DNA of 34,158 nucleotides from a virus. The notes under the pieces are model-generated. The model ran no database searches. It was not told the DNA's origin and was given only the letters and a program-made list of their open reading frames with translations. This document shows, piece after piece, positions 1 through 34,158 of this stretch. The first letter of the stretch is position 1; every line of letters starts with the position of its first letter. A program made the translations under genes and the position numbers. The stretch is taken from IMG/VR virus record IMGVR_UViG_3300003323_000500, positions 1 to 34,158 of that record; one strand, written 5' to 3'.

Positions 1-71
1 CAATACACCCGGGTAATCGCTATCATAAGGGGGTTAAAACCAAATGATACATTTAGAGTATAGAATAAAAA

Positions 72-86
72 GTGCATTTTTCGCAC
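72..86 (-). terminator. Weak terminator-like hairpin beyond the left cassette
   Basis: On the minus strand a 4-bp stem (GTGC/GCAC) with a 7-nt loop is followed by a T-rich run (TTTTTATT). It lies about 90 bp downstream of the last minus-strand cassette gene. The stem is short, so this is only a possible end point for that operon. Confidence 0.25.
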
Positions 87-137
87 AATTCAAAGCGGAA
101 ACGCGGTTTTTAAGGCGGGATGGTCGGAAGGCCGGAA

Positions 138-153
138 AAAACGAAACGTTCAA
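138..153 (+). other. Probable left-end transposase-binding site core
   Basis: AAAACGAAACG (138-148) is identical to the first 11 bases of the 16-mer AAAACGAAACGGTACA, found exactly at 5078-5093 and in inverted orientation at the right end (34086-34101). Its orientation is the one expected of a left end facing the right-end repeats. The remaining bases diverge. The exact prophage/host junction could not be placed: no convincing 5-bp target duplication next to TG/CA ends was found. Confidence 0.45.
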
Positions 154-155
154 TC

Positions 156-176
156 TGCTTCCATTTTGCTTCCATT
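156..176. repeat. Short tandem repeat TGCTTCCATT
   Basis: TGCTTCCATT occurs at 156-165 and 167-176 (11-bp period), with a further CTGCTTCC at 188-195. It lies just past the stop of the leftmost gene. The function is unknown and it may be incidental. Confidence 0.4.
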
Positions 177-452
177 CTAGGGGCGGTCTGCTTCCCTGTA
201 TAACTCGATAATTCTATCTTGACTGTCAACTACACGCTCAAGCTTTTCGATTAACCGAGCATCTTTAGCTTTCTTCTCTTCTAACTTCTTATACTCGTTT
301 GTTATTTGAAGCTTCTCAATTTCAATTAGCTTAATTTCAACATCTTTTTGCTTAACACGTCTAACAGATGCCCATACCCAATACATTATTGCGATTGTAG
401 CCACCAGTGGGAACACTATCGAGCTGATGAATACGATTTGTACAATGTCCAT
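177..452 (-). CDS. Small membrane-anchored coiled-coil protein
   Basis: This is a 91-residue protein whose family I do not recognise. Residues about 5-30 form one hydrophobic membrane segment. It is followed by a highly charged helix (Lys/Glu/Ile/Leu, about residues 33-85) with heptad-like spacing, so a coiled coil on one side of the membrane is likely. It is the last gene of a four-gene minus-strand run and its start overlaps the end of the polytopic membrane gene upstream by 37 bp, which implies co-translation. By shape it could be a spanin-like or accessory subunit, but the lysis genes lie elsewhere, so a partner role for the neighbouring membrane protein is inferred. Confidence 0.7.
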   Translation of the reverse strand: MDIVQIVFISSIVFPLVATIAIMYWVWASVRRVKQKDVEIKLIEIEKLQITNEYKKLEEKKAKDARLIEKLERVVDSQDRIIELYREADRP

Positions 453-1027
453 ACAGAAAAGGCGAATGCTAGGTTTGTAACGGAATTAATATACGAATGA
501 ACCCCGAATAGTTTCATCATCAATTGAACGTCCGTTTGTTGTAAGTACTTGGCCGTAAAGAAGAACACTGTTGAACTGATGGCATAAAAGAAAAGGATAC
601 CATTAAATACGAATATACCGGAGCGCAATTCACCAATAGCTATCTTATAAAATGCAATAAGGGTTGCATGTAAACACAAAAGATTAAACGCGGTAAAGGA
701 ATAGCTGTTAAAATTCCCTGTACCCGATATAAATGCTTCAATTACCGCAATGACCGGAACCATCAAGAACAGATAAAAGGTATTCTTCTGCAAAATCTGG
801 CGATACACCAAGCCTATGAGTATTGAGGCACCTGAAGCAAAGAAATAGTACACGATCATGTTGTTACCATATAGTTTGCCAAGAACCAGTGAGACAGCAT
901 CGGACAAAAGATTGGCGTAAAAAAATGCAACTATGTACTTTCCAAATAAAGGCAACTTGTTGAAAATCATAGTACCCGTTACTACAGGCACTATGATAGT
1001 CGAAAGAAGTAAAATGATTAATGCCAT
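416..1027 (-). CDS. Polytopic inner-membrane protein, about six to seven helices
   Basis: This 203-residue protein is almost entirely hydrophobic, with about six to seven predicted membrane helices separated by short loops (for example 2-20, 30-50, 56-75, 83-100, 112-130, 135-160 and 175-195). No catalytic motif is visible. It starts 9 bp after the CPPYCP-tail gene stops and overlaps the coiled-coil gene. I recall similar polytopic proteins beside CPPYCP-tail proteins in Bacteroidetes chromosomes, but cannot verify that here. Transport, sensing or membrane-based phage exclusion are all possible. Confidence 0.7.
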   Translation of the reverse strand: MALIILLLSTIIVPVVTGTMIFNKLPLFGKYIVAFFYANLLSDAVSLVLGKLYGNNMIVYYFFASGASILIGLVYRQILQKNTFYLFLMVPVIAVIEAFISGTGNFNSYSFTAFNLLCLHATLIAFYKIAIGELRSGIFVFNGILFFYAISSTVFFFTAKYLQQTDVQLMMKLFGVHSYINSVTNLAFAFSVWTLYKSYSSAR

Positions 1028-1036
1028 CGGCCTAAT

Positions 1037-1399
1037 TTAGGGTACGGGGCAATAAGGGGGGCACGGAGAACCCACATTTACGCCTGTACCGGTGGTAGTA
1101 TTGCTTGCAGCCTCTAACGAATCGGTTGAGGCCGTTTTCAAGGCTGTCGATTCGTTTTCATAAATAATCTTGCCATTAGCATCCACCGGGTATAGGACAA
1201 CGGTATTCCGGCCTTCATCATTCTTTGCAAAGAAAATGCTTACACCTGCTGCACCCTTTGTATCAATCAGTTGGCGTAGAATGTCAACATCATAGTACAC
1301 CGATCTTGTCGCATCCTTATGTTCCTTCTGATAGCGTTCGATCATGTCGGTCGCTTTTTGCTTTGTAATTACCTTGCCTGCTTTTTTTTCCCAAGCCAT
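1037..1399 (-). CDS. Small protein with Cys/Pro-rich CPPYCP C-terminus
   Basis: This 120-residue soluble protein has an N-terminal helical part (about 1-40), then an alternating-strand part with AAGVSIFFAKNDEGRNTVVL (about 49-68). A Ser/Thr-rich linker leads to a terminal SPCPPYCPVP. The two cysteines in the last ten residues suggest metal, redox or covalent chemistry (inferred). I recognise this as a recurrent Bacteroidetes hypothetical family but know no function. The coding strand has an A8 tract at codons 4-7 that could slip. It starts 1 bp after the upstream gene ends, so it is co-transcribed. Confidence 0.75.
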   Translation of the reverse strand: MAWEKKAGKVITKQKATDMIERYQKEHKDATRSVYYDVDILRQLIDTKGAAGVSIFFAKNDEGRNTVVLYPVDANGKIIYENESTALKTASTDSLEAASNTTTGTGVNVGSPCPPYCPVP

Positions 1400-1400
1400 A

Positions 1401-1676
1401 CTATCTTTGTTTAGTTAATAAAAGCGCAAGATACTCGACAGCATGTAGAATATGTTTTCTGTCAAGATATTCCTCTTTTTCCACGATGTCCTGTTTAACA
1501 TGGTGGATGTTGCGATCTTCGTCTGTTTTCTCAATCAGATAAACCCCAAATGTATTATTGTCTAATCCAACCAATCCCAACACGTCTTCAAAAGCTTTCA
1601 ATATTTTGTCCTTGTTGTCCTGCTCTTCCCTTATGTACTTCATGTCCCCCAGATAATGAAATGGCAGTTTAGGCAT
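1401..1676 (-). CDS. Small acidic hypothetical protein
   Basis: This 91-residue charged protein, rich in Asp/Glu/Lys and probably helical, has no signal peptide, membrane segment or motif that I recognise. It is the first gene of the four-gene left-end cassette and is followed almost immediately by the CPPYCP-tail gene. The 171 bp upstream separate it from the repressor gene and hold a repeated TTTTTACTATG element and a small TGTGT/ACACA palindrome (1691-1704). It may therefore have its own promoter or be read through from the repressor. Confidence 0.65.
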   Translation of the reverse strand: MPKLPFHYLGDMKYIREEQDNKDKILKAFEDVLGLVGLDNNTFGVYLIEKTDEDRNIHHVKQDIVEKEEYLDRKHILHAVEYLALLLTKQR

Positions 1677-1679
1677 AAT

Positions 1680-1704
1680 TTTTTACTATGTGTGTTTTTA
1701 CACA
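1680..1704. promoter_or_regulatory. TTTTTACTATG copy plus TGTGT/ACACA palindrome
   Basis: TTTTTACTATG at 1680-1690 repeats the arm at 1842-1852. It is followed by TGTGT TTTT ACACA (1691-1704). Both sit directly upstream of the cassette's first start codon on the minus strand. A regulatory role is inferred. No clear TAnnTTTG was found for this transcript. Confidence 0.35.
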
Positions 1705-1810
1705 GGTTAACTAAACAATTGTTAGCAGCAAAAAAATACGATTTCGTCTACAAAAAAACCGTTGGAAATATGCTACAAAAATGTGTTTAAACATAAGTTT
1801 GATGCTGTCG

Positions 1811-1852
1811 CATAGTAAAAATGTACTATGGAATTAGTACATTTTTACTATG
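1811..1852 (-). terminator. 18-bp perfect inverted repeat at the repressor stop codon
   Basis: CATAGTAAAAATGTACTA (1811-1828) and TAGTACATTTTTACTATG (1835-1852) are perfect reverse complements around a 6-base loop. The right arm contains the repressor stop codon (minus-strand TAG at 1848-1850). It may terminate or stabilise the repressor transcript, but there is no T run after it on the minus strand. An attenuator or protein-binding site is therefore equally possible. Confidence 0.6.
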
Positions 1853-2327
1853 GATGTTTCTCCACATTTTTCTGTTTGTACTCTGCCAACTGATCCCGCA
1901 ACTCGTTCATTAGCATGTCAGTTACCTTACCCACCCTTTCTAGTGCGGCGATGTTTCGTTTGAGGTCAATGATAGTATTTATGAGTACTTCTTTAGGTGC
2001 GTCTTTGTAGATCAAAAAGGGATCATTTTGATCGTTGGGTGTGCTATTAGGTGTGCGTTTAGGTGTGCTATCTTGTCGTTTCCTATCAATCTCTGATGTT
2101 CTCGAAAGGTGTGCATCCTCTAAATCTGTATAGAGCATATTTTCCAATGGAACATCGAGAAAATCGATTATTTTTCTTAATGACTCGAAGTCAGGTTCAA
2201 ATTTTCCCGACTCCCAAGTAGTTATTGTATTCTGCTTTTTCCCTACCAATTCCGCGATGTTCCCCTGACTTATCTTCTTTTCTTTCCGTAGGTACTTTAA
2301 ATTTTTCCCGAAGAGGCTTGAACTCAT
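1848..2327 (-). CDS. XRE-family phage repressor
   Basis: A 159-residue DNA-binding protein and the likely lysogeny repressor. An N-terminal Cro/C1-type helix-turn-helix (about 5-60) shows the typical order: LRKEKKISQGNIAELVG, then NTITTWESGKFEPDFESL. A Pro/Thr-rich linker (about 88-98) is encoded by three 12-bp repeats containing GGTGTGC (2038-2068). The C-terminal part is helical and probably oligomerises. No Ser/Lys peptidase domain is seen, so induction is probably not by RecA-style self-cleavage. It is divergent from the early operon, with two operator-like repeats between them. Confidence 0.85.
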   Translation of the reverse strand: MSSSLFGKNLKYLRKEKKISQGNIAELVGKKQNTITTWESGKFEPDFESLRKIIDFLDVPLENMLYTDLEDAHLSRTSEIDRKRQDSTPKRTPNSTPNDQNDPFLIYKDAPKEVLINTIIDLKRNIAALERVGKVTDMLMNELRDQLAEYKQKNVEKHP

Positions 2328-2340
2328 AAAAATTTTAATT

Positions 2341-2374
2341 ATCGATTTTATTGATAATATCGATTTTGCTGATA
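2341..2374 (+). promoter_or_regulatory. Tandem operator-like repeats in the early promoter
   Basis: ATCGATTTTATTGATA (2341-2356) and ATCGATTTTGCTGATA (2359-2374) match at 14 of 16 positions with an 18-bp period. Each is an imperfect dyad (ATCGAT...ATTGAT or GCTGAT around TTT). They cover the promoter -33 region and abut the -7 element, where repressor or Ner binding would block polymerase. Confidence 0.7.
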
Positions 2375-2382
2375 TATCTTTG
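2351..2382 (+). promoter_or_regulatory. Early promoter, Bacteroidetes type
   Basis: TTG at 2351-2353, 21 bases, then TATCTTTG at 2375-2382, matches the Bacteroidetes -33/-7 consensus TTG-N19-21-TAnnTTTG. Transcription would start near 2389 and read into the Ner-like gene. This rules out upstream in-frame starts for that gene. Confidence 0.75.
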
Positions 2383-2434
2383 TTGTATCGTTAAACACGA
2401 CAAAATAAAGGTAATTAAAGTGAAGGATAAAACT

Positions 2435-2653
2435 ATGAGATCGGGCAAACAGCGGGACGATTCCGCCTCGGTGGTTGCTGAAATACATCATGTCACAGCC
2501 GACTATGTTCGGAAGGTCGGAGCCGGTGAGCGCGAAAACGAGGACATCATGGCCACACTTGTAGATTATCAGGTTGGTAAAAATGCATTGATCGAGCATT
2601 TGAAGACTTTGGTACCTATTAAACCTAACCCTGCTAAATATGGTAGAGGCTAA
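2435..2653 (+). CDS. Ner-like small early regulator
   Basis: This 72-residue protein starts at ATG 2435. An in-frame TTG at 2351 lies upstream of the inferred transcription start. The segment VVAEIHHVTADYVRKVGAGE reads like a helix-turn-helix, with the second helix and wing at DYVRKV..GER. As the first gene after the early promoter, it occupies the position of Mu ner, which represses repressor and early transcription. Function is by position and motif only. It overlaps the next gene by 14 bp. Confidence 0.65.
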   Translation: MRSGKQRDDSASVVAEIHHVTADYVRKVGAGERENEDIMATLVDYQVGKNALIEHLKTLVPIKPNPAKYGRG

Positions 2654-2978
2654 GCGTTTGAAAAGTGGAAAGATCAGCATTTCAATATGTGCTGACCTAA
2701 GGACAAGTCTTTATTGGAAACTAGCAGACTTTATAGGGTCTGAAACTACCAAAGCCAGATACAGTAAATTGGATAATGGTGCCGATGTATTTGAACAACT
2801 ACATCTTAGTGTCATCACATCGCTGGTAGTTCGTCACCATAGTAACTTCTTCTTTGCTCAGCAGAAGTTTTCATTTACCCGGTCGGAAGCAATATCACTC
2901 ATCTGGTTTTTAAGAACTGATGAAAGTCTTGAAATGATCGCTATCAAATCTGCCTTACATAAACATTTACTCGGATGA
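2640..2978 (+). CDS. Hypothetical early protein
   Basis: This 112-residue protein is soluble, mixed alpha/beta, and of no family I recognise. It is the second gene of the early operon. It overlaps the preceding gene by 14 bp, and its TGA overlaps the next ATG (ATGA at 2975-2978), so it is translationally coupled on both sides. Its place between the Ner-like regulator and the transposase suggests a regulatory or accessory replication role (inferred). Confidence 0.65.
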   Translation: MVEAKRLKSGKISISICADLRTSLYWKLADFIGSETTKARYSKLDNGADVFEQLHLSVITSLVVRHHSNFFFAQQKFSFTRSEAISLIWFLRTDESLEMIAIKSALHKHLLG

Positions 2979-3073
2979 AAGAAAGACAGTTGATCACGGC
3001 AATAGTCGGATGGTTGGCCCTATGTGTTGTAGCCGCCATAACAATATTCATTATAACTGCATTTGTACGATGA
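2975..3073 (+). CDS. 32-residue single-pass membrane microprotein
   Basis: ATG at 2975 opens a 32-codon frame ending at TGA 3071-3073. It has a charged start (MKERQ), then a continuous hydrophobic helix of about 24 residues, and ends TAFVR. Its ATG overlaps the stop of the gene before and its stop overlaps the ATG of the transposase, an ATGA at both ends. This is strong evidence that it is translated. The role is unknown; it may only carry ribosomes to the transposase start or may anchor something at the membrane. Confidence 0.6.
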   Translation: MKERQLITAIVGWLALCVVAAITIFIITAFVR

Positions 3074-5013
3074 GAGTAATAAATAATACTCTATATATAG
3101 AGTGGCGAGAAGCAATTGAGTGCGGTCTAAGTGAAAATACTTTGAAGAACGCCAAACTCCGTAAATCACCTTCGTGGTCATTTATCGATGATCCTAACGA
3201 TGGCAGGAAAGTGTTGATTGAATTTGAAAAACTAAAAGATGAGTATAAAAAGAAAATTCAAGTACGCTACGGAAATCCTTATGAGTATATGGCGAAGATG
3301 CCTATACGCAACTTGGTAAAGTGGGATGACAAAGCAGAAGAATTTTACTTGGCATATCGATACGATAGTAACAAGTCTCTTCCAATAGACCATGTAAAAA
3401 AATATACCACTGCTGCAAGCTGGCTCAATATGTTTAAAGCAGTGACCAACGATAAGAAGGCGCTAAAGAAGCTACTCAATCTTACCATAGAGCAATTCTA
3501 TGTGAATGCAATTGAGATCATAAAGAGCGATAAGGTTGATTTACCTTCAAGCTACCGCAGGCTTTTGCAGAAGCGAAACGAGTATGAAGAAAAAGGATAC
3601 TCATGCTTAATCGATTGGCGGTTCGGTAACAAGTTAGCGGCAAAGGTTAACGATGAGTTGAGCGAAAGCACGCTTCTTGAAATGCTCGCACATCCAAACC
3701 AGTACGATGATGTATTTATCGCGCAGCAGTATAATACTTGGGCGATCAAGAACAGCTATAAGCCGATTGATCCGGCAACTGTAGGTGTTCATAGACGCAA
3801 GAACGATCACTTGATCATCATGTCGAGAGAGGGCAACGCGGCTCTAAACGAAAGGTACTTAAGACAAGTAAAAGGCTTCCGACCTACTGCTCCTTTATAT
3901 ATGATTGAGAGTGATGACAACCATATTGACTTGTTATTTCTTAATCCGGATGCTGAGGATGATAGCGGTAAATATTATAACAAGTACAAAGCGATAGTTG
4001 TTATTGACAGTTTCAATGATTACGTTCTCGGTTATGCTTATGCTCAAAATTTGAGTACCGAGTTAGTTCGTGCTGCCTATGTAAGTGCGATGTACCACAT
4101 TCGCTCGATAACAGGTGCGTGGTATTTGCCTCATGAAACAAAAACTGATCGGTGGGGACTTAAAACTCTCCAACCATTCTATAGTCAAATTGGAAATTAC
4201 TTCCCGACTCCCGTTGGCTCTAAACACCGAGGCTATATTGAAAACTTTTTTGGTAGCCCTCACTGGAAGCGTTGTTTAAAGATCGGTGCTAACAACTACA
4301 CCGGTAACAACATGACCGCTAAGTATAGAGGTGTAAATACTGAGGCCCTTGAACTGAACAAAAAAGAAAGGCCGCTAATTGGTGATGAAGCTATTAAACA
4401 ACTGGAAAATTTCTTCCATCGCTTGCGCCACATGCCACAAAAGGATGGACAATCAAAGCACACAGAGTGGTTGCAAGCTTTCAATGCAATAAGCCCTGAA
4501 AATAAACGAATGATCTCCGATGAACAATTCCTGCTCAAGTTTGGAATTGAACACAATAATAACGGACAAGGAATTACCATATCCAACCGGGGTGTAGAAC
4601 CACAAATAAACAATGTGCGGTATAGCTATGACATAGATGCTCCAAGCTTACTTGAATATATAGGTAAGAAAGTGAGTATCTACTACGACCCCTTTGATAT
4701 GAGCCGTGTGCTAGTTACTGATCATCAAAAGGTACGACTAATGGCTTATGATGCCAGATTAAATAGTAGGGCGTTGGAGGATGGCAGTGCCGATAGCCGT
4801 ACATATCTCAATTATATACTCAGCGAAAAGCAAAACGATGTTGAATATATAGCAAAGCGTAGTATAAAAAGAAAAGAGGTGCTCAAAGGCATCGATGCAG
4901 AAACCTTACTGCAAGCTAATGTGATGGTTAAGGAGATCAAACAAGCTGCCGAACAACGATACCTGAATCCGGGAAGCAGCAACGAATCATTCGACATCTA
5001 CGATCAAATGTAG
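3070..5013 (+). CDS. MuA-type DDE transposase
   Basis: This 647-residue recombinase cuts and joins the phage ends to target DNA. The start is ATG 3070 (ATGA overlap with the microprotein), not the in-frame codon 60 bp upstream. The N-terminal region is Mu-type DNA-binding. The RNase H-like core has candidate catalytic residues D282 (MIESDD), D360 (TKTDRW) and E391 (GYIENFF). The D-E spacing of 31 is typical of rve/Mu transposases. The C-terminal part is a Mu-type beta-barrel followed by a basic tail. The MuB-like ATPase follows 85 bp downstream. The length is close to MuA (about 660). Confidence 0.93.
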   Translation: MRVINNTLYIEWREAIECGLSENTLKNAKLRKSPSWSFIDDPNDGRKVLIEFEKLKDEYKKKIQVRYGNPYEYMAKMPIRNLVKWDDKAEEFYLAYRYDSNKSLPIDHVKKYTTAASWLNMFKAVTNDKKALKKLLNLTIEQFYVNAIEIIKSDKVDLPSSYRRLLQKRNEYEEKGYSCLIDWRFGNKLAAKVNDELSESTLLEMLAHPNQYDDVFIAQQYNTWAIKNSYKPIDPATVGVHRRKNDHLIIMSREGNAALNERYLRQVKGFRPTAPLYMIESDDNHIDLLFLNPDAEDDSGKYYNKYKAIVVIDSFNDYVLGYAYAQNLSTELVRAAYVSAMYHIRSITGAWYLPHETKTDRWGLKTLQPFYSQIGNYFPTPVGSKHRGYIENFFGSPHWKRCLKIGANNYTGNNMTAKYRGVNTEALELNKKERPLIGDEAIKQLENFFHRLRHMPQKDGQSKHTEWLQAFNAISPENKRMISDEQFLLKFGIEHNNNGQGITISNRGVEPQINNVRYSYDIDAPSLLEYIGKKVSIYYDPFDMSRVLVTDHQKVRLMAYDARLNSRALEDGSADSRTYLNYILSEKQNDVEYIAKRSIKRKEVLKGIDAETLLQANVMVKEIKQAAEQRYLNPGSSNESFDIYDQM

Positions 5014-5022
5014 AAAGATAAA

Positions 5023-5049
5023 CCCTTGACTGCTGTAACAGATCAAGGG
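5023..5049 (+). terminator. Hairpin between transposase and MuB genes
   Basis: CCCTTGA (5023-5029) pairs with TCAAGGG (5043-5049), with an inner CTG/CAG pairing. No U run follows, so it is more likely an attenuator, processing site or mRNA-stability element than a full terminator. It could set the A:B expression ratio. Confidence 0.45.
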
Positions 5050-5077
5050 CCATTAATAAACAAATAACGAAAAACGA

Positions 5078-5093
5078 AAAACGAAACGGTACA
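5078..5093 (+). other. Internal copy of the transposase end-site 16-mer
   Basis: AAAACGAAACGGTACA is the exact reverse complement of the right-end repeat at 34086-34101 (16 of 16). It sits 5 bases before the MuB start codon and follows two further CGAAA units at a 7-bp period (5068, 5075). Its orientation is that of a left-end site. It may be an internal enhancer-like or autoregulatory binding site for the transposase. Confidence 0.65.
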
Positions 5094-5098
5094 AAATT

Positions 5099-5965
5099 AT
5101 GAACGATTCACAGAAAAAGGAAATCCAATTATTGCTCAAGCAATTCATTGAGAAGCACAGTAGTCAAGCCAAAGCAGTTAGCACATTAAAGGGCGTTAGC
5201 GAAGCAACGGTAATCAACATCCGCACAGGGCGATGGGAAAGTATCAGCGATGAGATGTGGCGGAACGTTGGTAAGCAACTTGGATTTACTAACAAAGGTA
5301 CTTGGCGGATGACTCAAACACATGACTTCAATACACTTGTTCATTTTTTTGATGACGCGCAAGAATATAGTAATGTATTCTGTGTAATCGCTTCTGCTGG
5401 CAGTGGTAAGACTTTTACATCTGAGTGGTACAAAGCAAAGAAGAACAATGTATACCACGTAGTATGTGCAGAATACTTTAATAAGAGGGTATTCCTTCAA
5501 AAGCTGCTTGAACAGATGGGTAAGGACAACACTGGATACAACGTGGCAGAAATGATGGATTACATCGTGGATACTCTGATTAAGCAAGAGACACCCCTTA
5601 TCATTATTGATGAGGTTGACAAACTTCCTGATCCATCTCTGTACTTCTTTATTACACTTTACAATCAATTGCGTGGTAAGTGCGGTATTGTCCTTCTGGC
5701 AACAGACCATTTACAGAAACGAATATTGCGAGGCAAGAAGCTCAACAAAAAGGGCTATTCCGAAATCTATAGCCGCATCGGTCGCAAGTTCATTCAGCTC
5801 AGAGGTACAGACAAAAAAGAGGTTGAGGCAATCTGTGAAGCGAACGGGTTGAGCGATCAGCAGGCGATTGCTCATATATATAATGAGTACGAAGGTGACT
5901 TACGCAGGGTTGAACGTGCAATCCACAAACACCGGGTGAGACGCAAAAAGGAAGCCGCTCAATAA
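5099..5965 (+). CDS. MuB-type AAA ATPase, target-DNA activator
   Basis: This 288-residue protein would bind target DNA, deliver it to the transposase and confer target immunity, as Mu B does. An N-terminal helix-turn-helix-like domain (about 1-65) includes SQAKAVSTLKGVSEATVINI. The ATPase core has Walker A ASAGSGKT (98-105) and Walker B LIIIDE with D171/E172, followed by a sensor-like LLATD. The basic C-terminus (VRRKKEAAQ) would suit DNA binding. It lies in the canonical place after the transposase gene, and its leader carries the internal end-site copy. Confidence 0.92.
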   Translation: MNDSQKKEIQLLLKQFIEKHSSQAKAVSTLKGVSEATVINIRTGRWESISDEMWRNVGKQLGFTNKGTWRMTQTHDFNTLVHFFDDAQEYSNVFCVIASAGSGKTFTSEWYKAKKNNVYHVVCAEYFNKRVFLQKLLEQMGKDNTGYNVAEMMDYIVDTLIKQETPLIIIDEVDKLPDPSLYFFITLYNQLRGKCGIVLLATDHLQKRILRGKKLNKKGYSEIYSRIGRKFIQLRGTDKKEVEAICEANGLSDQQAIAHIYNEYEGDLRRVERAIHKHRVRRKKEAAQ

Positions 5966-5984
5966 ACACTTAAAAACGCTCAAA

Positions 5985-6398
5985 ATGAGAAAAGTGACTT
6001 CAAGCAATATAGAAAGCGGTTTTAAAGACGAACCCCCTCTTAAAACGGCTGTAATGCAGTGGCTGTTTTGGAGCGATTTGGAGTACAGCACCTGCCAATT
6101 TGAAAGTGGAATGCTGTACCTCGAAGCATACCTGGGCGGGAATGCAAAGAGCATAGACTTATTGAGCCGATCAAAATTATTCTGGGTATGGTGGCGCAAC
6201 CATTGGAAAAACAGAGATAAAGAATTTATGTCCATAACTAAAAGTGTGCATGTGCGGGAACTCGACATGAGACGTGAGTTATACAAGGATTATCACAATG
6301 GTGAAAAACTTGTAAAAGAAATTCATCCTAACACAGTGGTACTTCATGAAAGCTATACTGAGATGGCAGAAGGAATCATTAAAGAACAGCACGAATGA
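5985..6398 (+). CDS. Hypothetical early protein, Trp-rich centre
   Basis: This 137-residue protein belongs to no family I recognise. A central segment rich in tryptophan and aromatics (SKLFWVWWRNHWKNRDKEF, about 63-81) is conspicuous. It looks soluble, with a helical C-terminal half. It ends in an ATGA overlap with the DnaA-domain gene, so the two are translationally coupled. Its place between MuB and the DnaA-like gene suggests a replication or target-site accessory (inferred). Confidence 0.65.
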   Translation: MRKVTSSNIESGFKDEPPLKTAVMQWLFWSDLEYSTCQFESGMLYLEAYLGGNAKSIDLLSRSKLFWVWWRNHWKNRDKEFMSITKSVHVRELDMRRELYKDYHNGEKLVKEIHPNTVVLHESYTEMAEGIIKEQHE

Positions 6399-6736
6399 AT
6401 TACCGGTGGGATGTAAACAATAAACGAATCAAACGCAAAGCGGTAACGGAAAGCGATCTATTGCAAAACGTTTGTGATGAGTTTGAATGCACATTGGAAG
6501 AACTGTTGAGTTATAATCGAGAAAAGAAGTTGGTGTCAGCCCGATTTACTGCTGCATTTTTATTTCGCAAATACTTTAAATATACCGTAACCCACATCGC
6601 TAAAATTTTGCAGCGGGATCACAGCACTATAGTGATTGCGTTAAGGCGTGTTGATGATCTCCTTTTTGTAAAGGATAGCATTTCGAAGGCCATCGTAACA
6701 ATTGAAACAAAATTATTTAAACCAAATCAAAGATGA
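6395..6736 (+). CDS. DnaA domain IV-only DNA-binding protein
   Basis: This 113-residue protein resembles the C-terminal DnaA-box-binding domain of the bacterial initiator DnaA. The signature RDHSTIVIALRRV (about 74-86) corresponds to the DnaA GRDHSTV motif. It is preceded by the usual helices (VSARFTAAFLFRKYF, VTHIAKILQ). The ATPase domains I-III are absent. It would bind DnaA boxes or similar sites without initiating, perhaps to compete with or recruit host DnaA (inferred). ATGA overlaps at both ends couple it to the flanking genes. Confidence 0.85.
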   Translation: MNYRWDVNNKRIKRKAVTESDLLQNVCDEFECTLEELLSYNREKKLVSARFTAAFLFRKYFKYTVTHIAKILQRDHSTIVIALRRVDDLLFVKDSISKAIVTIETKLFKPNQR

Positions 6737-7344
6737 CAAAATCAAGAATCAAAGTGACCGTATACAAAAGTATATCACGGGAACAAGCTGAGCAAGCATT
6801 TGCAGCCCTTGCAAAAGCTGATGCAGAAAACGAAAAGATGATAGCGGAAATGGAAGAAGAAATCATCAAGATACGCGAAAGATATCAGGATACTATAACG
6901 GCCAATGTTGAGATCATTAGCGAGAATGCAAGGATGTTGGAGGCCTATTTAAAGCTTAACCCGGAAGTGTTGGGCGACAAAAGAAGCGTAGAGTTAACAC
7001 ATGGTAAAATCGGTTTCCGGTTGGGCCAACCTGCACTTAAAACGCTCAAGGGTTTTACATGGGAAGCCTGCAAGAAGTTGGTGAAGGAGCAAATCTCTGC
7101 TGACTATATAAGACCAAAAGAGGAGATAGATAAAGAGAAGCTCTTGAGCGATCGTGAAGTTGTTCTTACAAAGCTTTTCGAGTACGAAGAGAACGATCCT
7201 ATCCTAATGATTGATGAAAGCAAACGACCAAAGCTCAACTCATTATTCGAACAATGCGGCTTTGAAGTAGAACAGAAGGAAACCTTCTTTATTGAGCCAA
7301 AGAAGGAAAGTATATCTGAAAATATACTCTCCGGCTTGCACTAA
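6733..7344 (+). CDS. gam: Mu Gam-like host-nuclease inhibitor
   Basis: This 203-residue protein would bind double-strand DNA ends and shield them from host exonucleases, as Mu Gam (a Ku homologue) does. An N-terminal long helix (about 15-75) leads into the family-typical NPEVLGDKRSVELTHGKIGF and GQPALKTLKGFTWE. This is followed by a C-terminal alpha/beta part ending in the strand KETFFIEPKK. It is coupled to the DnaA-domain gene by ATGA. A 158-bp gap follows. Confidence 0.88.
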   Translation: MTKSRIKVTVYKSISREQAEQAFAALAKADAENEKMIAEMEEEIIKIRERYQDTITANVEIISENARMLEAYLKLNPEVLGDKRSVELTHGKIGFRLGQPALKTLKGFTWEACKKLVKEQISADYIRPKEEIDKEKLLSDREVVLTKLFEYEENDPILMIDESKRPKLNSLFEQCGFEVEQKETFFIEPKKESISENILSGLH

Positions 7345-7502
7345 ATACACCCTATATAACTTCATCAGGATGCAAAAAACACTAGGAATATGGTAACGGC
7401 TTGATTCCTGATAAAGCCAGTTACAAGGCAGTATTTGTACCTAAAAGTACTGAATAAGCGGGGGGCTTTTACCCCTATTCGATTACATTCAATAACACTC
7501 AA
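7345..7502 (+). other. Intergenic gap with G-run/C-run hairpin
   Basis: This 158-bp stretch has no convincing gene. It holds only a nine-codon ATG frame near 7370 and a GGGG...CCCC pairing (GCGGGGGGCTTTTACCCC, about 7458-7475) just before the next gene. It may split the early operon into two expression units. No TAnnTTTG promoter was seen. Confidence 0.35.
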
Positions 7503-7709
7503 ATGACACTTAATCAACAAGTTAAGGCGGATTTGATCAATCCACCCCTAGATATAAATGTGCAGATACAATTCATAAATGGTGCGCGTGGGCTATGTGA
7601 GCAAGGCTGCGTTGTGATGCTTTACCCGGATGCAACCGAAACGCTACGCGCCATTGAGCAAAGCTTGATCACAATTAAACTAATCAATTACACTTCAAAT
7701 AAACTATAG
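7503..7709 (+). CDS. Small hypothetical early protein
   Basis: This 68-residue protein has no recognisable motif. It contains two cysteines (GLCEQGCVV) and looks soluble. It lies 3 bp before the ASCH gene in the same operon. Confidence is limited by its short length and lack of a strong ribosome-binding site. Confidence 0.5.
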   Translation: MTLNQQVKADLINPPLDINVQIQFINGARGLCEQGCVVMLYPDATETLRAIEQSLITIKLINYTSNKL

Positions 7710-7712
7710 CAC

Positions 7713-8165
7713 ATGGCAAAAGTGATAACAGTGCGACAACCACATGCGCAACTAATTGTTCAAGGTGACAAGAAGTATGAAACAAGGCCCTTCAAAACTC
7801 TCTACAGAGGTGAGCTATTTATACATTCAAGTAGCACGTTCGAGCCTCCCGCAATTGATAGATGTTTGCTAGAACCCTTCAAGGATTATATATATAGTCC
7901 CTACATGCTAAAGACCGGTTTTATTATCGGCAAAGTCCAACTGGTTGATTGTATTCCTACAGTGGTTTTGCTTGAGCAACTAAAGAAAGCAGGAAAGGTT
8001 GGTGAATTGGAGATTGCTTTTGGCGATTACGCTGAAGGACGGTGGGGATGGAAACTTGAAAATCCAGTGCAGTTTAAATCTCCATTGTGGGCAAGAGGCA
8101 AGCTGTCAATATGGGAGTGTGAAATTCCTACAATTGAGTCACTACAGGAGGTGGAGCATGGCTAA
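7713..8165 (+). CDS. ASCH-domain protein
   Basis: A 150-residue ASCH (PUA-like beta-barrel) protein. Early features typical of the family are VRQPHAQLIVQGDKKYETRP (about 7-26), the RGELFIHSS strand, the FIIGKVQLVDC strand, and a C-terminal WGWKLENP before a final strand. ASCH domains are thought to bind RNA or modified nucleotides, and some act as nucleases or amidohydrolases. In this position it may sense or process RNA or nucleotides during replication (inferred). The stop overlaps the start of the RecA-fold ATPase gene. Confidence 0.85.
   Translation: MAKVITVRQPHAQLIVQGDKKYETRPFKTLYRGELFIHSSSTFEPPAIDRCLLEPFKDYIYSPYMLKTGFIIGKVQLVDCIPTVVLLEQLKKAGKVGELEIAFGDYAEGRWGWKLENPVQFKSPLWARGKLSIWECEIPTIESLQEVEHG
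8146..8151 (+). promoter_or_regulatory. Strong Shine-Dalgarno fixing the ATPase start
   Basis: AGGAGG lies six bases before ATG 8158, inside the end of the ASCH gene. It decides this start over the upstream in-frame codon at 7999 and is unusual because most genes here lack such a site. Confidence 0.8.
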
Positions 8166-8964
8166 AGTACTTGGCTTAAAACAACTGCTTCAAAAGAAAT
8201 ATACTTTCCTCGAAGGCTTACCGGAAGAAATAGAGAGAAGTTTTGGAAAGCTTGTCAACAACTTTACAATGATTGTTTGGGGCATGAGTGGAAATGGAAA
8301 GAGCAATTTCATGATGCAATTTCTCAAAGCCATTATGCCCTACGGAAATGTACTATATCTAGCTCTCGAAGAAGGCTTCGAGGCCACCACGCAAATAACA
8401 GCCTTGCGCCAACTTAATGAAGAGGAACACGGTGGACGGATTGCTTTTGCAGACCATGAAATGACCTACGATGAACTAATACTAAAGCTGAAGAAAAAAA
8501 AGTCGCCTCGCTTTATAGTTATCGACAGTGTTCAGTACTGGGATATTACTTATGCCCAGTATAAAAGGCTAAAACAGATGTTCAAGAACAAAACGTTCAT
8601 CTTCCTAAGCCACGCAAGTGGTAAACTTCCAGACGGCAAAACGGCCGATAGAATCAGGTACGATGTGGGTCTAAAAATTAGAATAGAAGGATATATAGCC
8701 TTCCCTATAAGTAGGTATGGCGGCAACAAGCCGTATGTGATTTGGGAGGAAGGTGCAAAGCGATATTGGAAAAGTAAGTATAAGAGGGTTATTGAGAGCG
8801 AACTTGATAATGAGAAAAAAAATAAAAAGAAAAAGAAAAATGAGCAAACCGAAACGACACCCATACATGAGAGTAAAGTTCTGGCAGAATCCAAACAATT
8901 GGTTTTGGGAGAACCCGATGTATACCGAGAAAGCGAAACAGTATTACAGGGAATCGATTATTAA
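8158..8964 (+). CDS. RecA-fold ATPase of the early operon
   Basis: This 268-residue P-loop ATPase resembles RadA/DnaB/RecA-type cores. It has Walker A GMSGNGKS (42-49) and Walker B FIVIDS with D123, followed by a Q/H-containing strand (FIFLSHAS). The start is ATG 8158, which has AGGAGG six bases upstream (8146-8151), the strongest ribosome-binding site in the early operon. The C-terminal tail is low-complexity lysine-rich (NEKKNKKKKKNEQ) over an A-rich tract, and its last 125 bp overlap another reading frame. A DNA or protein-remodelling role in phage replication is likely. Confidence 0.82.
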   Translation: MAKVLGLKQLLQKKYTFLEGLPEEIERSFGKLVNNFTMIVWGMSGNGKSNFMMQFLKAIMPYGNVLYLALEEGFEATTQITALRQLNEEEHGGRIAFADHEMTYDELILKLKKKKSPRFIVIDSVQYWDITYAQYKRLKQMFKNKTFIFLSHASGKLPDGKTADRIRYDVGLKIRIEGYIAFPISRYGGNKPYVIWEEGAKRYWKSKYKRVIESELDNEKKNKKKKKNEQTETTPIHESKVLAESKQLVLGEPDVYRESETVLQGIDY

Positions 8965-9013
8965 TATACTTAACGTGCCCACGGGGCACGCACACAAGCT
9001 TGATGAAATATGA
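8840..9013 (+). CDS. Overlapping small basic, Trp/Asn-rich protein
   Basis: A 57-residue frame starts at ATG 8840, just after the A-rich tract, and overlaps the ATPase tail in a different frame. The product (MSKPKRHPYMRVKFWQNPNN at its start) has the composition of a real protein. Its TGA overlaps the next ATG as ATGA (9010-9013), a junction used repeatedly in this operon. Function is unknown. An alternative is a frameshift product of the ATPase at the A tract, but that would need a +1/-2 shift. Confidence 0.5.
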   Translation: MSKPKRHPYMRVKFWQNPNNWFWENPMYTEKAKQYYRESIINILNVPTGHAHKLDEI

Positions 9014-9441
9014 ACAGATATATAGTTACATCTTCCAAGTTTACCGGAGAGATTCAACTATTGTACGGGCCTGACAGCCGGTTGTTGTATATCGATTTTC
9101 TCCACTGCGATCTAACGGACATTCAGATAGAATACTTTAAAAAGAATGTACCTACATACTATTCAGATGAAACCTTTAAATCCAATTTCGGTAAAAGTGA
9201 ATTGACCGTAATTCGGGAAGGGTTTCGTGTTGAGTTTGAACAATTCTGGGATGAATACAATCAGAAGCATAATCGTGAAAGATGTCTGAAACTCTGGTCA
9301 AAGTTAAGTGAAGGTGAAAAGGTAAAAGCTTACTATGGTCTTGTAGCTTATGGACGACACCTACGCTTGAACACATGGAAAAGTAAAGCTGATCCGGATA
9401 CCTACCTTCGAAATAAATATTGGCAAAATCAATGGAAGTAA
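9010..9441 (+). CDS. Phage protein with replication-organiser-like C-terminus
   Basis: This 143-residue protein has an N-terminal half of strands and helices without a recognised motif. The C-terminal half (about 77-143; FEQFWDEYNQKHNRERCLKL, then DPDTYLRNKYWQNQ) resembles a module at the end of many phage replication-organiser proteins. There it is thought to contact helicase or loader. Here it follows a RecA-fold ATPase, so a partner role for that ATPase is plausible (inferred). It is coupled upstream through ATGA. Confidence 0.7.
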   Translation: MNRYIVTSSKFTGEIQLLYGPDSRLLYIDFLHCDLTDIQIEYFKKNVPTYYSDETFKSNFGKSELTVIREGFRVEFEQFWDEYNQKHNRERCLKLWSKLSEGEKVKAYYGLVAYGRHLRLNTWKSKADPDTYLRNKYWQNQWK

Positions 9442-9454
9442 AAAAAGTAAAATC

Positions 9455-9853
9455 ATGGAAAACAAAACTCACATAAACTACACTGAATTTGTTATCGCAG
9501 TTGAAAAGATGCGTGCCGCTCAGGAACGTCATCTTGAGCTAATGGCAAGAGGAGACTATAACAACGCAAACCAAATATTGTTCATGAGCAAGCAGCTTGA
9601 GGTAAATGTCGACAACCATATTCGACAAATAAAGGCCATTCAAAAGGATATACCTGAAAAGTCAACTCATGCGGAAGACGATCCACAGAATATAGATTTT
9701 CAAATTGCCTATATGCAAGGTATACGTACTTGGCATGAAGACCTTATTCATCCGTTAGCAGAAAGCAGTCACATAATAAGGATGTGTAAGGCTATCGAAA
9801 GCAACCTTACTTTATTGCAAAATCTTAAAGCAAATCTCAATGGAACTAATTAG
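9455..9853 (+). CDS. Helical hypothetical early protein
   Basis: This 132-residue protein is mostly helical, with long charged helices (about 10-65 and 90-130), and is probably a coiled-coil dimer. No family is recognised. It overlaps the GemA-like gene by 14 bp. Confidence 0.65.
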   Translation: MENKTHINYTEFVIAVEKMRAAQERHLELMARGDYNNANQILFMSKQLEVNVDNHIRQIKAIQKDIPEKSTHAEDDPQNIDFQIAYMQGIRTWHEDLIHPLAESSHIIRMCKAIESNLTLLQNLKANLNGTN

Positions 9854-10253
9854 CTCATCTCAAGTAACCACCATTTATACCTTGCTGGGTAAGGCCGGAC
9901 TAAGAGAGGAAAAGGGAAGTATAGTAAGTCACTTTACCGGTGGCCGGGCAACCGGAGTTAGTAAGATGATGAAATCGGAAGCCGCTGCCTTGATTGGACA
10001 CTTAAAGGCTCAAGAACCTGAAACGAAAGCTGCTGACAAAATGCGCAACAAGATTCTAAGTTTAGCCCATGAGATGGGTTGGCGGATTCCGAATACATCA
10101 AAGGTCGATATAACACACGTTAATAATTGGTGTCTCACCAGAGGCCATATTAAGAAGATGTTAGATGACTATAACAGTAGGGAACTGACCATCATCGTAA
10201 CACAATTTGAGCAGGTGTATAAAGGATATCTGAACAGTGCTTCTGGAAAATAA
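9840..10253 (+). CDS. gemA: GemA-like (Mu gp16, DUF1018) regulator
   Basis: This 137-residue protein matches the Mu gp16/GemA pattern: an N-terminal helix ending in TLLGKAGLREE, an S.MMKSEAAALIGHLKAQE segment, then MRNKILSLAHEMGW (about 71-84). The C-terminal hallmark is LTIIVTQFEQVYKGYL. In Mu, GemA modulates host gene expression and supercoiling-linked functions. It ends the long early operon; a gap of 75 bp and an AT-rich leader follow. Confidence 0.85.
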   Translation: MELISSSQVTTIYTLLGKAGLREEKGSIVSHFTGGRATGVSKMMKSEAAALIGHLKAQEPETKAADKMRNKILSLAHEMGWRIPNTSKVDITHVNNWCLTRGHIKKMLDDYNSRELTIIVTQFEQVYKGYLNSASGK

Positions 10254-10328
10254 AACCATCGTTCGGAAAAAAAATCACATCAAGAATCGGAAATATCAAT
10301 TATATTTTGGCAAAAAATCGCTAGTTGC

Positions 10329-10913
10329 ATGAAAAAGTTATTTTTAGTACTTCTTATCGTTTCAACCATTCAAGTTAAGGCGCAAGAGCAACTCTGGGAC
10401 AAATATGGTGTAGATTCTGTAGGCTTCCTTGAAATCTTTGGTAGCATCGATCAGTATAAATACCAGAAGAGCATCGAACAGAAAAGCACTCATAAGAACC
10501 TTTGTGTTTGGATCGGTTCAAGACCACAATGGCTTTACAATTTCGCCACGTACCTAGGCACAAAGAACTATAACGTTGAGTGGGATGAAAACTCGAATAC
10601 TCAAATCGTGATCAGAGCAACCCCGAAGGTATATACCACTGCCAAAGCTCCACTTATAAAGTTGATAGCACCATACACCGCACAGTATGTGACGAAGTCT
10701 GCAACGATTACCGGCCCAACTGATGACATCATTAAGATATTCATAGACTATTGGGAACTGTCCGGTTTATCATTTAACGAGTTGAAAGCGAAGAAAGCAG
10801 TGACAAAGGAATTTGTGAGTGACAAAATATCGCTGACTTGGCCCGGTGCTACTCCGGTGATTCAGGTAACGAAGAACGATAACGCTCCGATAGACTTATT
10901 CCCCTTAAATTAA
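10329..10913 (+). CDS. Secreted/periplasmic hypothetical protein
   Basis: This 194-residue protein has a clear Sec signal peptide (MKKLFLVLLIVSTIQVKA, likely cut after A18). The mature part is mixed alpha/beta with no motif I recognise. The gene sits alone between the early operon and the late control region. It is followed by a 10-bp inverted repeat around its stop and then a strong intrinsic terminator. Such a self-contained unit suggests lysogenic conversion or surface/superinfection function (inferred). An early lysis or envelope role is an alternative. Confidence 0.75.
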   Translation: MKKLFLVLLIVSTIQVKAQEQLWDKYGVDSVGFLEIFGSIDQYKYQKSIEQKSTHKNLCVWIGSRPQWLYNFATYLGTKNYNVEWDENSNTQIVIRATPKVYTTAKAPLIKLIAPYTAQYVTKSATITGPTDDIIKIFIDYWELSGLSFNELKAKKAVTKEFVSDKISLTWPGATPVIQVTKNDNAPIDLFPLN

Positions 10914-10940
10914 AGCTTTAAAATTCTTGACTATCGGAGC
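10884..10940 (+). repeat. 10-bp inverted repeat around the secreted-protein stop
   Basis: GCTCCGATAG (10884-10893) and CTATCGGAGC (10931-10940) are exact reverse complements, with the AT-rich palindrome TAAAGCTTTA between them. The left arm is coding. It lies just before the intrinsic terminator and may form an extended 3' RNA structure. Confidence 0.5.
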
Positions 10941-10950
10941 CAATTCCGTA

Positions 10951-10979
10951 AGCCCTCAAAGCAATTGAGGGCTTTTTTT
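10951..10979 (+). terminator. Intrinsic terminator
   Basis: AGCCCTCAA (10951-10959), a 5-nt loop, TTGAGGGCT (10965-10973), then a run of T to 10979 form a textbook Rho-independent terminator. It ends the secreted-protein transcript and probably any early read-through. Confidence 0.9.
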
Positions 10980-10994
10980 ATGTTAATATCTTTT
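10965..10994 (+). promoter_or_regulatory. Possible promoter for the small HTH-like gene
   Basis: TTG at 10965-10967 (inside the terminator stem), 19 bases, then TATCTTTT (10987-10994) is one base off TAnnTTTG. It would start near 11001, upstream of ATG 11020. Confidence 0.3.
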
Positions 10995-11019
10995 AAGGTG
11001 GTTTGAGTTTCTTTGTGAT

Positions 11020-11331
11020 ATGCGCGGTTCACAATCAATATTCAGAGACGTTTTTGAAAACAGACCTGCTCCTGAAGAGAAACGCAAAGGCCGTTCTGCT
11101 ACCCTCCACAGCCAGCGTAATGAGTGCCTGATTGCCCGATACTACTACTATGGAAAATTTACTGATAAACGTTACCTAAGCATCCTTGAAACCTTATCTT
11201 TTGAGTTCCATTTATCAACCGTAACTATACCTGAATTGATCAACGATCACATCGAACAATTATCAACTCTCAAAGCCAAGCAACCAGCAAAGAGTTACTT
11301 TGTAAAAAGATGGCCTCACCTTGTCTGGTAA
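11020..11331 (+). CDS. Small basic protein with HTH-like segment, possible late regulator
   Basis: This 103-residue protein has an N-terminal RNECLIARYYYYGKFTDKRY segment. It then has ILETLSFEFHLSTVTIPELI (about 57-76), which reads like a helix-turn-helix (helix, FHLS turn, recognition helix). It lies after the early region, where Mu carries mor and C, the middle/late activators. A role as late activator acting on the repeats at 17061-17108 is an inference. I recall similar short Bacteroidetes proteins beside Mu-like genes without known function. Its stop is inside a bidirectional terminator stem. Confidence 0.6.
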   Translation: MRGSQSIFRDVFENRPAPEEKRKGRSATLHSQRNECLIARYYYYGKFTDKRYLSILETLSFEFHLSTVTIPELINDHIEQLSTLKAKQPAKSYFVKRWPHLVW

Positions 11332-11347
11332 GGCCAAATATTTTTAA
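11311..11347. terminator. Bidirectional terminator between convergent operons
   Basis: TGGCCT (11311-11316) pairs with AGGCCA (11331-11336), extended by ACC/GGT inside with one mismatch. AT-rich sequence follows on the plus side (AAATATTTTT). It separates the plus-strand 11020 gene from the minus-strand packaging operon ending at 11344. Confidence 0.75.
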
Positions 11348-11850
11348 CTGATATCCATAATCAATCCTGCTTTTTTCTTCTCTCTCAATGGCAATGCGCT
11401 GTTGTCCTCATAAGCCGTGTTGAAGGTAAGTACTCTTACCCGCAAGCCCTGATCATCATTATCCCTTTGCTCTGACAATGCGCTTTCCCGTATGAAAGGT
11501 TGAGTAAATTCGTTGCTCCAGCCTTGTATAACCTCAAACAACCTTTGTTCTATAGCGAAATATGCTAATCCCTTTTCCTTCACGTCTTCCGGAGCAGCTT
11601 GATACGATTTGCTGAAAGGAGCAAAGCCTAAGCGAAATTGAACTTTCACTTCACCCACTTGTGAGAGATTTGATGTATTAGAATAGTTGGCTTGCGGGAA
11701 GTCAATTAAAACGCACGGAAATGAAACTTCCGGTTTATACTCAAAGTGTTCGAGTTGCCCAAAATCCATATCAATCCATCTAACTTCTGGGACGTTGGTT
11801 TTTATATAGTTCGACAATGCTATATATAGTGTTCCAAAAAAATCTTGCAT
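11344..11850 (-). CDS. Neck/tail-terminator protein, Mu gp37-like
   Basis: This 168-residue protein has a pattern common to tail-terminator/head-completion proteins. There is an N-terminal helix (FFGTLYIALSNYIKTNVPEV), a Phe/Pro strand (VSFPCVLIDFP), a VKVQFRLGF strand, a helix, then a C-terminal strand. It is the last gene of the inverted packaging block and follows the G-like gene by 2 bp. It probably closes the tail top or neck. The assignment rests on fold pattern and position. Confidence 0.6.
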   Translation of the reverse strand: MQDFFGTLYIALSNYIKTNVPEVRWIDMDFGQLEHFEYKPEVSFPCVLIDFPQANYSNTSNLSQVGEVKVQFRLGFAPFSKSYQAAPEDVKEKGLAYFAIEQRLFEVIQGWSNEFTQPFIRESALSEQRDNDDQGLRVRVLTFNTAYEDNSALPLREKKKAGLIMDIS

Positions 11851-11852
11851 AT

Positions 11853-12350
11853 CTATAGTGTTTTGATTTCTTTATTAAATTCTGCTGTTGCTACTCTCTC
11901 AAGACGCTGGTTCAAGTATGGGCTGTTCCCTATAAATCTTCTGCGAGGTAACTTCATATTTATCCTACGTGTATGTGCCTTTACATTTGCACCATCTTTG
12001 CGAGTAAAGGCTTTTACGCTTTGAATCACACCAAGCTTTAACCCTTCGTTATGAGCCTTTGCGTAGGGCACATCGCTTCCAATAACTACAGCGTCAATAG
12101 TCGCGCGGATCACTCGCACAGACCTTCTTAGGCGGCCCGTACTAATGAGTACATTTCGGCTATTATTACCTTTTTTACTCCAACTTTTTTTTCTCTTTGG
12201 CCAACGCTCCATCGTGTTGCCTAAAAAACCTTGACGTCTGAAGTTGTCCAGTGAAAAATTCACAGCTTCGTTCCCAATCAATAATGGTAAGCGAGTAAGA
12301 AAAACCCGAGCCTTTTGTTGTAGTCTTAAAATACCTTGTTCTGGTGTCAT
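11853..12350 (-). CDS. Virion morphogenesis protein, Mu gpG-like
   Basis: This 165-residue basic protein resembles the phage virion-morphogenesis/tail-completion family (Mu gp31/G, P2 S). LISTGRLRRSVRV (about 68-80) is followed by VVIGSDVPYAKAHNEG and, near the end, RRRFIGNSPYLNQRL. It likely acts in head-tail joining or tail completion. It overlaps the end of the F-like gene by 4 bp (ATGA), so they are coupled. Confidence 0.82.
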   Translation of the reverse strand: MTPEQGILRLQQKARVFLTRLPLLIGNEAVNFSLDNFRRQGFLGNTMERWPKRKKSWSKKGNNSRNVLISTGRLRRSVRVIRATIDAVVIGSDVPYAKAHNEGLKLGVIQSVKAFTRKDGANVKAHTRRINMKLPRRRFIGNSPYLNQRLERVATAEFNKEIKTL

Positions 12351-13177
12351 TCTCTAAATTGATTCTTTACGTCTTGTGGTATACCTATAAAGTAAGGGTG
12401 ATCTTCAGGGAAGATAAGTCCTTCTTTAGCGAGGTTTGTGCGGAACATCTTCGGTATCTCTGGCAAGGCCATTTTTACATCAGGAGTAATTTTTCCGCTT
12501 GCTAACTGCTTCACTGTTGTTCGACAACCATAATGATTAGGTGGATAATAAGTGTTAAGCATTGGATGATTGATAGGCACGATTACTCCGTCTAGCGGCC
12601 TACATATCTCAGTTGTCTGTGAATCAAGTACAACATCAAACTGAATTAATGGAAGTGTCTTAGCATTGGCCTGTATATTAACCCACTTACCGGCCATTTG
12701 CCCGCCTGCAATAGCCAAATTGTACTCTGCTGCTAGATATGTTTTAACGAACTTATCATTTATACTCTTGGCTACTTCTTTGAATTGCTCAAAGGTTCTT
12801 AAATGACCATCAGAGCCTATTAAGGCATCACTTAAAGCCCGGAGTTGCTGGTAGTTTTTTGCAGAACTGAATTGCCACACGTTACGCTTTAGCGACTCAA
12901 GCATATTGTAATCGGGGGAATCATATTCGACTGAAGGTATGCCGTTGCCGTAGCCTTTCAGTACAGCGAACCAGAGCTTATCGACAAAGAACTTGGTTAC
13001 TTTCTGATTGATGGAACCATCTGTACCTTGAAGCCTATATACCTCATGGAGCATTTCGTCAAGTGCTTCACCTATATCATCAACAGCAAGATTAATTTGT
13101 TCAACTACATGATGTCCATGCCCACAACATGAAGTATGAAGTGAATCAACCTCTTTAAATAGCCTATCTATAGCCAT
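12347..13177 (-). CDS. Minor head protein, Mu F-like / SPP1 gp7 family
   Basis: This 276-residue minor capsid protein associates with the portal and ejected DNA. The C-terminal half carries the family signature: AEYNLAIAGGQMAGKW, VVLDSQTTEICRPLDG (about 186-201), HPMLNTYYPPNHYGCRTTVK (about 210-229). The N-terminal region is helical. It is about 260 residues shorter than Mu gpF as I remember it. A hairpin fills the 32-bp gap to the portal gene. Confidence 0.88.
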   Translation of the reverse strand: MAIDRLFKEVDSLHTSCCGHGHHVVEQINLAVDDIGEALDEMLHEVYRLQGTDGSINQKVTKFFVDKLWFAVLKGYGNGIPSVEYDSPDYNMLESLKRNVWQFSSAKNYQQLRALSDALIGSDGHLRTFEQFKEVAKSINDKFVKTYLAAEYNLAIAGGQMAGKWVNIQANAKTLPLIQFDVVLDSQTTEICRPLDGVIVPINHPMLNTYYPPNHYGCRTTVKQLASGKITPDVKMALPEIPKMFRTNLAKEGLIFPEDHPYFIGIPQDVKNQFRE

Positions 13178-13185
13178 ACCTGAAA

Positions 13186-13218
13186 GCCCCCTTAACTTCT
13201 GTCCAAAAGTTAGGGGGC
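13186..13218 (-). terminator. GC-rich hairpin between portal and F-like genes
   Basis: GCCCCC-T-(T)-AACTT (13186-13198) pairs with AAGTT-A-GGGGGC (13207-13218), 12 bp with one bulge. It lies between two co-directional minus-strand genes without a clear T run. It may be an attenuator or mRNA-processing point setting portal versus minor head levels. Confidence 0.5.
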
Positions 13219-14559
13219 GTTTAGAAAAAAATCTGACAAGACCGATTTAAGGTTCGCCCAAAAGCTATTTCCCATTAACACTTCTTCGGTAGTGTCTTGC
13301 TTTCCTTTTTTTTCGGTATTTTTTCTGGGCTTGTCGCTAGTCTGGAATTGCTGTTGCACGGCGGCCTTATCTGCTTCTTGCTTTGCTTTCAGTTCAGCAT
13401 AGTTATCCGGTTTCGGTATACCGTAGGTCTCATACCAATAATCATCTGATATGGGTACTTTGGCAGACACTTCTTTATCAATACTCAGCCGGCTAACCAG
13501 TGCCTGAATGTCTAACTCTTTTTCAAATTTGAACTTTCCACCCTCTACCGGCAGGCCATAGCTTTTAAGTATATCAAGAAACTGTTTACTGTTCAGCTTT
13601 CCTTTAACATACTTTAAATCGCTCTTTGTCTTTTCTATTTGTTGCTGACCGTGCGTTTTGCTTTGCGCATATCCCGAACTTTTACTGCTGGTCGTTGTCT
13701 CTGTATTGCCCAGGACTATAATTGACATTTCATTGTCGCACGCCTGTTTGAACTTCTCTTGCAACTCACCATTGCCATTGGATTGTTTACCATCCTTCAT
13801 TTCAAACTGAGCTTGCTTCGGAATCATTAATGCCAAACTGCTTCCACTTTCATCAAGCACTTGTTTGACTTCCATCTTCGTTTTAGTGTCGTAGGCATCG
13901 TAATATACTATACGAACAGGTTGACCAAAGATTTCCACATATTGACTCCAATCTGCCATGTCACCTCGCTTCCATAAAGCATAAGGTGAACACTTTAATA
14001 GATAGCCAAGATCTTTCTCCTTACCAAGTACCCAGATATTTTTTATGCTTTCATAAGGTTTACCGTCTGCATCATTTTGATTATAGGCGATTACCTTATT
14101 CTCTATCTTGATATGCTTTCTTGGTATTTCCTTGAATTTTAACTCTGGGCCGGGTATAAATTCTAGTCCAGAAAGGCCGTATGCAGGTGTTTGCATTATC
14201 AGCATTAAAATTTCTCGAAACACTTCGCTTTCAATGACCTCATCCATAGCATCAACGCGCTTACCAGAAGCATCAGCGAAGTATAAATTCTTATTGATAA
14301 CAGCCTCAATTCGTTTTTCAAGTATACCTGTTAAATGCCCGTCCAATGTTATATCATCATATAAGTCATAAAGCCTAACACGGTTTGGATAGTGTATACT
14401 TTCGGCTGCTTGTAATGCGTTCCGAAAGTCGCCTATATCTTTGCGGCTTCGATCAGCACTCATGACACGAATGTCCTGAACCACAAGTGAAGTTGTACCT
14501 TCTGTTTTTGTAACCGTTGATTTAGCCTTTGTGATTTTACCCTTTGTCTTCTTTGCCAT
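13210..14559 (-). CDS. Portal protein, Mu gp29 (DUF935) family
   Basis: This 449-residue portal forms the dodecameric DNA channel and docks terminase and neck. Recognisable parts are LQAAESIHYPNRVRLYDLYD (about 47-66), LDGHLTGILEKRIEAVINK, WSQYVEIFGQPVRIVYYDAY (about 199-218), and a helical stem/crown region rich in Gln/Lys at the end. It is flanked by the DUF1320-type gene (9 bp) and the F-like gene. The block is inverted relative to the rest of the phage. Confidence 0.9.
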   Translation of the reverse strand: MAKKTKGKITKAKSTVTKTEGTTSLVVQDIRVMSADRSRKDIGDFRNALQAAESIHYPNRVRLYDLYDDITLDGHLTGILEKRIEAVINKNLYFADASGKRVDAMDEVIESEVFREILMLIMQTPAYGLSGLEFIPGPELKFKEIPRKHIKIENKVIAYNQNDADGKPYESIKNIWVLGKEKDLGYLLKCSPYALWKRGDMADWSQYVEIFGQPVRIVYYDAYDTKTKMEVKQVLDESGSSLALMIPKQAQFEMKDGKQSNGNGELQEKFKQACDNEMSIIVLGNTETTTSSKSSGYAQSKTHGQQQIEKTKSDLKYVKGKLNSKQFLDILKSYGLPVEGGKFKFEKELDIQALVSRLSIDKEVSAKVPISDDYWYETYGIPKPDNYAELKAKQEADKAAVQQQFQTSDKPRKNTEKKGKQDTTEEVLMGNSFWANLKSVLSDFFLNAP

Positions 14560-14568
14560 GCGCTTTAT

Positions 14569-15006
14569 TTAAAAATGTTGTCTTCTCTTTTTGTTACTGC
14601 TCCACTGTATACCATAGTTCTCATTGCCTGCCGTAGTTGGGTCGTCCTGTTTATAGGGCCATCCTTCCGGATCGGCTGCACCCTTCTGCACTTTGGTTAG
14701 CCAAGCGATTGCATCTTCATAAGCCGTTCGAATTAGTTTTAGATCAATGTTAGGATTCGCCAGCTTCACCATTTTCCATAGAGCGAGGTCTTTCACTATA
14801 TCTTTGAGGTGGTCATCATCAATCTCCGAATCGGTGTCTCCATTACCGAATATCTTTAGGAGATCGTATCGGCTTAAATAACTCTTTGCTTCAGATATAG
14901 CTGACTTTATGCTCTTGGTTGGTATATCGTTATCACCCCGCGAAATCTCGTCAACCAGTTCGGAGTATATGTGCGTTTTGAAATCTTCTATTGTTATAAA
15001 GGGCAT
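14569..15006 (-). CDS. Head-completion protein, Mu gp36-like (DUF1320)
   Basis: This 145-residue protein has the DUF1320 pattern. It opens with MPFITIEDFKTHIY, has SAISEAKSYLSRYD (about 34-47), VKDLALWKMVKLANPNID (about 70-87) and a final helix ending before PEGWPYK. It likely forms the adaptor ring beneath the portal. It lies between TerL and portal, 15 bp after TerL. Confidence 0.8.
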   Translation of the reverse strand: MPFITIEDFKTHIYSELVDEISRGDNDIPTKSIKSAISEAKSYLSRYDLLKIFGNGDTDSEIDDDHLKDIVKDLALWKMVKLANPNIDLKLIRTAYEDAIAWLTKVQKGAADPEGWPYKQDDPTTAGNENYGIQWSSNKKRRQHF

Positions 15007-15021
15007 ATTTTGTTCTTTTGA

Positions 15022-16566
15022 TTAAAACCTTTTTGAATTTGGTCTGCGCTTAATTCGTGTTATATCACCGGTGGATTGCACTGCTATTTTATTCTTCACT
15101 ATATGCACGCCACCTTCCACCGCATCAGGACCGTCCATTGTTTTAGAATTGGGACTGACAGACTTGAACTGTGCTTCCAAGCGTTTCATGTGCGGATCGT
15201 CCTTCTCATCGATGTTTAAGATCAGGCTGCTTGTGCGATTGATTGGCTCAAGTGTACCTTCGATGCGGAAGTATTTATCTGGTTTTTCTCGCTCATCAGG
15301 AATTACTGAGAGAACATCGTTACGCTGTTCACCCTCTTCAAAAATTAATGGAAGTAATACCTGCTGATAGAATGGGTCTTGTAACGAGTTGTTTTCTATA
15401 TAGGTATACAACTGCGTTTTATTGTTCACATAGTCTCTACCCGCATATAGCCAGTTTATAAACGTGCTATTCGTTGTTACATCAAGGAAACATTTGTACA
15501 CATAGTACTTCAGGTCTTTATAACCAACAACGACCACCGCTTTACAGCTATTCTTTGCCTTGCTTTTTAATGAAGGTTTGTCCTTGTTTGAAGGTGAAGG
15601 GTCGGCATAGACAACTACAAAGGGCAAATCCCTTAGAGGCGGGCATTTACCATAAGTCATTTCCTTGAATACCTTACCTGAGGATATAGGGTTATTGAAG
15701 TACTCTTTTTGCGCAGATTCATAAGAGATCATACCAAGCATGTCATCTATATCTTTCTCGCTGTTCTTTTGAGGCCAAACACTAACACCAAACTCATCTC
15801 GAATATTTATTATCTCGCTGTCGGTGGCGTACTCATCGGCCCTAACAGCGCAACTATCTTCACCAATGAGGTTGTTATCAAAACAAATCGCATACTCACC
15901 AGCTATATCAACGGTAGGTATAACCGCTTGTTGAATCCAATTAAAACGTTGCTCGACACGGTCAGGATTTCGACAAACTTCATCGTCATCTATATCATCG
16001 AATACAATTAGTGTTACCCGTAATTCCTCCAATCGACTACCCCGTGGATTCTGCTCTGCACCGACAGCCCGAAAGGCGCAACCACCACGGGTAACAAACT
16101 CATCTTCCGCCCAGCTTCCGATTTTCTCCTGCACTCCATAGTCGTTTATCAACCTTTGATTAGCTTCTAGGTTAGCTTTGTATGGTGACAGTAACCTTAT
16201 TGCATTACCTTCGGTCTTTGATACCATGAGCATGTTTGTGCGGAATCTTAACGCGAATGTTTTGTAGAATACTTCAAACATCCTTCGCGTACTTTTTGAA
16301 AGTCCACGTGCCCAAGCCCTTCTTTGGTATATGCGCTTGGCTTTAACAAAACGCTTCGTGCTTGCCTTATGAAATTCGGCAGGTTCGGCAAATGAATACT
16401 TAGGGAAGTAATACTTGAACCATGCTTCCGGGTCAGACTCAAGCTCTTTCAAACGTCTTGTTTTCTCTTCCTCACTTTCGCTTAAATCGATAGGTGTGCT
16501 GTTACGAATGCTTGCAAGAAACTCTTCCCATTCCTGTAAGGCTTGTTTATCTGTCTTCTGTGTCAT
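15022..16566 (-). CDS. terL: Large terminase subunit
   Basis: This 514-residue packaging motor has an ATPase and a nuclease. The start is set at 16566, where ATG overlaps the small-terminase stop (ATGA). A further in-frame start lies 33 bp upstream. ATPase: Walker A-like WARGLSKST (about 85-93), Walker B VTLIVFDDID (about 184-193). The RNase H-like nuclease shows VVVYADPS (D322) and a late DGPDAVEGG. The length fits Mu gp28-type terminases, which package headful from integrated copies. Confidence 0.92.
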   Translation of the reverse strand: MTQKTDKQALQEWEEFLASIRNSTPIDLSESEEEKTRRLKELESDPEAWFKYYFPKYSFAEPAEFHKASTKRFVKAKRIYQRRAWARGLSKSTRRMFEVFYKTFALRFRTNMLMVSKTEGNAIRLLSPYKANLEANQRLINDYGVQEKIGSWAEDEFVTRGGCAFRAVGAEQNPRGSRLEELRVTLIVFDDIDDDEVCRNPDRVEQRFNWIQQAVIPTVDIAGEYAICFDNNLIGEDSCAVRADEYATDSEIINIRDEFGVSVWPQKNSEKDIDDMLGMISYESAQKEYFNNPISSGKVFKEMTYGKCPPLRDLPFVVVYADPSPSNKDKPSLKSKAKNSCKAVVVVGYKDLKYYVYKCFLDVTTNSTFINWLYAGRDYVNNKTQLYTYIENNSLQDPFYQQVLLPLIFEEGEQRNDVLSVIPDEREKPDKYFRIEGTLEPINRTSSLILNIDEKDDPHMKRLEAQFKSVSPNSKTMDGPDAVEGGVHIVKNKIAVQSTGDITRIKRRPNSKRF

Positions 16567-17033
16567 TTTCTCATGCTGGTTAATATGAATGAGTTCCACA
16601 TATCAGATACCTGCATGACTTGCTCCATAGTGCCTATACGCTGGATATACTTTATAAAGCGCATTCCACTTTCGGTTAGATCAGCAATGGCTAAATCCGT
16701 TTCAAGATTCCTTACAGCAGCCGTCAATTTGATTAATATATCTGCTTCTTTGGTATCTGCATGACCTTCTTTAGTAGATCGGATTTTTTCATTTAGCTTT
16801 TCAAGCTGCTCGTATAGCGCATTGATTTGATGCTCTTTCGAGATCAATAGGCGTTTGCGTAAGTCCTTCCAGTTATACTCATTCACCCACTTGCTCATTG
16901 TTTTTTCGCTAACTCCAACTCGTTTGGCTACTATCTTCTGGTCAAGCTGCTCTCTGGTAAATAACACCTTCGCTAGATATTGCTTGTCCTCAATGCTTGT
17001 GCTTTTGTTATTCATGTGCCAAAATTCGCTCAT
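16563..17033 (-). CDS. terS: Small terminase subunit
   Basis: This DNA-recognition subunit for packaging has an N-terminal helix-turn-helix (LDQKIVAKRVGVSEKTMSKW) followed by long helices (about 65-130) that would oligomerise. The frame is open up to 17099, but the start at 17033 (MSEFWHMNNK) or 17015 is preferred because the region above holds the repeated operator-like motif at 17061-17108. It is coupled to TerL by ATGA and is the first gene of the inverted packaging operon. Confidence 0.8.
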   Translation of the reverse strand: MSEFWHMNNKSTSIEDKQYLAKVLFTREQLDQKIVAKRVGVSEKTMSKWVNEYNWKDLRKRLLISKEHQINALYEQLEKLNEKIRSTKEGHADTKEADILIKLTAAVRNLETDLAIADLTESGMRFIKYIQRIGTMEQVMQVSDMWNSFILTSMRK

Positions 17034-17060
17034 TATATAGGCTGATATAAAATCGAAAAA

Positions 17061-17108
17061 GTATGATACCGCAGATATATCAGTATCATACCGCACCATG
17101 ATCGGTAT
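17061..17108. promoter_or_regulatory. Repeated dyad motif in the divergent late control region
   Basis: GTATGATACCGC (17061-17072) and GTATCATACCGC (17083-17094) have a 22-bp period. GTATGATAC and GTATCATAC are also exact reverse complements. ATACCG (17088-17093) is further mirrored by CGGTAT (17103-17108). The array lies between the divergent packaging and capsid operons, as expected for a shared late activator. Confidence 0.6.
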
Positions 17109-17122
17109 AGTATATATCCAAT

Positions 17123-17153
17123 TTGATAACGCTTTATCTACACTACAATTTTG
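17123..17153 (+). promoter_or_regulatory. Possible late promoter for the capsid operon
   Basis: TTG at 17123-17125 and TACAATTTTG at 17144-17153 resemble a Bacteroidetes promoter with one extra base in the -7 spacer. The start would be near 17160, upstream of ATG 17187. The imperfect -7 would suit activator dependence. Confidence 0.4.
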
Positions 17154-17186
17154 TGCCCAACAAAGCGAAAGAAACTCGCACAGAGA

Positions 17187-18146
17187 ATGAAGGTTAAAAA
17201 AATTGATCGTGAATATGTTCTTACCGACAGCACAGTAAACTGTTATGGCTTCCGATTACTCACATCAGGTTATCTAATTGATGAGTATAAAAAGAATCCT
17301 ATAGGATACTACATGCACGTTCGCGAGGATGGTGTGTTAGTAAAGTGGGATGATTTACGCGTTGAAGGTGATACCGTTTATGGCAAGCCAGTTATCAATA
17401 TGAGTAATCAACGTGCAGAAAAGACAGTTGATGAAATAGAGGACGGCTTTCTAAATGCTGCATCTGTTGGTCATCTCGTTGTGTTGGAATATACCGATGA
17501 TCCTGAACAAAAGTTACCTGGACAAACGGGGCCGACTGTTACAAAGTGGTTTAACCGTGAATGCTCTCTGGTAGACATCGGAGGCAACTTTAATGCGCTC
17601 GCACTTTACGATGAGTTTGATAACCCAATCAATCTCTCCGACTTCTCAAAAACAAAATTACCTACAATGAAGAAAATCGAATTTACTGGCGCACAACTCG
17701 CAGCTATGAATCTCAAAGCAGATGCAGATGAAGCAATCGTAGCAAATGCATTCAATGACTTGGTGGCTAAAGCAGCCAAAGCCGATGGTCTACAAACCGA
17801 ATTACAGAACCTCAAAGCGAAGGTTACTAATGACAAAGTTAAAGGCTTGTTGGATGCTGCTTTGACGGCCTCAAAGATTACTCAAGAGGTACACACCACT
17901 CTTTTAAAAGACTACTCAACGAATCCTGAAGGATTGGAAACTCTTCTTTCTGCAATGCCAGCCTATCAACCTGTAACTACAAAAATTGAAGAGCAAGGAA
18001 AAGGCAATGAAAAAAGAATTGCTGACTTGATGGCCAAAGATTGGGACGAACTTTTTGAGAGCGGAGAAATCGAAGTATTGAAATCCCTTTCTGCACCTGC
18101 TTACAAGCAGAAATATAAAGATACTTTCGGTAAAGAGGCAAAGTAA
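17187..18146 (+). CDS. Prohead protease/scaffold, Mu gpI-like
   Basis: A 319-residue maturation protease with a C-terminal scaffold. ATG 17187 is chosen because an in-frame TTG at 17151 overlaps the likely -7 element. The N-terminal protease-like part (about 1-155) includes IEDGFLNAASVGHLVV and a REC-SLVDIGGN strand. The C-terminal part (about 160-319) is helical, Ala/Lys/Leu-rich and scaffold-like. An internal ATG at 17667 (residue 161) opens exactly at this boundary and could make separate scaffold, as Mu gene Z does within I. The major capsid gene follows. Confidence 0.82.
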   Translation: MKVKKIDREYVLTDSTVNCYGFRLLTSGYLIDEYKKNPIGYYMHVREDGVLVKWDDLRVEGDTVYGKPVINMSNQRAEKTVDEIEDGFLNAASVGHLVVLEYTDDPEQKLPGQTGPTVTKWFNRECSLVDIGGNFNALALYDEFDNPINLSDFSKTKLPTMKKIEFTGAQLAAMNLKADADEAIVANAFNDLVAKAAKADGLQTELQNLKAKVTNDKVKGLLDAALTASKITQEVHTTLLKDYSTNPEGLETLLSAMPAYQPVTTKIEEQGKGNEKRIADLMAKDWDELFESGEIEVLKSLSAPAYKQKYKDTFGKEAK

Positions 18147-18199
18147 ATGAGAGGTATATAAATCATATTTTTTAAAAAACGGGAGTAAAAAAATTAAGG

Positions 18200-19111
18200 A
18201 TGGCAGTACAAACAGAAATTTGGGTGCGGTATATAGTTAACCGACTCTGGAAGGATAATGCGTTTTTAAAGTACGCATTCAGTGACGATCAGTATGTAAT
18301 TGGTGGCAAGGTGGTGCATATACCACAGCCGGGTGCAAAACCAAATATAACCAAGAACAGAAGTGTATTTCCGGCAGCGGCCGTGAGGCGTGCTGATTCG
18401 GATGTGCTGTATGCGCTCGACTCCTATACATCTGATCCGACACACATCGAGGCGGCTGACATGCAGGAAGTGACCTACGACAAGATCAGTTCCGTATTTG
18501 GAGACCATGCCGGTGAACTTACCCAATCGGTAGCTGATGACATGATCATCAAATGGCTTACAGGTTTAGGCGCAGGAAATATACTTCGCACTACGGGTGC
18601 AGCAACCGCAGCTAAAGTTACAGGTCAAACGGGTAACAGGAAAGCTACAACGGTACAGGATGCGAAGCGTGCACAAACGAAGATGAACGCGATGAACGTT
18701 CCTAAAACTGATCGATATGCATTGTTGGAAAGTAACATGCTTGATGAGTTTACAGATGGACTAACCATCAACCAGGAGCGCCAGTTTTCGGATTACTATG
18801 ATGCAAAAGAAGGCATTGTAGGAAAGCTCTTTGGATTCACTTTCCTCGAAAGGTCAAGTGTTGCATTTGCTAATTCAGGACTGGTAATTGATCCATACGG
18901 TGCAAGCGTTGATGCTGCCGACAATGTGGTAAGTATGTTCTGGCAGAAGGATTCCGTGGCGCGAGCTTTAGGCGAGAAGAAATTCTTTGAGAAGGTTGAT
19001 GATCCCGAACATTACGGAGATATATATAGCGCCCTTCTTCGGGCTGGTGGACGGCGTAGACGCGCAGATGATGCTGGTGTGATTGCACTTATTCAGGATG
19101 CCGCTGCCTAG
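18200..19111 (+). CDS. Major capsid protein
   Basis: This 303-residue HK97-fold-type coat protein sits in the canonical place after the protease/scaffold gene. It has no visible long delta domain of its own, consistent with a separate scaffold. The sequence is rich in Ala/Gly/Asp with typical coat-like segments (ADDMIIKWLTGLGAGN, DRYALLESNMLDEF, YGDIYSALLRAGGRRRRADD near the end). Its length matches Mu gpT (about 300). It is followed by a large hairpin that may stabilise or end its transcript. Confidence 0.88.
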   Translation: MAVQTEIWVRYIVNRLWKDNAFLKYAFSDDQYVIGGKVVHIPQPGAKPNITKNRSVFPAAAVRRADSDVLYALDSYTSDPTHIEAADMQEVTYDKISSVFGDHAGELTQSVADDMIIKWLTGLGAGNILRTTGAATAAKVTGQTGNRKATTVQDAKRAQTKMNAMNVPKTDRYALLESNMLDEFTDGLTINQERQFSDYYDAKEGIVGKLFGFTFLERSSVAFANSGLVIDPYGASVDAADNVVSMFWQKDSVARALGEKKFFEKVDDPEHYGDIYSALLRAGGRRRRADDAGVIALIQDAAA

Positions 19112-19119
19112 CGTGTGGT

Positions 19120-19168
19120 GATGCGGATATAGGGTACTGGCCCCGTAAGGTCTTACCCTTTTCGCATC
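19120..19168 (+). ncRNA. Structured 3' element after the capsid gene
   Basis: Nested pairing of GATGCG (19120-19125) with CGCATC (19163-19168), AGGGTA (19131-19136) with TACCCT (19154-19159), and GGCC with GGTC inside makes a three-tier hairpin. No T run follows directly. It could be an mRNA 3' stabiliser, partial terminator or regulatory RNA. Confidence 0.55.
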
Positions 19169-19195
19169 CAAATATAGTATAAGTATAAATATTCA

Positions 19196-19408
19196 ATGGC
19201 TCAAGGAGTGCACAATAACAATAACGGAGCAACTGCCGGTGGTTTTGCGGCGATCTTAATCGGTGCATTAAAGGGATGGGTCGATATAGGCAACCTAGAG
19301 GAAGGTATAGTGCTGTCGGCCATCGGAGCAGTTGTTGGTTTTATTATAAATCTTATTTTAAAATGGTTGGAAAAGAAAATACGCGCGAAGTGGTTCAAAA
19401 ATTCTTGA
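19196..19408 (+). CDS. Small holin-like membrane protein
   Basis: This 70-residue protein has an N-terminal Asn/Gly-rich tail, two hydrophobic segments (about 14-25 and 38-57) and a positively charged C-terminus (EKKIRAKWFKN). The size, topology and position just before the endolysin suit a holin. A structural role cannot be excluded. Confidence 0.6.
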   Translation: MAQGVHNNNNGATAGGFAAILIGALKGWVDIGNLEEGIVLSAIGAVVGFIINLILKWLEKKIRAKWFKNS

Positions 19409-19743
19409 AGCACTTGAAACACTATAACGAATTGTGGCTTGGCCCAATAGGGCTATTCATATTCATTTTTAGCAAGCCTCTAATAAAGGCTTATGATCCC
19501 GAAGCGGTGGTATATACCTCCGATGCAATTCAAAAGATATTCTTTGGTCACGTTGTTTTTGCCACTTGCATTTTTAGTGCGTGGGTTGCACTTCGATTAA
19601 CGTGGCAGAACGTGTTCAATTACCTCGTAAAAGAGTTTAACCAAGACTTTATAAATCTACCTATATGGCAAAAATTGTTAATGTCCTTTTGCTTGTTGGC
19701 CTTGTATGTATTGGGGCTGATCTTCTGCATGCATGTGCTTTAA
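19363..19743 (+). CDS. Second small membrane protein of the lysis region
   Basis: This 126-residue protein starts at ATG 19363, which is preferred over an upstream in-frame codon lying deep inside the holin-like gene. It has three or so hydrophobic segments (about 24-36, 60-85, 104-124). It overlaps the previous gene by 46 bp and the endolysin by 79 bp. It may be a holin/antiholin partner. No family is recognised. Confidence 0.6.
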   Translation: MVGKENTREVVQKFLKHLKHYNELWLGPIGLFIFIFSKPLIKAYDPEAVVYTSDAIQKIFFGHVVFATCIFSAWVALRLTWQNVFNYLVKEFNQDFINLPIWQKLLMSFCLLALYVLGLIFCMHVL

Positions 19744-20273
19744 GTGGCCATCAAACGGAGATTAAGAGCAATGATGGAAGCAATAATCATAGTGCTAGTA
19801 CTGTTGGTACTATTCACGAAAGAGTTCTTGCAGTATTTCAGTCGCAAGTAGGCGTTAAAGAAAATCTGGGCACTAATGATAGCAAAGAGATTCGTGAATA
19901 CCTCCGAAGTGTCGGTATAAAATCACCTGCATATTACTGTGCTGCTTTTGTCTGTTGGGGATTTACTGTTTGTGACATACCTAATCCTAAAACAGGTTGG
20001 TCACCGAGTTTATTTCCGGTTGAGCATATAGTAAACCTGCAAACAACTGTTCCTGATACGTGTGATGTATTCGGTATATACCATAACAACCTAAAACGAA
20101 TAGCGCATGTGGGTATAATCAAACATTGGCCTCGCGACCGTGACTATTTTATTTCCATTGAAGGAAACACCAACAATAATGGTAGTCGCAACGGTGATGG
20201 AGTTTATGAAAAGCGAAGGCCCAAGAGAAGTATTGCAAGGGTAAGCCGCTGGATTGGCCGTTTGAAGGTATAA
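19665..20273 (+). CDS. CHAP/NlpC-type endolysin with signal peptide
   Basis: This 202-residue peptidoglycan hydrolase has an N-terminal hydrophobic signal or signal-anchor (about 4-25) and a polar linker. A cysteine-peptidase-like domain then runs from about residue 48 to the end: VFQSQVGVKENLGTNDSKEI, catalytic Cys in YYCAAFVCW (about 88-96), catalytic His in RIAHVGII, and a following acidic/Asn element IEGNTNNNG. The signal suggests Sec-dependent export with holin-triggered timing. It overlaps the membrane gene upstream. A 26-codon hydrophobic frame is nested in its linker region. Confidence 0.82.
   Translation: MAKIVNVLLLVGLVCIGADLLHACALSGHQTEIKSNDGSNNHSASTVGTIHERVLAVFQSQVGVKENLGTNDSKEIREYLRSVGIKSPAYYCAAFVCWGFTVCDIPNPKTGWSPSLFPVEHIVNLQTTVPDTCDVFGIYHNNLKRIAHVGIIKHWPRDRDYFISIEGNTNNNGSRNGDGVYEKRRPKRSIARVSRWIGRLKV
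19771..19851 (+). CDS. Possible nested membrane microprotein in the endolysin gene
   Basis: ATG ATG at 19771 opens a 26-codon frame, out of frame with the endolysin, ending at TAG 19851. The product is MMEA, an 11-residue run of Ile/Val/Leu/Phe, then a basic tail ending FSRK. This looks like a single-pass microprotein. No ribosome-binding site is evident and chance is possible. Confidence 0.25.
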   Translation: MMEAIIIVLVLLVLFTKEFLQYFSRK

Positions 20274-20292
20274 ATAAAAAGAGGAAATATAT

Positions 20293-20784
20293 ATGAAGAC
20301 GCTACGTGTATCTCTGGTCATAGGTTTAGGTTTCGTTATCGTGGTTGTGGGGTGCGGTCGAAAGGCCGTGCCTACCACCTCCATAAAATCAGAGGTACAT
20401 GATAGTGTTATCACAAAAGAAGTCACTCGATTCGTGGCGGTGAAACTTCCGGGTGACACCGTAACTATAACTGATTACATCGAGTGTGATTCGATAACGA
20501 ATAAACCATTACCTAAGAAAATAAATGCCCATGGTGCCAGGGCAAAAATTGCAATTACTATAAATTCCTCTGGTTTGATAACTGGAACCGGTGGTTGTGA
20601 TAGCATCAAAGCAGTTGTTGAAGCAAAGGACAAACTTATATACCAATTGAGAATAGAAAACAAAACGCTCAATGAAACAAAGTTCGTTCATCAACCTGCG
20701 TGGTTTGATATAGCTGCCAGATGGATTGCATCTGTATTTATACTCCTAATAATTGGATGTGTCGTACTTAAACTAACTGCATAA
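20293..20784 (+). CDS. Probable unimolecular spanin (lipoprotein plus C-terminal membrane helix)
   Basis: This 163-residue protein has an N-terminal lipoprotein signal with lipobox VVGC (Cys21), a periplasmic middle region rich in beta strands with a helical part (about 103-130), and a C-terminal membrane helix (about 139-161). That topology, outer-membrane lipid at one end and inner-membrane helix at the other, is the definition of a u-spanin, which fuses the two membranes at lysis. It follows the endolysin by 19 bp. Confidence 0.72.
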   Translation: MKTLRVSLVIGLGFVIVVVGCGRKAVPTTSIKSEVHDSVITKEVTRFVAVKLPGDTVTITDYIECDSITNKPLPKKINAHGARAKIAITINSSGLITGTGGCDSIKAVVEAKDKLIYQLRIENKTLNETKFVHQPAWFDIAARWIASVFILLIIGCVVLKLTA

Positions 20785-20795
20785 AAATTATAACT

Positions 20796-21188
20796 ATGAG
20801 CGAAATCGCGAAAAGATACTTTAACAACTTCCCTAACAGCAACCAGTGTCACGAATCATCTGATGGATTCCTGTTTCCTGACTTGCATCATGCCAACGCC
20901 TATGCGGCTACCTTAAGGGATAACAAGGTGAAGACACATAACCGCTCTGACTTTGAAGAAAGCACAGAAGGTCAAAAGGCAATTGATGTGCTGGTTGATG
21001 TTGTAAAGAAGTCACTCACTGATGGCAGGAATACTGAAGCTAAGGATGGAAAGGCATCCGGTAAATCAAAGCGTGTAACTGAAGACAAGACTTCTGATGC
21101 GAAAGGTGGTGAACTGAAAGCAACCGAGGCTGCGACTACTACTGAAACTGGCGCTGCTGATGTAAAACCTTTCCAATGTAAAGGATGA
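20796..21188 (+). CDS. Hypothetical protein, Ala/Lys/Thr-rich tail
   Basis: This 130-residue protein has a folded N-terminal part (about 1-50) with FNNFPNSNQCHESSDGFLFP and DLHHANAYAATL. A long, polar, apparently disordered C-terminal tail follows. It lies between lysis and tail sheath genes, where small structural or decoration proteins are common. I recall similar proteins in Bacteroidetes phages but no function. Confidence 0.65.
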   Translation: MSEIAKRYFNNFPNSNQCHESSDGFLFPDLHHANAYAATLRDNKVKTHNRSDFEESTEGQKAIDVLVDVVKKSLTDGRNTEAKDGKASGKSKRVTEDKTSDAKGGELKATEAATTTETGAADVKPFQCKG

Positions 21189-21240
21189 AGAACCAAAGAA
21201 AGTACAAGAGTAAATATATACCGAAGGAGGAAAAAAATAG

Positions 21241-22398
21241 ATGGGTGCTTTACCAAAGGTTACAATAATATTTGCCAATGGCAACCTGCTCCAAGACATT
21301 GATGTATTGGATTCAATAGCTGGGATCATTGGCACAGGCTCAACGGTTAGTCTACTGGGAGTAGCTAAGACCGTCTTCAATCTTGACGATGCCGTGTCGC
21401 AAGGCTTTACAGAACAAGCTGAGCCCGCGATGTACCGCCACCTAAAGGAGTTTTATGGCGAGTTAGGAGGTAATCAGGAATTGCACATTATGCTCGTTCC
21501 TGCTACCATGACAATGTCGCAAATGCTCGACAACACTAATTCCAATGGAGCAGCGAAGTTGATTCGAGCCGCTGATGGTCGTGTAAGACTTCTGGGAGTA
21601 TACCGAAATCCCGGTGCTGGTTATGACGGAGGTGAGGATTTTTTGGATAGCGATGTAGGTGCCGCGCTTCTGACCAGTAAAACATTTGGCCAAGCACGAA
21701 TTGCTGACTATACATTTCTAAGAATGCTTATAGAGGGCCGCGTTGTAAACCCAGATGCCAACAATACTCTTACACCTACTGATTCCGCTAACGGGTTCTC
21801 TGGTGTTGTACTTGGAGGAACTTTGAACGATGGTTCAGCGAGTGTTGGGTTGGCTTTAGGTCGTGCAGTTAAGTACGGTGCCGAAATCAAGATTGGTAAA
21901 GTTGCCAATGGGCCGTTAAGTGTTGCCGGGCCTATATATATAGGCAGTAAAGAATTGAAGAATGTTTTAAATCTTGACACCCTTCACGGTGCCGGCTTTA
22001 TTTCTTTCATGCAACATCCACAGAAAGCCGGATACTACTTCGGCATTGATAGAATGGCAAGTACTGATGACTATAGAAGGCTTGCATTCGGAAGGATTAT
22101 TGATAAGTCTGCACTTATAGCAGTAGCAACGTATGTCGAAGAATTGGAGGGTGAAGTAGATATAGATGAAAATGGCAATATCGATTCTGCTGCGCTTGCT
22201 CATCTTGAAACCAAGATCACACAGAATATATATGCAGGCATGGGAAGCCAGATCAGTAAAGACGGTGTGACAGTATATATAAATCCCGCTCAAAACTTAA
22301 TCAATAATGACGGTGATTTGACAATGAAGCTTCGTGTACGCCCTAAAGGTTATACATCATTCTTCACTATTGATATTGGTTTAACCTCAACTACATAA
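21241..22398 (+). CDS. Contractile tail sheath protein
   Basis: This 385-residue sheath protein polymerises around the tail tube and contracts on infection. The start is fixed by a strong GAAGGAGG upstream. Sheath-like features are an N-terminal domain ending near YKSR-type strands, a central variable domain, and the C-terminal RRLAFGRIIDKSALIAVATY (about 280-299) plus TMKLRVRPKGYTSFFTIDIG near the end, typical of the conserved sheath core. It is immediately followed by the tube gene. This makes the phage a myovirus. Confidence 0.9.
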   Translation: MGALPKVTIIFANGNLLQDIDVLDSIAGIIGTGSTVSLLGVAKTVFNLDDAVSQGFTEQAEPAMYRHLKEFYGELGGNQELHIMLVPATMTMSQMLDNTNSNGAAKLIRAADGRVRLLGVYRNPGAGYDGGEDFLDSDVGAALLTSKTFGQARIADYTFLRMLIEGRVVNPDANNTLTPTDSANGFSGVVLGGTLNDGSASVGLALGRAVKYGAEIKIGKVANGPLSVAGPIYIGSKELKNVLNLDTLHGAGFISFMQHPQKAGYYFGIDRMASTDDYRRLAFGRIIDKSALIAVATYVEELEGEVDIDENGNIDSAALAHLETKITQNIYAGMGSQISKDGVTVYINPAQNLINNDGDLTMKLRVRPKGYTSFFTIDIGLTSTT

Positions 22399-22407
22399 TT
22401 TTTCAAA

Positions 22408-22860
22408 ATGGAATTTAGCACAAATGATTGCGCATGGTCGAATACATCAGTAGTTGTATTAGGTCGTAAACTTACAGGACTCCGTGGGTTTGAGTTCAAG
22501 AAGTCTATTGAAAAGGAACACGTTTACGCTTCTGGTGATGAACCTGTAGATATACGTTCGGGTAATAAGAAGTACGAAGGCAATTTGAAACTGCTCAAGT
22601 ATGAATTGGATTTACTGAACGATGCCGCCCAAGCAGCCGGGTACGCTGACATTACCGAAGTTCCTCATACAGCTATTGCCATTACCGTTGAGTTCAAAAA
22701 AACAAACACTACTAAGTCACGCCTACTTTCAGTTCCCGGTGTGGCATTCACAGAACTGGCAATTGCGATGGAACAAAATGCAAAGATGACTGAGGTAACT
22801 CTACCATTCCTTGCATTACGCATTCTATCCACCGCAAAAGGCGGAGTAGCAGCAGGCTAA
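22408..22860 (+). CDS. Tail tube protein
   Basis: This 150-residue tube protein resembles Mu gpM-type tubes. There is an N-terminal strand, then LRGFEFKKSIEKEHVYASGD (about 25-44), an Arg-Ser-Gly-Asn turn with EGNLKLLKYELD, and C-terminal beta strands ending in LPFLALRILS. Length and position after the sheath support this. It is separated from the chaperone by 40 AT-rich bases. Confidence 0.87.
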   Translation: MEFSTNDCAWSNTSVVVLGRKLTGLRGFEFKKSIEKEHVYASGDEPVDIRSGNKKYEGNLKLLKYELDLLNDAAQAAGYADITEVPHTAIAITVEFKKTNTTKSRLLSVPGVAFTELAIAMEQNAKMTEVTLPFLALRILSTAKGGVAAG

Positions 22861-22900
22861 AAAAAAATCTTTAAAGTTCTAACTATATAACACAACAACG

Positions 22901-23317
22901 ATGATTAAAACAGAAAAGAAAAAAGGAAGCCTTAAAGAGATCAAGGCGCGGGAAAAAAAGGAAGAAGAAGAGAGACTGAGAAAGCTTTGCCATGAATATG
23001 CCGATCGCGTTCATGGTGCTGACCAAATGAAAAAATGGAGCATAGAAAACCAAGGGCTTTGGTTCTTGCCTATACTGGATGATGATGGTTCAATCGAAGC
23101 TCTTGGTATAATGCGCCCGATCAATAGAAGCATACTTTCATACGCTACTACCAAAATTCAGGATGAAGGTCTATACGAGTTTCTTGAAGCAGGCATGCGT
23201 GAATGTTGGATTGCAGGTGATGTAAGGATTCTTGAAGATGATGAATACTTCCTTCCTGCGGCCAACCAATTTAATAAGATCGTTGACGGTAAAAAAGCCG
23301 CACTTTTAAAAAGGTAA
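22901..23317 (+). CDS. Tail assembly chaperone, unshifted product (G-type)
   Basis: This 138-residue protein has a highly charged N-terminal helix (Lys/Glu-rich, about 1-35) and a compact domain with NQGLWFLPILDDDGSIEAL and LYEFLEAGMRECWIAGD. It lies between tube and tape measure, where all long-tailed phages encode tail assembly chaperones. The last codons contain a T TTA AAA slippery heptamer, so a fraction of ribosomes would make a longer form. Confidence 0.82.
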   Translation: MIKTEKKKGSLKEIKAREKKEEEERLRKLCHEYADRVHGADQMKKWSIENQGLWFLPILDDDGSIEALGIMRPINRSILSYATTKIQDEGLYEFLEAGMRECWIAGDVRILEDDEYFLPAANQFNKIVDGKKAALLKR

Positions 23318-23508
23318 GCGAAGCATCAAAGAAAGCTGAACATGATGTGTTCGGCTTTCTTGAAACAATTGTAGAATATTATACGGGCCGCGATGCTTCG
23401 CATTTATCAGATGAGGCCCTCGCTCTAAAACTCGCTCATATTAACAAGCTTCGGAAAATTGAAGCTAATGAATCTACTGGTAAAGTATTGAACAGCCTAT
23501 TTAAATGA
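22901..23508 (+). CDS. Tail assembly chaperone, -1 frameshift product (GT-type)
   Basis: A -1 shift at TTTAAAA (23305-23311, read T TTA AAA in frame) moves ribosomes into a frame open to TGA 23506-23508. This adds 65 residues (KVSEASKKAEHDVFGF at its start) to make about 202 residues. The extension would bind the tape measure as lambda GT does. Its stop overlaps the tape-measure ATG (23505) as ATGA. A 14-bp hairpin follows the slippery site. Confidence 0.85.
23305..23361 (+). promoter_or_regulatory. Programmed -1 frameshift signal: slippery heptamer plus hairpin
   Basis: TTTAAAA (23305-23311) fits XXXYYYZ in frame. Seventeen bases later AAGAAAGCTGAACA (23329-23342) pairs with TGTTCGGCTTTCTT (23348-23361): 14 bp, one G-U, 5-nt loop. 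The spacer is longer than the usual 5-9, so the stem's contribution is uncertain. Confidence 0.8.
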
Positions 23509-25241
23509 ACTTAGAGCTATACATAAGAATGCGTGATCTGGTATCTGGCGGGTTGGCAAAAATGGCCACTGCTGCGCGAAGAACTTCAAACACAATAAAA
23601 AGTGCCAATGGTGCTATCACGCAAAGTTATGATGCTATTAAGAATAAGGCAGTAGAGGTATTTAATACTATAACTAAAAGTTCGCCAGTAAAATATCTGA
23701 GAGATGCACGAGCGGAGTTGCAGAAACTTTTAGCTGCTGCCAAAGGCGGTAGTAGTAGTGGCGGCGGAGGTGGTGGCTTCTTACGCTCTATACTTCCCAC
23801 TGTTGGTATTGCCGGTGCATTGGCACTTGGTGGATCGATGCTGAATGACGGCTTGCAGGCTCAAGCACGTCAGGCATCCTTCGAGGTACTTGCTGGTAAA
23901 CAAGGCGGTACAAGGCTAAACAACAACCTCACAAAGTATGCGCAAGATTCGATATACGGTAACGAAGTATATCAGAATGCACAGACAATGTTGGGGTTTG
24001 GTCTGAATGAGAAGGATGTAATGCCAAGTTTGAAGATGCTTGGTGATATTGCAATGGGTAGTTCAGAGAAGCTCGGATCACTTACACTTGCATTTAGCCA
24101 GGTTAAAGCTGCTGGCAAACTTACTGGGCAAGACCTTTTGCAGTTCGTTAATGCAGGGTTTAACCCATTACAACAGATGTCTAAAGACACGGGTATAAGT
24201 CTTGGTGTTTTGAAAGAGAAAGTGAGCGAAGGAGCCATAAGTTTTGAAATGGTTGAAGCTGCTTTCAAGAATGCTACTGGAGCAGGTGGAAGCTTCTTTG
24301 AAATGACAAAGAAGATCGGTGAAACCGACTTTGGAAAGTTACAAGCATTGCAAGGACAGGTGGAAGGATTGAGTATGAAAATTGGTGGTATGCTGGCGCC
24401 CGTAATCGGCAACCTGATCTCTAATTACTTGGCACCATTCGTAACTTGGCTTAGTAGTGCAGCTACATGGATTCATGAAAATTGGAACTGGATAGGCATG
24501 CTTGTTACTGTGTTGGGTGCTGCTGTGATTGGTTATCAAGCGATAATAACTGCAACCAATCTTTGGGCTGCTGCTCAAGCATTGCTCAACGCAGCTATGG
24601 AAATGAACCCTATAGGTTTGATTATTGGTGGTATAGCGGCACTTGTTGCCGGTATAGTTTACGCTTGGAAAAACTTCGAAGGATTTCGGGCGGTTGTGCT
24701 TGGACTATGGGAAGTATTCAAGACTGTTTTCACAAATATAGGAGGGCTTTTTAAGAAGATATTTGCTCCAATATTTGAGGCCATTACAGCCTTTAAAGAG
24801 GGCCGCTATATAGATGCGGCCAAAGCAGTTGGCCAGATGGCTATAAATCTTTCTCCTGTCGGATTGGCTGCAAACATAGTATCGTATGCGAAGGAAGGAG
24901 GCTTTACAAAAGGTGTTGGTGAAGCATGGAAGCGTGGTGCAGAACTTGCAAAAGACAAGCAAACCACTGCTACTGCCGTTGATGCAGCGACACCAACATC
25001 AGCTAATCTGAAATCATCATACGGTGCGTTGTCCTCTGCTAAAGGAAAAGGTGGGGAGGGTGATGAAACTGCAAAGGGAATTGCAGGCGGTGGCCCGAGA
25101 CTGATTAATATCAACGGCGTGAAATTCACAGACAAAATCGAGATTCACAATGCCACTGCAAAAGAGAGTGCAGATGAGCTTCAAAAGATACTTGAAGAAA
25201 TGTTTTTACGTGTACTTAACTCAGGAGCCGCTTTACAATGA
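23505..25241 (+). CDS. Tail tape measure protein
   Basis: This 578-residue tape measure sets tail length. The N-terminal helical region is followed by a Ser/Gly linker (about 81-92), a globular part with AGKLTGQDLLQFVNAGFNPL, hydrophobic membrane-like segments (about 325-395), and a polar C-terminus. By the common rule of about 1.5 angstrom per residue, the tail would be near 85-90 nm. This estimate is rough. It starts in ATGA overlap with the frameshift product and ends in overlap with the next gene. Confidence 0.9.
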   Translation: MNLELYIRMRDLVSGGLAKMATAARRTSNTIKSANGAITQSYDAIKNKAVEVFNTITKSSPVKYLRDARAELQKLLAAAKGGSSSGGGGGGFLRSILPTVGIAGALALGGSMLNDGLQAQARQASFEVLAGKQGGTRLNNNLTKYAQDSIYGNEVYQNAQTMLGFGLNEKDVMPSLKMLGDIAMGSSEKLGSLTLAFSQVKAAGKLTGQDLLQFVNAGFNPLQQMSKDTGISLGVLKEKVSEGAISFEMVEAAFKNATGAGGSFFEMTKKIGETDFGKLQALQGQVEGLSMKIGGMLAPVIGNLISNYLAPFVTWLSSAATWIHENWNWIGMLVTVLGAAVIGYQAIITATNLWAAAQALLNAAMEMNPIGLIIGGIAALVAGIVYAWKNFEGFRAVVLGLWEVFKTVFTNIGGLFKKIFAPIFEAITAFKEGRYIDAAKAVGQMAINLSPVGLAANIVSYAKEGGFTKGVGEAWKRGAELAKDKQTTATAVDAATPTSANLKSSYGALSSAKGKGGEGDETAKGIAGGGPRLININGVKFTDKIEIHNATAKESADELQKILEEMFLRVLNSGAALQ

Positions 25242-25804
25242 GTTTATTCAGTGTTGATTTAGAGAATATCTATAGACAGACGTTTGGAGGTAGTAAACCT
25301 ATCCTAAATGTTAAATCGGCCGATGTTACTCAATTATCTGGCTCTGCTCTGACAGCAGAATATCTAGGTAAAGAGATATGGTTGCCTGTAAAGTTTGTGA
25401 ATGTTGATGAATCGGTATTTGGCGCAAATGAAGTACTGCTTCCTTATGCGGTTATAAAAATATCAGGTTCCAAGACTATCGTTAAAACCCCTTTAGCAGA
25501 GAGACAAGGAACAGTTAAAGAGTTGTATAGTGTGGATGATTATGCAATCAGTATTAAGGGTTTTGTGATTGATGAGGAAAACCGGATTTGGCCCGAAAAG
25601 GAACTACAGGTATTGAAGAAGTTGTGTGATCACCAAGCGTCTATTGAGTTAGACAATGCTCTGACGAATATATTTCTCGACAAAGACCAGCGTGTTACTA
25701 TAACCAAGTTTGACTTGCCAGAAGTTGAAGGAGGTGGTAAGCATATCCGCCCATTCAGCATGGAGATAGAAAGTGATAGTGTATTTACTCTTGAGCTCGA
25801 ATAG
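25238..25804 (+). CDS. Tail/baseplate protein, probably DUF6046-like
   Basis: This 188-residue beta-rich protein lies between tape measure and baseplate hub. In Mu this position holds gpN (DNA circularisation/tail protein). It has a strand-rich core with KEIWLPVKFVNV and AVIKISGSKTIVKTPLAERQ (about 72-91), then YSVDDYAISIKGFVIDE. I believe it matches the Bacteroidetes phage family DUF6046 but could not check. It overlaps the tape measure gene by 4 bp. Confidence 0.65.
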   Translation: MSLFSVDLENIYRQTFGGSKPILNVKSADVTQLSGSALTAEYLGKEIWLPVKFVNVDESVFGANEVLLPYAVIKISGSKTIVKTPLAERQGTVKELYSVDDYAISIKGFVIDEENRIWPEKELQVLKKLCDHQASIELDNALTNIFLDKDQRVTITKFDLPEVEGGGKHIRPFSMEIESDSVFTLELE

Positions 25805-25807
25805 CGT

Positions 25808-26779
25808 ATGTTTAGAATGTCATGTGATGTAAAGATCGGCAGTTTCAAAGCGGTAAAGCCAAATGCTGTTAAGTGGAGCCGAAGTGTTGAGAAGTTTAGC
25901 GACAGTGCAACGATCAAACTACCTGCTATTGCAGCCTTAAAAAAAGACGGTGATACGTATGAACGCGTTCAAACAGGTCTTCAATTCAAAGAAGGAATGC
26001 CGGTGACTATAAATGCTGGTTATGATGGTAATAACCAGTTACGATTTAAAGGATTCGTTAGACGCATAAATTACACTATACCTCTTGAGGTTGAGTGTGA
26101 GGGATATAGCTATCCATTACGGAAAAAGTTAGACTTCAGTAAATCGTACAAGTCCACTACCGTAAAAAAAATACTGGAAGACCTTGTAGAAGGAACAAAT
26201 ATTTTGCTAAGCACTGCTATACCAGACATACCGATAGCAAAAGCCACTTTTCAGAATTGTACTGGTATACAAGTATTAGAATGGCTTAAGGAAAAATGCC
26301 TTCTAACTGTATACTTCAATTACGATACGCTATATGTAGGCTTAATGCAAGCTGATCCGAAAGGTTCAGCAAGGTTCCGATTAGGTTGGAATGTTATCAA
26401 GGACAGCGAACTAAAGTTCAATAACCAAAAGGAGTTTGCAGAAGTCAGAATACAAGTAGCGGGTAGAAGTAAGGATGGCAAGAAGGAAACAGCTTTTGTT
26501 GGTCAAAAGGACGGTCAAGTTAAAAAGCTTAGAACACTGCTTACTGATCCTGAAGCACAACAACGTATAGCTGAACAAGCACGGAAAGATATACTTAACC
26601 GTGGTTATGAAGGTGCGATAACTGCATTCCTTATCCCAAATGTTGAACCCGGAATGACTGCTGTTATTGATGATTTAAAGTATCCTGAGAGAAAAGGTAA
26701 ATACTTCGTAACAGGTGTAGATGGAGATTTTTCAAGCAGTGGTGGAAGACAAAAAATACTCATCGGAAATAGTCTATAA
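25808..26779 (+). CDS. Baseplate hub protein, gpD / Mu gp44 (P) like
   Basis: This 323-residue hub protein of contractile tails forms the central ring above the spike. It has N-terminal strands, FKGFVRRINYTIPLEVECEG (about 78-97) and a mid-region KYLED-like helix. A later part has QQRIAEQARKDILNRGYEG (about 256-274) and PGMTAVIDDLKYPERKGKYF, typical of late-control D proteins. It overlaps the spike gene by 1 bp. Confidence 0.84.
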   Translation: MFRMSCDVKIGSFKAVKPNAVKWSRSVEKFSDSATIKLPAIAALKKDGDTYERVQTGLQFKEGMPVTINAGYDGNNQLRFKGFVRRINYTIPLEVECEGYSYPLRKKLDFSKSYKSTTVKKILEDLVEGTNILLSTAIPDIPIAKATFQNCTGIQVLEWLKEKCLLTVYFNYDTLYVGLMQADPKGSARFRLGWNVIKDSELKFNNQKEFAEVRIQVAGRSKDGKKETAFVGQKDGQVKKLRTLLTDPEAQQRIAEQARKDILNRGYEGAITAFLIPNVEPGMTAVIDDLKYPERKGKYFVTGVDGDFSSSGGRQKILIGNSL

Positions 26780-27261
26780 TGGAAAGGCAAAAACAGATAA
26801 GGGATGCATTGCGGCAACTTGCCTCTCAAGTCGGCCCGGATAGTTCAATGCTTGCCCAGGTGAAAAGTGTTAATGAAGGCGCGCTGACCTGTGACCTCTA
26901 CGATGAGGAAAGTGACTTAGTATTTTATGACGTTCGCTTGCAACCTGTCGAAGATGGTAATGAGGCAATGACAATTATACCTAAAGTTAATTCGTGGGTA
27001 TTAGCAGTTCGAATAGAATCATCCGAAGACTGGTATGTGGTTGGTGTTACCGAAGCTGATAAATGGCGAGTAAAGATCGATCAAGCGATGATCGAGCAGG
27101 ATTCAACAGGTTTTTTGATTAAGAATGGAAATGACACACTATTGCAGGCTATGCAACTGATCGTAGAAGCAATACAGAAGGTAGTTGTAATACAAGGACA
27201 AAACCCCGATTACGCTAAGCTACAACAAGCACTTTTGAAACTTAAAAACATTTTGCGCTGA
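26779..27261 (+). CDS. Baseplate spike, gpV / Mu gp45-like
   Basis: This 160-residue protein has an OB-fold-like N-terminal domain (SSMLAQVKSVNEGALTCDLY, about 22-41; PKVNSWVLAVRIESSEDWYV, about 77-96) and a helical C-terminal part. In Mu, gp45 is a membrane-piercing trimeric needle. Here the C-terminal beta-helical tip seems short or lacking, so a separate tip may be used. It overlaps neighbours by 1 bp each. Confidence 0.78.
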   Translation: MERQKQIRDALRQLASQVGPDSSMLAQVKSVNEGALTCDLYDEESDLVFYDVRLQPVEDGNEAMTIIPKVNSWVLAVRIESSEDWYVVGVTEADKWRVKIDQAMIEQDSTGFLIKNGNDTLLQAMQLIVEAIQKVVVIQGQNPDYAKLQQALLKLKNILR

Positions 27262-27491
27262 TGCCTTTAAATAAGGATATACTTGGTAATTCGCTATATG
27301 AAGCGGCTAAGTCTTTTAATGATCAGGATGTTTCTCCGGATCAATTGGAATTACAAAGAAAAAACTTTTGGACTACTGTAGCAGAACAGATCATCAACCA
27401 TATAACGGGTAATGGAGAGGTAAATGTAACAGTGTCCACAACAGGTACATCAACTGCACAAACGGGAACAGGAACAGGTACTATATCGTGA
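27261..27491 (+). CDS. Small baseplate-region protein with Thr/Gly-rich tail
   Basis: This 76-residue protein has a helical N-terminal two-thirds (KNFWTTVAEQIINHITGNG) and a low-complexity tail rich in Thr/Gly/Ser. It sits between spike and gp46-like genes and ends in a GTGA overlap with the next. It may be a spike tip or chaperone; the function is not recognisable. Confidence 0.6.
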   Translation: MPLNKDILGNSLYEAAKSFNDQDVSPDQLELQRKNFWTTVAEQIINHITGNGEVNVTVSTTGTSTAQTGTGTGTIS

Positions 27492-27769
27492 AAGATTTTT
27501 TACTCGATTCAAATGGTGATCTAAGTTTTGAAAACGGAGACATCAAATGCGGCACAAGTGATAACCAGCATAAGCAACTATTACTTATTTGTGACAAAGG
27601 AAGTTTTAAAGAGTTCCCCGCAACTTGTGTTGGAGCAGCCAACTACCTCGAAAGCGAAGACAGTGCGGCTCTGCTAAGAGAGGTTAGAACGCAATTTACT
27701 TCTGATGGAATGACAGTGACGAAAATTACTATTGATGGCGAAAAACTAAACATAGATGCCAAATATTAG
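27488..27769 (+). CDS. Baseplate wedge protein, gpW / Mu gp46-like
   Basis: This 93-residue protein starts with GTG 27488, overlapping the previous stop as GTGA. It has the lysozyme-less gp25-like shape: DFLLDSNGDLSFENGDIKCG, QHKQLLLICDKGSFKEFP, and a C-terminal ITIDGEKLNIDA. It would polymerise at the sheath base. It overlaps the LysM-like gene by 14 bp. Confidence 0.75.
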   Translation: MKDFLLDSNGDLSFENGDIKCGTSDNQHKQLLLICDKGSFKEFPATCVGAANYLESEDSAALLREVRTQFTSDGMTVTKITIDGEKLNIDAKY

Positions 27770-28232
27770 AGTTATAGATGGTCATGAACTGGTAAATCTT
27801 GTTAACGAGGATGACTTGTTCGATGCTGCTGACCTTAATGGTATTAGCATAACAGACGATCTAATTCCGGGAACATTTATAACGGTAACAACTTTGGCTA
27901 AACCAAAACTTACCAATGAAATAATTGATAGCCCGGCAAAGGTATTAAAGGTGAGAGCAGAGGCAGGTCAAACATTGACAGACCTAACACTACAACAGCT
28001 TGGTGATGAAGAGCGACTTTTTGAAATGGCCGATAGTAATGGTGTAAGCATAACAGACGATGTGCCTATAGGTACTGAGATTACATATCCAACTATAGCA
28101 CTTGATAAGAAGAAAATTGCTACTGTATTGCAGACAAGTAAACCTGCCTCCGAAGTCGTAGTATCATCGGGCGAAGAAACACAAGAAGGTATTGAGTATT
28201 GGACAACTGAACAAGATTTTATAGTAAGTTAA
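27756..28232 (+). CDS. Tail protein X-like with duplicated LysM-like unit
   Basis: This 158-residue protein has two similar units, LFDAADLNGISITDDL (21-36) and LFEMADSNGVSITDDV (88-103). Each comes after a VVxLV/LTDLTLQQLGDEE-type helix and before a P-G-T strand. The pattern resembles the LysM-like gpX of P2-type tails. A 15-bp identical DNA repeat inside the units suggests a fairly recent duplication. It would sit near the baseplate hub. Confidence 0.72.
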   Translation: MPNIRVIDGHELVNLVNEDDLFDAADLNGISITDDLIPGTFITVTTLAKPKLTNEIIDSPAKVLKVRAEAGQTLTDLTLQQLGDEERLFEMADSNGVSITDDVPIGTEITYPTIALDKKKIATVLQTSKPASEVVVSSGEETQEGIEYWTTEQDFIVS

Positions 28233-28233
28233 A

Positions 28234-29073
28234 ATGGCAAGGAGTATAACTGAAATACAACAATCTATAATCGACAATATTAAGGCGGATGGGACACTCG
28301 CACCGCTAACAACGAGCACGAGCAAAACGGCTATATGGCGGTTGCTTACACGTATAGTGGCTACCTGTGCTTGGACTATTGAAGTACTTTTTGATACGCT
28401 CAAAAGTGAAATAAACGACACTCTAGCACGTATGAAGCCGCATACTCTACGATGGTATGCAAGTAAAGCATTAGCATTTCAATACGGCTTTAGTTTAGCA
28501 ACCGATAGTGATACGTATGACAATACAGCAATAAGCGATGATGTAATCGAAGCAAGCCAGATAGTAAAGTATGTAGCAGTTACCGAGCAAACTCGGAGTC
28601 TGAGAGTAAAGGTCGCGACTGACAATGGTGACCTTACACCATTGTCCGAACCAGAGTTGGAAGCATTCACGGAGTATATGAGTCGTGTTAAAGATGCTGG
28701 TGTGCGTCTGCAAATCGACAGTTTGCCAGCCGATCGCTTAAAGCTTCAACTACGAATCTATTATGATCCCCTGATCCTTGATAGCAACGGTCAACGTATT
28801 GATGGTTCAGATTTGGAACCTGTTCAAAGTGCGACTAAAAACTATTTAAAGAATACTCCCTTTAATGGATACTTTGTTCTTGCCTACCTAACGGATACAC
28901 TTCAGAAGGTAGATGGTGTAGTGATACCACACGTTATCACTGCTTCAGCTACTTATGGTGATTTGGCTTTTAGTACGATTGACGTAAAGTATTTACCAGA
29001 TAGTGGTTACTTACGATTTGAGAACGCAGATGATTTACAAATAGAGTTTGTAGCGCAAAGTCAATTACAATGA
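28234..29073 (+). CDS. Baseplate J-like protein (Mu gp47)
   Basis: This 279-residue wedge protein has an N-terminal helix (ITEIQQSIIDNIKA, about 4-17), the family motif WAIE-like CAWTIEVLFDTLKSEINDTL, and TRSLRVKVATDNGDLTPLSE. It has DGVVIPHVITASATYGDLAF near the C-terminus. It assembles the baseplate rim. It overlaps the next gene as ATGA. Confidence 0.82.
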   Translation: MARSITEIQQSIIDNIKADGTLAPLTTSTSKTAIWRLLTRIVATCAWTIEVLFDTLKSEINDTLARMKPHTLRWYASKALAFQYGFSLATDSDTYDNTAISDDVIEASQIVKYVAVTEQTRSLRVKVATDNGDLTPLSEPELEAFTEYMSRVKDAGVRLQIDSLPADRLKLQLRIYYDPLILDSNGQRIDGSDLEPVQSATKNYLKNTPFNGYFVLAYLTDTLQKVDGVVIPHVITASATYGDLAFSTIDVKYLPDSGYLRFENADDLQIEFVAQSQLQ

Positions 29074-29564
29074 ACGTAAATCGGTACAATATCAATTATA
29101 CCAGACTGGTAAAGCAGCGAATACCAGTTCAGATAAGTATGCCGAACCTTATCGCTTTGGCGTTATCGTGCTCAGTTCCATTTGTGTATACCCATACCTT
29201 GTTGATGAGTTTTCGTAATCTCATTTTATACAAATTAACTATTACACCACAGGTGGTATACTTAGAGAAGATGTTGAATGACAGATACGATACTTCAGCA
29301 CGCAGGATATACATAGCGGATGGAAAGGAGTATACGCCAATATTCCTATTCCGAAAGGAGGAGTTGAAACGAATATTTCTTTTTAGGAAATCTGAAAGCG
29401 GATTCCTGCAAAGATATTTATACACTAGAAACGAAACTGGTCAATTTACCTACGACTTTATAATACACGTTCCAGCCATTGTTTCATTTGACCTGAATGA
29501 ATTAAAGGCACTTGTGAACATCTACAAACTAGCATCAAAGACTTTTAAAATTCAGATACACTAA
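29070..29564 (+). CDS. Probable baseplate wedge protein in Mu gp48 position
   Basis: This 164-residue protein has no clear motif. It lies between baseplate J and the first fibre, where Mu gp48 or P2 I lies. It has several hydrophobic strands and a basic middle (FRKEELKRIFLFRKSESGFL, about 94-113) containing a repeated FLFRK unit. The assignment is by position only. Confidence 0.55.
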   Translation: MNVNRYNINYTRLVKQRIPVQISMPNLIALALSCSVPFVYTHTLLMSFRNLILYKLTITPQVVYLEKMLNDRYDTSARRIYIADGKEYTPIFLFRKEELKRIFLFRKSESGFLQRYLYTRNETGQFTYDFIIHVPAIVSFDLNELKALVNIYKLASKTFKIQIH

Positions 29565-30377
29565 ATGAACAAGAGAATTGACTTTACGAATTTGGAGGGG
29601 TTGGCTATATATCAAGACACTCTCGACTTCATGCAGGAATCTTACCGGGCTTCATTAGCTGCTGTAGCTTCCGCTTATGGCAACTATGTTATCTTGTCCG
29701 GAGTAGCGGACAATGGTACCTCATGGGGTGAAGGTTGGGTAGTAATTGATGGTGAGTTGATGCCATTTGCCAGTGGCCTTAAAGCTGATAATGTGATAGT
29801 GGAGGAACTTACCGACACAGAAATATTTGGAGACGATTCAACCAAAACGGTTTACTTCACAAAGCGCGCAAAGAGTGGTTCGGTTGGTGGAGTGGCCATG
29901 GCAGACTTTATAAGATTGTCCTCATTCCGATCACTGCAATCTACCCTTACGAATTTAGTTTCGACTGTAGCAGGTTTATCACTTGTGCCAACAGGAGCGA
30001 TAATAATGTGGTCAGGCGCAATCACAGCTATACCAACCGGTTGGGCGTTGTGTAATGGAAGCAATGGCACACCCGATCTGAGCGGTAAGTTTGTTGTCGG
30101 CTATAACTCTGGCGATGCCGACTATAACGCAATTGGGAAGGCAGGAGGTGAAAAGAAGCACACCCTTACTGTACAGGAAATGCCTTCACACAATCACGAC
30201 AACGGTGCCTATAACCGGTTATTAAAAGTTGATGGAACGAATACAGTAGCTAGTGTGGATAATGGAAGTATAGAGCCAAATGTTACTTTGACGGCGTCCA
30301 TCCAGGCACAAGGAGGAAATCAACCACACGAAAACAGACCGCCTTATTATACACTTGCATATATAATGAAGCTCTAA
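29565..30377 (+). CDS. Tail fibre/collar-domain protein
   Basis: This 270-residue protein has an N-terminal baseplate-binding region (about 1-130) and a C-terminal phage tail-collar domain. PTGAIIMWSGAITAIPTGWA (about 141-160) is followed by LCNGSNGTPDLSGKFVVGYN and ends NRPPYYTLAYIMKL, with MPSHNHDNG containing the metal-binding HxH. It forms a short trimeric fibre recognising surface glycan or starting fibre assembly. Confidence 0.85.
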   Translation: MNKRIDFTNLEGLAIYQDTLDFMQESYRASLAAVASAYGNYVILSGVADNGTSWGEGWVVIDGELMPFASGLKADNVIVEELTDTEIFGDDSTKTVYFTKRAKSGSVGGVAMADFIRLSSFRSLQSTLTNLVSTVAGLSLVPTGAIIMWSGAITAIPTGWALCNGSNGTPDLSGKFVVGYNSGDADYNAIGKAGGEKKHTLTVQEMPSHNHDNGAYNRLLKVDGTNTVASVDNGSIEPNVTLTASIQAQGGNQPHENRPPYYTLAYIMKL

Positions 30378-30399
30378 CGAAAAGTAGAAATAGTAGACT

Positions 30400-32202
30400 A
30401 TGGTATCAGTAAACATTCTTAAAGGTTGGTTTAAAAAGGGGTTGAAACCTCTTGAAGTACAATATAGTGCTTGGCTTGATTCTTATTGGCATAAGAGTGA
30501 AAGTATACCTGTAGATTCTATTGAGAATTTGCCAGCGATAATAAACAACCTCCCATCGGCACAGACCATTGCTGCGCTAGAATCCTTGGGCATACTGACA
30601 AAGTTTACTGTTGGCGATTTATCTACTTTACCGGGAACAGGTGCAAAGATTGCACTTATTGTTGGTGTTGGTATGTTTATATTTTTGGAAGAGGGAACAC
30701 CGAATGGTTCAACTATATTTCCGGCTCTAAACAGTGGTGTTTGGTCGCTGGCGCTTGGGGTAAATCAAAGTGTTGTTGGTGATTCTTTTCCTTCAACATA
30801 CTTTGTAAGTCCATTGGGGAACGATTCAACGGGTGTAAAAGGTGACTATACCAAACCTTTCACGCCTCAAGGAGCTGTTAGTATAGCTTCTCCCGGTGAC
30901 TCAATTAGCTTCTTGCCGGGTATATATACTATTAATGCAAACATTGCAAAGAATGGTGTTGCGTATTCTACATTCGGAGGTAAAGTAACCATTATCGTTG
31001 ATCAGCTGGATGCTGTAGTTTTTGATTTTGACTCTCTACCCGTTTCTGCACTTGATGTGTCTATTCAAGGTGACTTTGACTATATAATTACGAATGGTGG
31101 GAATGTTTTTAAATTCAAAGGTGCGGCTACCACTCAAAAGTATGTAGTGAAATGGGCTAATGCTTATCAGTATTCAGGTGTATTCATGTTAATGCCCTAT
31201 TCATTTGATGGCGGAGTTTTTGAGGGAAACATAGAGATTGACAGTGCATCTACAACGCCAGCAATTAAGTGTAGTTCATCGAGCTCCACAGAAGGTGCCG
31301 GTGTGATGAATCTCCGTATAACGAATAGTTCAACATCAAGCTATGCTATCATACCGTGGTTTGGCGGTTTCATATTCAATATCTCCTATCAAGGGACTTA
31401 CTTTGGCCTTTTTGGTGCGCCATTAAATGGCGGAGGTAACGATAAGAATGTATATGTGCTTAACGTAAAACAAGCTTCCGGTTGTACAACATACTTGAGT
31501 AATGGCGACTATAGCGGTTCATTTGATGGCGGACAAGTCACACTATTCTCATCGGCAAATGTCAATATAAACGCCCGATTAGTAGGGTGCACATTGAATG
31601 CTGGCCCGGCTACATCTTCAAAGATCACAGCTCAAGCAAGTAATGTCACAATCATTAATGATCAAGTGACCGTGTTGAAGCTTGATGGCACGTGGAAAGA
31701 TTGCTACTATACTAGAACGTCCACTTCGCTTTGCGTATTGGAAGGGCAATTTTACAATTTTCAATTTAATAGTTCGGGTGGTATCCTCAAGATCACCGGC
31801 TATGTACGTCTTCGTGACAACACCTCTTTATTCGTATATGCAAATGAGTATTTAGAGATTAGCGGCAAGATGGTTGGAAATGCGCAACAGATACTTAAAC
31901 TCAGTCAGGGATCACCAATTGTTATTTCAGGAAGCATAAAACAGTTGAATCCGGATTACCCAGCAATTAAAACGGAAACAGGTGGTTATGTTCATTCTCT
32001 TACGTTGAAGAATGCAGTTATAGAAGGTGGTGGGGCATCCGCTAGTGGCATCTCAATAGATTTGCCTGATGGACTCGATTTGAAACTATATGGTAAGAGT
32101 TATTGTAACAAGGCTTTGGCAGGAACGGGGCCTATAAATTACATCGTTGGGACGGCTGATGACTTTATAGTTGATCCCGATGTTTCAGTAATTGATACAT
32201 AA
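30400..32202 (+). CDS. Long tail fibre / tailspike with beta-helix
   Basis: This 600-residue receptor-binding protein has an N-terminal region to about residue 140 that docks to the tail. Then FVSPLGNDSTGVKGDYTKPF and SPGDSISFLPGIYTI (about 168-182) begin a right-handed parallel beta-helix of the pectate-lyase type running to the end. Catalytic residues were not identified, so it may bind or depolymerise glycans. No invertase gene or invertible repeats flank it. Confidence 0.8.
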   Translation: MVSVNILKGWFKKGLKPLEVQYSAWLDSYWHKSESIPVDSIENLPAIINNLPSAQTIAALESLGILTKFTVGDLSTLPGTGAKIALIVGVGMFIFLEEGTPNGSTIFPALNSGVWSLALGVNQSVVGDSFPSTYFVSPLGNDSTGVKGDYTKPFTPQGAVSIASPGDSISFLPGIYTINANIAKNGVAYSTFGGKVTIIVDQLDAVVFDFDSLPVSALDVSIQGDFDYIITNGGNVFKFKGAATTQKYVVKWANAYQYSGVFMLMPYSFDGGVFEGNIEIDSASTTPAIKCSSSSSTEGAGVMNLRITNSSTSSYAIIPWFGGFIFNISYQGTYFGLFGAPLNGGGNDKNVYVLNVKQASGCTTYLSNGDYSGSFDGGQVTLFSSANVNINARLVGCTLNAGPATSSKITAQASNVTIINDQVTVLKLDGTWKDCYYTRTSTSLCVLEGQFYNFQFNSSGGILKITGYVRLRDNTSLFVYANEYLEISGKMVGNAQQILKLSQGSPIVISGSIKQLNPDYPAIKTETGGYVHSLTLKNAVIEGGGASASGISIDLPDGLDLKLYGKSYCNKALAGTGPINYIVGTADDFIVDPDVSVIDT

Positions 32203-32221
32203 AAGAATAAAATAAATGTAA

Positions 32222-32270
32222 ATGTATTGAGAGTGGAAATAAGCAGCCGAAAGTAAAAAAATCAATACAT
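32222..32270. promoter_or_regulatory. 9-bp inverted repeat upstream of the methylase
   Basis: ATGTATTGA (32222-32230) and TCAATACAT (32262-32270) are exact reverse complements separated by 31 bases, just before the methylase ATG (32276). It could be an operator, attenuator or fibre-gene terminator stem. Confidence 0.4.
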
Positions 32271-32275
32271 AATAC

Positions 32276-33100
32276 ATGGCAAAAACACCTATTACTTACT
32301 ATGGCGGAAAACAAAAATTGATTTCCGCTATACTTCCAAAAATTCCCAACCATACATTATACTGTGAACCTTTTTTAGGTGGTGCAGCAGTTTTCTTTGC
32401 GAAGCCTCAAAGTCAAGTAGAGGTGATAAATGATACGAACAGGGAGTTGATGAACTTCTATCGCGTTTGCAAGGAGAAATTCTTAGACCTTCAGACTCTT
32501 GTTAGAGTAACTTTGCATAGTAGAAATGCTCATCGAGATGCAAAGGTTATCAATGAAAACCCTCATCTATTTACCGATGTTAGGCGAGCGTGGGCAGTGT
32601 GGGTTTTAAGTTCGCAGTCATTCGCTTCCTTGCTGGATGGAACTTGGGGATTCGATCGGTCAAAACGTACAACGACCACTAAGATCAGTAATAAACGGGA
32701 GCATTTTACTGAGGAACTAGCTATACGGTTACAGGATGCGCAGCTTGAAAGTGCCGATGCTATATATGTAATTCAAAGCCGCGATTCTGCCGATAGTTTC
32801 TTTTATTGTGATCCGCCTTACTATAATTCTGATTGTGGCCACTATGACGGCTATACCATCGATGACTTTGAAAAGCTACTGAAAACATTATCCAGTATAA
32901 AAGGAAAATTCATTTTAAGTAGTTACCCCTCTGATATACTTTTAAAGTATACGAAAGAGAACAACTGGTATTTGTGGAGTGTAGAAAGTGGTGTAAGTGT
33001 TGCGGCTAAAGGTGGCTATATGAAAAGAAAAACAGAAGTGCTCACAGCGAACTACCCGTTAGTTGATGTAGAGTGTAAGCATTCCTTTACCCTCTTTTAA
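32276..33100 (+). CDS. Dam-type DNA adenine methyltransferase (D12 class)
   Basis: This 274-residue enzyme transfers methyl from SAM to the N6 of adenine. It has the class signature: YYGGKQKLI at the start, motif I CEPFLGGAAVFF (about 30-41), motif IV DPPYY (179-183), and the insertion for target recognition between them. The target sequence is unknown. Its place beyond the tail fibres parallels Mu com/mom, suggesting protection of phage DNA from restriction. It is ended by a strong terminator. Confidence 0.92.
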   Translation: MAKTPITYYGGKQKLISAILPKIPNHTLYCEPFLGGAAVFFAKPQSQVEVINDTNRELMNFYRVCKEKFLDLQTLVRVTLHSRNAHRDAKVINENPHLFTDVRRAWAVWVLSSQSFASLLDGTWGFDRSKRTTTTKISNKREHFTEELAIRLQDAQLESADAIYVIQSRDSADSFFYCDPPYYNSDCGHYDGYTIDDFEKLLKTLSSIKGKFILSSYPSDILLKYTKENNWYLWSVESGVSVAAKGGYMKRKTEVLTANYPLVDVECKHSFTLF

Positions 33101-33107
33101 AATTTTA

Positions 33108-33140
33108 AGCCCCGGCCTTTTGCAAGGTGCGGGGCTATTT
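33108..33140 (+). terminator. Intrinsic terminator after the methylase
   Basis: AGCCCCG (33108-33114) pairs with CGGGGCT (33130-33136), with an inner CCTT/AAGG stem and a TTGC loop, then ATTTATT. It terminates the late transcript and may also serve the opposing regulator gene. Confidence 0.9.
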
Positions 33141-33167
33141 ATTGAGAGAGAAATAAGCCGTACTTGG

Positions 33168-33377
33168 TCAGTCGTTGATCAGGTCTTTTGTAGATATTCG
33201 AAGAAGTCGTGCGATCTCAAAAAGCGTTTCGAGGCTCGGTTGAGTTACATTGTTAGCATAGCGGGTCACGGTCACATAATCCTTGTCAAGCTTTTCTGCT
33301 AACCAAGCTTGCGTCTTGCCTTGTGCTTTCAAAGCCTCCTTAATCAGGTTTAGTCGTCTGTTTCTACCCTTAACCAT
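33168..33377 (-). CDS. Small XRE-family regulator
   Basis: This Cro/C1-type helix-turn-helix protein is about 69 residues from ATG 33377. An in-frame start lies 66 bp upstream, but its leader looks uncoded. The HTH reads KTQAWLAEKLDKDYVTVTRY, then ANNVTQPSLETLFEIARLL. It is convergent with the methylase. Size and position suggest a controller of the methylase or a right-end regulator (inferred). Confidence 0.82.
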   Translation of the reverse strand: MVKGRNRRLNLIKEALKAQGKTQAWLAEKLDKDYVTVTRYANNVTQPSLETLFEIARLLRISTKDLIND

Positions 33378-33742
33378 TTTGCCAAAATACTGCCACGTTA
33401 CCGTTGAGAATATGTATAGCTTTGATATACCATCACTTTCCAAATTATCCGTTTAAAAACGGCTAATTGGGGACTTTTTTAGCAATACAATTAATCGATA
33501 TGTCGTAAAACACTATATTGTCATTGATTTAGTGACGTTGACTCAAAAGACCTTCTCCCTTTGAGGCATTTATATCGATTCATAGTTGGAGCCCCGCATA
33601 CCGTTTATGTCCTACCTCCCGGAATGCACCACTATAAGGGCCGCACTAGCCGTAGCGGCCCTTTCTTCTATCCATTGTGACTAACTTTTTTAGTTTTTTG
33701 AACTAATAATATTAGATTTAAACAACTGAAACAATCGTACCT
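33378..33742 (+). other. Intergenic stretch between divergent right-end genes
   Basis: This stretch of about 365 bp has no convincing gene. It contains a strong terminator (33636-33668) although no upstream plus-strand gene needs one. A small non-coding RNA ending there is possible. A 25-codon frame at 33608 spans the hairpin but is not convincing. AT-rich DNA with TAGATTTA lies just before the last gene. Confidence 0.5.
33636..33668. terminator. Strong symmetric terminator in the right-end gap
   Basis: AAGGGCCGC (33636-33644) and GCGGCCCTT (33655-33663) are perfect reverse complements around a 10-nt loop, followed by TTCTTCT. It lies between divergent genes, where no known plus-strand transcript needs ending. 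Confidence 0.8.
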
Positions 33743-34081
33743 ATGAACCAGAGAAATAAGATTAGTAGGGCTGTCAAGGATCAATTTACTATTGGTCGCT
33801 TAGGATGGGTTTGGCCTGAACTCATAAAGTTGGGATTCAATAGCCAAGCAGTAGCAGCAGATGTGTGGGGGCGTTTCAATGCACTTCCTGAGCCAAAAGG
33901 AGGGCAATCCACTTTTTTTCTTAAATACGGCCTCGAAGTTTTAGAACCTCAAATCAACGAAAGGCTTGGCCATCCTCCCGGTTACCCTTCGTTCAATGAA
34001 TTAATGGAAAGAGCACTCAAACAATTTATAACATTAACTGCTTACCAAAGAATAGGCATGCCAGAATTTGACGATGATTAA
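33743..34081 (+). CDS. Hypothetical right-end protein
   Basis: This 112-residue soluble protein is rich in Trp/Gly/Phe (GRLGWVWPELIKLGFNSQAV) with an acidic C-terminus (EFDDD). No family is recognised. It is the last gene before the right-end repeats, the place of accessory genes in Mu-like prophages. It has its own AT-rich leader. Confidence 0.65.
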   Translation: MNQRNKISRAVKDQFTIGRLGWVWPELIKLGFNSQAVAADVWGRFNALPEPKGGQSTFFLKYGLEVLEPQINERLGHPPGYPSFNELMERALKQFITLTAYQRIGMPEFDDD

Positions 34082-34085
34082 AAAA

Positions 34086-34123
34086 TGTACCGTTTCGTTT
34101 TAATTTGTGTACCGAATCGTTTT
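34086..34123 (+). other. Right-end transposase-binding repeats
   Basis: TGTACCGTTTCGTTTT (34086-34101) and TGTACCGAATCGTTTT (34108-34123) match at 14 of 16 positions with a 22-bp period. The 22-bp spacing equals the size of MuA end sites. An exact inverted copy lies at 5078-5093 and an 11-bp core at 138-148. The terminal CA could be 34136-34137 but was not proven. Confidence 0.7.
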
Positions 34124-34158
34124 CGCGATCTTAATCACTCAACAAGAATGGTGTTGCC

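Follow-up and report, generated by a model that had tools for sequence, protein, structure and literature searches.

The window, the whole stretch of DNA analysed here, comprises 34,158 nt (positions 1 to 34,158) of the IMG/VR virus record IMGVR_UViG_3300003323_000500. It carries a MuA-type DDE transposase gene followed by a MuB-type ATPase gene, as in Mu-like phages. The features are listed in Table 1. The transposase open reading frame was called from position 3010, and the ATG given in the table agrees with the relatives. A profile of the transposase gave no match to PDB sequences. The structure model of the full-length protein was of insufficient quality (mean pLDDT 42.9), and only that of the N-terminal domain was usable; the N-terminal 84 aa found their best PDB match in 1tns, the winged helix of Mu A (probability 0.93, but E=0.13), and a Mu-A-like N-terminal winged helix is predicted on this basis. 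A probable repressor gene (1848-2327, minus strand) was assigned by position and reading. Downstream of it, the noncoding stretch 1811-1852 contains an inverted repeat, CATAGTAAAAATGTAC...GTACATTTTTACTATG, which is among the repeated 16-mers of the window.

Table 1. Coordinates of the genes, end sites and internal site in the window
Feature	Coordinates	Strand	Basis or remark
Left terminus TAAGGGGGTT	26..35	+	Direct reading, comparison with relatives
Left-end site L1 AAAACCAAATGATACA	36..51	+	3 mismatches; same-place site in 8/8 left ends compared
Left-end site L2 AAAACGAAACGTTCAA	138..153	+	3 mismatches; AAAACGAAACGT(T/A)C-type site in 8/8 left ends compared
MuA-like DDE transposase	3070..5013	+	PHROG 310 E=2e-31, Pfam Mu-transpos_C
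Hairpin CCCTTGACTG/CAGATCAAGGG	5023..5049	+	Directly 3' of MuA stop; conserved in relatives, covariation
A-rich MuB leader	5050..5098	+	Alignment of MuA-MuB gaps
Internal end-type (R2-class) putative transposase-binding site AAAACGAAACGGTACA	5078..5093	+	MuB leader; identical to right-end R2
MuB-like AAA ATPase	5099..5965	+	PHROG 296 E=2e-54, Pfam AAA_22
Place of the relatives' central site, without site here	10914..11019	+	After last early gene, before terminator
Conserved 103-aa gene (~105 aa in relatives)	11020..11331	+	PHROG 17154, function unannotated; downstream of central position
Right-end inner site R2 AAAACGAAACGGTACA-TTTT	34086..34101	-	Exact consensus; comparison with relatives
Right-end outer site R1 AAAACGATTCGGTACA	34108..34123	-	22 bp outward of R2
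Right terminus AAG-N6 (AAGATCGCG read inwards)	34124..34132	-	AAG-N6-AAAAC at all right ends

Two of the relatives, G021 and G022, are prophages in sequenced hosts, Chryseosolibacter indicus and Chitinophaga sp. YR573, and are flanked by 5-bp target duplications (AAATA and ACTTT, respectively), because of which the terminus was placed at AAG-N6. In the window, the left flank TATCA (21-25) and the right flank AATCA (34133-34137) are alike at 4/5 positions. Arrays of transposase sites in inverse orientation are present at both termini, L1/L2 on the left and R1/R2 on the right. As read from the relatives, the left end consists of TAAGGGGGTT followed by L1, and L2 stands about 76-102 bp further in; the right end consists, inwards, of AAG-N6, R1 and, after 22 bp, R2, a spacing that is kept in G002, G003, G010, G021 and G022. 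The window, G003 and G010 agree in the location of R2 and have its exact consensus with TTTT behind it; G021 has R2 with 1 mismatch. At their inner right-end site, G002 and G423 have a final GCCATA in place of GGTACA. In G002 (IMGVR_UViG_3300035661_000111) the same replacement is seen at all three core end sites (positions 307, 39190 and 39212), making this a naturally occurring specificity variant; as L1, R1 and R2 all have GCCATA, the half-site evolves in concert.

The sequence of R2, AAAACGAAACGGTACA, recurs exactly on the plus strand at 5078-5093, which is 5.05 kb from the left terminus and ends 5 nt upstream of the MuB ATG. The preliminary description had reported this exact inverse match just before MuB, and both positions were verified. 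Its argument that sixteen identical bases are unlikely to occur twice does not hold for 16-mers in general, since under a second-order Markov model the window should contain on average about 1.25 repeated 16-mers, whatever their sequence, and 7 were observed, at 4 places; it does hold for the end-site 16-mer specifically, for which 3e-5 chance copies are expected. When the A-rich gene leaders of the family serve as the model, the expectation is 3e-6 across all window leaders. Given these two values, the match of 5078-5093 to R2 is not chance. That a copy of a right-end transposase site lies inside the genome was thus borne out, and the identity of 5078-5093 as a transposase-type site is well supported by the sequence comparison. 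Immediately outside the internal site lies aacgaaaaacga (5069-5077), which contains no AAG-N6 terminus, and none was present at the other internal sites checked, central ones included. No partner site was found near 5078 at 22 bp (right-end type) or at about 76-102 bp (left-end type) with up to 3 mismatches.

A scan for relatives with the single transposase sequence found none, and an alignment query was used instead; most of the relatives recovered are metagenome contigs, several of them truncated. The window and eight relatives, which had been identified through protein homology, form a set of nine family genomes that were searched with their ends masked. Their 281 kb contain 7 exact internal 16-mers, all on the plus strand, versus 0 for 300 permuted 16-mers, and 13 internal copies at up to 2 mismatches versus a permuted mean of 0.38. 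In 15 genomes the 11-mer AAAACGAAACG occurs at L2, R2 and internal sites only, every internal occurrence being on the plus strand; that at 20986 of G007 matches this half only. Carrying internal R2-class copies is a family habit and not private to the window. The share contributed by G007 is to be weighed with care: this genome has several copies near gene starts, three of which lie 0-2 nt before ATGs, two of them lie within the end of a predicted coding sequence where the peptide KNETV is repeated, and two pairs of copies are spaced 35-36 bp, not 22. Both ends are present in G002, G003, G010 and G022 without any internal copy of their own end site, and the internal site is therefore dispensable. 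G005, G006, G007 and G015 have no right end, and hence no R2 of their own, in the data. Among 391 genomes scanned from the order to which Chryseosolibacter belongs, only the Chryseosolibacter indicus prophage was found.

Where relatives carry an internal copy, it lies elsewhere than in the MuB leader, unlike in the window phage. The preliminary description was silent on relatives, in which the same 16-mer is internal, usually at another, syntenic place, here termed central. An exact copy lies there in G005, G006, G007/G008 and G021, in the last at position 21112 of contig C11, and one with 2 mismatches in G015. These central sites follow the last stop codon of the early operon (-2 to +17 nt relative to it) and precede a terminator-like hairpin and the conserved 105-aa gene; their distance to the left terminus is 12.1-13.8 kb where measurable. 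The TTTT tail of R2 is found at 8/9 central sites. L028, L043 and L035 show a similar central arrangement, but were found via the 16-mer itself. A search with the 105-aa protein recovered the MuA-bearing viral carriers and, in addition, L138, in which the central site is AAAACGAAACGCCCTA, ending in GCCCTA, with the same TTTTT and terminator. This site resembles the GCCATA end class, and the comparison with the ends of G002 and G423 gives a hint that central sites and end sites may co-vary. Scans for GCCNTA- and AAGGAWMA-class sites yielded one further right end (L184) and, among the matches listed, no central site beyond that of L138. The central site is absent from the window, from G003, G010 and G016, and from more distant lineages. 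The genes upstream of the central sites vary between phages while the site stays. Carriers are scattered over subclades of the MuA tree, a distribution that would fit either several losses of an ancestral site or repeated acquisition.

Two side observations concern this region. In G007 (L059; 11246-12211) and in L043, open reading frames resembling retroelement-type reverse transcriptases by eye (YADD, SQ motif) lie upstream of the central site, in the variable region. In the window, the gene at 11020-11331 stands at the early/late junction, where a late-gene activator could be expected.

The MuA-MuB gaps of 30-odd relative loci, representing about 20 lineages, were read, and the 16-mer was found before MuB in none of them. 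The MuB-leader location is private to the window phage, one genome. G002, G003, G010 and G021 keep the end repeats yet have no site before MuB, an absence which the preliminary description had itself named as counting against its proposal; a special function linked to MuB does not stand as a conserved feature, and a conserved MuB-leader control element was rejected. The hairpin behind MuA has compensatory changes in 6/8 consensus pairs and no T run behind it. It is also present in the MuA-MuB gaps of L073, L075, L077, L078, L094-L096, L100 and others, had no match in Rfam when searched in the window gap, and is possibly a coupling or attenuation element between the two genes. In the nearest relatives the hairpin is followed by an A-rich leader of about 30-35 nt. 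By alignment of the gaps the leader of the window is about 15 nt longer, an excess of approximately one 16-mer length. The gap of L074 contains a tRNA-like sequence (2463-2604, plus strand; Rfam tRNA 32.9 bits, E 2.4e-5) that is interrupted midway by some 70 nt and is not called by ARAGORN.

The reading tentatively preferred, although we hold it at somewhat less than even confidence, is that the transposase docks at 5078-5093 as at a site of the R2 class, without cleaving it, and that this docking aids synapsis of the ends. It was chosen since a fixed orientation combined with a variable distance suits such a role. The starting point is what is seen in the sequence: a site equal to R2, in a family that repeatedly holds such copies internally, always on the plus strand and in relatives mostly at the conserved end of the early operon. 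The transposase would bind 5078-5093 via its end-binding domain, and the site, having neither AAG-N6 nor a partner at 22 bp, should escape cutting. In the last and least certain step, accessory docking would load or hold the transposase on phage DNA and help to unite both ends; it would be effective over a distance and in a single orientation, like the enhancer of Mu, but through an end-type site. In the window, which has no central copy, the copy in the MuB leader may substitute. Identity with R2, the excess of internal copies, the confinement of the 11-mer to L2, R2 and internal sites, the synteny of the central sites, their TTTT tails, the hint of co-variation with the ends and the lack of AAG-N6 argue for a docking site, and the scattered carriers on the MuA tree are compatible with it. 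Against it stand the four genomes with both ends and no internal copy (G002, G003, G010 and G022), the single genome with the MuB-leader case, and the difference between the central and MuB-leader positions. A classical operator-type enhancer may exist elsewhere, because the N-terminal winged helix predicted for the transposase is Mu-A-like, and it would make an end-type enhancer unnecessary.

The constant plus orientation and the placement at gene boundaries would also fit a role at the level of transcription or RNA. Bound transposase could block or tune transcription or translation past the gene boundary, and in the window MuB and the downstream early genes would be lowered once transposase is abundant. 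We consider such an expression switch, close to one of the options raised in the preliminary description, possible but unlikely, though a serious rival. It would account for the 5 nt between the window site and the MuB ATG, for the three G007 copies directly before ATGs, for central sites close to a stop codon and ahead of a terminator, and for the sense orientation of all sites; the covarying MuA-MuB hairpin, moreover, indicates that the junction is under selection. However, no relative has the site before MuB, and downstream of the commonest, central place there is only a terminator and no early gene left to regulate. One regulatory role therefore does not fit both places.

It is rather less probable, though again a rival to be taken seriously, that the internal copies are functionless by-products, in which short end-derived sequence was copied or recombined into the variable early region at gene boundaries, where it is bound and tolerated while accessory genes change beside it. 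The MuB leader of the window, longer by about one 16-mer and otherwise normal, agrees with such an origin, as do the central sites that stay constant behind differing upstream genes and the scattered presence on the MuA tree. Yet the 16 bp are kept exactly in lineages whose MuA shares no more than about 60-70% identity with that of the window, and this, in one orientation and at one syntenic place, points to selection.

Self-protection appears improbable. Transposase at an internal site would clear nearby MuB and extend Mu-type cis-immunity into the genome, but immunity should need no fixed orientation, and the exact internal copies are all on the plus strand; furthermore, with a single site, at 5 or 12-14 kb, the greater part of the genome would stay without protection. 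In Mu itself, cis-immunity originates at the ends occupied by transposase, and it is not strong enough to account for how the interior is protected (PMC2837660).

That an A-rich leader of a Bacteroidota gene converged on the end site by chance was rejected as very improbable: tandem AACGAAA-like repeats occur in the leader, and AAAACG in 36 of about 673 family leaders, but the two expectations given above are minute, GGTACA has a probability of 1.7e-4 given AAAACGAAAC, and internal copies are in excess family-wide, with 0 for the permuted 16-mers. A second left end at 5078-5093, which the preliminary description had proposed as allowing transposition of a segment without the transposase gene, shares the orientation of the left-end sites and is otherwise scarcely credible, for AAG-N6, present at both real ends, is missing from the 9-10 bp on the outer side of the 16-mer, and no partner site stands at 22 bp; the internal copies checked, the central ones included, are therefore not second ends, and this candidate was rejected. 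Of that description as a whole, the identity of the site as a copy of R2 was upheld; a conserved role at MuB and a second left end were not.

The enhancer of phage Mu (the internal activation sequence, O1-O2) is orientation-sensitive and can act at a distance; it coincides in part with the repressor operators and does not resemble the Mu end sites. Mu relies on an operator-type enhancer plus transposase sites that are confined to the ends. To our knowledge, classic Mu carries no internal copy of an end site. The docking site proposed here resembles the Mu enhancer in being an internal, putatively cis-acting site for the transposase, and differs in that it is an exact end site at a gene boundary, 5-14 kb into the genome; at 5.05 kb, 5078-5093 does not lie at repressor operators near the left end. 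In Mu, the enhancer sits closer to the left end, and the transposase touches it through its N-terminal domain (PMC3562280); chromatin immunoprecipitation located the transposase at the ends and not at internal regions (PMC2837660). The ends of the window clade share with L1-L3 and R1-R3 of Mu the site arrays at both termini, the two close right-end sites and the 5-bp target duplication (G021, G022), whereas the internal copies, the site sequence and the spacing are different. Among Bacteroidota, Flavobacterium columnare fF4 has a Mu-like gene order (PMC7761591). Elizabethkingia TCUEAP3 and the Porphyromonas and Bacteroides Mu-like phages also have a Mu-like transposase, but the transposases of these cultured phages are only 23-26% identical to that of the window.

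A transposable phage has to place its transposase at its own ends, keep clear of wrong partners and leave its own genome intact. We regard it as an evenly balanced proposition that an internal R2 copy serves a clade of Bacteroidota Mu-like phages as a functional third cis element, either an end-type enhancer or a transposase-responsive switch, which is absent from Mu and which would normally stand at the terminus of the early operon and, in the window phage, in the MuB leader instead. If functional, an exact internal end-type site with a constant orientation and mostly the same position would solve this problem differently from Mu. The prophage of Chryseosolibacter indicus PWU20 provides a sequenced host in which such a site is testable.
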